41,870 bases of DNA, from positions 1-41,870 of the forward strand of contig DYDL01000003.1 in NCBI GenBank assembly GCA_020717925.1, given 5' to 3'. Shown here one piece after another: positions 1-41,870 of this stretch (positions are counted from its first letter, which is position 1; each line of letters begins with the position of its first letter). The stretch is from Desulfocapsa sp. Lineage in GTDB: Bacteria > Desulfobacterota > Desulfobulbia > Desulfobulbales > CG2-30-60-27. A model generated the notes under the pieces. That model had not been told where the DNA came from, searched no databases, and worked only from the letters and a program-made list of their open reading frames with translations. The translations under genes were made by a program, and so were the position numbers.

Positions 1-2
1 TC

Positions 3-407
3 TGTGCTGCTGGCTGGGTGATCGAAGCCCGTGACTATAGTGGCTTCGCCATGGTCTGTGGCATAGCCGCAATATTTCCTGGGATCTTCTTGCTGGTGGC
101 AGCGCCTGAACTCACTCGCTATGGCGGACTTTCAGGCGTCGCCACTGCCGCGGCCGCGTACCTGTGCCTATGCAAACTGGCTGGGGCAGATCGCGCCCGT
201 ATCGTCTGGTTGTTTATCCTTGTACTTTTGTGCCTGAAGACTGTGGTTGAAACTGTCTCCCAAATGCCACTCTTTGTTCTAAGCACGAACGTAACTATCC
301 ACGTCCTGCCATCTGTGCATGCCATTGGTTGCCTGGGCGCTTTTGCAGTGCAAAGATGGGAAAGACAAAGGGGCGGCTTGAGGTGGACCCTCGTGCACGG
401 AGCTTAA
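3..407 (+). CDS. Rhombosortase-like intramembrane protease, 3' part
   Basis: The frame is open to the window edge, so the gene probably begins upstream; a GTG at 18 is the first possible in-window start. The visible part is very hydrophobic, with several membrane segments. A GLSG motif (Ser39 counted from GTG18) lies at the start of one segment, and a lone His (His101, in the context PSVHA) lies in the last one. This Ser/His pairing across membrane helices is the signature of rhomboid proteases, and the short C-terminal arrangement resembles rhombosortases, which process GlyGly-CTERM proteins. The usual GxSGxxHG form is not complete: Ala/Thr follow GLSG here. The neighbour at 469-840 is convergent, so no operon link is visible. 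Family assignment rests on motif memory; a generic membrane protein is the alternative. Confidence 0.5.
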   Translation, partial: CAAGWVIEARDYSGFAMVCGIAAIFPGIFLLVAAPELTRYGGLSGVATAAAAYLCLCKLAGADRARIVWLFILVLLCLKTVVETVSQMPLFVLSTNVTIHVLPSVHAIGCLGAFAVQRWERQRGGLRWTLVHGA

Positions 408-468
408 AATAATAATGGTCAGGGATAGGGCATGCAGACATTGGGGAATGGGGCAAAGCTATTGGGTT

Positions 469-840
469 TTATCTGACGCTCCAGGCATTCAGGCTAACGA
501 TCAACGATAATCCTGCAAGCAGCAGTGTTCCGATCAGCACCACTTTGTCCACTGCTTCAGAATTAAAATTTTGTCTTGTTATTTTTTGCATCACCAGGTG
601 AATATAGCTGCCCTGCGGCCTGCCTTCGCCAAGCGCATCTTTGATTTTCCAATGCCAGTCGGTAATTGGACAGTAACCGGAGCCGAGCCAGCGCCCCAGG
701 ATAAACCAGGAGCCAAGGGTGAGAAAAACCAGTACGAGGTGAGCCAAGCGCAACTGCGGAAACAGCCAGCCGAACATCACGAAAGTGATTAGCACCACGT
801 GAAAAAAATGGAATAGACCGTTTAATAACAAATATAACAC
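469..840 (-). CDS. DUF2784-like membrane protein
   Basis: A protein of about 123 residues with three or four hydrophobic segments. Between them is the motif YCPITDWHWKIK, then a Gly/Tyr stretch and a final hydrophobic helix. That order (helices, a Cys-Pro-Leu/Ile-Thr motif, a short loop, a last helix) is typical of DUF2784 inner-membrane proteins, whose function is unknown. An ATG at 891 in the same frame would overlap the preceding aminotransferase gene by about 30 bases. The GTG at 840 has a purine-rich GAGAGGG just upstream and starts directly at the first helix, so it is preferred. It is the last gene of a three-gene minus-strand set with the DegT and GlpD-like genes. Confidence 0.55.
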   Translation of the reverse strand: MLYLLLNGLFHFFHVVLITFVMFGWLFPQLRLAHLVLVFLTLGSWFILGRWLGSGYCPITDWHWKIKDALGEGRPQGSYIHLVMQKITRQNFNSEAVDKVVLIGTLLLAGLSLIVSLNAWSVR

Positions 841-859
841 AGCACCCTCTCGGCAGCGC

Positions 860-2116
860 TCAACCAGGCCGCCTGACGATTTGATCCGCATGTGTGATTA
901 CTTTTTGGAACGCGCGCAAATATTGATCAAGCAATTCCTGCGAAGCCCAGGGGAACGAAGGCAATTTCATCATCGCACCATTCACCCTTTCCGTTACCGG
1001 TAGGGACACCGCAGAATAATCCGGCACTCTCGCACCATCCGTCGGTCGCATGATATCCAGGAATGCCCCTCCCGCAAAAAAAGGTTGTTGGTGTAGCAGC
1101 GGGTAACGAGGTAAAGCGGCTATACAGCCCTCAGCCTTGAGTGCCTCGATAAATGTGCCCATCGGCATGCCAATCGCTCCAAAATCGGGACGCACCAGAT
1201 ACTCGAAATAGACACGCTGAATATGCTCCGGTGACAGAAATGTGTGGATCCCCATCTCTTCCAAGCCGGCAGACAGGTACACAAGGTTGTGGTTGCGTTG
1301 CTTGTTGTTGTCCTCTAGCCTGGCTAGCTGATTGCGCGCAATTGCTGCCGAGAGGGGCGCAATACGCGTCTTGATGCCGAAACTGGTGGCGGCAAAACGT
1401 CGCGCAGGAGTCTCCAGTTCCATGATACGGGTGATATCGCCCAAGCAAACCGCGCGCTCCCAGTATTCATACTCCCTGCATAAAAACATACCGCCTTCGC
1501 CCGCCGGGGCGAGCTTGCCCCCTTGCAGACTGAACACTGAAATGTCTCCAAGGGTTCCGCATGGTTTACCGCGCCAGAGCGCACCTTGCGCATGCGATGC
1601 ATCTTCGATCATTTTGAGTTTGTACTTCCGTGCCAGCGCCGTGATCTCCGTCATTTTGGAGGGCAAGCCCCACAGGTGTACCACCACGATCGCTTTAGTG
1701 CGGGAGGTAATCTTTTTTTCCATGTCGGCCGGGTCGAGGCCCAGGCGTTCACTTTCGCTTTCGCAAAAGACTGGTACTGCACCAAGCCAGACCAGCGGCA
1801 GCACGGAGGCCCAAAAAGTTGCCGATGGCACCAATACCTCGTCGCCCGGTTTCAGTCCAATCGCCCAAAATGCCGCCGTCAGCGCGGTGGTGCCATTGCA
1901 ATGCGCCAGCACATAGGGCATACCGGAAAAATTACGGTAATCGTTTTCCAGTTCACGGATCACCGGATGCGTGGAAATGTCGCCATCCCGCATGATTTGC
2001 AGCACGGCCTTCTCGTCGTCCTCGGTGAGGACCGGCCAACGATTTGCCTCAACCTGATCCAAGGTGACCGCAGGCTGGCCGCCCAGGATTGCGGGCAAAT
2101 TAGTGCTGTAATTCAT
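860..2116 (-). CDS. DegT/DnrJ/EryC1/StrS family PLP-dependent aminotransferase
   Basis: 418 residues, a normal length for the family. These fold-type I enzymes transaminate keto-sugars or related precursors of polysaccharides, lipids and secondary metabolites. Visible hallmarks are GTTAL near residues 75-79 (PLP phosphate contact), EDASHAQGA at 171-179 with the PLP-binding Asp172, and the Schiff-base lysine Lys201 in FSLQGGK followed by GEGGM. The ATG has a good AAGGAGA ribosome site upstream. The gene follows the GlpD-like gene by 26 bases and precedes the DUF2784-like gene, so the three are probably co-transcribed. The substrate cannot be read from the sequence; the adjoining glycerol-3-phosphate oxidoreductase hints at an unusual envelope or lipid-linked product. 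Confidence 0.9.
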   Translation of the reverse strand: MNYSTNLPAILGGQPAVTLDQVEANRWPVLTEDDEKAVLQIMRDGDISTHPVIRELENDYRNFSGMPYVLAHCNGTTALTAAFWAIGLKPGDEVLVPSATFWASVLPLVWLGAVPVFCESESERLGLDPADMEKKITSRTKAIVVVHLWGLPSKMTEITALARKYKLKMIEDASHAQGALWRGKPCGTLGDISVFSLQGGKLAPAGEGGMFLCREYEYWERAVCLGDITRIMELETPARRFAATSFGIKTRIAPLSAAIARNQLARLEDNNKQRNHNLVYLSAGLEEMGIHTFLSPEHIQRVYFEYLVRPDFGAIGMPMGTFIEALKAEGCIAALPRYPLLHQQPFFAGGAFLDIMRPTDGARVPDYSAVSLPVTERVNGAMMKLPSFPWASQELLDQYLRAFQKVITHADQIVRRPG

Positions 2117-2142
2117 GGCGGGGTTCTCCTTGATGTTATCAG

Positions 2143-3645
2143 TTAGTTGTTGGCCAGCAAGGCATCTAAATGGTCAATAACCTTCCTGCGGTATGTTTCA
2201 AATAGTTGTGCCGCCGACATAGGGTCGCCATGGGCAAGATCCAGGGCGATATTTTTCAAGGCCTGCGCATTGGCATCATTTCCTCCCAATCCACCTCTGG
2301 GAATCCACTGGGCGATATTGGTACGGCGCCGCAAATAATCTTCCAGTGTGCAGCATAACTCATGTTGCGCGCACCATGTCGCCGTAGGAACCTTTTGCGA
2401 CAGCCCTGGGAATTCCATCTGGGTCAAGGCGGCTTCCCAGGCGTCATCCGCTCCGTAGCTCTGTGCGGTGGCGCTAACGGCTTTATTGATCAGTTTTAAC
2501 GCCTTGGATGCCATGCGTGTGCAGCCGGTGATTTTCCCACCATAGCAGGAAATCCACGGCAGGGTTTTATGTTGGATCACCTCTTGACGGCGCGACAAAT
2601 CAAGCGGATAACAACTTTCCTGATATTGACTGTCGACCACCAGCGGGCGTATCCCGCAACGCACAGAGACGATATCCGCCCTGCTGATCGGCTCACGGAA
2701 CCTGCGCGCATAATGTTCCAATAAATAATCCACATCCTGTCTCGACGCCATCAGGCCTTCGCTAATATCCGGCACCGCCGTCTCGGTCGGGCCCCATAGT
2801 GAAATGGGTCCCCAAGGGACAAAGGTGACGACATCATCGTGCTCACCCAACTCGAAAAACAGCGATGCTTGATGTTGCTCGGCGCGGGGGATGCCCAAAT
2901 ACACACCCTTGCTGAATACGTGCCGAAATGGAGAATTAATTTCAAATGCCGCGTTAACCTGATCTGTCCATACGCCTGCGCAATTGACGATCATTTTCGC
3001 TCGCACCTGACAATGCCTGCCCGCAATTTCATCCTCTACATCAAGATGCCAGCTCTTGTCTTTGGCAGAAAAAACACCGCTGTGATTGCAATGATTCAGC
3101 ACCATCTGCCCCGCGCAACGATGCGGCGCCATCCAACGATACACAAAGCGTGCGTCGGAGTGTGCCAGAAAAGCTTCTTCATAGGTCAGCGAACCGTTTA
3201 CCAGCCCGGGCTTGAGCAGTTCCTTTTCAACAAAATGATTTTCCGATCGGGGGTGCCGTCTGCGCCCCATCCCCAGCATCCAGTATAGCCAAAGTCCGGA
3301 ATGCACCCACCATTTCGCGCGGCCGCTTCCAGAGGATGGCAGATAGCGCATCATCTCCGGTGCCAGCCATTGCGCCTTCTGCTGTATTAATTGATCGCGA
3401 GAAAAGGACAACTCAATAACAGAAGCGAGGTCAAGATTTCTCAGATACAGCAACCCGCCCCAGATCATCATGCCCGAGGACTGACTGGTGCCGGAAGAAA
3501 AATCGTTTTTTTCGAGCAGAAGCGTCTTGTATCCCTGTCGGCACAACGTGTCGTACAGGCAGGCGCCATTGATGCCACCGCCAAGCACGATTACATCAAA
3601 CTCATGCTCGTTCTGTATTCTTTCAAGTAATTGCCTGCGTTTCAA
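2143..3645 (-). CDS. FAD-dependent glycerol-3-phosphate dehydrogenase-like oxidoreductase
   Basis: 500 residues. The N-terminus carries a dinucleotide-binding motif GGGINGA at residues 22-28 and, after the second strand, LLEKNDFSSGTS. This is the characteristic GlpD/GlpA pattern, followed by a GG(L/I)xYL-type segment. A C-terminal GGKITG matches the conserved GGKLT of GlpD. Such enzymes oxidise sn-glycerol 3-phosphate to dihydroxyacetone phosphate and pass electrons to quinone at the membrane. The start is a TTG with GAAGGA about eight bases upstream; no ATG lies closer to the flavin motif. It leads a likely operon with the DegT gene. That pairing, rather than glpK/glpF neighbours, suggests a biosynthetic role or a relative with another substrate, so no symbol is given. 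Confidence 0.8.
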   Translation of the reverse strand: MKRRQLLERIQNEHEFDVIVLGGGINGACLYDTLCRQGYKTLLLEKNDFSSGTSQSSGMMIWGGLLYLRNLDLASVIELSFSRDQLIQQKAQWLAPEMMRYLPSSGSGRAKWWVHSGLWLYWMLGMGRRRHPRSENHFVEKELLKPGLVNGSLTYEEAFLAHSDARFVYRWMAPHRCAGQMVLNHCNHSGVFSAKDKSWHLDVEDEIAGRHCQVRAKMIVNCAGVWTDQVNAAFEINSPFRHVFSKGVYLGIPRAEQHQASLFFELGEHDDVVTFVPWGPISLWGPTETAVPDISEGLMASRQDVDYLLEHYARRFREPISRADIVSVRCGIRPLVVDSQYQESCYPLDLSRRQEVIQHKTLPWISCYGGKITGCTRMASKALKLINKAVSATAQSYGADDAWEAALTQMEFPGLSQKVPTATWCAQHELCCTLEDYLRRRTNIAQWIPRGGLGGNDANAQALKNIALDLAHGDPMSAAQLFETYRRKVIDHLDALLANN

Positions 3646-3717
3646 GCTTGCGGTCCTTCGTGATGACCTGCGTTATTGACCTGCTTTTAAATTTCTCCAC
3701 CGCCGTATCCATGCACC

Positions 3718-3793
3718 TCATCTGACCAGCGCTGTAAGCAGCAGATTGTCTACTGCTGCATTTACGAACTTCATCAGGCCAGGATCAGGGGCA
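3718..3793 (-). pseudogene. Remnant of a TumA-like (HVO_A0114 family) antitoxin C-terminus
   Basis: On the minus strand this stretch reads GLMKFVNAAVDNLLLTALVR and then a stop. It is clearly related to the end of the decayed antitoxin at 4639-4886 (GLMEFVNAEADNFLLTAQVS), at both DNA and protein level. Nothing upstream on the same strand continues the domain, so it is a 3' scrap of a gene. It lies in the 231-base gap between the GlpD-like gene and the PIN toxin; no other feature is seen in that gap. Confidence 0.55.
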
Positions 3794-3876
3794 GGGACCA
3801 GGGCCAGGCCCCACATTTCGATATTTTTTTGACGAGCGAACACCCCGCTGCTTGAAATGTAGATACTCTTTTCTTC

Positions 3877-4287
3877 TCAGAGCTTGGCAAGATATTCGTC
3901 TGCAAATTCACGCGGTTTCAGCACCCGTATTTTCTGAAAACCCGAAACATGCAGTAAATGTTTGTCGCCGCTCACGATCACTTTGCTCTTGCTGGTAATG
4001 GCACAGGCAAGAAATTTGTCGTCATCTGGGTCAACGCAGACAGGCTCAGGCAAGCCTTGGGCCTGCACCATCTCTGCCTTGCTTGTCACCAGCTCAAGAA
4101 TTGGCCGCAAGTCAATGGCGGGGAACTGCTCGGCCAATGCCGCCCCGACTCTCTGGTATTCTTCAAGGATTTCCGGAGAAAGTACCAGCATCAGCGTGCC
4201 GTCGCGCCATGCTTTTATAATTTGATAGGGTGGTCCAGTGAAGAAGATGCCGGACACAAAAACGTTGGTGTCGAGGATCACCCTCAT
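3877..4287 (-). CDS. PIN-domain toxin (VapC-like ribonuclease)
   Basis: 136 residues, typical of single-domain PIN toxins. These Mg-dependent RNases cut tRNA or rRNA and are neutralised by a co-encoded antitoxin. The acidic active-site positions are visible: Asp6 in the LDTNVF motif, Glu in the EILEEYQR helix, the DPDDDKFL cluster and the later SGDKHLL. The pattern matches the COG1569 type of PIN toxins. Its ATG overlaps the last codons of the AbrB-type antitoxin gene by four bases (ATGA), so translation is probably coupled. The pair is bracketed by two decayed antitoxin ends at 3718-3793 and 4639-4886. Confidence 0.88.
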   Translation of the reverse strand: MRVILDTNVFVSGIFFTGPPYQIIKAWRDGTLMLVLSPEILEEYQRVGAALAEQFPAIDLRPILELVTSKAEMVQAQGLPEPVCVDPDDDKFLACAITSKSKVIVSGDKHLLHVSGFQKIRVLKPREFADEYLAKL

Positions 4288-4547
4288 TTCCGGCCGCGCA
4301 CCCTGGCGATGGCTTTGGTGATATCGGATTGCTTCAGGCAGGCCTCCTTGCCTTGTCTGCGGGCCTCGGCAATCAAAGCATCAAACTCATACATGGATGG
4401 CGGCGTTATCTCCTTGAGGATAACCACGTCGTTCTCGCCCACGACCACGAATTGCGAACCAGCCTTTAACTTGAGACGCTTGCGAATATCCTCCGGAATG
4501 ACGACCTGACCTTTGGAAGACATCTTAGTGGTAGCTAAATTTGCCAT
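4284..4547 (-). CDS. AbrB/MazE-family antitoxin
   Basis: 87 residues with an N-terminal swapped-hairpin DNA-binding domain: TTKMSSKGQVVIPEDIRKRL is the standard AbrB/MazE/SpoVT motif, here at residues 6-25. A variable C-terminal tail (residues about 50-87) would wrap and block the toxin. The gene precedes the PIN toxin and overlaps it by four bases, the usual antitoxin-first order. An AGGAGGT ribosome site sits directly upstream of the ATG. The palindrome at 4575-4586 in the leader is a plausible site for autoregulation. Confidence 0.88.
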   Translation of the reverse strand: MANLATTKMSSKGQVVIPEDIRKRLKLKAGSQFVVVGENDVVILKEITPPSMYEFDALIAEARRQGKEACLKQSDITKAIARVRGRK

Positions 4548-4574
4548 GACCTACCTCCTGGGAACCATAGTGTT

Positions 4575-4586
4575 CTTACTGGTAAG
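4575..4586. promoter_or_regulatory. Palindromic putative operator of the AbrB/PIN operon
   Basis: CTTACTGGTAAG has perfect five-base arms (CTTAC/GTAAG) around a two-base centre. It lies about 28 bases upstream of the antitoxin start, next to a TACAAT-like -10 on the minus strand. AbrB-type antitoxins commonly bind palindromes in their own promoter. The role is inferred from position. Confidence 0.4.
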
Positions 4587-4638
4587 ATTGTAGCGTGGGT
4601 GGTCGGCCTCGGTCAAGCAGAAAGTACAGTATTGCACC

Positions 4639-4886
4639 TCAACTGACCTGTGCCGTCAGCAGGAAATTGTCCGCCTCGGCATTTACGAACTCCATCAAAC
4701 CGTGACCAGGAAGCGGTCTGGTTTCTATCTTCACCAGTCCGGCCGCTGCCAGGATATCCGCCGGGTCTTCAAAGGTGATGACGCTTTCCGCCGCAACCGG
4801 TTTATTGCTATCCAAACGTCGGGCGCGTTTTTTCCCCGCTGGAAGAAGTCAGTTGCCGTGCCAGTTTTAATCGTCAAGCTAACCAT
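4639..4886 (-). pseudogene. Decayed TumA-like (HVO_A0114 family) antitoxin gene
   Basis: Read on the minus strand from an ATG at 4886, the start is MVSLTIKTGTATDFFQRGK, resembling the N-terminus of HVO_A0114/TumA antitoxins. A single-base shift in an A6 run (GGAAAAAACGC) breaks the frame. After correction it continues with VITFEDPADIL, jumps directly to AAAGLVKIE, and ends GLMEFVNAEADNFLLTAQVS plus stop. The winged-helix segment that normally lies between these parts is missing, so the gene has both a frameshift and an internal deletion. No TumE-like toxin is recognisable next to it. The family is recalled from typical members, not searched. Confidence 0.5.
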
Positions 4887-5025
4887 GGTGTTACCTATCT
4901 ACGCTGCTTGCCAGAAGTTCGAGCCATTCCCGCTCGAAGCACTTCCCACTGTTGCGCCTTAAAAATGCCGGTGCTGGTGGCCATGCCGGGCGTCGTACAT
5001 TTGCTTGCAGCCCTCTGATAATATC

Positions 5026-5139
5026 ATGGCTGCGGAACAAATCGATCTTTATGTGGACATAGTTCGCAAAATTGGGGCCCCGGGGCGAGGTTCTAAAAAC
5101 AAGTTGCCTCACCGTGAATTTGAGTTACAGTTGGAGTGA
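5026..5139 (+). CDS. Possible 37-residue ORF or gene fragment
   Basis: An ATG-initiated frame encodes MAAEQIDLYVDIVRKIG, then a Gly-rich turn and HREFELQLE before a TGA. The composition looks protein-like (amphipathic start, balanced charges) rather than like random GC-rich sequence. There is no clear ribosome site and no recognised family. It lies in the 648-base stretch between the AbrB antitoxin and the Bro-N gene, which otherwise holds the decayed antitoxin. It may be an N-terminal scrap of a lost gene. Confidence 0.22.
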   Translation: MAAEQIDLYVDIVRKIGAPGRGSKNKLPHREFELQLE

Positions 5140-5195
5140 AGGCACGGGAATTTAGCAAGCACATCATCAGGCAGGGCAGCCAGGGAGAACAGAGT

Positions 5196-6038
5196 ATGAC
5201 TTTAAATGACATTGCCAGGGTTGCGGTTTTCGAAGGGAAACACATCAGGAAAACTTTCCATGAGGGGGCATGGTGGTTTTCCATTATTGATGTCGTCGAG
5301 GTACTGACCGGGAGCGACCGTCCTCGAAAATACTGGAACGACCTGAAGAAAAAACTTATTACAGAAGGCTATGGTGAAGTGTCCGAAAAAATCGGACAGT
5401 TGAAAATGACTGCCCCTGACGGCAAGATGCGCCTCACTGACTGCGCCGACACCGAGACCATGTTCCGCATCATCCAGTCTATTCCGTCGCCGAAGGTGGA
5501 GCCGCTTAAGCGCTGGCTGGCCAGGGTCGGCAGGGAGCGGATCGACGAGATCGAGAACCCCGAGCTGGCCATGGCGCGGATGAAGGAATTCTACGAGAAA
5601 AAGGGGTATCCGAAGGCGTGGATCGACAAACGGCTGCGAGGGATCGCGGTCCGGCAGGACCTGACCGATGAATGGCAAACCCGCGGGGCTGGGAGCAGCC
5701 TGGCGTATGCGATCCTCACCAATGAAATTATGCAGGGGGCCTTTGACCTGAAGGTGGAGGAGTACAAGGAGGTCAAGGGGTTGGCGCGGGAAAACCTGCG
5801 GGACCACATGACCGATATCGAACTGATCCTGACCATGCTGGCCGAGGCCACCACCACTAAATTGCACCGCGACCGAGATTCCCGCGGATTTGCACCGCTG
5901 AAGAAGGATGCCCATGATGGAGGGGCGGTGGCTGGCAGAACGCGGAAGGATATCGAGGAGCAGTCCGGCGGCAAGCCGGTCGTTTCCCCTGAGAATTTTA
6001 AGAGGCTGGCGGGGAAGGGGCGGAAGAAGCTGGCGTAG
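5196..6038 (+). CDS. Bro-N domain protein, DinD-like
   Basis: About 280 residues from the ATG at 5196, chosen because GGGAGA precedes it and the Bro-N domain begins at once; an upstream in-frame ATG at 5136 has no support. The first ~110 residues match Bro-N: FEGKHIRKTFHEGAWWFSI, a DVVEVLTGSDRPRKYW helix and an IPSPKVEPLKRWLA segment. The rest is helical and ends near GKPVVSPENF, as in DinD (DNA damage-inducible protein D). DinD relatives have been linked to the SOS response and RecA filament control, while phage Bro-N proteins act as antirepressors. No LexA-type palindrome was seen upstream. It precedes yqeY on the same strand by about 70 bases. Confidence 0.8.
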   Translation: MTLNDIARVAVFEGKHIRKTFHEGAWWFSIIDVVEVLTGSDRPRKYWNDLKKKLITEGYGEVSEKIGQLKMTAPDGKMRLTDCADTETMFRIIQSIPSPKVEPLKRWLARVGRERIDEIENPELAMARMKEFYEKKGYPKAWIDKRLRGIAVRQDLTDEWQTRGAGSSLAYAILTNEIMQGAFDLKVEEYKEVKGLARENLRDHMTDIELILTMLAEATTTKLHRDRDSRGFAPLKKDAHDGGAVAGRTRKDIEEQSGGKPVVSPENFKRLAGKGRKKLA

Positions 6039-6106
6039 TCATTTTTGTGGAAAGGGACGGGACAGGGTGCTACATTGCCCGAGGCACCATCAACAGGAGG
6101 AAGGCA

Positions 6107-6592
6107 ATGGAGACATACGGCTGGAACGAGGCCATGGGCATGCGTCTGCTGGAGAAGTTGAAGGCTGATCTGAAGATTGCCATGCGGGCGCAGGATCAGG
6201 AGGCGAAGGATGGTATCCGCCAGGTCATGAGCGAGTTTTTCAAGCTCACCGTGCCCATTGTCCTGGAGAGCGGGAAGAAGAGCAGCCGGCCCAAGAGCGC
6301 CGAGGAGATCACCAACGACGACATCCTGGGCGTGATCGCCGGGCTGGTCAAGTCCGAGAAGATCATGCTGGAGGCGAAGAAGGCACCAAGCTCCCGCTAC
6401 CTGGAACTGTTGCTCTCCTATCTGCCGCGGACCGCCTCCCGGGAGGAGGTGGCGGCCTGGGTGCGGGCCAACATCGACCTGGCCCAGTTCAAGAACACCA
6501 TGCAGGCAATGGGGCCGATCATGAAGCATTTCGGCCAGGCGGCCGACGGCGCCGTGGTCCGGGAAGTCCTGCAGGAGTTAGCCGGCGCCTGA
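6107..6592 (+). CDS. yqeY: GatB/YqeY domain protein
   Basis: 161 residues from the ATG at 6107, which has AGGAGG a few bases upstream. The protein is almost entirely helical and charged. It matches the YqeY fold: an N-terminal helical bundle (LLEKLKADLKIAMRAQDQ), a middle segment with KSEKIMLEAKK and YLPRTASREE, and a C-terminal bundle with MGPIMKHFGQAADG, where typical YqeY proteins have MGKVMG.LK....G. This domain is related to the tRNA-binding tail of GatB; the function of free-standing YqeY proteins is not settled. It lies 19 bases before comF and probably shares its transcript. Confidence 0.85.
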   Translation: METYGWNEAMGMRLLEKLKADLKIAMRAQDQEAKDGIRQVMSEFFKLTVPIVLESGKKSSRPKSAEEITNDDILGVIAGLVKSEKIMLEAKKAPSSRYLELLLSYLPRTASREEVAAWVRANIDLAQFKNTMQAMGPIMKHFGQAADGAVVREVLQELAGA

Positions 6593-6611
6593 AAGCCGGT
6601 CAGCCGGCATC

Positions 6612-7349
6612 GTGCGCAGCCGTTTCAACCAGTTGCTCCGGGCCTGCCAGGATCTCTGCTTCCCGCCGGCCTGTCTGGCCTGCGGGGTCAGACTGCCCGA
6701 TTCCGCCGGCCCGCTCTTCTGCGCCGCCTGCGCCACGGATGTCCGTCTGGTTCATGAACCCCTTTGCCGCTGTTGCGGCCGTGCCTTTCCCTGGGGGGCC
6801 GGCGGCAGCCACACCTGCGGTCCCTGCCTGAAAAAGCCCTGGCATTTCACCGAGGCACGTGCCGTGCTGCACTACTCCGATCCCGTGGCCCAGGCGGTGC
6901 AGGCCTTCAAATACCGGGGCAGTACCACCGGTCTTGCCACCTTCCGGCTGCTCAAGGAACGTCTCAGCCATCTCGATGGCCTGGCAGACCTTGACCTCAT
7001 TGTGCCCGTGCCCCTGCATGTCCATAAGCTGCGCCAGCGTGGCTTCAATCAGGCCCTGGTGCTGGCTCGCGCCCTGTTTCCCGGGCATAGGCAGCGCATA
7101 GCTCCCTCGCTGCTGGCACGAACGCGCCAGACCATTTCCCAGACCGGACTGAGTGGCCACGAACGGCGGCGTAATCTGAAAAATGCCTTTAGGGTGGTGT
7201 TTCCAGCCCAGGTTGAGGGCAAGCGTTTGCTTCTGGTGGACGATATTTTCACCACCGGCAGCACGGCCAACGAGTGTGCCAGTACCCTGCGGCGCGCCGG
7301 CGCTCAGGAGGTGCGGGTTTTGACCCTGGCGCGCGTTTCCCTGGAGTGA
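6612..7349 (+). CDS. comF: ComF-family phosphoribosyltransferase-like protein
   Basis: 245 residues with a GTG start directly after yqeY. The first ~80 residues hold cysteine pairs (CFPPACLAC, FCAAC, CRCC, CGPC) forming the zinc-binding region of ComF proteins. The C-terminal half is a type I PRTase fold, with the PRPP loop LLLVDDIFTTGSTANEC near the end and an upstream LDLIVPVPLH segment. In competent bacteria ComF takes part in handling incoming single-stranded DNA; elsewhere its role is unclear. With a type IV pilus locus in this genome, a DNA-uptake role is possible but only inferred. Confidence 0.92.
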   Translation: MRSRFNQLLRACQDLCFPPACLACGVRLPDSAGPLFCAACATDVRLVHEPLCRCCGRAFPWGAGGSHTCGPCLKKPWHFTEARAVLHYSDPVAQAVQAFKYRGSTTGLATFRLLKERLSHLDGLADLDLIVPVPLHVHKLRQRGFNQALVLARALFPGHRQRIAPSLLARTRQTISQTGLSGHERRRNLKNAFRVVFPAQVEGKRLLLVDDIFTTGSTANECASTLRRAGAQEVRVLTLARVSLE

Positions 7350-7357
7350 TATGATTT

Positions 7358-7378
7358 AGGTGAAAGGTGAAAGGTGAT
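7358..7378 (+). repeat. Heptamer tandem repeat AGGTGAA x3
   Basis: Three adjacent 7-base units (AGGTGAA, AGGTGAA, AGGTGAT) fill the short gap between the convergent comF and DUF167 genes. The 7-base period is the same as in the degenerate CTGTAG-type repeats at 20766, 29035 and 30450. No hairpin terminator is evident in this gap. Confidence 0.75.
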
Positions 7379-7384
7379 GGGCGG

Positions 7385-7693
7385 TCAGGCGGGCGGGCCA
7401 TTGCCGGCTGGGCCGATGATTTCCCGGGCCCGGGTTGCGGCCAGCCCACTTACGGCCAGCCGCTTGCGGCGGCCCTGGTGGCCGCTCAGCACGGTAATGG
7501 CTGCCTTGGGAACGTGGAAGAGTTTGGCGAAGAAGGCGATGAGGGCCTCGTTGGCCTTGCCGTCCACCGGCGGCGCGGTAACGCAGACCTTCAGGGCACT
7601 GCCGAGGATGCCGGCCAGCCTCGCCTTGGAGGCCTTGGGCTGCACCTGGATGGCGAGGATGAAGCCATTGTCTTGCTCCTGCAGAAATGGCAT
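7385..7693 (-). CDS. DUF167 (YggU) family protein
   Basis: 102 residues with the conserved DUF167 pattern: LAIQVQPKASKARLAG near the N-terminus, VCVTAPPVDGKANEALIAFFAKL in the centre (split here by position, residues about 36-58), and a C-terminal VLSGHQGRRK. The function of this small family is unknown. In many genomes it sits beside yggT and divIVA-type genes, as here. It is the last gene of the long minus-strand housekeeping string and faces comF. Confidence 0.9.
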   Translation of the reverse strand: MPFLQEQDNGFILAIQVQPKASKARLAGILGSALKVCVTAPPVDGKANEALIAFFAKLFHVPKAAITVLSGHQGRRKRLAVSGLAATRAREIIGPAGNGPPA

Positions 7694-7711
7694 GGAATCC
7701 TTGACCGGTGG

Positions 7712-8818
7712 TTACTTCTTCTTTTGTCCCCCCCGGGGCGCGGCCGGGGCCAGATCCTCGAAGGGATCATCCAGGCTCAGGTCGTGGTTGCCGCCGGGCG
7801 CCAGACTCTCCAGACCGTCACCCAAGAGACCGCCGGGTGCGCCCAGATCGGAGATGTCGATTTTCTCGTACAGGCCGGTGAGGTCGTCCACGTCCATGGC
7901 GGTGAAATTTTTTCCAGCCGCCGCTGACTGGCCACCGGTCGAGGCGGTGAGATCGTCCAGGTCAGCTTTGGGCGCAACGGGTTTCGGGGCAGGTGGGGCT
8001 GGTTTTTTGACTGGCGGTGGCGGCGGGGGCTCCTCGCCCAACTCCTTGCCCACGGCCTCCAGCCGTTCCAGGTAGGAGCGCAGCATCTCCCGCATCTGAT
8101 TCTGCACGGTGGTGCGCAGGCTTTTGAGTTCGCTGATCTCACCCTCGATCCGCTTCTTTTCCAGCTCGGTCTGCTGCCGCAGGTTAAAGATTTCCAGCTT
8201 GCTCTGATCAATCAGGGCCTGGGTTTCCTTGAGGCCCGCGGTTCGCTGCTCGTCAATTTCGGCCATGGTCATGGCGGCAAGTGCGTCGGTTTCTTGCTTG
8301 GCCTCCTGCCGTATGGCCGCCACCTCCCTGGTCACCGTCGCCCGCAACTCCGCCATTTCCTGCTTGGTTTTTTCCAGGATGGTGTTGCTCTCCTGCTGGG
8401 TGGCCTGACGCAGTTGGGACGCCTCCTTGCTGGACGACTCTTTAAGCGCCTTGGCCTCCTGGGCCGCGCTCTCTTTCAGGGCCCTGGCCTCTTTGGTCAA
8501 CGACTCCTGTAGGGTCTTGGCCTCCTGTTTCGCGTTGGCCAGCAGGGTTTTGGCCTCCTCCTCGCTTTTCGTCTTCATGTCCGTGCTGGTCTTGTAGGCC
8601 GAGAGGATGGCGGTGGAGAATTCCTTTTCCTTGGCCTGGTAATCGTTGATTTCAGCCTGGAAGGCCTCGAGCTGTTCCTCCAGCTTGACATTGGCGTCCA
8701 AGGCGATTTCCAGCTCTTCGGCCACCCGGCCAAGGAAGCTTGCGACCTCGTCGGCGTCAATGCCTCGCATGCGTTGGCTGAACACCTGGGAGCGGATGTT
8801 AACGGGCGTGAGCGGCAT
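7712..8818 (-). CDS. DivIVA-domain coiled-coil protein
   Basis: 368 residues. The N-terminus (PLTPVNIRSQVFSQRMRG, then DADEVASFLGRVA) is the DivIVA lipid-binding head followed by the first coil. Residues about 40-240 are one long coiled coil rich in Glu, Lys, Ala and Gln, containing an 11- to 12-residue repeat of the form EAKTLQESLTKEARALKESA. The C-terminus is low-complexity Pro/Ala, then an acidic Gly/Leu/Asp-rich tail. DivIVA proteins sit at curved membranes (poles, septa) and recruit partners for division or chromosome placement. The GGAGAC site precedes the ATG. Direct proximity to yggT and a MinD-type ATPase supports a cell-pole or division role, though the long repeat coil is larger than in classical DivIVA. 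Confidence 0.85.
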   Translation of the reverse strand: MPLTPVNIRSQVFSQRMRGIDADEVASFLGRVAEELEIALDANVKLEEQLEAFQAEINDYQAKEKEFSTAILSAYKTSTDMKTKSEEEAKTLLANAKQEAKTLQESLTKEARALKESAAQEAKALKESSSKEASQLRQATQQESNTILEKTKQEMAELRATVTREVAAIRQEAKQETDALAAMTMAEIDEQRTAGLKETQALIDQSKLEIFNLRQQTELEKKRIEGEISELKSLRTTVQNQMREMLRSYLERLEAVGKELGEEPPPPPPVKKPAPPAPKPVAPKADLDDLTASTGGQSAAAGKNFTAMDVDDLTGLYEKIDISDLGAPGGLLGDGLESLAPGGNHDLSLDDPFEDLAPAAPRGGQKKK

Positions 8819-8854
8819 AATCTTGTCTCCGTTGCGCAGGGGGCGGGGCTTGTC

Positions 8855-9148
8855 CTAGCCGGCCAACTGGTGCAGGGTAGGAACCAGGAATTTTTGCAGA
8901 AACATGATGGCCAGAATCAGTACCATGGGTGAAAAATCAATGCCGCCCATGGCCAGAAAGGGCAGCAGACGTCGGAGGCGCGATAGTATCGGCTCGGTGA
9001 CCGCATGCAGGAAGCGGACCACCGGGTTATAAGGGTCGGCGTTGACCCAGGAGATGATGACCCGGCCAATGGTGACCCAGATATAGGCGTCGCACACGAA
9101 GTTGATCAGATAGGCCAGGGCGCTGAAGAAGTTGCTGAGCACGAACAT
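8855..9148 (-). CDS. yggT: YggT family membrane protein
   Basis: 97 residues with two hydrophobic segments joined by a loop containing WVNADPYNPVVRFLHAVTEP, the diagnostic YggT motif (residues about 34-53), and then ILSRLRRLLP. Plastid and cyanobacterial relatives help place membrane complexes and affect nucleoid distribution; bacterial roles are poorly defined. It lies between the MinD-like gene and the DivIVA gene, an association seen widely. GGAG precedes the ATG. Confidence 0.93.
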   Translation of the reverse strand: MFVLSNFFSALAYLINFVCDAYIWVTIGRVIISWVNADPYNPVVRFLHAVTEPILSRLRRLLPFLAMGGIDFSPMVLILAIMFLQKFLVPTLHQLAG

Positions 9149-9183
9149 AGCGTATTTTCTCCGTCCTCGCGGTTAGCCGCGGG

Positions 9184-9960
9184 TCAGGGGGTGGCGGCCA
9201 GCGGCAAAAGGCTGCTGGCCATGGAGGCCACGGCCAGGCTCGGCCTGGAGTCGGGCTGGGCCAGCATAAAGGGTTTCTGGGTGCGGATGGCATTGCTGAC
9301 CGCACGGTCCAAGGGCACGGTGCCCAGCAGCAGCGGCGTGATTTTGAGAAAGGTGCCCAGCACCTTGCTCATGTTGTCGAACACGGCCACTCCTTCCTTC
9401 TTGCTCGCAACGCTGTTGATCACCAGGTGAAACCGTCTTCTATTATACCTTGAAGCCAGCACCTTGATCAAGGCATAGGCGTCGGTCAGCGCGGTGGGGT
9501 CGGGCGACAGCACCACGATGTTTTCACTCGCCCAGCGGTTGAACCACAGCACCGAGTCGCCGATGCCGGCCGCCGTGTCCACCAGGACAAAGTCAAAGCC
9601 GCCTATGACCTGATCCAGCATTTCGGTGAGAAAGGCCTGTTCCTCATAGGTGAGGCTGGCCATTTCCGGCACACCTGAACTGGCCGGCAGCAAGGAGAAG
9701 CCGGGCACGATCTCGACCAGGAGGTCGGCCGGGTCGCGGCCCTCCTCCACCGTCTCCTGCAGGGTATGGCGGGTGTTGAGCCCCAAAAGGATATCGACGT
9801 TGGCCAGACCGAGGTCGCCGTCGATGAGCAGCACCCTTTTGCCCTGGTCGGCCAAGGCCACGGCCAGGTTAACGGCCATGGAGGTTTTGCCTACCCCTCC
9901 CTTGCCGCTGCTGATACAGATGATGCGGGGCGCGGTCTGCCCGGCGCTGGATTTGCTCAT
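9184..9960 (-). CDS. MinD/FlhG-type P-loop ATPase
   Basis: 258 residues. The deviant Walker A motif SGKGGVGKTS occupies residues 18-27, with the signature Lys at 20; LLIDGDLGLANVDILLG follows and DFVLVDTAAGIG is the Walker B region. The overall pattern (GLNTRHTLQE, LLPASSG) is closer to FlhG/FleN/YlxH than to Soj. Such ATPases set the number and position of flagella or other polar machines, or the division site. No flagellar gene is visible here, and a type IV pilus locus lies 15 kb away; a link to polar placement of pili is speculation. The ATG overlaps the end of the preceding small gene (ATGA), so the two are translationally coupled. Confidence 0.88.
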   Translation of the reverse strand: MSKSSAGQTAPRIICISSGKGGVGKTSMAVNLAVALADQGKRVLLIDGDLGLANVDILLGLNTRHTLQETVEEGRDPADLLVEIVPGFSLLPASSGVPEMASLTYEEQAFLTEMLDQVIGGFDFVLVDTAAGIGDSVLWFNRWASENIVVLSPDPTALTDAYALIKVLASRYNRRRFHLVINSVASKKEGVAVFDNMSKVLGTFLKITPLLLGTVPLDRAVSNAIRTQKPFMLAQPDSRPSLAVASMASSLLPLAATP

Positions 9961-10271
9961 GAGTGTCCGCTGCCTTTGTTGAACAGGGTAAAAAGTTGGG
10001 ACCGCTCTTCCACCGTCACCTGGCCGGCGTCGGGCTGGCAGGTGGTCTCCGCCCCCATCCTTCTGGCAACACCGCCGAGGGTAAGGGCCGTCTTCCTTAG
10101 CAGATGCGCGGCCCGGTGTTGTTCCAGATTGTCGTCATAGAGGATCAGTCCCAAAACTGTGTCGTTGGCCTCGTCGGTGATTGTCAGGGGATGGACTGGG
10201 TGGCTTATGGCCTGTTGCGCCACGGTCTCATAGAACCGGGTCGCCCCTTTGCGCTGGATGGAGTTTTTCAT
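9957..10271 (-). CDS. Small protein of unknown function between metG and the MinD-like gene
   Basis: 104 residues, not recognised. No signal peptide or membrane segment is visible. The centre reads PLTITDEANDTVLGLILYDDN, and the tail is polar, with cysteine only at one position. Both ends overlap neighbours by four bases (metG stop and MinD-like start), so it is almost certainly translated as part of this operon. Its position directly before a MinD/FlhG-type gene suggests a partner or regulator of that ATPase, but this is inferred from context only. Confidence 0.75.
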   Translation of the reverse strand: MKNSIQRKGATRFYETVAQQAISHPVHPLTITDEANDTVLGLILYDDNLEQHRAAHLLRKTALTLGGVARRMGAETTCQPDAGQVTVEERSQLFTLFNKGSGHS

Positions 10272-12187
10272 GAAAGCCTGCTGCCTGGTGGCACTGGTTC
10301 CGGCACGGTGGGCAGCACCAGTCGGCCGTCATGCTTTACGGCCAGCACCATGCCCTGGGAGGTGACGCCCATGAGTTTTGCTGGTTTGAGGTTGGCCACC
10401 AGCAAGACCTGGCGCCCGATCATCTCCTCGGGGCTATGGAACTCGGCAATACCGGCCACCACGGTACGTTCCTCGGGCGCCTGTACGGTAAGTTTAAGCA
10501 AGCGGTCCGATTTGGGGAGACGGGTCGCGGCGATCACGGTCGCCACCCGCAGTTCCACCTTCTGGAAATCCTCGTAGGCCAGCAGGTTGTCGTCAGCAGC
10601 CGGGACGACCGGGCCGGCTGCCTGCGACTGGGCTTTGGCGGCGGCCGGTTCTTCCTTTGCGGCTTTGTCCGTTTTGAGACGGGGGAACAGGTTGGGCAGC
10701 ATGGCCACCGGCGTGCCGGCCATAAGCAGCCCCCATCTGCCCTGGCTGGCCATGTCCGGCCGGGTTTCCAGGTGCAGGGCAGCGGCCATCTGGGCGGCGG
10801 CGCTCGGCATGATGGGCGTCAGCACCAAGGTGACCAACCGCAGGGTCTCCAGCAGGTGATAGAGCACCGTGGCCAGCCGGGGGGCGTTGGCCGGCTCCTT
10901 GGCCAGTTCCCAGGGGGCGTTGGTGACGATGTAGCGATTGGCCCGGCTGATCACCTCCCAGACCGCCTGCAGGGCGCGGTGGAAGGCGAAACCGTCCATG
11001 GCCGCGGTGTAGTCGGAGAGCATGGCAAGGGTTGCGTCGGCCAGTTCCTGGTCCTGCGCCAATGCCTCGCCTGGGGTTGGCACCTTGCTGTTGGCGAAGT
11101 TCTGCACCATGGTAAGGGAGCGGGAAAAGAGGTTGCCCAGGTCGTTGGCCAGGTCCGAGTTGCGCCGTGCCGCCATCGCCTCCACCGTAAAGGCGGTGTC
11201 CAGCCCAAAGACCATCTCGCGCATGAGGAAGTAGCGCACCGTGTCGACCCCGAATTGGGCCACCATTTCCAGCGGCCCGACCACGTTGCCCAGGCTCTTG
11301 GACATCTTGGCCTCGCCCATGTTCCAGTAACCGTGCACATGCAGCCGTTTATAGACCGGCAACCCCAGTGCTTTCAGCATGGTGGGCCAGAAGATGGCGT
11401 GCGGCTTCAGGATGTCCTTGGCAATGACGTGCTCCGCCGTGGCCCAGCGCGCCTCGAAGTCCGGTCCGGTCGGGTAGCCGATGCCGGTGATGTAGTTGAT
11501 CAGGGCGTCGAACCAGACGTAGGTGACGAAACGGTCGTCAAAAGGCAGGGGGATGCCCCAGGTCAGCCGCTCCTTGGGCCGCGAGATGCAGAGATCCTCC
11601 AGCGGTTCCTTGAGAAAGGAGAGCACCTCGTTTTTGTAGCGCTCCGGGGTAATGAACTCCGGATGCTCCTGGATGTGGCGGATGAGCCATTCCTGGAATT
11701 TGCCCATGTGGAAGAAATAGTTCTGCTCGGCCATCAGTTGCGGCTGGGTGTGGTGGTCCGGGCACTTGCCGTCGATCAGTTCCTTTTCCGTGAGAAAGCG
11801 CTCGCAGCCCTGGCAGTAAAGGCCGGTATAGTCGGAAAAGTAGATGTTGCCCTGGTCGTAGACCTTTTGCAGCACCGCCTGCACCGTCCGGATGTGCTCC
11901 GGGTCGGTGGTGCGGATGAAGTGGTCCGGCGCGATGTCCAATGGCGGCCAGGCCTGGCGGAACATGGCGCTGATCTGGTCGGTATAGGCCTTGGGTTCCA
12001 GGCCACCCTTTTCCGCCGCGGCCACGATTTTGTCGCCGTGCTCGTCGGTGCCGGTCTGAAAAAAGACCGTTTCACCCCGCAGCCGGCGATAGCGGCAGAC
12101 CACGTCGGCCACCAGGGTGGAGTAGGCGTGGCCCAGGTGGGGCTGGGCGTTGACATAGAAGATGGGCGTGGTGATATAGAGGCTCAT
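10268..12187 (-). CDS. metG: Methionyl-tRNA synthetase
   Basis: 639 residues from the ATG at 12187. MetG charges tRNA-Met in the cytosol. The class I signatures are present: HLGH at residues 17-20 (the HIGH motif), a zinc knuckle region with YCQGCERF and KCPDHH, and KMSKS near residue 298. The last ~100 residues form a separate EMAP/OB-type tRNA-binding domain starting at DFQKVELRVATVIAA. The ATG is preceded by a near-perfect GGAGGAG site, part of GGAGGAGTAATGA, where a TAA in another frame overlaps the ATG. The annotated reading frame is nevertheless open upstream into yaaT (see that entry). The 3' end overlaps the next gene by four bases. Confidence 0.95.
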   Translation of the reverse strand: MSLYITTPIFYVNAQPHLGHAYSTLVADVVCRYRRLRGETVFFQTGTDEHGDKIVAAAEKGGLEPKAYTDQISAMFRQAWPPLDIAPDHFIRTTDPEHIRTVQAVLQKVYDQGNIYFSDYTGLYCQGCERFLTEKELIDGKCPDHHTQPQLMAEQNYFFHMGKFQEWLIRHIQEHPEFITPERYKNEVLSFLKEPLEDLCISRPKERLTWGIPLPFDDRFVTYVWFDALINYITGIGYPTGPDFEARWATAEHVIAKDILKPHAIFWPTMLKALGLPVYKRLHVHGYWNMGEAKMSKSLGNVVGPLEMVAQFGVDTVRYFLMREMVFGLDTAFTVEAMAARRNSDLANDLGNLFSRSLTMVQNFANSKVPTPGEALAQDQELADATLAMLSDYTAAMDGFAFHRALQAVWEVISRANRYIVTNAPWELAKEPANAPRLATVLYHLLETLRLVTLVLTPIMPSAAAQMAAALHLETRPDMASQGRWGLLMAGTPVAMLPNLFPRLKTDKAAKEEPAAAKAQSQAAGPVVPAADDNLLAYEDFQKVELRVATVIAATRLPKSDRLLKLTVQAPEERTVVAGIAEFHSPEEMIGRQVLLVANLKPAKLMGVTSQGMVLAVKHDGRLVLPTVPEPVPPGSRLS

Positions 12188-13132
12188 TACTCCTCCACGG
12201 GGTCTTTCGGCGCCGGTTTTTGGGCGGCGGGGCGGGGGTGGCCGCTTTTTCTGGGGCCGGGCGGCCGGCTCGATGTTTTCCCATTCCGGCCGGGTGAGCA
12301 CGCGGTGGACTTTGGGATCTTCCGGGTTGATCACCACCACCGTCTCTTCCAGGACGTTGTTCTGAATCACCTTGCAGGCCACGCCATCAATCATGATCGT
12401 CTTGCCCAGTTTCGGCATGTGTTTGCGGATGGCGTGGTAGGTGTCGTACTCATAGGTGAGACAGCAGAGCAGCCGGTTGCAGAGGCCGGAGATCTTGGTC
12501 GGGTTGAGCGAGAGGTTCTGCTCCTTGGCCATCTTGATCGACACCGGGGCAAAGGTCTTGATGAACGAGGAGCAGCATAACTCCCGGCCGCAGCACCCCA
12601 GGCCGCCGATCATCTTGGTCTCGTGGCGCACGCCGACCTGACGGATTTCCACCCGGGTGCGGAACTCCTGCACCAGATCCTTGACCAGCTCGCGAAAGTC
12701 AACCCGGTTTTCCGAGGTAAAGAAGAAGATGATCTTGCTGCCGTTGAAGAAGCGCTCCACCTTGATGAGCTTCATGGTCAGGCCGTGCCGGGCGATGTGC
12801 TGCTCGCAGAGGACAAAGGCCTCGTGTTCCCGCTCGATCAGGCGCTGGAATTTTTCGTTTTCCTCGCGGCTGCCACGGCGGATAAGGGTGAAGGAGGCCA
12901 TGGACTTGTCGTTGGCCTCGGGTGGCACGGGCTGGCTGGAGCTTTTCACCCAGGCCGGTTCCGCTCCTTTTTCGGTCTGCACCATGACTATTTCGCCCAT
13001 CTTGAGGCCGGTGATACGGCCGGCGGCGGCATAGATCGGCTCGTGTTGGCGGAACTGGATGTGGCACCAGTTGACGGTCTCGGCCGGCCGTTCCTGGTTG
13101 TCCGTGTTTTCCATGGTTTCGGGCTGGGTCAT
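12188..13132 (-). CDS. yaaT: PSP1-domain protein (YaaT-like), in frame with metG
   Basis: About 315 codons from the ATG at 13132 (a second ATG at 13114 is equally possible). The PSP1 domain is clear, with its cysteine-rich core GGLGCCGRELCCSSF and SGLCNRLLCCLTYEYD. B. subtilis YaaT is part of the YlbF-YmcA-YaaT complex, which affects RNase Y function and development. In this lineage it regularly lies between holB and metG. As written, the frame does not stop: it passes through a Pro/Arg tail and into MetG. One shifted base in the C- and A-rich tail (12195-12250) would give a more ordinary end, PKDPVEE plus TAA overlapping the metG ATG. A sequencing or assembly indel is therefore the likeliest explanation; a true fusion is possible. 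Confidence 0.85.
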
Positions 13133-13199
13133 GGTGTGATTTATCCGTGGGTTACAGGCGGCGCCAGGCGCTCGGGAAAGACAAAGACAAATTATACCA

Positions 13200-14204
13200 T
13201 CAAAGCATGGCAAAGAAAAGAACTTCGCAGACCAGCGTTGCCCGGCAGTTGTGGCCAAGCTGCCTTCTGGCAACGCGCAGGAGCTCCAGGTTGCGCAGCA
13301 GCATGGGCAGGCTCCAGCGGGTGCGGGCAATGGGCAACAGTTCGGCAAGGTCGGGGCTGGCCAGTTGTGCGTCGGTCACACCCATCTGGTGCATGATGAG
13401 ATCACGGAACCAGACACCCAGCAGGGTCAGGAGGTCCGGCAGGTCGTCCTTTCGGGCCGCGGCAGCATCGGCCCGGGCCAGGAGTGGGCCAAAGGTGGCT
13501 GGAGAGCCGGCCTGGCAATGGCACAGGGTGGCGGCGATGCTGGCCCGCTCCGCCAGCAACCCTTTTTCATGCAGCAGGCGGGCGCGTCCCAGGCTGCCTT
13601 CGGTAAGGCGCGCCAGGGCCATGGCCGCGTCCGGTTCCAGGCCGTCCAACGCGGTCAGGGTACGGGCCACCTCGTCGCAGGGCAGGGGGAAGAAGGGGAT
13701 CACCTGGCAGCGCGACTGGATGGTGGGCAACACCTTGCCGGACTCGTCGGCGGTGAGCACCAGGATGGTGTCGGTCGGCGGTTCCTCAAGGGTCTTGAGC
13801 AGACTGTTGGCGGTTTCCTTGCGCTGCATGGTGAGGTGGACGTCAGGCAGCAGCACGAAGCGCACCTTGGCCTCGTGCGGGGCAAAGCGCAGACCCTTTT
13901 GTAATTCCCGCACCTGATCGATTTTGATGATGCCCTTGATCGGTTCTACTTCCAGCAGGTCGGGGTGGCTGTTGGCCGCGAACTTGACGCAGGAGGCGCA
14001 GAGCGTGCAGGCGTCGCCGTGCTCCGGCGCCAGGCAGTTGCAGAGGGCGGCCAGGGTGCGGGCCGCCCTTTTCTTGCCCACCCCGGCCGGCCCCCGGAAC
14101 AGGTAGGCGTGGGGCATGGTCTGGTTGGCCAGGGCTCGGCCAAGGAGCTTTTTAGCCTTGGCCTGGCCCATGAGGTTGTTTATGGTGAGGGCGTCGGGAT
14201 GCAT
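13200..14204 (-). CDS. holB: DNA polymerase III subunit delta'
   Basis: 334 residues. HolB is the clamp-loader stator subunit. Visible features are the modified Walker A GPAGVGKKR at residues 38-46, a zinc-binding set of cysteines (Cys55, Cys66, Cys69, Cys72) directly after it, the helix with LLKTLEEPP, and the SRC motif in TIQSRCQVIPF, which supplies the arginine finger in the clamp-loader AAA+ family. The C-terminal third is a helical bundle of low conservation. The gene starts just after the yhaM stop and is followed by yaaT after 67 bases, matching the common holB-yaaT order. Confidence 0.93.
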   Translation of the reverse strand: MHPDALTINNLMGQAKAKKLLGRALANQTMPHAYLFRGPAGVGKKRAARTLAALCNCLAPEHGDACTLCASCVKFAANSHPDLLEVEPIKGIIKIDQVRELQKGLRFAPHEAKVRFVLLPDVHLTMQRKETANSLLKTLEEPPTDTILVLTADESGKVLPTIQSRCQVIPFFPLPCDEVARTLTALDGLEPDAAMALARLTEGSLGRARLLHEKGLLAERASIAATLCHCQAGSPATFGPLLARADAAAARKDDLPDLLTLLGVWFRDLIMHQMGVTDAQLASPDLAELLPIARTRWSLPMLLRNLELLRVARRQLGHNCRATLVCEVLFFAML

Positions 14205-14206
14205 GG

Positions 14207-15292
14207 TTACCAGAGGGCGGCCTGCTTGGGGCCTTTGGCGGCGGCGTCCGGCAATTCCTTTGGAACGGGTGGCGCTGCACTGGTTTGGTGGGGTGGGTGG
14301 GGCAGCGGTTCCGGGGCCATCTCGCCGGCCGCCCGGCCGCGGACAAAGAGGAAGCGCTCCATGGTCTTTTGATATTCAGACCACTGGTAGCCTGGTTCCT
14401 TGGCCTGATCCGCCAACCGATTCAGGTAGTTGATCTTGGCGTCCAGGTCGTCGATCAGGTTGAGCACAAAGGCCTCGGTCGTCATGGGCAGGGCCGGCGA
14501 GCCGAACTCGTGGCGGCCGTGGTGGCTCAGGATGAGATGCTTCAGCCGATCCGCCAGCTCCTGGGGGAAGTCCGCCAGGGTTGCGACCGCACCCTGCACC
14601 ATTTCGACGCCCAGGACGAGATGGCCCATGAGCCTCCCCTGGTCCGAGTAATCAAAGGGGGGGACATCAAAGGAGAATTCCCGGGTCTTGCCGATATCGT
14701 GGACCAGGGCGCCGGCAATCAGCAGGGGTCGGTCCAGTTCCGGGTAGCTGTCGCAGACCTTGGCCGCCAGCCGGGCCACGGCCACGGTGTGCTCAAGCAG
14801 GCCACCCAGGCAGGCATGGTGCATGTGCTTGGCGGCCGGCGCCTTGACGAACTGTTGGCTGAAGTCCGGCGCGGTGAAGAGGTGTTGCAGCAGGGCGCGC
14901 AGTTGCGGGTGCTCCAGGCCACCGATGATGGCGTGCAGCTCCTGCTCCAGGGCCGCCAGGTTGGCGGCGGAGACGGGCATGAACTGGGCCGGGTCCACCT
15001 CGGGCGGGGCCACTGCCTTGAGGTCGTTGACCTTGAGCTGGACAATGCCCTTGTAGGCCTGGGCCTGGGCCTCAACGTAAACAAAACCACCGGCCGGACA
15101 GTGCGGGGCTAGAAGTTCGGCATTGTCCCAGACCCGAGCCGCCAGGTCGCCAGTGCGGTCCATGAGGGTGAGCATTAGGTAGGGTTTGCCCCCCTTGGTC
15201 TCACCCCGGCCCATCTGCCGCACCAGGAAGACCCCGCGCACGGCCTGGCCGTCGGTTATGTCCTTGATGAATACTCCCTTGTCCGTGGTCAC
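14207..15292 (-). CDS. YhaM-type 3'-5' exoribonuclease (OB fold plus HD domain)
   Basis: 361 residues. Residues 1-95 form an OB-fold nucleic-acid binding domain (LMLTLMDRTGDLAARVWD). Residues about 150-330 are an HD-phosphohydrolase domain with His168 in LLEHTV, the metal-binding pair His198-Asp199 in GALVHDIGK, and a later LSHHG. This is the YhaM/CBF1 architecture: a metal-dependent exoribonuclease acting in RNA turnover. The C-terminal ~40 residues are a Pro/Ala-rich tail. It is the first gene of the housekeeping string now standing next to the restriction-modification genes. Confidence 0.88.
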   Translation of the reverse strand: MTTDKGVFIKDITDGQAVRGVFLVRQMGRGETKGGKPYLMLTLMDRTGDLAARVWDNAELLAPHCPAGGFVYVEAQAQAYKGIVQLKVNDLKAVAPPEVDPAQFMPVSAANLAALEQELHAIIGGLEHPQLRALLQHLFTAPDFSQQFVKAPAAKHMHHACLGGLLEHTVAVARLAAKVCDSYPELDRPLLIAGALVHDIGKTREFSFDVPPFDYSDQGRLMGHLVLGVEMVQGAVATLADFPQELADRLKHLILSHHGRHEFGSPALPMTTEAFVLNLIDDLDAKINYLNRLADQAKEPGYQWSEYQKTMERFLFVRGRAAGEMAPEPLPHPPHQTSAAPPVPKELPDAAAKGPKQAALW

Positions 15293-15312
15293 GAATTTGT
15301 ATCCTTTTTCCG

Positions 15313-16284
15313 CTATTCTGTAAGCTCATCGCAAAAATGCCGGGCCATCAAAAACAGCCAAGGAATTTGGCTTCTCTGCAAGAGTGAAACATTGTAGTCT
15401 GTAGCAACAGATTCCGTTGAAACAATTTGACCTAAATCAGAAATGATATACGAATGCCCATGGTTATCGGATCTTCCTGGATTAATGCACGCTCTAATCA
15501 AGGAAGTGAATACTTCAACAAAACAAGTCTGCCCACCAAGGTGTTCCCACCAATCAAGTCCAATTCTCACGGATACATTGACGGTGATTCCATTTGCCTT
15601 GAAGGCGCAGTTCCATCTGTTGCTGGGATCAATTGTTATGGCGCGAATTTTCTTTTCCTGAATGTTCCGTAGAATATGCCAATCTTTCTTGTTGGATATT
15701 TTAGGCGTTCCATACAAAACGCCATAAGTGAAGTCAATTTTTGTTCTTCCAGCAGCGTTTGCCCATGATCTATAGTTATTTATTATCGCGTCCGCAAAAT
15801 TTTCGCTCATCTCATCGTTCAAGCATCTTGGCCCGCTTTTCAGGGTTGCAAGGCGCAATAAAGATACTTCTGTTTTTCTGCCATCCAACGCCGAGTTACT
15901 GGTGTGCATCTCGCTAGCTACACACTCCCAGCCATAGGCTGGTAGCGCCACCTCTTCCACCATGCGACCCGCGGATGTCTCCATTGATGAAAACTGTTTT
16001 GCAGGAAGAATGTCGCTCTCAATTTCACTTATTTTTGTGTAGTTTTTTTGTCTAGCATGAATCAACAGGACATAAGGACTAGTACTAAACTTTTGAAAAG
16101 TTGCGTCTCCAGCAGGTAGTGATGTAATGTGAAAATCTATTTTACGCCGAAATTGATTTTCCATGGAAAGAACCCGATTACGGCATTCTTCGGATGAATC
16201 TACGTTTTCAAGTTGCGTTAGTAATGTTTTTTTAGAGATATTTCTCGGGGTTGCCTTTGGAAGTCCCTTGTGTCCGCGTGCCAT
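15313..16284 (-). CDS. Putative type II restriction endonuclease
   Basis: 323 residues; no family recognised with certainty. The case rests on context and on one PD-(D/E)XK-like region. The gene starts one base after the stop of a C5 DNA methyltransferase, and both are AT-rich compared with their neighbours. Residues 110-155 contain Glu110/Glu111 (MVEEVALPAYGWE), Asp134 (ALDGRKTE) and Lys149 in ATLKSGPRCLND. A lysine on a beta strand followed by SGP resembles the catalytic strand of several type II enzymes, including PmeII-like ones. The predicted product would cut the same site the methyltransferase protects. An alternative is an unrelated accessory protein of the methylase. Confidence 0.6.
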   Translation of the reverse strand: MARGHKGLPKATPRNISKKTLLTQLENVDSSEECRNRVLSMENQFRRKIDFHITSLPAGDATFQKFSTSPYVLLIHARQKNYTKISEIESDILPAKQFSSMETSAGRMVEEVALPAYGWECVASEMHTSNSALDGRKTEVSLLRLATLKSGPRCLNDEMSENFADAIINNYRSWANAAGRTKIDFTYGVLYGTPKISNKKDWHILRNIQEKKIRAITIDPSNRWNCAFKANGITVNVSVRIGLDWWEHLGGQTCFVEVFTSLIRACINPGRSDNHGHSYIISDLGQIVSTESVATDYNVSLLQRSQIPWLFLMARHFCDELTE

Positions 16285-16285
16285 G

Positions 16286-17659
16286 TTATTTTATCCCTCT
16301 GATCCTTTTGACTGTTTTGGGGACTCCATACGCGGCGCCGCCATTTTCTTCATTTTCGTCCCAGACAAAGACTTTTCCGTTCTTAAACCATTGCCTTGTT
16401 CTAACATGGGATTGCATATAAACAATACGCGGCTCATATGAGCTTGCTGACGCATGCTGAGGATGCATGCCTTGATCAGAAATTAATTGGAGATTTTTCG
16501 CAAGTACATTACCCGCAACTATTCCCAATCGTATAGGAACTGCATTCCCTACCTGTGTATATTGTTCCGATACCGTACCAAAGAACTCCCAATCATCGGG
16601 AAACTCCTGTATCCTGGCATATTCACGGACTGACAGAGCACGCGTCTCCGTCGGATGGCAAAGAGAAGTGCTGGCATGATTCGGCATGGTGACCAATGTT
16701 GGACATGGAAGATCAAATGTAAGCCGCCTCCACCAGCCTGAACGCCCTCCTTTCGCAAGCCACGCCCCCCCCATCGATTCCTTTTGCAATTCTTCTGGAA
16801 GACTTCGCCAGTTCGAGCCTGGTGGAACCAATTCCAGATAGCCCTTCTTCCGTGGGCTAAAGTCAAGAACGACGGGATTCTCCTCTTTCAGGTCGGAAAT
16901 TGCATCGCCGAGCGTTTTCCAAGATTGCAATCGTGGTAGGGCAAATAGGCTCTGTTGCTTTATGGGATGATCGTTTTGTACTTGCTGGCCATGCGTTGGG
17001 GACGTGAATTCAACTTGGATGTTATAACGATTACCAACAAAGAATACTCTCTCACGGATCTGAGGCGCACCATAGTTCACTGAATTGACCTCAAAAATAT
17101 CCAAGTGATAACTGTCACCCTTTATATTTGCAAGGTCTTTGGCAAACAGTCGGACAACCGAGCCCGGTTTTTCGTCATCAGAGAGCAGTGACCCACCTTT
17201 GTCGGGCCTATCCGCAATTGGACGATGATTCAACGCTGCTGAAAGTAGACCTCTTACGTTCTCCATGAGGAAAAATTTTGGGCGTATATGTTCTACAAAC
17301 CGTAAATAATCCCACAGCAAGGTTCCACGAAGGTCTTGCGTTGTCCCTCGTTTTCCGGCGGTGCTGAAAGACTGGCATGGTGGACCTCCCACAATTACAT
17401 CAATGTCCTCAGCTCGCAAACCAATGCTATCAAGCACGGATTCTGGTGAAAGTTGCGAAATATCCGCTTCTATAACTTTCAGGTTTTTCGGTAAACGTCC
17501 ATTTTTCTGGTTAAGTCTGATCGTTTCGCAGAATGTTGAAATTTTTTCGACACACGCAACTGTTTCAAAAAGACCTGTAGCCTCAAGTCCTAGGTCTAAT
17601 CCCATGCCACCTGAAAACAGGGAAAGCACTTTATATTTTTTTACTTCTCGGTCTTCCAT
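16286..17659 (-). CDS. DNA (cytosine-5) methyltransferase
   Basis: About 457 residues from the ATG at 17659; a TTG at 17713 in the same frame is an alternative start. The C5 motifs appear in order: motif I LSLFSGGMGLDLGLE at residues 12-26, motif IV GGPPCQSFSTAGKRG with catalytic Cys95, motif VI MENVRGLL, motif VIII with QIRERVFFVGNR, and the C-terminal motifs IX/X (REYARIQEFPDDW and QVGNAVP). The variable region between VIII and IX, which sets the target sequence, is about 120 residues. It modifies host DNA for the adjacent putative endonuclease. The pair sits between purL and yhaM in an otherwise housekeeping region, consistent with acquisition by transfer. Confidence 0.93.
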   Translation of the reverse strand: MEDREVKKYKVLSLFSGGMGLDLGLEATGLFETVACVEKISTFCETIRLNQKNGRLPKNLKVIEADISQLSPESVLDSIGLRAEDIDVIVGGPPCQSFSTAGKRGTTQDLRGTLLWDYLRFVEHIRPKFFLMENVRGLLSAALNHRPIADRPDKGGSLLSDDEKPGSVVRLFAKDLANIKGDSYHLDIFEVNSVNYGAPQIRERVFFVGNRYNIQVEFTSPTHGQQVQNDHPIKQQSLFALPRLQSWKTLGDAISDLKEENPVVLDFSPRKKGYLELVPPGSNWRSLPEELQKESMGGAWLAKGGRSGWWRRLTFDLPCPTLVTMPNHASTSLCHPTETRALSVREYARIQEFPDDWEFFGTVSEQYTQVGNAVPIRLGIVAGNVLAKNLQLISDQGMHPQHASASSYEPRIVYMQSHVRTRQWFKNGKVFVWDENEENGGAAYGVPKTVKRIRGIK

Positions 17660-17723
17660 TAGTTTCAACAAGTTATATGTCTTTGTTAATGATCGTGTAG
17701 CTTGGTTACCCAACAGCGGTCCG

Positions 17724-20714
17724 CTAAAAATCCAGAGTCTTCTGCCAGGCCGCCTTGAGATCGGCCAAGGGTTCCTTGAGCACGGTCTGGCCGGTGAGGC
17801 CGAGGGCGGTAAGGACGGGTTCCTGGGTTACCACCCCTACCCGGGCCGTGCCGGTGTTGGCCATGATCGCCTGGAAATCCTTCTCGTGCTCCGGTCGTAC
17901 CGTGACCACGAAGCGGCTGGCGGACTCGGAGAAGAGCAGCACGTCGTCGCGGCCGACGCCTTCGGCCGGCACCTCGGCCAGGTCGATTGCCAACCCCAGG
18001 CCGCCGGCAAAGGCGGTTTCGGCCAGGGCCACGCCCAGGCCGCCGTCGGAGCAGTCGTGGCAAGAGGCGACCAGGCCCTGGGAGATAGCCTGGGACAGGG
18101 CGCGGTAGCGGGTCATCGCCTGTTCGGCCCGAACCTGGGGCACATGGTTACCGATACCGCCCAGCAGGGCCGCGTACTCGGAGCCGCCCAGTTCAGGGTA
18201 GGTGAGGCCGAGGACGTAGACCAGGTCGCCGGCCCGCTTGGCGTCCATGGTCACGGCACGGCGGACGTCGTCGATCTTGGCCACGGCCGAGAACAGCAGG
18301 GTGGGCGGGATGGAGATCTTGGTGGCGCCGATCTGGTAGTCATTCTTCATCGAGTCCTTGCCCGAGATGCAGGGCACACCGTAGACCCGGGTGATGTCGT
18401 TAAGGGCCTGGTTGGCGCGCACCAGTTGGGCCAGCTTGTAGGGGCCGTCCGGCGTCTTGTCGGAGAGGATCGGGTCGCACCAGCAGAAGTTGTCAAGCCC
18501 GGCCATGATCTCCAGGTTGGCGCCCACGGCCACGGCGTTGCGCACCCCCTCATCGATGGCGCAGGCCGCCATGTGGTAGGTGTCGATGTCCGAGTAGCGC
18601 GGGCAGATGCCGTGGGCGATGACCACCCCTTCGAAGGAGTCCAAAAGCGGCCGGATCACCGCCGCGTCGGACGGGCCGTCGTTGGCCACGCCGGTGAGCG
18701 GCTTGACCACCGAGCCGCCCTGCACCTCGTGGTCGTACTGGCGGATGATGTACTCCTTGGAACAGATGTTCAGTCGGCCCAACAGCGTTCGCAGGGTTTG
18801 GCCCAGGTCGGGGCTGGCCGGCAGCACCGGCTCGGCGTGCACGGGCGCCACCCAGCGGGCAACCATCCGCATGGGCGGCAACCCCTTGTGGACAAACTCC
18901 ATGTCCATGTAGCCCACGGTTTTGCCTTCGTAGAGCAGATGGAACTTACCCGAGTCGGTGAAGTTGCCGAGCACCGTGGCCTCCACGTCCATGGCCGCGC
19001 ACAGGGCCAGGAAGGCGTCGAGCTTGGCCGGCGGCACGGCCAGGGTCATGCGCTCCTGAGCCTCGGAGACAAAGATCTCCCAGGGTTGCAGGCCGGCGTA
19101 TTTGAGCGGGGCGCGGTCGAGGTGCAGTTCAAAGCCGCCGGTGTCCTGGGCCATCTCGCCCACCGAGGAGGAGAGGCCGCCGGCGCCATTGTCGGTCATG
19201 CAGTTGTAAAGCCCCAGGTCGCGCGCCTTGAGCAGGCAGTCGAACATTTTCTTCTGGGTGATCGGGTCGCCGATCTGCACCGCCGTGGCCGGCGAGCCTT
19301 CGTTTAGTTCCTCCGAGGAAAAGGTGGCGCCGTGGATGCCATCCTTGCCGATGCGGCCGCCGGTCATGACGATCTGGTCGCCGACCTGGGCGCGTTTGTC
19401 CTCGCTCGGGCGGCCCAGGTGTTTGGCTGGCATGATGCCCACCGTGCCGCAGAAGACCAGGGGCTTGCCGGCAAAGCGCTCGTCAAAGACCAGGGAGCCG
19501 TTCACCGTGGGGATGCCGGACTTGTTGCCGCCGTGCTCCACGCCAAGGCGCACCCCCTCCATGATCCGCTTCGGATGCAGCAGACGGGCTGGCAGGGGTT
19601 TATCGAAAAAGGGCGAGGCAAAGCAGAAGACATCGGTGTTGCAGATGAGCTTGGCGCCCATGCCGGTGCCAAAGGGGTCGCGGTTGACGCCGACGATGCC
19701 GGTGAGCGCGCCGCCGTAGGGGTCGAGGGCCGAGGGGCTGTTGTGGGTCTCGACCTTGAAGACCAGGCTCCACTGGTCGTTGAAGCGAATGACCCCGGCG
19801 TTGTCCTTGAAGACCGAGAGACACCAGTCCCTGGCCCCCATTTTTTCGCGGATGGCCTTGGTGGAGGCGCGGATATACGAGTCAAACAGGCTGTGGATGG
19901 TGGTCGCCTCGCCGGTGACCGTGTCCTCGTAGACGATGTCGCCGCTAAAGATCTTGTGCTTGCAGTGCTCGGACCAGGTCTGGGCCAGCACCTCGAGTTC
20001 GATGTCGGTGACCTTGGCCGACAACCCCATGGTTTTTCGCGCCGCCGTTACCTCGGGCCGGGCAAAGTAGGCGCGGATGATCTTCATCTCGTCCAGGGTG
20101 AGGGCGAGCACCCCCTCCTTGCTGATCCGCACCAGTTCGGGGTCGGCAATGTCCAAATCCACCTCGGCCACCCGCACCGCGTTTTCGCCCACCACCTTGG
20201 GGGCAAAGGGCTGGATGCCGCCGACCGCGGTGAACTCCTGGTAATCCATAATGGTGTAGCGCTGGATGAGCTCATTGGCCAGGAGCTTGGCGCCGATGCT
20301 CTCCACCTCCGGGCGCGACAGTTTGCCGGCGAGCAGGAACTGGGTCGAGGTGTATACCGCCTCGTGGCGCGCCAGTTTGCGGCCCAGGAGGTAACCCAGG
20401 GCCTGGGCCGCGGTGCGGCCCTCGTTGTCCGTGACCCCGGGCCGGAAACCCACCTCGATCAGCCAGTCAAAGGCGAACCCTTTCTCCAGGGTGAGCTGCC
20501 CCAGGGACCAATCCTGGGTCACCGGGTCGCTGTAAGGCCCGGCGGCCGCCTCCCGGAGCTGGTCCACCGTGATGTCCGCCTCCACGGTGAAAACCCTGAG
20601 GGTGCGCACCGCGGTTACCGGCAGATGCAGGTCGGTATTGATGCGGTTTCTGGTCTGCGTGCCAAACGAGTCAATAATGGCGGGTTTCAGCCCCACCTCG
20701 ATGCGGGCTAGCAT
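17724..20714 (-). CDS. purL: Phosphoribosylformylglycinamidine synthase subunit PurL
   Basis: 996 residues: longer than small PurL (~740) but without the glutaminase domain of large PurL (~1,300). It converts FGAR to FGAM in purine synthesis, using ATP and ammonia supplied by a separate PurQ. The N-terminal ~170 residues resemble PurS-like segments (LRVFTVEADI). The catalytic core starts at TWSEHCKHKIFSGDIV, the diagnostic PurL motif, and contains VKVETHNSPSALDPYGGA-type sequence (here with FKVETHN) and GGSVVKPLTGVANDGPSDAA. The C-terminus ends after the second AIR-synthase-like domain. No purine riboswitch was seen upstream. It is followed on the same strand by the methyltransferase after 64 bases. 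Confidence 0.93.
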   Translation of the reverse strand: MLARIEVGLKPAIIDSFGTQTRNRINTDLHLPVTAVRTLRVFTVEADITVDQLREAAAGPYSDPVTQDWSLGQLTLEKGFAFDWLIEVGFRPGVTDNEGRTAAQALGYLLGRKLARHEAVYTSTQFLLAGKLSRPEVESIGAKLLANELIQRYTIMDYQEFTAVGGIQPFAPKVVGENAVRVAEVDLDIADPELVRISKEGVLALTLDEMKIIRAYFARPEVTAARKTMGLSAKVTDIELEVLAQTWSEHCKHKIFSGDIVYEDTVTGEATTIHSLFDSYIRASTKAIREKMGARDWCLSVFKDNAGVIRFNDQWSLVFKVETHNSPSALDPYGGALTGIVGVNRDPFGTGMGAKLICNTDVFCFASPFFDKPLPARLLHPKRIMEGVRLGVEHGGNKSGIPTVNGSLVFDERFAGKPLVFCGTVGIMPAKHLGRPSEDKRAQVGDQIVMTGGRIGKDGIHGATFSSEELNEGSPATAVQIGDPITQKKMFDCLLKARDLGLYNCMTDNGAGGLSSSVGEMAQDTGGFELHLDRAPLKYAGLQPWEIFVSEAQERMTLAVPPAKLDAFLALCAAMDVEATVLGNFTDSGKFHLLYEGKTVGYMDMEFVHKGLPPMRMVARWVAPVHAEPVLPASPDLGQTLRTLLGRLNICSKEYIIRQYDHEVQGGSVVKPLTGVANDGPSDAAVIRPLLDSFEGVVIAHGICPRYSDIDTYHMAACAIDEGVRNAVAVGANLEIMAGLDNFCWCDPILSDKTPDGPYKLAQLVRANQALNDITRVYGVPCISGKDSMKNDYQIGATKISIPPTLLFSAVAKIDDVRRAVTMDAKRAGDLVYVLGLTYPELGGSEYAALLGGIGNHVPQVRAEQAMTRYRALSQAISQGLVASCHDCSDGGLGVALAETAFAGGLGLAIDLAEVPAEGVGRDDVLLFSESASRFVVTVRPEHEKDFQAIMANTGTARVGVVTQEPVLTALGLTGQTVLKEPLADLKAAWQKTLDF

Positions 20715-20765
20715 GATGGTCTCCGTTCTTGGGCAGCGTTTAAAGAAAATTTTTGTAACTTCTTC

Positions 20766-20922
20766 AGGTGGATAGCCTATAGCGGTTTAGCCTATTAGCA
20801 ACTGAAAAATCCCCGTCCGACAGCAGCGGATACTGAACAGATTACTAGATGAGGCACACTTTACACCCATATTCCCGGCCGTTTCTTGCTAGCAGACTAC
20901 AGTCTAACAGACTAACCAACCT
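20766..20922. repeat. MITE-like element with CTGTAG-type inverted ends
   Basis: The gap upstream of purL (20715-20990) holds a 157-base unit. Its left end is AGGTGGATAGCCTATAG and its right end is CTACAGTCTAACAG...CAACCT; the ends are inverted relatives of each other. The right end, read on the minus strand, matches the starts of the repeats at 29035 and 30450 (AGGTTG/GGTTAGTCTGT...GTAGTCTG). The left end matches the sequence at 30581-30612. The interior shows no ORF. No other feature is seen in this gap. Confidence 0.5.
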
Positions 20923-20990
20923 GAGTATTTGAACTTCCAGCCTTATACCAAAGCAGGCGGCATTTGGGTAGGGGGATTCCGGCATTTGCC

Positions 20991-21269
20991 TCATGGCCAC
21001 CGCATCGCCCCATGCAGAACCCGGATAATTTCCAGGCATTCGCCCTGAACGCGATAAGGCAGAAGGTATGGCGTGCCGGCGATAATGAACTCGCGGGTAC
21101 CCGGGGTTCTACCTGGGCGCCCCAGGTGTGGCTGTATAATCAGATCTTTTTCCACCTTGGTGATGATTTTCCGCACCAGTTTTTTGGCGGCGCCTGGTTT
21201 GTCCTTGGCAATGAAGGCGCGTAGCGATTGGAGATCTGAAACCGCTTTTGCGGTCCACCTTACTTGCAC
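20991..21269 (-). CDS. ParE/RelE-family toxin
   Basis: About 92 residues from a GTG at 21269, which has AGGAGAAGAGG upstream. The RelE/ParE pattern is clear: VQVRWTAKAVSDLQSLRAFI at the start, a helix with GAAKKLVRKI, and a C-terminal YLLPYRVQGECLEIIRVLHGA, with the conserved Arg/His near the end. Such toxins act on gyrase (ParE) or on ribosome-bound mRNA (RelE); the sequence suggests ParE/RelE-like but does not separate them. It overlaps the end of the antitoxin gene by 10 bases. Confidence 0.88.
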   Translation of the reverse strand: MQVRWTAKAVSDLQSLRAFIAKDKPGAAKKLVRKIITKVEKDLIIQPHLGRPGRTPGTREFIIAGTPYLLPYRVQGECLEIIRVLHGAMRWP

Positions 21270-21523
21270 TTCGGCGGCCTCTTCTCCTGGGGGGTATCCC
21301 AACTCGCTACCCAGTCGGCAACTGCGGCATGCTCAATCAAACGGCCACTCCTCGCATCCTGCAGGCCATCTTCAATCGCCTGTAACTGCCAGGCCTCTTC
21401 CGCAACGTACCGCTTGACCGCCTCAGCGGCGCAAAAAGATTTCGACCGTTGGGTGGCCTCGGCGAGCATGGTGAGTTGTTGCGCCAGTTCATCGGGCAAG
21501 CGGATACTGATTGTCGCTGACAT
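21260..21523 (-). CDS. CopG-type ribbon-helix-helix antitoxin
   Basis: 87 residues. The N-terminal ribbon-helix-helix SATISIRLPDELAQQLTMLA (residues 2-21) followed by a Arg/Ser-containing second helix is a standard CopG/ParD-like DNA-binding domain. The C-terminal half (AWQLQAIEDGLQDARSGR and the EHAAVADWV helix) is the toxin-binding part seen in many RelB/ParD-like antitoxins. The ATG has AGGAGGT upstream. Three ATACAA direct repeats lie in the promoter (21538-21562), suiting autoregulation by an RHH dimer. Confidence 0.88.
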   Translation of the reverse strand: MSATISIRLPDELAQQLTMLAEATQRSKSFCAAEAVKRYVAEEAWQLQAIEDGLQDARSGRLIEHAAVADWVASWDTPQEKRPPKCK

Positions 21524-21537
21524 ATGTCACCTCCTGT

Positions 21538-21562
21538 ATACAACATAATACAATGCATACAA
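21538..21562. promoter_or_regulatory. Three ATACAA direct repeats, putative RHH operator
   Basis: On the plus strand ATACAA occurs at 21538, 21548 and 21557, spaced 10 and 9 bases, i.e. about one helical turn apart on the same face. They lie directly upstream of the RHH antitoxin gene and overlap where its promoter should be. Helically phased repeats are the usual target of cooperative CopG-type repressors; the role is inferred. Confidence 0.45.
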
Positions 21563-21700
21563 AAGTGCACAAAGAATAAGGCGGAGCCCGCACTGATAAT
21601 GCAAAAACCGTACAAATTGGCAATGCAAATAACAATCCGTGCCGTTTTCGCCTTGTCTTCTTGGCGCGTGAATACTCAGGTGGATAGATTTACTGAGCAG

Positions 21701-22102
21701 TTACCGTTTTTTATTACTGGCGAATTGCACCAGATTGACACCGCCTTCATCACGCAACACGGTGAAATGATTGTCCAGGGTCAATACCGGCAAGTCGTTG
21801 GCCCGGGCCACGGCGGCAATGTAGCAATCCGCCAGGCCAACGGTGCGGCCCTTGTTGCGCAGCCGGTTGGCGAGGCCCCCTGCGCTGACCCAATTCTCCA
21901 GACTTTCAGGAAGAAAATCAAATAAGTGCGGAAACCCGAGAAGGTGAGCCGCCTGCTTTTCACTCCTCACGCCTTGCAGCAGTTCAGCTAAAATCAAGCC
22001 AAGGCAGCAGATGCGGTCGTCGTCCAGCAGCGCCGAAACCAGGCCAAAGCACGGCTCTTCCCGCCGGAAATAGGCGATCCAGGCGGAGGTATCGACCAGC
22101 AC
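21701..22102 (-). CDS. vapC: VapC-like PIN-domain toxin
   Basis: About 133 residues. VLVDTSAWIAYFR at the N-terminus carries the first acidic residue; LAELLQGVRS carries the conserved Glu; GLADCYIAAVA gives the third acidic site; and VLTLDNHF gives the fourth. This is the VapC layout of tRNA- or rRNA-cleaving toxins. The start is unclear: a GTG at 22102 comes one base after the antitoxin stop, while a TTG at 22111 overlaps it. The GTG is used here. It forms a pair with the small antitoxin upstream. Confidence 0.88.
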   Translation of the reverse strand: MLVDTSAWIAYFRREEPCFGLVSALLDDDRICCLGLILAELLQGVRSEKQAAHLLGFPHLFDFLPESLENWVSAGGLANRLRNKGRTVGLADCYIAAVARANDLPVLTLDNHFTVLRDEGGVNLVQFASNKKR

Positions 22103-22103
22103 C

Positions 22104-22313
22104 CTACCCAAGCCGGTGGTCTCCGTGCCGAAGTTCCTCGGCGGATAAGGAGAATTCGATTTTGCCAGCCATGCCCTTAAGTTGTTCCTTTTTCATTTTG
22201 CGAATCTCGTCCCGGACCGCCAGGATAACCGCCTCGGTCTTGTTTTTTGCCTTCACGGCGGTCATGAGTTCCTGCACAAGATCCATCGGTAAAGTTATGC
22301 TTGTTCTTTGCAT
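22104..22313 (-). CDS. vapB: VapB-like antitoxin
   Basis: 69 residues. MQRTSITLPMDLVQELMTAV at the start is a ribbon plus helix, then KNKTEAVILAVRDEIRKMK completes an RHH-like DNA-binding domain (DUF2191/VapB type). The short tail (EFSLSAEELRH) is the likely toxin-blocking peptide. It stands directly before the VapC gene. An inverted repeat at 22339-22364 lies just upstream and may be its operator. Confidence 0.82.
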   Translation of the reverse strand: MQRTSITLPMDLVQELMTAVKAKNKTEAVILAVRDEIRKMKKEQLKGMAGKIEFSLSAEELRHGDHRLG

Positions 22314-22338
22314 GGCTAGCCCCCATAAAAAAATCTCA

Positions 22339-22364
22339 TAGCATATGATGGCTAGTCCATGCTA
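22339..22364. promoter_or_regulatory. Inverted repeat upstream of vapB, putative operator
   Basis: TAGCAT, 14 bases, then ATGCTA: perfect six-base inverted arms starting 26 bases upstream of the vapB start. ATGGCTAG also occurs twice nearby (22313 region and 22348 region), which may be half-sites. VapBC complexes commonly bind inverted repeats in their own promoters; the role is inferred. Confidence 0.4.
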
Positions 22365-22372
22365 AAATGTCA

Positions 22373-22398
22373 ACCAGTTTATAACACCAGTTTATAAC
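22373..22398 (+). repeat. Perfect 13-base tandem duplication
   Basis: ACCAGTTTATAAC occurs twice head to tail with no spacer, in the AT-rich 144-base gap between the pilG-like gene and vapB. It could be a slippage product or part of a regulatory region; nothing further is seen in the gap apart from the vapB operator candidate. Confidence 0.85.
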
Positions 22399-22457
22399 GG
22401 TCGTATTGAGTTGCTTCGGATTTTATCCCGGCACGACCTTAGTAAAGGGCAGGCAAA

Positions 22458-23309
22458 TCAGGAGTGGGCGGCTTGCTGGCGTTTTTTGAGCTGTTCTTCA
22501 ATGTGGGGCCGCAAGAGCCGGAGGGTGGGCGGGGTGTAGGAGAGTTCATAGTCCTCGAATTGCGGAATTTTGGGCACGAACTCGGGCACCAGGGCTTTGA
22601 GGTCGGCGGGCGGCGCGCTATATTTACCGGTAAAGGCGGCAATGGCTTGCTGGATGGCAGCCGCTTGCTCAAACACGGCAAGGCTATTCTGATACCGTTC
22701 CCGTAGCGCGTCATCCTGTTCCGCTGCTACCATGCCACGTAGCCAGATCACCCCGACCTCGATATCGCCACCCTCGGCCGCCAAGGTGCTGGCCAGATGC
22801 CCAAACCAGCTTGGAGCTTCGGGCTTTTCCGAGGCAATCTTGAGAAAACGCGCGGCATTACCGAAATCGCTTAAGTGGTAGAAATAGTTGAAACCCGTGA
22901 AAAAAGGCCAAATGAAATTCTCCGGCATGGCATCCATGGCCTTGTTCAGTATACGGTTGGCTTCCCGCGCGTAATCTTGGCCAATAAAGGGCAGGCTGGA
23001 ATTGCAAATAAAATAAGTATCGACGAAACGAGGATGCAAGGTGGAGGCACCATCAAGATGTTGGGTAAGGCTCTCGGCATAGTCATAAGGGTCGCGGCCT
23101 GGCTTCACTCCGCCCAAAAATACGTTGGACTTGATGAAAAGCAGCTCGCCGCCCAACTGCTTCAAATATCCCAACGCCGTCTCCTGAATGCGCGAAGCCA
23201 ATGGAAAGGCCAGTTCCACCAGCCTTTCTTGAAATAGTTGTTCCTGATGGGAAAAAAGCCCCGCATAGGCTGCGAGCAGGCAAAGCAAAACCAACAAGTT
23301 GCGGATCAT
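22458..23309 (-). CDS. PilG-like, TPR-type accessory protein of the pilus ABC transporter
   Basis: About 283 residues from the ATG at 23309, which overlaps the permease stop (ATGA). A single N-terminal hydrophobic helix (NLLVLLCLLAAYAGLF) anchors or exports the protein; the rest is helical, soluble and TPR-like, with aromatic-rich repeats such as FIWPFFTGFNYFYHLSDF and FLKIASEKPEAPSWFG. In Myxococcus the pil cluster contains pilG-pilH-pilI near pilA, where PilH and PilI are an ABC transporter and PilG an accessory protein needed for pilus assembly. Position after an ATPase and a permease near pilA makes a PilG role likely here. The sequence match itself was not tested. Confidence 0.6.
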   Translation of the reverse strand: MIRNLLVLLCLLAAYAGLFSHQEQLFQERLVELAFPLASRIQETALGYLKQLGGELLFIKSNVFLGGVKPGRDPYDYAESLTQHLDGASTLHPRFVDTYFICNSSLPFIGQDYAREANRILNKAMDAMPENFIWPFFTGFNYFYHLSDFGNAARFLKIASEKPEAPSWFGHLASTLAAEGGDIEVGVIWLRGMVAAEQDDALRERYQNSLAVFEQAAAIQQAIAAFTGKYSAPPADLKALVPEFVPKIPQFEDYELSYTPPTLRLLRPHIEEQLKKRQQAAHS

Positions 23310-24133
23310 TGCAAATCCCGGCGCTGGTAGATTGTGGCGGCGAGCCATAGAGCTAGAACGGTATAGGCAGCGGCAAGGCCAAAGCCAGTGGCCAAGAGAT
23401 TTAAAGACGGCAACGCCTCTTCGACAGTGATAAAGTTCTTGAAATCCAGGCGGGCAAAATCCGGGAATACTGAGGTCAGCCCGGCCAAGAATTTGGCCAT
23501 CCCTGCCTGGCTATTCGACTCCGCCAGCTTTTGCGCCACCGACTCGCGCACCACCGGCAAGCCTGAGCAGATGGCGTAAAAGGAGAGCGAGACGAGCAGC
23601 ACCGGGAAGTTGCCGCGCACCAGGCCCGAAAAAAGCAGGATCACGGAAAGCAGCATGAGCTGCATGGCAAACATGCCTCCCCAGGCCAGCAGAAAGGCGC
23701 CAACAGATAGCTGCTCAAAATAGACAGGCTTAACCAGGCCCTTAATGATTGCAAGGGTGCCGAAGCCGATGCCGCCTAGCAGCAGATTGAGCAGCAGCAA
23801 GAGAAACGCGAGCCCCGCAAACACACCCAGCACATATTCGCCACGGGAGATAGGTCGTGCGATCAGTGAATAAATAACGCGGCGCTCCTCGTCCAAGGCC
23901 ATGACTTGCACGGCGTGGAAAAAAAGAAAAATAAAGCCGGTGAGCCAGGCAACGGAGATCACAAAATCGCTAGCCGCCCGGCCAATATCGCGGGAGATGA
24001 AGTCGAAGAACAACAAGCCTCCGGCCTCGGCGGCCAGGGCGAGTGCGATCAGGCCCAACAGAGCGTGACGGCGAAGGCCGTCGAGCACCAGGAGCCTGGC
24101 CAGGGCCGCGATGCGGCGCAATTTATCCGGCAT
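23306..24133 (-). CDS. ABC transporter permease (PilI-like)
   Basis: 275 residues from the ATG at 24133, which has GGAGGAAG upstream and overlaps the end of the ATPase gene; a longer frame upstream lacks support. Six hydrophobic segments are visible, starting with LLVLDGLRRHALLGLIALAL and then a cytoplasmic MALDEERRVIYSLIARPISR loop, the typical ABC-2 coupling region. The family exports or moves polymers and peptides. Gene overlap with the ATPase and the PilG-like gene indicates one complex. Proximity to pilA suggests the PilI role in pilus biogenesis. Confidence 0.72.
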   Translation of the reverse strand: MPDKLRRIAALARLLVLDGLRRHALLGLIALALAAEAGGLLFFDFISRDIGRAASDFVISVAWLTGFIFLFFHAVQVMALDEERRVIYSLIARPISRGEYVLGVFAGLAFLLLLLNLLLGGIGFGTLAIIKGLVKPVYFEQLSVGAFLLAWGGMFAMQLMLLSVILLFSGLVRGNFPVLLVSLSFYAICSGLPVVRESVAQKLAESNSQAGMAKFLAGLTSVFPDFARLDFKNFITVEEALPSLNLLATGFGLAAAYTVLALWLAATIYQRRDLQ

Positions 24134-24869
24134 GGACGCTTCCTCCTTGAACCAGGCGCAGAAAACCATCGGCCAGGGTGGCGCTGCCGGTCTGGCCGCA
24201 GAGGGCGGAAGGGCTGCCCTCGAATATGCTCTGCCCTTGGTGCAGAAGCAACACCCGGTCGGCCACCCGGTCCACGTCTTCAAGAATGTGCGAACAGAAG
24301 AGGATGGAGCGGCCTTCTTGCTTTAACTCTTGAATAAGCGCCAGAATGTCGGCGCGGCCGATGGGATCGAGCCCGCTCATGGGCTCGTCCAGAATGAGCA
24401 GTTCTGGGTCGTGTAGAAGAGCAATGGCGAAGTTAGCCCGCTGCTGCATGCCCTTGGAAAAGTCGCGCAACGGCCGCCGCCTCGCCTCCCACAGGCTCAA
24501 GCGCTTAAGCCACTTCTCGCCGCTTGCGCTGATCGACTTGGCCGTCATCAGGCAGGTGGCGCCGGTATAGCGCAGCATGTCGAGCACCGTGAGGTTGGCC
24601 GGGAAGCTCGCGGTTTCCGGTAGATAGCCGATGCGGCGGCGCAGCAGATGGTCGCGTGGGGGCTGGCCAAAGACCTGGATGCTGCCCTTGTCTGGCCGGA
24701 TGAAGTCCATGAGCAGCTTGATGCTCGTGCTCTTGCCGGCGCCGTTTGCCCCGATTAACCCAAGGGTTTCGCCCTGCCCAACCGTGAACGAAACCTCCCG
24801 AAGGGCCGTGTGCGCCCGTCCGGTAAGCTCCTTGGCGTAAGTCTTCCAAACCTGTGAAAATTTAATCAT
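24123..24869 (-). CDS. ABC transporter ATPase (PilH-like), intact copy
   Basis: 248 residues. Walker A GANGAGKST is at residues 40-48, the signature is FSKGMQQRANFAIAL, Walker B is LLILDEPMSGLDP, and the switch His follows in FCSHILEDV. It energises the adjacent permease. The ATG directly abuts GGGGACGTTGTTTAC on its upstream side, which is the same terminal sequence found before the RAYT gene, and no ribosome site of its own remains. The gene therefore starts exactly at the edge of the inserted segment 24870-26790. A truncated paralogue (26801-27316), about two-thirds identical by eye, lies on the other side. Confidence 0.85.
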   Translation of the reverse strand: MIKFSQVWKTYAKELTGRAHTALREVSFTVGQGETLGLIGANGAGKSTSIKLLMDFIRPDKGSIQVFGQPPRDHLLRRRIGYLPETASFPANLTVLDMLRYTGATCLMTAKSISASGEKWLKRLSLWEARRRPLRDFSKGMQQRANFAIALLHDPELLILDEPMSGLDPIGRADILALIQELKQEGRSILFCSHILEDVDRVADRVLLLHQGQSIFEGSPSALCGQTGSATLADGFLRLVQGGSVHAG

Positions 24870-24921
24870 GGGGACGTTGTTTACCTAGTGATTTTAATAT
24901 TGCGCTCGGACCCCGAAAACC

Positions 24922-25341
24922 TTACAGCACCATGACTATACAACGGGCAAATCCCTCAAGATCGTTGAGGGATTCCCGGATCACCTGATGGACCAGATGA
25001 TAGTCTATTTTCCAATACATATGCACAAGCAGATTCCGGCAGCGGGCGGCCTTTTGCAGATTGGTGGACAGTTCCGCCGGAATCACCCCGGCCGATTCCA
25101 GCAGGGCAAAACATTGGGCATACTCTTCCGGAACTTGGCGCAACTGCTTGGCGCAGACATGATAGCAAAGTTGCAGGGAGGCCTCGATGGCAACCTGCAA
25201 TCGGTAACATGCTATGTCCAACGTATCCTGATCGGCAAGAAAAGCCTGAAGCGGCAACGTCTCGATCAGCCGCAGCCGGGCCACCGAATCGCTTATTTCC
25301 TGGGCGCGGGTCCGCACCAATTCCTGATTAAGCACCGGCAA
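24922..25341 (-). CDS. hepT: HepT-like toxin (DUF86)
   Basis: 139 residues, all helical. The HEPN RNase motif RX4HXY is intact as Arg102-Asn-Leu-Leu-Val-His107-Met-Tyr109. HepT toxins act as RNases and are silenced by AMPylation of the motif tyrosine by the partner MntA. It overlaps the end of the nucleotidyltransferase gene by 14 bases, the normal order for this system. Confidence 0.9.
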   Translation of the reverse strand: MPVLNQELVRTRAQEISDSVARLRLIETLPLQAFLADQDTLDIACYRLQVAIEASLQLCYHVCAKQLRQVPEEYAQCFALLESAGVIPAELSTNLQKAARCRNLLVHMYWKIDYHLVHQVIRESLNDLEGFARCIVMVL

Positions 25342-25735
25342 AGGCCTCCTTGGTAGCCCTCAGCAGCAGGGGCTTGAGGTCCAGATACCGGCAGACGGTC
25401 TGCTCGAAGATACGCCCGTGGAGATCAGAATTCCTATCCACTAGGAGTTTGCCACGCAACACCTGAAACACAAACGAAACCGGCGCGTTGTTCAGAGCCC
25501 GCGCATCCACCGGACACCCAATCTGCCTACTCAAGTGATCCGACAGGTCAACGGCGAACATCTCCATGGCTAGGGGGGAAAGCCCCTCAAGATACACGCC
25601 GATGTCAATGTCATGGAACGGAATCTCGTCTAGAAACGAGCCGTGCAGATAGGCGAATTGAATCGCCTCCCGCTCTTGCAGCAGACGGCTGAGGGTGTCG
25701 ATGATCTCGTGCCGTTCCTGAGAGGAAGTCATCAT
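25328..25735 (-). CDS. mntA: MntA-like nucleotidyltransferase antitoxin
   Basis: 135 residues of the minimal nucleotidyltransferase fold. The active-site motif reads GSFLDEIPFHDID (Gly32, Ser33, Asp42, Asp44), i.e. GSX8DXD; the textbook MntA spacing is GSX10DXD, so the loop is two residues shorter, a variant seen in some partners of DUF86 proteins. It would AMPylate the HepT toxin encoded directly downstream. The gene lies 12 bases after the stop of the RAYT gene, closer than expected for unrelated genes. Confidence 0.87.
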   Translation of the reverse strand: MMTSSQERHEIIDTLSRLLQEREAIQFAYLHGSFLDEIPFHDIDIGVYLEGLSPLAMEMFAVDLSDHLSRQIGCPVDARALNNAPVSFVFQVLRGKLLVDRNSDLHGRIFEQTVCRYLDLKPLLLRATKEAFAGA

Positions 25736-25747
25736 AGGGGGCTTTGT

Positions 25748-26731
25748 TTACTGAGTGAGTTCAATGGCGCGTTCCAGTTTCTTCGCCAATCTTGGCTGTT
25801 CCATGAGTATGCCTGCCCCGCGCCGTGCCGCCCGGCTCACTGCCGCCCGGCCGAGGCGAAGCATCCCGCCCGCCGACGCACCGCCATACCCCAGCAACCA
25901 GATCGCGGCATGACAGAAAACCGCGCGCGCTTCCGAGACCGCGTTTTGCCTGCCTCGCAAGCCAAGCTCCTCGGGGCGCAAACCAAATAGCCCGGCAATC
26001 CGCGTGAGCAACTCCGGCAAAGGAAGCTTTCGATCGATTTGGGCGGCCAGGCCCTTTTTCCGGCTCAGTTGCTCAAGAAAATTTTCGCCGCCCAGCACTC
26101 GCCTGTCAACAATTTTCTCGAAAAATTCCTCCGCATCCCGAGGGGCACGTCCAACCAGTTCAGGACGCCGCCCCTCGGCAATACCGTCCGCCACATAGCT
26201 CAGGTAATTTACGCGGGCCGTGGCAGGACGCTTGCCAAAATGTTGAAGAATCTCGCTCACCGCTTGACCTGGCAAGGGGTCGTGGCCCACAAGCCCGGCA
26301 TGGCCGCACCAGGGATAAAGGCCGAGGGCATCCAAATCTGGCACTACCCCGGCGCGCAAGGGGTTCAGGTGAATGTAGCGCACCAGTTCCAGAAGGTAAG
26401 TTTCTTCATCACAGACAATGGACTTGTAGCGATTCTGAAACAGATGTCCAACGCGCTGATGGCGGCGGTTGAAGTTGACCGCGTACCGGGTGAGCAGTCG
26501 GCGCATGAATTGGCTGAGTGTTGCCTCGCAAGGCTGGACCAGCAGGTGAAAGTGGTTTGGGAGCAAGGCCCAGGCATAGCAAACGGTATTAGTCTCTTCA
26601 AGGGCTCTGGCTAGATATTGGCCAAAAAGCGCGTAGTCTTTCTTGCCAAGGAAAATCTTACGCTTTTCAATACCGCGCACCATAACGTGCTGCATGAGAC
26701 CAGGCATATCGAGGCGGGCTTTGCGTGGCAT
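25748..26731 (-). CDS. REP-associated tyrosine transposase (RAYT, Y1 family)
   Basis: 327 residues. The N-terminal ~130 residues are a Y1 transposase domain: HUH motif NHFHLLVQP (His60, His62), nucleophile Tyr102 in the NRYKSIV motif, and YIHLNPLRAG after it. The C-terminal ~100 residues resemble the helix-turn-helix of DnaA-type tails found on many RAYTs. These enzymes nick single-stranded DNA at short palindromes and are often single-copy, domesticated genes. Its leader contains GGGGACGTTGCTTACTGATT. It stands between the two pilH-like genes, next to mntA. Confidence 0.9.
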   Translation of the reverse strand: MPRKARLDMPGLMQHVMVRGIEKRKIFLGKKDYALFGQYLARALEETNTVCYAWALLPNHFHLLVQPCEATLSQFMRRLLTRYAVNFNRRHQRVGHLFQNRYKSIVCDEETYLLELVRYIHLNPLRAGVVPDLDALGLYPWCGHAGLVGHDPLPGQAVSEILQHFGKRPATARVNYLSYVADGIAEGRRPELVGRAPRDAEEFFEKIVDRRVLGGENFLEQLSRKKGLAAQIDRKLPLPELLTRIAGLFGLRPEELGLRGRQNAVSEARAVFCHAAIWLLGYGGASAGGMLRLGRAAVSRAARRGAGILMEQPRLAKKLERAIELTQ

Positions 26732-26800
26732 GTGAATAATTTAGCGAAAATGATCGGTAAAGTCAAAGTAAATCAGTAAGCAACGTCCCCGTGGTGTCCC

Positions 26801-27316
26801 ACGGCCGATGGGATCCAGACCGCTCATGGGTTCGTCAAGAATTAGCAACTCCGGATCATGAAGCAGGGCTATGGCGAAGTTGGCGCGTTGCTGCATCCCT
26901 TTGGAGTAATCGCGCAGGGGGCGTTTCCTGGCCTCCCAGAGCCGCAGGCGGGTAAGCCAAACTTCCCCCTTTTCCCGGATATCCGGCACAGACATCTGGC
27001 AGGTGCTGCCAGTGAATCGCAGCATATCGAGCACGGTAAGGTTCGAGGGGAAATTGGCGGTTTCCGGCAGATAGCCGATTTGACGGCGTATGGCTGACCG
27101 GGCTGGGGTTTGCCCAAAGATGACGATAGAGCCTGCATCGGGGCGGATAAAATCCATGAGCAGCTTGATGGCTGTGCTCTTGCCCGCGCCATTGGCGCCG
27201 ATGAGGCCAAGGGTCTGCCCTTTGTCCAGGGAGAAGGAGACGTCGTGCAGAGCGGCAGGGGCGGCGAGAAAGAGTTCCTTGGTGTATCTCTTGCAGACGT
27301 TGTCAAACTGAATCAT
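26801..27316 (-). pseudogene. Truncated PilH-like ABC ATPase
   Basis: The first 172 codons match the intact ATPase at 24123-24869, including Walker A (GANGAGKST), the signature (YSKGMQQRANFA) and Walker B (LLILDEPMSGLDPIGR). Similarity stops exactly at LDPIGR. The frame then runs about 20 codons through the terminal sequence of the RAYT-linked segment and stops at 26741. The switch histidine and C-terminal helices are missing, so the product should be inactive as an ATPase. It is the first gene after pilA and its terminator, i.e. where the functional pilH would be expected. Confidence 0.85.
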
Positions 27317-27340
27317 GGCATAACTTTAATGGATTATCGT

Positions 27341-27387
27341 ACAAAAGAAAAGAGAAGAGGCGCCCTCTTACAGAAAGGCACCTCTTC
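27341..27387 (-). terminator. Rho-independent terminator of pilA
   Basis: Read on the minus strand, an 11-base stem (GAAGAGGTGCC / GGCGCCTCTTC, one G-T type mismatch) with a 12-base loop is followed by TCTTTTCTTTTGT. It starts 28 bases after the pilA stop codon. It would separate highly expressed pilA from the ATPase genes behind it. Confidence 0.85.
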
Positions 27388-27414
27388 GATCATCTTGCAG
27401 GATACAATGTAGAA

Positions 27415-28014
27415 TTATTTTACGACCCAAGCGGCAACAGCGCCGATATCGTCGGCGGCCGGGGAGTTAGCTGCCACAGAACCATTGAAGGCAACGATAG
27501 TCAGGGCGGTGGCCGTTGCAACGAGAGTCGGGTGCTGGTATATATTGGTAGTTTCTGCTTCGGTGGCGAATGTAGTGTTGCCATTCAGATGCTTTGCTGC
27601 GGCTTGATACGTCGTGGCGGGGGTAGCCGCAGCCGGTGCCAATGGAGCGCGGACAAAGAGAGTAACACCATTGCTAACGGAAACCACGGTCCCCCTATTA
27701 TTAGCATCTGCATCCACTGTGCCGAGACCATCACCGGCACTATTTCCGCCTGAGACTTCGACACCCACGGTGGGTGCAGCGGGAACGAAAGCTCCAGCGT
27801 TGGACTGAGATGTGCCGAAACGCTGCCAGTCGGCAACCAGCGCCGCTTGCGCGGTAACAGCATTCTTCAAATCGCTTAAAGACGCACTGTTGAAGCCACG
27901 AATCCGATACGCCGCAAACTGCGGAATGGCGATAGCCGCCAAAATACCGATGATCGCCACAACGATCATCAACTCAACCAGGGTAAAACCTTTTTCTTGC
28001 CGGTAAATCTTCAT
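27415..28014 (-). CDS. pilA: Type IV major pilin PilA
   Basis: 199 residues from the ATG at 28014, preceded by GGGAGGAAG. The class III prepilin leader is short, MKIYRQEKG, cleaved before Phe10; FTLVELMIVVAIIGILAAIA follows, with Glu at +5 of the mature protein, as required for pilin assembly and PilD cleavage/methylation. The C-terminal globular part is about 140 residues, Ala/Gly/Thr-rich and without a cysteine pair, so this is a full-length pilin and not a short Geobacter-type conductive pilin. It stands alone between a terminator and a sigma-54-type promoter. The divergent minor-pilin operon starts 505 bases away. Confidence 0.93.
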   Translation of the reverse strand: MKIYRQEKGFTLVELMIVVAIIGILAAIAIPQFAAYRIRGFNSASLSDLKNAVTAQAALVADWQRFGTSQSNAGAFVPAAPTVGVEVSGGNSAGDGLGTVDADANNRGTVVSVSNGVTLFVRAPLAPAAATPATTYQAAAKHLNGNTTFATEAETTNIYQHPTLVATATALTIVAFNGSVAANSPAADDIGAVAAWVVK

Positions 28015-28120
28015 AATGTCTTCCTCCCTACCCTTAAATCTTGCTTGGGCAACATGCCCGCGAACCCCGTCCCCCAATTTGGTTCCATGGTATTTACAAA
28101 ATCGGTTTGGCATGTGCTTC

Positions 28121-28136
28121 TACAAATTCCGTGCCA
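28121..28136 (-). promoter_or_regulatory. Sigma-54 promoter of pilA
   Basis: On the minus strand TGGCACGGAATTTGTA matches the consensus TGGCACG-N4-TTGCW except for one base (TTGTA instead of TTGCA). It begins about 120 bases upstream of the pilA start. Sigma-54 control of pilA by PilS/PilR is established in several pilated bacteria. Confidence 0.75.
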
Positions 28137-28246
28137 AACAGCATTCGATTTCGGAAAAATTTTCCCATTCCCTTGACTGGCAAGGAATTACTGGAACCCT
28201 TTTTCCCTGCCGATGTTGACCTCGCCCGTGCTTGGTCAAGCATTTC

Positions 28247-28282
28247 TGACAAATTTTGTCACTTATCTGACAAAATTTGTCA
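28247..28282. promoter_or_regulatory. Paired TGACA-N5-TGTCA dyads, putative enhancer-protein sites
   Basis: TGACAAATTTTGTCA (28247-28261) and TGACAAAATTTGTCA (28268-28282) are exact reverse complements of each other, and each is itself a 5-5-5 dyad. Their centres are 21 bases apart, two turns of the helix. They lie about 110 bases upstream of the pilA sigma-54 promoter, the right range for an NtrC-type activator such as PilR, and about 30 bases upstream of the candidate promoter of the divergent operon. The rest of 28015-28519 is AT-rich and holds no gene. Confidence 0.65.
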
Positions 28283-28312
28283 GTCGGGCATGCGCGATAA
28301 AAAATATGCTGG

Positions 28313-28328
28313 TGGCAAAAAATATGCT
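28313..28328 (+). promoter_or_regulatory. Possible sigma-54 promoter of minor-pilin cluster 1
   Basis: TGGCAAAAAATATGCT has the required GG-N10-GC spacing and keeps TGGCA and TGCT, but differs from consensus at three inner positions. It would give a leader of about 180 bases before the GspH/FimT gene. A weaker match than the other two pilus promoters. Confidence 0.45.
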
Positions 28329-28519
28329 TGTAAAAATATTTTTAATCGGTTAGGTAAAATCGAAAGTTGTATAACTTTCAAAGGGAGTTTAGTTTGTCAT
28401 TAGTGCTGTAAACATAAGAAAATGAGGTATAAAGCATAACTTATTAGATAACTATAATTGAAATCGTAAAAATTTTAGAGTGTTAGAAATTGATAGCGAT
28501 TATTTGGAGAAAATGACTC

Positions 28520-29032
28520 ATGAAAATCAACAACAATGGTTTTACCTTGTCCGAGCTAATGATGGCGCTTGCCATCCTTGGCATCTTGACGGCGACAGCC
28601 GCGCCTTCCATTGCCAAAAGCATTCCTCATTATCGTCTGCGCGGGGCTGCGCGGGATCTGATGTGCCAATTCCACCAGGCAAAGGCGGTGGCGGCCCGCA
28701 CCGGAGAAAACGTGGCCATTGTCTTCTCGCCTGATCCAGTAAACCGGTACGAGATTTTTCTGGATAATGGCGATGGCCCTGGCGGCGAGGCAGGGGATCG
28801 CATCCGCAACGGCAGCGAGCTGGTTGTGGCCACGGTCGGGATGCCCCAAGGGATTGTCATCCATGAGACAAAGTTTGGCGGCGTCGATGGCTTGAGCACC
28901 GGGTACGGCCCGCGTGGCCTGCCGTTGACCTTGGGCCATGCCGGACTGCGGATTGAGGGGGGCGATGCCATGGCCCTGCGGCTGGTATTGTCCATTGCCG
29001 GCCGGCTGCGGCTGGAGGCGGGGGAAGGGTAA
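28520..29032 (+). CDS. fimT: GspH/FimT-type minor pilin, cluster 1
   Basis: 170 residues. Prepilin leader MKINNNG, cleavage before Phe8, then FTLSELMMALAILGILTATA with Glu at +5. The GspH/FimT domain features follow: YRLRGAARDLMCQFHQAKAVAARTGE, an NRYEIFLDNG strand and a C-terminal glycine-rich GYGPRGLPLT segment like the FxxxG-type ending of FimT. FimT-family minor pilins prime pilus assembly, and some bind DNA. First gene of the first minor-pilin operon; PilW follows after a 90-base gap filled by a repeat. Confidence 0.88.
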   Translation: MKINNNGFTLSELMMALAILGILTATAAPSIAKSIPHYRLRGAARDLMCQFHQAKAVAARTGENVAIVFSPDPVNRYEIFLDNGDGPGGEAGDRIRNGSELVVATVGMPQGIVIHETKFGGVDGLSTGYGPRGLPLTLGHAGLRIEGGDAMALRLVLSIAGRLRLEAGEG

Positions 29033-29034
29033 GC

Positions 29035-29113
29035 AGGTTGTTTAGACTGTAGTCTGTTGGGGGGTTAGGCTGTTTCTCGCCTAAAAGACTAAACACCTTC
29101 AGACTATCTACCT
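29035..29113 (+). repeat. Inverted CTGTAG-type heptamer repeat between fimT and pilW
   Basis: The 79-base unit starts AGGTTGTTTAGACTGTAGTC and ends AGACTATCTACCT; the ends are inverted relatives, so the RNA could fold into a long hairpin. Units of seven bases (TTTAGAC, TGTAGTC) are visible. It fills the whole gap between fimT and pilW. A related 67-base unit lies at 30450-30516. Confidence 0.65.
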
Positions 29114-29122
29114 AAAATTAAA

Positions 29123-30052
29123 ATGAACCAACCGCCTCAGCATAAAACCACCGGCTTCACCCTGGTGGAGTTGATGATCGCCTTGGTGGTGGCCAGTCTG
29201 GTCCTGGGTGCGGTCTACTCTTCCTTGCAGTCCCAACACGCCAGCTACCTGGCCCAGGATCAGGTGGTGGAGATGCAGCAGAATCTGCGCGCCGCCATGA
29301 ACGTCATGGCCCGCGAGATCCGCATGGCCGGCTACGATCCTACCCTGCGGGCGTGGCGGGAGCCGACCCCGGCCTCGGTGCTTGCGGCCACCGCCAGCCA
29401 GCTCCAGATCTCCATGGACAGCAATGAAAACGGCGTGGTGGTGGACCCCGACCCCAAGCCGCCCAACACCGAGACTAATGAAGTAGTGGCCTTTGGTTTT
29501 GGCTCCGACATTGATGTGAAGCCGGCCGATGGCATTGCCGACGGTGGGGTCGCCAACCTGGGCCGCAAAACTGGCATTGGCGGCGGCTTTCAGCCCATTG
29601 CCGAAAATATCCATGCCGTGGGCCTGGCCTATGCCTTTGACGCCGACGGCAACGGCTTCCTGGACTTTAACGACCTGAACGGCAACACCATACAGGACCA
29701 GGGCGAGACCACGATCTGGGCGGTTGACACCGATAGTGACGGCGATTGGGAGGATCTGGACAGCAACGGCGACGGCTTCATTAACAGCGACGACCTGCCC
29801 GCGGTCGACCAGGACAGCAAGCTGGCAGTCAAGGCCATTGCGGGAAATCATACCGGCATTGCCATGCACCCGGAAGATGTACGCGCCGTCCGCATCTGGC
29901 TGCTGGCCCGAGCCCGCCAGCCGGACTCGCGCTATAACAACACCAGAACCTACGTGGTGGGTCGGCAGGTGGTGACGGTCAATGACAACTTCCGGCGGCA
30001 ATTGCTGGAGACGGTGGTGGACTGCCGGAACATGGGGCTGGTGCGGCAATGA
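29123..30052 (+). CDS. pilW: PilW-family minor pilin, cluster 1
   Basis: 309 residues. Leader MNQPPQHKTTG, then FTLVELMIALVVASLVLGA with Glu at +5. The domain continues as usual for PilW (QHASYLAQDQVVEMQQNLRA, MNVMAREIRMAGYDP). Unusually, residues about 170-240 hold a run of acidic loops of the DxDxNG/DxNGDG type (DADGNGFLD, DSDGDWEDLDSNGDG) that look like calcium-binding EF-hand or dockerin loops. The C-terminus ends in RRQLLETVVDCRNMGL, the normal PilW end. Overlaps pilV by four bases. Confidence 0.88.
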   Translation: MNQPPQHKTTGFTLVELMIALVVASLVLGAVYSSLQSQHASYLAQDQVVEMQQNLRAAMNVMAREIRMAGYDPTLRAWREPTPASVLAATASQLQISMDSNENGVVVDPDPKPPNTETNEVVAFGFGSDIDVKPADGIADGGVANLGRKTGIGGGFQPIAENIHAVGLAYAFDADGNGFLDFNDLNGNTIQDQGETTIWAVDTDSDGDWEDLDSNGDGFINSDDLPAVDQDSKLAVKAIAGNHTGIAMHPEDVRAVRIWLLARARQPDSRYNNTRTYVVGRQVVTVNDNFRRQLLETVVDCRNMGLVRQ

Positions 30053-30441
30053 GAGCGAGCAACGCGGCGGGTTTTACCCTGATGGAGGTGCTGATGGCAA
30101 TCACCCTGTTTGCCATCGGCATCATGGCCGCCGCCGGTATGCAGGTGGCCGCCATCCGGACTAATGCCACGGCCCGGATGATCAGCGAGGCCACCGTGCT
30201 TGCGTCTCGCCAGACAGAGATGCTGCTGGATCGCCCCTATCCGCATGCTGACCTGCGCCAGGTGCCGCCAGGCCAGCCCCTACCCGAGGTGGAGCAGGGC
30301 AACAGCAAGGCGTCCTGGAAGGTGCGGGATAATTTCCCGGAAATTGATACCAAGACCGTGACCCTCACGGTGACCGGCATGGAGCGGGGCCTTGAGAAAA
30401 CCGTGGTGCTTGACCGGGTCATCGCGCTGGGGGCGCGGTAG
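30049..30441 (+). CDS. pilV: PilV-family minor pilin, cluster 1
   Basis: 130 residues. Leader MRASNAAG, cleavage before Phe9, FTLMEVLMAITLFAIGIMAA with Glu at +5. The rest (ATARMISEATVLASRQTEML, DRPYPHADL and a short beta region) matches PilV, which bridges the other minor pilins. Its start overlaps the pilW stop (ATGA), indicating coupled translation. Confidence 0.88.
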   Translation: MRASNAAGFTLMEVLMAITLFAIGIMAAAGMQVAAIRTNATARMISEATVLASRQTEMLLDRPYPHADLRQVPPGQPLPEVEQGNSKASWKVRDNFPEIDTKTVTLTVTGMERGLEKTVVLDRVIALGAR

Positions 30442-30449
30442 AACCGCGC

Positions 30450-30516
30450 AGGTTGTTTAGACTGTAGTCTGTTAGGGGTTTAGCTAATAGACTAAAAACC
30501 TACAGACTATTCACCT
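30450..30516 (+). repeat. Inverted CTGTAG-type heptamer repeat between pilV and pilX
   Basis: 67 bases starting AGGTTGTTTAGACTGTAGTC, identical to the start of the unit at 29035, and ending AGACTATTCACCT. A further stretch of the same family (CTACAGCCTAAACCCCTACA, ending CTATCCACCT) lies at 30581-30612 inside the pilX coding sequence and matches the left end of the element at 20766. Confidence 0.65.
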
Positions 30517-30550
30517 ACGCTGCGCAGCTAGGCTGCGCCGGAGATCTGCC

Positions 30551-31174
30551 ATGGATATTCTACACTATCGACCTGAACCGCTACAGCCTAAACCCCTACA
30601 GCCTATCCACCTGCCCTGTTCCCGGCCGCGCCGGGAGCAGGGCTTTGTCCTGCTCACCGTCCTCCTGGTGATGCTGCTGGTTGTCGTGGTCGGGGTTATG
30701 GCCACCAGTACCAGTACGGTGGAGTTGCAGGTGGCCGCCATGGATAAGTTTCATGAGCAGGCCTTGGTCGCCGGCGACTCGGGCGTTTACGTGGCGCCCA
30801 AGGTGATCGGTCGGGCCCTGGCGGAACTGGGGGTGCCGGATAACCCGAATTTCACCACCATTGCCCCCTGGTTCTATGATGAAATCATGGGGGTGGCTGA
30901 CCCGCCCGAGCCTGATACGACTCCGGAGAGTGCCCTCGCCTTCAGCCTGGGCGGCGACACCAAAATTGATATTAACATCCAGCGGCTGGGTCAGGAAAAC
31001 ATGACCGGCGGCGGATCGGAATTCGGCGCCGGCGTCGCGGGCATGGGGGCAGGCGGCCCCACCGGGGTACAGATTCTTTATTCCATTGATGCCCTGGGCA
31101 CCGGCTTGCGGAAGACCTCGTCCAATATCGTGGCCGTCTACCGGCTGATTCCAGGCACCGCCGGGGGGCTGTAA
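30551..31174 (+). CDS. pilX: PilX-family minor pilin, cluster 1
   Basis: 207 residues. The leader is unusually long (31 residues) and contains PEPLQPKPLQPIHLP, which is the translation of a heptamer repeat in the DNA. Cleavage should occur before Phe32 (EQG/FVLLTVLLV). As in other PilX proteins, the +5 Glu is absent (Thr here). The stretch GVMATSTSTVELQVAAMDKF matches the PilX_N region. No other ATG lies between 30551 and the cleavage site. It ends three bases before pilY1. Confidence 0.83.
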   Translation: MDILHYRPEPLQPKPLQPIHLPCSRPRREQGFVLLTVLLVMLLVVVVGVMATSTSTVELQVAAMDKFHEQALVAGDSGVYVAPKVIGRALAELGVPDNPNFTTIAPWFYDEIMGVADPPEPDTTPESALAFSLGGDTKIDINIQRLGQENMTGGGSEFGAGVAGMGAGGPTGVQILYSIDALGTGLRKTSSNIVAVYRLIPGTAGGL

Positions 31175-31177
31175 ATC

Positions 31178-34100
31178 ATGGCAAGGCTGACAGGTGCTAT
31201 TTTGCTCGCAGTGCTACTGACGGCCGGGCGTTTACTGGCCGCGGAGCCCAGCATGGCCACCTATACCGCCGTGCCGCCCTTCTTGGCCCATGGCGCCAAA
31301 CCGAATATCCTCATTATCCTGGATAACTCCCTGTCCATGAACTTCAACGCTTATGGCTCCCCGCCCGCCGCCAACGGCCTGGTGCCGAATCAGCCCTATG
31401 TCGGCCCGCCCGCCTGCGATAGGGAGTGCCAAAGCTATTATGGCTACTTCAATCCAGAGTGGTTCTACCATTTCAGCTCCACCAAATTTGTGCATAAATA
31501 CCGCAAGCTGCAGTACCAGGGCGGCGGCTGCACCAACGCCTGGCAGGTGGCGGATACCAGCGGCGCCCTAGCCTGCCTGGCCGATGCCCAGGTGGCGGCC
31601 GAGCAGTTGTGGGATGGTAACTGGCTGAACTGGGCGACCATGCGGCGCATTGATGTGGCCCGTAAGGTGCTCATGGGCGGCCGGGCCTCGGCCGCCACTG
31701 GCGTTGGCAGGCAGACCTTGTATGGCGAAGCGCCGACCCAGGCCGGGCAAACCTTTGTCAAACTCCATGACAGCACCAAGAGCAGCGGCGCGGCGGTGTC
31801 GCCGTACGCGGGCAGCTATTATTACGGCGTGGCTGACGGCGCGCTCTATGTGAGCCAGGAGAGCAATCCCTTTGCCCAGGCGGATCGTTATCCGATCGCG
31901 GTGGACAAACAGGAAGCCTATGAGCCCAACGATTTTCACGGGCACAATGTGGCCGGCGTGCTCCAACGGGTCGGCGACCTGGCGCGCTGGGGCAGCGAGT
32001 TTTTTAACCAGGGCACTGGCGTCAACGGTTCCGGCGGCTTCATCGCCCATCCCGTGGGTAGCGATATTCAGACCATTGTCGCCGATTTCGCCCATGCCAG
32101 CGCCGATACCCGCAGCCCGCTGGCCGAGGCCTTTTATGTGGCCATGCAGTATTTCCGGCAGCAGGAGGTGCAGGCCGGGCTGGATTATCCTGGTAATTCG
32201 ATTCCACACGGCAGCCCGGAGCAGGATCCATATTACAATGGCGAGGAATTCGTGCCCTGCTCTAGCAGTTTCGTCATCCTGTTCAGCGATGGCGCTTCGA
32301 CCAAGGACAGCAAGATCCCGGCGGAGTACAAGGATTACGATCATGACGGCGACCATACTGCCTGCGATGAAGAGCTTGGCAGCAACTGCGACTATGCCGA
32401 CGGCGGCACGGATTTTCTTGACGATCTGGCCCTCTATGCCCGCACTGTTGACTTGCGCCCCGACCTGGCGGGCGGGCAGCACCTGATCCTTTACCCGATC
32501 CATGCCTTTGGCAATGATGCCTCGGCCCGCATGCTCATGCAGGACGCGGCCAAAAACGGCGGCTTTGTGGACAGCAACAACAACCAGATCCCAGACCTGA
32601 ACCAGGAGTGGGATGCCAACAACGACACCCTGCCTGACACCTATTTCGAGGCCACGGACGGGGCGCGGCTGGAGGGCGCCCTGCAGAGCGCCATCGTGGA
32701 TATCTTCGCCAAGAGTGCCTCCGGCACCTCTGTTGCCATGCTGACCACCTCCGCATCTGGAGAGGGCACCGTGGTGCAGGCCTCTTTTGCGCCGCGGCTT
32801 ACCGAGGTAGCGCTGGATGGCGGCCGCCTGGAGTCCGCTACCTGGGCCGGGGCATTGCAGTCGCTCTGGGTGGATCCATGGGGCATGCTGCGCGAGGACA
32901 CCGATCAGGACCAGCAATTGGAGGTCGCGGCCGATCGGGTGGTGCGCTTTCGGGTGGACGAGCAGGGCAACACGGTGGTCGATCGCTTCGCGGTGTCGGC
33001 CGCATTTCCTTACCCTGACCTGCAAAACGACAGCCCCTTGCCCGCCGTGGCCATGACCGACCTGTGGCCGGTGTGGGATGCCGGCGCGGTGCTGGCCGCG
33101 ACCCGGCCCGACGACCGGACGATCCATACCAGTCTGGATGGCGCCGGCTTCACCGCCTTTGAGCATGCCAATGCCAACCTCATCCGTCCGTACCTCGGGG
33201 TGAAGGATGGCGTTGCCTGGGGCTATCTGGGCAACAGCCATACGGACCGGGGTGCCAATCTCATCCGCTATATCCGCGGCCAGGACACGGGATTGGCGGG
33301 CATTACCCAGGTGCGCAACCGCACCGTTAATGGCCGCACCCTGAAGCTCGGGGATACCATTCATGCCACCCCGGTGAGCGTGGCCGGGCCGCCCGACCGC
33401 TTCGGCCTGATCTACGGCGATCTCTCCTATGAGGCCTATGCCCAAAAATATACCCCGCGGCGGGAGCCTGGCACTGCCAACGTCCTGGGCCGGGAGACCA
33501 TGGTCTACGTCGGGGCCAACGATGGCATGCTGCACGCCTTTACCTCCTGGTTATACGACGCCGAGGCGCGGGCATTTATCAAGCCGGCCAGTGCCGGGGC
33601 TGGGGAGACCATTGGCGCCGAGTTGTGGGCCTATATTCCCCAGGCCCTGCTACCCCACCTGAAGTGGCTGGCTCGGCCGGATTATGGTCATGTTTATTAT
33701 GTTGACCTGCCGCCCAAGGTCGGTGATGCCAGGATCTTTCCGGATGATGCCGTGCATCCCAATGGCTGGGGCACCGTGCTGGTCGGCGGCCTGGGCCTGG
33801 GCGGCAAGGAGATCGAGGTCGTTGACGACTTCAATTATGACGGCATCGACGTCACCCGGCGCTTCACTTCAAGCTACTTCGCCATCGACATCACCAATCC
33901 GCGCGCCCCACGTCTGCTCTGGGAAAGGAGCTATGATGACCTGGGACTCACCACCTGCGCCCCGGCCATCGTCAAGGTTGGCCCTCTGGACATGAAGACC
34001 CGGACCTGGGATGACAAGTGGTTTCTCGTCCTGGGCTCCGGCCCCAGCGGGAACCAGGGGAGCTTTGATGGCTTCAACGGTAAGAGCGCAATCAACGGCC

Positions 34101-35182
34101 ATATCTATATCATTGATCTGGCCACCGGCGAGCCATACCGTAATGGAGCGCACGACTGGCTCTTTGCCACCGATGACCCCAAGGGTTTCCTGGGTGGGGC
34201 TGCCCCCTTTGACATGGGGTTGAATTATAACGTGGACGCCATCTATCTGACCGAGGCCCATGAGAATGCGGCTGGCGGCAGTGAGGGGGCGGTCTACAAG
34301 ATTACGGTTCCCTGGCTGTGCACGGCCGGCAATTGCGGCGGTGTGCCATACGGCGGCAACGCGGGCGGGTCATATGTCCGTGACCCCCTTGACCCCGCTC
34401 ACCCCTGGCGCCTGAGCAAACTTTTTGCCTCGCCACGCCCCATTACCGCCCCGCCCGCCCTGAGCCTGGACTTTGACAAGCGGGTCTGGGTCTACTTTGG
34501 CACGGGCCGTTACTTCAGCCAGGAAGACCGCGCCAGCACGGAGCAGGAATATCTGTATGGCGTCATGGACCCCTTCTTTAATCAGGAACACCGGCCAGAC
34601 TATTTTCACAATATTGATACGAGCTGCACTGTGACTGGCGATACGCTCCTGGATGGCACCGGGCTCATGGTCACCGCTGACGGCGGGGTGTATCGGGCCG
34701 ATGACCTCGGTTATTACGGTGAGTTCGAACATCTTCTGCAAGAGCAGGGGCAAAGGGACGGCTGGCGACACCGGCTGACCACCACCGGCGAACGGTCGTT
34801 GAGCAAGCCGGTGATCGCTGGCGGCTTAACCCTGTTCACCACCTTTGTCCCCAGCCAGGCGCTCTGCGATTACGGCGGCCGTAGCGCGTTGCATGCCCTG
34901 TACTTTGAAACTGGCACCGCCAACCAGCGGCCGGTTTGGGACAACGGCGTAGAGGAGATCAATCTACCCGGCATCAATACGCCCGTAACCCGGGTCAAGG
35001 CGACCCTGGACCTGGGTCAGGGGTTGGCCGCCAGTTCGGCTCTCCATATCGGCCAGGAACCGGATGGCGCCATCACCGCCATTATCCAGAAAAGCACCGG
35101 CGAACTCGCCGACCTCCTCTTCACCCCGGCCTTCAAGGTGCGCAGCGGTTTGCGTTCCTGGAAGGATATGACGGTGGAATAG
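31178..35182 (+). CDS. pilY1: PilY1, cluster 1: VWA domain and beta-propeller tip protein
   Basis: 1,334 residues. A signal peptide ends near Ala22 (LLAA/EP). The N-terminal part has a von Willebrand A fold with a complete MIDAS-type DNSLSM at 49-54. The middle carries acidic loops (DSNNNQIPD, DANNDTLPD) followed by YFEATDGARLEGAL. The C-terminal half is the PilY1 beta-propeller, with a calcium site of the DxNxDGxxD type at about 884-892 (DFNYDGID). PilY1 sits at the pilus tip, promotes extension and mediates adhesion. It ends with KVRSG...SWKDMTVE; this end is duplicated in decayed form at 35764-35813. Confidence 0.95.
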   Translation: MARLTGAILLAVLLTAGRLLAAEPSMATYTAVPPFLAHGAKPNILIILDNSLSMNFNAYGSPPAANGLVPNQPYVGPPACDRECQSYYGYFNPEWFYHFSSTKFVHKYRKLQYQGGGCTNAWQVADTSGALACLADAQVAAEQLWDGNWLNWATMRRIDVARKVLMGGRASAATGVGRQTLYGEAPTQAGQTFVKLHDSTKSSGAAVSPYAGSYYYGVADGALYVSQESNPFAQADRYPIAVDKQEAYEPNDFHGHNVAGVLQRVGDLARWGSEFFNQGTGVNGSGGFIAHPVGSDIQTIVADFAHASADTRSPLAEAFYVAMQYFRQQEVQAGLDYPGNSIPHGSPEQDPYYNGEEFVPCSSSFVILFSDGASTKDSKIPAEYKDYDHDGDHTACDEELGSNCDYADGGTDFLDDLALYARTVDLRPDLAGGQHLILYPIHAFGNDASARMLMQDAAKNGGFVDSNNNQIPDLNQEWDANNDTLPDTYFEATDGARLEGALQSAIVDIFAKSASGTSVAMLTTSASGEGTVVQASFAPRLTEVALDGGRLESATWAGALQSLWVDPWGMLREDTDQDQQLEVAADRVVRFRVDEQGNTVVDRFAVSAAFPYPDLQNDSPLPAVAMTDLWPVWDAGAVLAATRPDDRTIHTSLDGAGFTAFEHANANLIRPYLGVKDGVAWGYLGNSHTDRGANLIRYIRGQDTGLAGITQVRNRTVNGRTLKLGDTIHATPVSVAGPPDRFGLIYGDLSYEAYAQKYTPRREPGTANVLGRETMVYVGANDGMLHAFTSWLYDAEARAFIKPASAGAGETIGAELWAYIPQALLPHLKWLARPDYGHVYYVDLPPKVGDARIFPDDAVHPNGWGTVLVGGLGLGGKEIEVVDDFNYDGIDVTRRFTSSYFAIDITNPRAPRLLWERSYDDLGLTTCAPAIVKVGPLDMKTRTWDDKWFLVLGSGPSGNQGSFDGFNGKSAINGHIYIIDLATGEPYRNGAHDWLFATDDPKGFLGGAAPFDMGLNYNVDAIYLTEAHENAAGGSEGAVYKITVPWLCTAGNCGGVPYGGNAGGSYVRDPLDPAHPWRLSKLFASPRPITAPPALSLDFDKRVWVYFGTGRYFSQEDRASTEQEYLYGVMDPFFNQEHRPDYFHNIDTSCTVTGDTLLDGTGLMVTADGGVYRADDLGYYGEFEHLLQEQGQRDGWRHRLTTTGERSLSKPVIAGGLTLFTTFVPSQALCDYGGRSALHALYFETGTANQRPVWDNGVEEINLPGINTPVTRVKATLDLGQGLAASSALHIGQEPDGAITAIIQKSTGELADLLFTPAFKVRSGLRSWKDMTVE

Positions 35183-35231
35183 AAGAAGCTGCAACCGAAC
35201 CGATTGCAATAATATAGTCCGACGTTAGACC

Positions 35232-35453
35232 TCAGGCATGTTTCACTTTGGTCTGTGCTATCCGAATGAGGGAACGAAGGGCGTCATTGACCGCCTTTGC
35301 ATCCGGGAAGGCGGCGGAAACGTCATCATCAAGTTTGACGATATTCACCCCTTGCCGATAGCGGGCGGCATACTTGCCACGTACCCCCCCGGGCATCGAA
35401 GCAAAATCATATTCCGACCTCAAATCGTCAGGCGCTTTAACAGCTTTTTTCAT
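35232..35453 (-). CDS. BrnA-like antitoxin partner of BrnT
   Basis: About 73 residues from the ATG at 35453; an upstream ATG at 35531 in the same frame is not favoured because it lies deep in brnT. The sequence VRGKYAARYRQGVNIVKLDD and the ending FPDAKAVNDALRSLIRIA are those of small antitoxins commonly encoded behind BrnT toxins, distinct from classical BrnA. Overlaps the toxin gene by 17 bases. Confidence 0.75.
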   Translation of the reverse strand: MKKAVKAPDDLRSEYDFASMPGGVRGKYAARYRQGVNIVKLDDDVSAAFPDAKAVNDALRSLIRIAQTKVKHA

Positions 35454-35712
35454 AAAAATTTCGCTCCGTTCGTGTCGCTTCACGTGCTGATATGATTCGG
35501 GTCCGCTCATCCCTGTCCGTGTGAGAGACAACCAAGACCCGCCCAGCCTCTGACATGCCGATAATCAGAAAGCGGGTCTCATCGTCGGAATGGTCCAGAT
35601 CCGGGAAGACATTCGCAAGAGCGTCGGCAAAGACTGTTGCGGCTTCATTAAATGAAACCCCATGCTTGCGCAGGTTCGCGGCGGCCTTTGTTCCGTGCCA
35701 TTCAAATTTCAC
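35437..35712 (-). CDS. brnT: BrnT-family ribonuclease toxin
   Basis: About 91 residues from the GTG at 35712 (VKFEWHGTKAAANLRKHGVS), which has GGGGGG upstream. The BrnT signature KFEWxxxKAAxNxxKHGVSF is complete, and the end contains RTRIISAREATRTERNFYE. BrnT toxins have a RelE-like RNase fold. The pair lies between two pilus operons, with a decayed pilY1 end beyond it. Confidence 0.88.
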   Translation of the reverse strand: MKFEWHGTKAAANLRKHGVSFNEAATVFADALANVFPDLDHSDDETRFLIIGMSEAGRVLVVSHTDRDERTRIISAREATRTERNFYEKSC

Positions 35713-35763
35713 AGTCCCCCCTGTGCTTACTTTTTTTATTGTATAACACAACCGGACACGATG

Positions 35764-35813
35764 CAAGGTGCGCAGTGGGCAGGCTTGCCTGGAAGGATAT
35801 GACGGTGAAATAA
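35764..35813 (+). pseudogene. Remnant of a second pilY1 3' end
   Basis: CAAGGTGCGCAG and CCTGGAAGGATATGACGGTG occur here and at the end of the intact pilY1 (35134-35182) in the same orientation and order, with only a short divergent middle and one indel. The translated end would be WKDMTVK plus stop instead of WKDMTVE. No other pilY1 sequence precedes it; the brnT module lies directly between the two copies. Downstream, 35814-36098 holds a run of ten C (35865-35874) and AT-rich sequence but no gene. Confidence 0.75.
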
Positions 35814-36098
35814 GCGGTCATATGTCAGCGGTCAGCTTTCAGTTCTTCCATCACACTCCCAACTCCCCCCCCCCACAAAGTTTACAAATCATAATTAGCT
35901 GGAATAATGATAAATAATCAACCATTATTAACTTTATTAATAATGAGCCCGGCGGAATCGATATAAAATGAGCGGGTTGCATGACAACTGGCTTAGGGGC
36001 GGGGAGTGAGGAGGAATTTTTTTATGGCGCCGCGCCCCGCGGTTTGCTAAGGCTGACATCCTGCAATGGGCCGCATATTTATTGCATACTGAGCGCGT

Positions 36099-36114
36099 TG
36101 GAACGGAAATTGCT
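36099..36114 (+). promoter_or_regulatory. Sigma-54 promoter of minor-pilin cluster 2
   Basis: TGGAACGGAAATTGCT matches TGGCACG-N4-TTGCW at all but one consensus position and has exact GG-N10-GC spacing. It lies 64 bases before the start of the GspH/FimT gene. Only TGACA half-sites (near 35980 and 36054) are seen upstream. Confidence 0.7.
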
Positions 36115-36178
36115 CTTGCACTGGCATGAAGGGGAAGGCGCAAGGAAGGACGATCTTACCAGGGAAAGGGACAGAGGC

Positions 36179-36754
36179 ATGGGATTATTGCATAAACTGT
36201 TGCGGAGCGGGCAACGGCCAGGGCGGCATCAGGGGGGCTTCACCCTGGCGGAACTGATGATGGTCATCGCCATCATCGGTATCCTGTCCGCCATCGGCAT
36301 TCCCGCCATGGTCAGTACCTATCCAGATTACCAGCTCAAGGCGGCGGCCCGGGACATAGTCTCCAATTTCCAGAAGGCCAAGTTGGAGGCGGCGAAGCGC
36401 AACACTTGGGTCACGGTGACTTTCAATCAGCCGGTAAATGGAATAACGTATGACTACGTCGTCTTTGTGGACAGCAATCAAAACCATCAATTCGACGCAG
36501 CGGCCGACACAGCGCTCGCCCAGACTGATTTTTCCGGCTACGGCGGGGGCGTTACCATGGTTTCCAACACCTTTGGCCTGAACGCCGACGCCACCCCACT
36601 TCCTTGTTTCACCTTCACCCCTCGCGGGTTGCCGAAAGGCAACAACGACCTGGCAACAACCGGAACGGTGCGGCTCACAAACCGCAAGGGGGTCGGGATC
36701 ACCAAATACGACGTGACGCTCAACACCATGGGAGGGTTCAGCATTGTACGTTAA
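36179..36754 (+). CDS. fimT: GspH/FimT-type minor pilin, cluster 2
   Basis: 191 residues from the ATG at 36179. Leader MGLLHKLLRSGQRPGRHQGG, cleavage before Phe21, FTLAELMMVIAIIGILSAIG with Glu at +5. YQLKAAARDIVSNFQKAKLE follows, as in the cluster 1 copy, then a strand with DYVVFVDSNQNHQFD and the C-terminal FTPRGLP. Only distantly similar to the cluster 1 copy, so the two operons have diverged or have different origins. A longer upstream frame is not supported. Confidence 0.87.
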   Translation: MGLLHKLLRSGQRPGRHQGGFTLAELMMVIAIIGILSAIGIPAMVSTYPDYQLKAAARDIVSNFQKAKLEAAKRNTWVTVTFNQPVNGITYDYVVFVDSNQNHQFDAAADTALAQTDFSGYGGGVTMVSNTFGLNADATPLPCFTFTPRGLPKGNNDLATTGTVRLTNRKGVGITKYDVTLNTMGGFSIVR

Positions 36755-36776
36755 TGGTGTTGCCAAAAAAAAGAGC

Positions 36777-37649
36777 ATGAGCCGGATGCGGATACAGCGG
36801 AACTCCAAAGGCTTCACCCTGGTGGAACTCATGATCACGGTCGTGATCTCCTCCTGCGTAGGCGGGGCGATCTTCGCCGCCTTTAACGCCATGCACCAGA
36901 GCTACCTGAAAGAGGACGCCACTGCCTATATGCAGTCCAATGTCCGGGCCGCCATGGAAATGCTGGAGCGCGATATCCGCTTGGCGGGCTATGACTGGAA
37001 TGGAACCATCAACCCGAGTCCGACCCTGTTTCCGGACGCGACGGTTGTTGTGCCGGGATCGCCTTCCTGGATCCATATGACCATGGACCTCAACGCGAAC
37101 AGGAGCGTGGCCGATGCCGACGAGGATATCGCCTATGGTTTCGCTCCGGCCGATGACGCGAACGGCGACGGCATCGCCGACGCGGGGGCGGCGCCGCTCG
37201 GGCGTAGAGACGGCAGCGTCGCGGTCCCAGCCTATGATCCCATGGCCACGGATATTCAAGCCATCGCCTTTGCCTATGCCTATGACGCCACTGGCGACAG
37301 AATTCCCGAAACCTATACCGTTGGCGGCACGCAACAAACCATCTGGGCCGCGAATCTTGCGGGCGACGGAAAATGGTACAATTTGGATACGAACGGTGAC
37401 GGCTTCATCGATGCCACCGATGGACCTGGCGCGGGAGGCAACGGTTTCATCGCGGGTACGGGCTCGGGCATAGCCATTAATTCGCTTAATATCCGGGCGG
37501 TACGAGTCTGGATCCTGGCCCGCGCCGCCCAGCCCGACCTCAACTATTCCGACTCAAACACCTACGTGATAGGCAACAAAGTCATTAGCCCCAACGACCA
37601 TTACCGTAGGCGGCTTCTGGAAACCACGGTGGTTTGTAAAAACAGGTAA
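36777..37649 (+). CDS. pilW: PilW-family minor pilin, cluster 2
   Basis: About 290 residues from the ATG at 36777 (a TTG at 36744 is less likely; an ATG at 36786 is also possible). Leader ending NSKG, cleavage before Phe13, FTLVELMITVVISSCVGGAI with Glu at +5. MEMLERDIRLAGYDW and the final NKVISPNDHYRRRLLETTVV match PilW. DDANGDGIAD and DTNGDGFIDATDG are again calcium-loop-like, in the same region as in cluster 1. Confidence 0.87.
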   Translation: MSRMRIQRNSKGFTLVELMITVVISSCVGGAIFAAFNAMHQSYLKEDATAYMQSNVRAAMEMLERDIRLAGYDWNGTINPSPTLFPDATVVVPGSPSWIHMTMDLNANRSVADADEDIAYGFAPADDANGDGIADAGAAPLGRRDGSVAVPAYDPMATDIQAIAFAYAYDATGDRIPETYTVGGTQQTIWAANLAGDGKWYNLDTNGDGFIDATDGPGAGGNGFIAGTGSGIAINSLNIRAVRVWILARAAQPDLNYSDSNTYVIGNKVISPNDHYRRRLLETTVVCKNR

Positions 37650-37667
37650 TAACATGGGATTGTTACA

Positions 37668-38144
37668 ATGATGGATACTTGCGCGAAAAACCAGGCCGGC
37701 TTCACGCTCATTGAGGTGATGATCGCCATCATTCTCTTTGCCATCGGCATTTTGGGCGTGGCCACCATGCAGACCACCGCCACGGGAGGCAACGCGGTGG
37801 CCATGACCATCACGGAACTTACCACCGTGGCCGCCCAGCGCATGGAGGCATTCAAGGCCCTGCCCATTGCCCAGTTGGTGGACATCAACCAAACTACCCC
37901 CGCCGATACCGGCGAGGCGGGTCTCGACAACAATGGAAGCGACGCCACGGTGGCGGGCGGCGCCGACTACTATTGGAGCCAACTCGGGCAGCGCGGCGAT
38001 GTGATCATCGCGGCCAATGTCGCGCCGGGCGTGCCCACACCGATCAGCGGCCTCTCCGGTTCCACCACCATCCGAGTCATTGCCTCCACAGTGAACGGTT
38101 CCCGAACCGTTACCTTGACTTCGGTCATTAACGCCTACCCTTAA
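37668..38144 (+). CDS. pilV: PilV-family minor pilin, cluster 2
   Basis: 158 residues. Leader MMDTCAKNQAG, cleavage before Phe12, FTLIEVMIAIILFAIGILGV with Glu at +5. ITELTTVAAQRMEAFKALPI and a beta-rich tail (TTIRVIASTVNGSRTVTLTS) are PilV-like. It lies 18 bases behind pilW and 25 bases before pilX. Confidence 0.87.
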   Translation: MMDTCAKNQAGFTLIEVMIAIILFAIGILGVATMQTTATGGNAVAMTITELTTVAAQRMEAFKALPIAQLVDINQTTPADTGEAGLDNNGSDATVAGGADYYWSQLGQRGDVIIAANVAPGVPTPISGLSGSTTIRVIASTVNGSRTVTLTSVINAYP

Positions 38145-38169
38145 AACCTGCCGCGCAAGGAACCGCACG

Positions 38170-38856
38170 ATGACACCCTCTATCTCCATCGCCAGAAACG
38201 AGAACGGCTTTGTGCTGGTGGCAGCCCTGTTGACTTTGCTCCTCCTGGTCATCATCGGCGTCTCCGCCACCACCACCTCCACCTTCGAGGTGCAGATCGC
38301 CGGTAATGAAAAAGTATACAACATGGCGTTTTACCAGGCAAACGGCGGCGTGGATCTTGGCGCGGAAATCCTGGAGCAGAACATCTCCTGCAGGACCGGC
38401 TTCCGCAACCTGAACGGTGACAATACGGTTGGCGATTCCGTTTACCAGAAATATCGCCCCCTGGTGGTCATTTCCGACTTCCAATACCATACACGCACGA
38501 GCCTGGTGTACAAACCGCTGAGCGCGGACGAGCAGGCCCTGTTGGTGGCGGCGGGGGCAACAGTCGAGGCACCCCAAATCCCCGATATGTTTTTGCCCGG
38601 CACGGTAGATCCAGCCGACCCGGATGCCACCATGCCCCGCACGCTGGTCAGCTTTGCCGGCCAAAACGAATGGAACCCGGGTGGCTCCATACAGATGGCT
38701 GCCGGTTATGAGGGACAGGGCAAGGGTTCCTCCGGAGGTGGCGTCACCATGGTCTACGATGTTACGTCCCGGCACATTGGCCTTGGCAACAGCGAGTCCA
38801 CGGTTCACCAGCAGTGGCGGCATGTTGTCGGGCAGGAAGGGCCATGCAATTATTAG
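38170..38856 (+). CDS. pilX: PilX-family minor pilin, cluster 2
   Basis: 228 residues. Short leader MTPSISIARNENG, cleavage before Phe14, FVLVAALLTLLLLVIIGVSA without Glu at +5, as in PilX. TTSTFEVQIAGNEKVYNMAF is the conserved region behind the helix. Unlike the cluster 1 copy, no repeat-derived leader is present. The protein ends with a cysteine (GPCNY) and is followed by pilY1 after 89 bases. Confidence 0.85.
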   Translation: MTPSISIARNENGFVLVAALLTLLLLVIIGVSATTTSTFEVQIAGNEKVYNMAFYQANGGVDLGAEILEQNISCRTGFRNLNGDNTVGDSVYQKYRPLVVISDFQYHTRTSLVYKPLSADEQALLVAAGATVEAPQIPDMFLPGTVDPADPDATMPRTLVSFAGQNEWNPGGSIQMAAGYEGQGKGSSGGGVTMVYDVTSRHIGLGNSESTVHQQWRHVVGQEGPCNY

Positions 38857-38945
38857 GAAAATCGGCCGATTGAAGGTTCATATGCCACCCTGTCGCCGCC
38901 TTTCGTGGACGGCGGGGCAGGCGCCAGAATAGAGGAGAGGTCATC

Positions 38946-41870
38946 ATGGAATCCCGCATGAGTAGGCGGACCAAGGGAATATGGCTGCTGGCCTTGCTGC
39001 TGTTGTGTCTGGGGCTAGCGAGCCCGCAATGGACGCTGGCGGTGGTGGCGGATTACTGCGATAGTTGCAACCCGGATGCCATCCCGCCCTTCCTGGGAGG
39101 CGAGAAGGATCCGCCCATGGTGATGATCGCCGCCTCCAATGACCATCAACTTTATTTCAAGGCGTATAACGATACCGTGGATCTTGATGGAGATGGGGTC
39201 GTCGATACCACCTATAAATATTCCATCACCTATTACGGCTACTTCGACAGTTCCAAGTGTTATGACTATAACACGACGGATCTGCGCTTCGAGCCCAAGG
39301 CCAGCACCGACGCGGATCACTATTGTACCGGCGCCAACGACAGCTACTGGAGCGGCAACTTCCTGAACTGGATTTCCATGTCGCGCATCGACGTGATCCG
39401 CAAGGTTCTTTTCGGCGGCCACCGCCGGGTGGACACGGCGACCACCACGATTCTGGAGCGGACCTATCTGCCACATGATGCTCATAGCTGGGCCAAATAC
39501 TACAACGGCGCCGACCTTGATAAATTGACCCCCTTTTCCGTGGCGGGCGGTCATTACACCCTGACAGACGCAGACCTCAAAAGAAACGGCCTCACCTTTG
39601 CCAATACCACCGATACCAGCAGCACCGGTTATTCACAAGCCATCACCGATCCGCCTCTTATCAAGGTAGCCAAGGGCAATTACTCATTGTGGGCCAGCAA
39701 CGAACGCTGGCAGTGCACCTGGGCTTCGGGAGCGCCGAAGGACAACCATGCCGCCGACAACTCCAATGCCGCCGCGTCAGGCATCAATGCCTATACGAGC
39801 AGTCCGGACTTTAGCAAAGGCGTTGGACAGATGAACTACGTTGCCCGTGTCCAGGCCTGCGTGCCCACGCTCATCGGCACCGAGAAATGCAAACAATACC
39901 CCAGCGGCAACTACAAGCCCCTTGGCCTCTTGCAGGTGTATGGCGACGCCAATCAGATGTATTTCGGCATGGTCGCCGGCTCCTACGACCAACACGCCTC
40001 GGGTGGATCACTGATCCGCAATGTGGGCAAAATGTCGGACGAAATCAATGTTTCCATCGACGGCACCTTCCCGCTCGTGGCGGTATCGGCCGGCGGGACG
40101 AAAGCCGACGCTGATGCCAAGGGTTTGATCAATGCCTGGAGTCTTTATCGCATTGTCGGCTATGATCATGGCGACGGCTACTATAATGACTCCGCCGCCG
40201 GTGGGGACAACTGCTCGTGGGGTCTCTCCGCCTTCGGCACGGTCACGGACGACGGCAGGTGCAAAAACTGGGGAAATCCCTTTTCTGAGATCTTTTATCA
40301 GGCCATCAACTATTTCGCTGGCGGCGGCGTAATCGGTGCCTATTACTCCGATGACTCAAGCTTCATCAGCGGCTTGAGCAAGCCTGAAGTATATAACGAT
40401 CCCTTATTGGACTCCACGATCAATCCCTCGGCCCCTCACAACTATTGCGGAAGCTTGAATATCGTGAATTTCAATTCCAGCATTCCCTCCTATGACGCGG
40501 ATGGCCTTGATTCAAATTTGGCCACAACGGGCATCTGGAATGCCGGGGATATTCCCGGCAATACCACAGCCATGACCAATGCGGTCGGCGACAGCGACCA
40601 CGAAGGCATCAACGGCAATGATTATTTTATTGGGCAAACCGCGGCCCTTACCGACCAGTTATGTACGGAGAAAGAAGTCACTTCCCTTGGCGAGGCGCAG
40701 GGGATGTGCCCCGATGCCCCGCGAATGTATGGCTCTTTCCGGGAAGCAGGGCTCGCCTATTATGCCCATACCGAGGATATCCGGGCCAAGCATCCTCTCA
40801 CCGACAACGGCGAGCTAACCATAGACACCTTTTCCGTGGCCATGGCCCCCTCCGTGCCGACCATTGAGATCCCCGATCCAAGTAATCCCAGTGTTACGGC
40901 GGTAACCCTCCTGCCCGCCTGCCGGAACACCGCGCTCAGTCCGGCCGGCAACTGCGCTGTCGTCGATTTCAAGATCGTGAGCCAGGCAATAAACGATGGT
41001 CACGGAGTCGGCAGCGGCAAGTTTTATATCAACTGGGAGGACAGCGAACAGGGTGGTGATTATGATCAGGATATGTGGGGCGTTCTTGAATACACCATTA
41101 ACGCCAATACCATTTCCATAACTACGCAGGTTATTGCACAAAGTACCGGTTACTCCATGGGTTTCGGGTATGTGCTGAGCGGCACAACGAACGATGGCTT
41201 CCATGCCCACTCCGGCATCTGCGGCTTCACGTATACCGACACTACAGACGGTACAGATGAGTTAGGGCCGGATTGCCATGGCGGCGATGGCTGTAATTGT
41301 CGTTCCGGCCATGGCACATGTACGGTTGATGGTCCATCCACAAAAGTTTATGCCCTGGCCGGGGCGGCGGGGGGATTGCTGCTCAAGGATCCGCTCTGGT
41401 ATGCCTCCAAATGGGGCGGCTTTGCCGATGGCAGCGGCAGCGGCACGATTACGTCGACGGCGCAATGGGATAAGACACACAACGCCACCGGCGGTTCGGG
41501 CGCGGATGGCCTCCCTGACAACTATTTCTATGCCACCAACCCCGGACAGTTGGAAGATGCCCTGGCCAGGGCCTTTGGTGGTATTCTGGGCGGCATGGCC
41601 TCTGGATCTGCCGCCTCGGTCGTCAGTTCGACGCGGTCCGGCGATGGCGCCATATATCAAGCCGTCTTCTGGCCTGTAAGCGACCTCGTGTCGGGAGCAA
41701 AATGGACCGGCGAGGTCCATTCGCTCTTCGTGGACGGCTTGGGCAATACCTACGAAGACACCAACGGGAACCGGCAATTGGAAACGCACGACATTTATGC
41801 CGCAGACGGCGTGACGATTATCGTCCATGCCGATCAGAAGGTGGTACTGTATTACAACACCTCCGAAAAA
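38946..41870 (+). CDS. pilY1: PilY1, cluster 2, cut off by the window end
   Basis: The first 975 codons are present and the frame is open at the edge. An AGGAGAG site precedes the ATG; a signal peptide runs to about residue 36. The place of the MIDAS motif of cluster 1 PilY1 reads MVMIAASNDHQLYFKAYND, so DxSxS is absent; DLDGDGVVD (about 79-87) is a calcium-loop-like motif. YYGYFDSSKCYDY, NWISMSRIDVIRKVLF and AFGGILGGMASGSAAS are familiar from PilY1 proteins of Geobacter-like bacteria. The C-terminal beta-propeller starts near WTGEVHSLF and continues beyond the window. It is the second tip adhesin candidate and differs strongly from the first. Confidence 0.92.
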   Translation, partial: MESRMSRRTKGIWLLALLLLCLGLASPQWTLAVVADYCDSCNPDAIPPFLGGEKDPPMVMIAASNDHQLYFKAYNDTVDLDGDGVVDTTYKYSITYYGYFDSSKCYDYNTTDLRFEPKASTDADHYCTGANDSYWSGNFLNWISMSRIDVIRKVLFGGHRRVDTATTTILERTYLPHDAHSWAKYYNGADLDKLTPFSVAGGHYTLTDADLKRNGLTFANTTDTSSTGYSQAITDPPLIKVAKGNYSLWASNERWQCTWASGAPKDNHAADNSNAAASGINAYTSSPDFSKGVGQMNYVARVQACVPTLIGTEKCKQYPSGNYKPLGLLQVYGDANQMYFGMVAGSYDQHASGGSLIRNVGKMSDEINVSIDGTFPLVAVSAGGTKADADAKGLINAWSLYRIVGYDHGDGYYNDSAAGGDNCSWGLSAFGTVTDDGRCKNWGNPFSEIFYQAINYFAGGGVIGAYYSDDSSFISGLSKPEVYNDPLLDSTINPSAPHNYCGSLNIVNFNSSIPSYDADGLDSNLATTGIWNAGDIPGNTTAMTNAVGDSDHEGINGNDYFIGQTAALTDQLCTEKEVTSLGEAQGMCPDAPRMYGSFREAGLAYYAHTEDIRAKHPLTDNGELTIDTFSVAMAPSVPTIEIPDPSNPSVTAVTLLPACRNTALSPAGNCAVVDFKIVSQAINDGHGVGSGKFYINWEDSEQGGDYDQDMWGVLEYTINANTISITTQVIAQSTGYSMGFGYVLSGTTNDGFHAHSGICGFTYTDTTDGTDELGPDCHGGDGCNCRSGHGTCTVDGPSTKVYALAGAAGGLLLKDPLWYASKWGGFADGSGSGTITSTAQWDKTHNATGGSGADGLPDNYFYATNPGQLEDALARAFGGILGGMASGSAASVVSSTRSGDGAIYQAVFWPVSDLVSGAKWTGEVHSLFVDGLGNTYEDTNGNRQLETHDIYAADGVTIIVHADQKVVLYYNTSEK

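Follow-up and report, generated by a model that had tools for sequence, protein, structure and literature searches.

A TIRYT transposase unit with an adjoining HepT–MntA toxin–antitoxin module and an extra end copy in Desulfocapsa, and the recurrence of toxin–antitoxin modules between TIRYT ends

Introduction

The usual picture of RAYT-like transposases is one of nearly domesticated genes, present in single copy and with no evident reason to persist. The stretch of DNA analysed here, termed the window (41,870 nucleotides, contig DYDL01000003.1 of Desulfocapsa sp., assembly GCA_020717925.1), contains the gene of such an enzyme next to mntA and hepT, the genes of a toxin–antitoxin (TA) pair, and the three genes are bracketed by copies of one short sequence. 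The locus raises the question of which part of this block is the transposase's own unit, and of how the TA pair became associated with it. According to the original prediction, a REP-moving RAYT had acquired the TA pair as cargo and separates two pilH-like genes.

Results

Three copies of the end sequence in the window

As predicted, three GGGGACGTTG-type sequences are present in the window, at positions 24870 (+), 25737 (+) and 26776–26790 (–). The outer two, GGGGACGTTGTTTAC at 24870 (+) and GGGGACGTTGCTTAC at 26776–26790 (–), bound the block of hepT, mntA and the RAYT gene, all three on the minus strand; the arms of this outer pair (24870/26790) extend to 29 nt and are 76% complementary. The copy at 25737 (+), GGGGGCTTTGTTTAC, has two mismatches to the GGGGACGTTG-type sequence. 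It had been regarded as a third partial copy, and it does exist, as the decayed downstream end of the transposase unit itself (25737–25764, +), overlapping the transposase stop codon. The upstream end of the unit (GGGGACGTTGCTTACTGATTTACTTTGA..., 26763–26790, –) is located 45 bp upstream of the transposase start. The outer end copy (24870–24897, +) has the same orientation as the decayed inner end and is well preserved, with 26 of 28 bases identical to the upstream end of the sister species. Throughout the 3.5-Mb genome, the 15-mer with at most one mismatch was found only at the outer two window sites and at one other site. Because of this rarity, the two copies 1.9 kb apart are not a product of chance.

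The transposase is a TIRYT

The transposase gene (25748–26731, –) encodes a protein of 327 amino acids with matches to Y1_Tnp (Pfam, 3.7e-11) and REP_Tyr_transpos (2e-18), the NCBIfam score of the latter being 66.7 of 80 bits and thus below the cut-off. The catalytic motifs are intact, comprising the HUH motif (HFH), the catalytic tyrosine in YIHLNP, and the NP motif; H59, H61, Y118, N122 and P123 are invariant in the window protein and its relatives. Two features of TIRYTs were found, namely a Y1 HUH catalytic core with a Y---NP motif, and terminal inverted repeats that begin with GGGG and take the place of REPs. A Bac_DnaA_C or HTH C-terminal domain was undetected in the window protein, and most relatives gave weak, consistent matches. 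The transposase of the sister species, which aligns with the window protein over the full length (70%), gave such a match at 4.5e-6, below the curated cut-off. The end sequences fold no better into REP-like hairpins than shuffled sequences do (z –0.8 to +1.1), and no GTAG palindrome was found at the ends. We rejected a REPtron-type RAYT, as flanking REP hairpins with a GTAG foot were not found, and also an IS200/IS605 insertion sequence, as terminal inverted repeats are present and subterminal hairpins were not found. We conclude that the window transposase is a TIRYT (RAYT group 1/subclass 2.1), a Y1 HUH enzyme with terminal inverted repeats of ~28 bp, and not the REP-moving RAYT of the original prediction. 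TIRtrons, with GGGGWSAS repeats, were described by Di Nocera et al. (2013; PMC3733652), and subclass 2.1 of TnpA-Y1, to which RAYT group 1 of Bertels (2017) was mapped, by Quentin et al. (2018; PMC6006769). The TIRYT/TIRtron family probably corresponds to subclass 2.1 and RAYT group 1.

The ends belong to the transposase family

We surveyed 80 loci fetched by transposase similarity, supplemented by about 120 loci of genomes belonging to the same phylum; most of the loci are from metagenome assemblies, where repeats break contigs. Paired inverted ends, one upstream of the start codon and one at or just after the stop codon, flank 152 of 204 distinct related genes. The end-to-end span has a median of 1,074 bp (middle half, 1,058–1,090 bp). 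A typical end of ~28 bp consists of GGGGACG followed by two tandem repeats of 8–9 bp, and GGGAC occurs at both ends in 133 units. In most relatives the upstream end lies about 55 bp upstream of the ATG, and the end in the window is of the same position and type. Between units at unrelated sites, homology covers the whole unit and stops at its two ends (L049/L042, L010/L013, L038/L007). Thus, with inverted GGGGACG-type ends at the same positions in so many relatives, the ends belong to the transposase family, as had been assumed. Neither the same gene order without terminal repeats nor a general occurrence of the repeats without a RAYT was encountered: relatives with the transposase gene have the repeats, and the exact motif was present in 3 of 96 relatives.

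The basic unit in the window therefore spans positions 25737–26790 (1,054 bp), bounded by the decayed downstream end and the upstream end. Positions 24870 and 26790 were rejected as its normal ends, since relatives end just past the transposase stop. Among paired units, no target-site duplications above the level of shuffled pairs were detected, as expected for Y1 transposases. In all paired units, the 14 bp outside the ends are purine-rich on both sides, on the strand that reads GGGGACG inward, which possibly reflects a target preference. Plasmid records yielded weak matches only (<40% identity, partial) and viral contigs a single fragment, on which basis the transposase family appears to be chromosomal here.

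The flanking ATPase genes are old paralogues

On the left, an intact ABC-2 type ATPase gene (24123–24869, –), pilH-like by its position next to pilA, has its start codon directly at the outer end; this part of the original prediction was borne out. On the right lies a 3'-truncated ABC ATPase paralogue (26791–27316, –), the reading frame of which continues to 26741 through the end sequence. The right end had been proposed to truncate this gene; the truncation after LDPIGR is real, and homology stops at 26802, 11 bp from the end. The adjacent gene for a pilA-like type IV pilin (27415–28017, –) fixes the orthology with the sister species. The two ATPases share 73% protein identity and are, judging from this divergence, old paralogues. 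An insertion splitting one pilH gene was rejected on the grounds that the ATPases are diverged paralogues and that the sister species has only one; the expected empty site with one uninterrupted pilH was not found in the relatives.

With the outer end abutting its ATG, the window ABC ATPase gene has no obvious Shine-Dalgarno sequence upstream (24855–24890). The sister species keeps AATAGGAG upstream of the TTG start of its ATPase gene (L004, 5003–5024). Expression of the ABC ATPase may be altered in the window genome.

HepT and MntA lie outside the basic unit

The HepT toxin, a HEPN RNase (24922–25341, –), matched HepT-like (1.2e-27) and HepT_toxin (4.2e-31, above the cut-off), and its RX4HXY motif is intact as RNLLVHMY. 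The MntA antitoxin, a minimal nucleotidyltransferase (25328–25735, –), matched Polbeta (2.6e-13) and MntA_antitoxin (3.2e-13; NCBIfam score 49.5 of 60 bits, below the cut-off). Pfam and NCBIfam thus confirmed the predicted identities of HepT, MntA and the RAYT, with the MntA and RAYT models below the NCBIfam cut-offs. The genes hepT and mntA overlap, and the pair has the composition of a type VII HepT–MntA system, with an RX4HXY-containing HEPN RNase beside an MNT nucleotidyltransferase. The MntA motif reads GS-X8-DID instead of GS-X10-DXD; antitoxin activity of the protein is likely. As 12 nt separate the transposase stop codon from the start of mntA, the transposase gene, mntA and hepT probably form one operon, in which mntA is perhaps translationally coupled to the transposase gene.

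Both TA genes are located outside the basic unit, between its decayed inner end and the well-preserved end copy at 24870. The TA pair had been interpreted as cargo; it is indeed bracketed by extra end copies, as an add-on beyond 25737 and not as internal cargo. The window genome has three HepT genes, one of which lies within the 0.87-kb bracket, with a probability of about 7e-4 by chance.

The TA module and one end copy are present or absent together

The cargo-free locus that had been suggested for comparison was found in a sister species of the same genus (G001, L004). There, the same unit is found at the corresponding position, flanked by pilA and the ABC ATPase gene; both of its ends are intact, and mntA–hepT and the truncated second ATPase gene are missing. 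In the sister species, the ATPase start is 16 bp away from the end, whereas in the window it is directly touched by the outer end. In a second pair, one locus has the order transposase–end–pilD (L041) and the other transposase–end–mntA–hepT–end–pilD (L048), with homology resuming at the outer end. Thus, MntA–HepT plus one end copy is present or absent at orthologous insertions in two independent species pairs, each consisting of two genomes, so that the difference can be read as gain or as loss. The HepT proteins of L048 and the window are only 30% identical and were therefore acquired separately. Several units have type IV pilus genes (pilA, pilD, pilM) in their neighbourhood; they come from different genomes, and their TA modules differ (window, 27415–28017; L048, 3024–3806; L041, 3207–3986; L049, 1705–2310).

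Different TA families recur between end copies

We tallied the Pfam assignments for segments of 250–5,000 bp between adjacent end copies, in a survey that was not blind to TA genes and that compares segments with single ORFs. Toxin genes were found in 20 of 60 segments, spread over 13–14 of about 200 loci. The ends recur with several different TA families: MntA–HepT (window, L048, L053, L054, L159), VapBC/PIN (L037, L048, L057, L099, L159), ParDE/RelE-type modules (L038, L049, L099, L106), HipBA (L010), AbiE (L094, by AbiEii) and YefM–YoeB (L106). Exactly one TA module is closed by one end copy in the window, L010, L037, L048, L049, L057 and L277. TA modules occur on both sides of the transposase gene, including arrays with one TA module per interval. 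About two thirds of the segments have no recognised TA module, which indicates that capture is not specific; they encode PEP-CTERM proteins, DUF4143 or DUF815 ATPases, and others. The commonest non-TA contents include PEP-CTERM proteins (three members; e.g., L009 and L019) and AAA_14/DUF4143 ATPases (L055, L159). At L094 (G352:C31, 4061–4924 and 5989–6762), a transposase unit is flanked on either side by a copy of the same AbiEii gene, and one of these copies lacks its cognate AbiEi.

The 124 bracketed proteins included six PIN, five HepT, four ParE and two AbiEii proteins by Pfam, together with cognate antitoxins. Where units lack extra ends, none of the toxin families had two or more members among 124 immediately adjacent proteins, and 124 distant ORFs included two PIN proteins. 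A search with toxin seeds found one toxin-like protein among 172 proteins next to such units and one among 130 distant ORFs, or about 1 in 150; only these two control counts were used, as the 24 of 125 in the bracketed set is circular, the seeds having come from that set. Simple proximity of transposases to TA genes was rejected as insufficient, the neighbours of units without extra ends being unenriched. The 15 TA carriers, including L139 (antitoxin gene only) and L044 (TA pair, no inner end), are scattered over the 193-row transposase tree, with 15 label changes, 13 of which are forced by well-supported branches. The association therefore arose many times. HepT proteins of different arrays share only 20–36% identity. 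This recurrence with many TA families in unrelated genomes suggests that TA modules are collected by the units and may in turn keep the units in the genome.

TA arrays also occur on contigs without a transposase gene

In some genomes, contigs without a transposase gene carry TA arrays in which each module has one end copy. Contig C39 of genome G114 has the order end–MazF module–end–DUF5615/DUF433–end–PIN module, with all ends in one direction. Contig C60 of G380 carries a DUF4258 module between two ends, and contig C203 of G382 several TA modules between two end copies. We compared genome-wide TA density for PIN and HepT only. In G114, four of five PIN genes lie on two end-bearing contigs that make up 11.9 kb of 4.1 Mb (0.3%), and only one of six HepT genes lies within an array. 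PIN genes near ends were not enriched in G380, G381 and G382.

Discussion

From the anatomy of the locus, the presence or absence of the cassette in two species pairs and the recurrence with unrelated TA families, we consider it fairly probable that the locus is a TIRtron (25737–26790) extended by MntA–HepT and an extra end copy, through use of that end or local hopping, and subsequently retained by the TA module. The extra copy at 24870 faces the same way as the downstream end of the unit. The Y1 enzyme may accept any correctly oriented end and read through the inner to the outer one, carrying along the DNA between them. Alternatively, end copies may hop locally and thereby come to bracket neighbouring genes. 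Most extensions would be lost by recombination between direct end copies, a process that could account for both loss and amplification, and TA-bearing extensions would persist, as loss of the module would expose the cell to the toxin. At the window locus, the decayed inner end would favour use of the outer end and hinder recombinational loss. The composite would then move as one unit and maintain itself by addiction, i.e., killing after loss. Among the survey loci, we found no composite of transposase and TA module that occupies two unrelated sites and whose homology stops at the outer ends; transposition of the composite is therefore a proposal. The TA modules between outward-facing ends (L159, L038, one in L106) are unexplained by the nested-unit model, and we count the many segments with no recognised TA module, the missing PIN enrichment in G380, G381 and G382 and the single HepT gene within a G114 array against our explanation.

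It is less likely, yet a serious alternative, that the composite does not move at all. In this case the transposase would make solo or miniature copies of the ends, which insert locally around it, and the locus would lie in a TA-rich island or turn into one; the TA modules would arrive by other means and do no more than stabilise the neighbourhood. Such local insertion agrees with the clustering of end copies around the transposase gene (11 of 18 in G380, 12 of 15 in G114, 4 of 6 in G381, 6 of 14 in G382), with miniature end pairs of 130–520 bp between TA modules at L159, and with L041, where genes for an AbiEii nucleotidyltransferase and a Fic-like protein lie directly upstream of the unit without an extra end (398–2057). 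It does not readily account for the many intervals that hold exactly one TA module and one closing end copy, nor for the joint gain or loss of the two in the orthologous pairs; furthermore, TA modules are not abundant next to units that lack extra ends.

We regard it as rather unlikely that cassettes are gained and lost solely by homologous recombination between end copies (24–140 bp of near identity), independently of the transposase. Recombination between direct copies would yield exactly the cargo-free state, and the tandem repeats of 600–680 bp at L273 (an end plus a ribbon-helix-helix antitoxin gene, 88–94% identity) fit this process. So does an MntA–HepT cassette of which one genome has two copies (86%), one each in the arrays L278 and L280, but there homology does not stop exactly at the ends, and recombination covers amplification and loss but not the first end copy beyond an unrelated TA module. 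That similar short motifs and a TA module merely adjoin the transposase gene by chance is highly improbable: with up to three mismatches allowed, 0.8 occurrences of a 15-mer are expected in 42 kb, so that such a motif is not very rare, but the conservation of 28-bp ends in 152 relatives, the genome-wide rarity of the 15-mer, the two orthologous comparisons, the recurrence with many TA families, the bracketed versus control counts and the scatter on the tree all argue against it.

If the extended TIRtron is retained by its TA module, the recurrent tie to TA modules offers a reason for persistence, as the unit or the surrounding array becomes costly to lose. It would also provide a concrete route for gathering and shuffling chromosomal TA modules of many families, and a case in which the capture of passengers by a single-strand (HUH, Y1) transposase can be tested. 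Searches of the open-licence literature yielded nothing relevant on a RAYT with TA cargo; an earlier description elsewhere, e.g., in subscription journals, is possible.

The closest known elements are TIRtrons, with which the loci described here share a Y1 HUH transposase of about 330 amino acids, terminal inverted repeats beginning with GGGG, ends that also occur singly, paired or grouped, and a low copy number; in relatives, weak matches suggest a DnaA-C-like C-terminus as well. What the present loci add is TA modules enclosed by end copies and TA arrays delimited by them; a search of the 2013 paper gave no mention of toxins or passengers (PMC3733652), and the sole mention of a toxin in PMC6006769 concerns E. 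coli strains in which the REPtron is replaced by a TA operon. RAYT/REPtrons such as E. coli TnpA-REP (PMC8266576) likewise have a related Y1 enzyme whose recognition sequence occurs nearby in inverted copies, and these can cluster near the gene, but the ends of the window type lack the palindromic hairpin and the GTAG foot. TA pairs are known passengers of Tn3-family transposons, including a HEPN/MNT pair in TnSod9 (PMC7157771). There, too, one transposon family has acquired several TA families independently, with a potential role in maintenance. In contrast, Tn3 elements use an unrelated DDE transposase, and their TA genes are fixed next to res, without end copies per module or arrays.

Integrons and superintegrons carry TA cassettes (reviewed in PMC8876359 and PMC12548467) in arrays of modules that are separated by repeated recombination sites and thought to be stabilised by the TA modules. 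Here, the enzyme is a Y1 transposase instead of a tyrosine integrase, the sites are copies of terminal inverted repeats instead of attC, and TA orientation is mixed. Of the integron-like properties, the array layout alone was seen here, and cassette recombination is our proposal. We tentatively suggest, as a rather doubtful extension, that TIRYT ends serve a cassette system as its attachment sites. The Y1 HUH enzyme would operate this system, excising and inserting a gene module plus one end copy as a single strand. Directional arrays would be built beside the transposase gene and in trans, and would fill with TA modules as these resist loss. If true, the TIRYT cassette system would be a functional analogue of the superintegron built from an unrelated enzyme.
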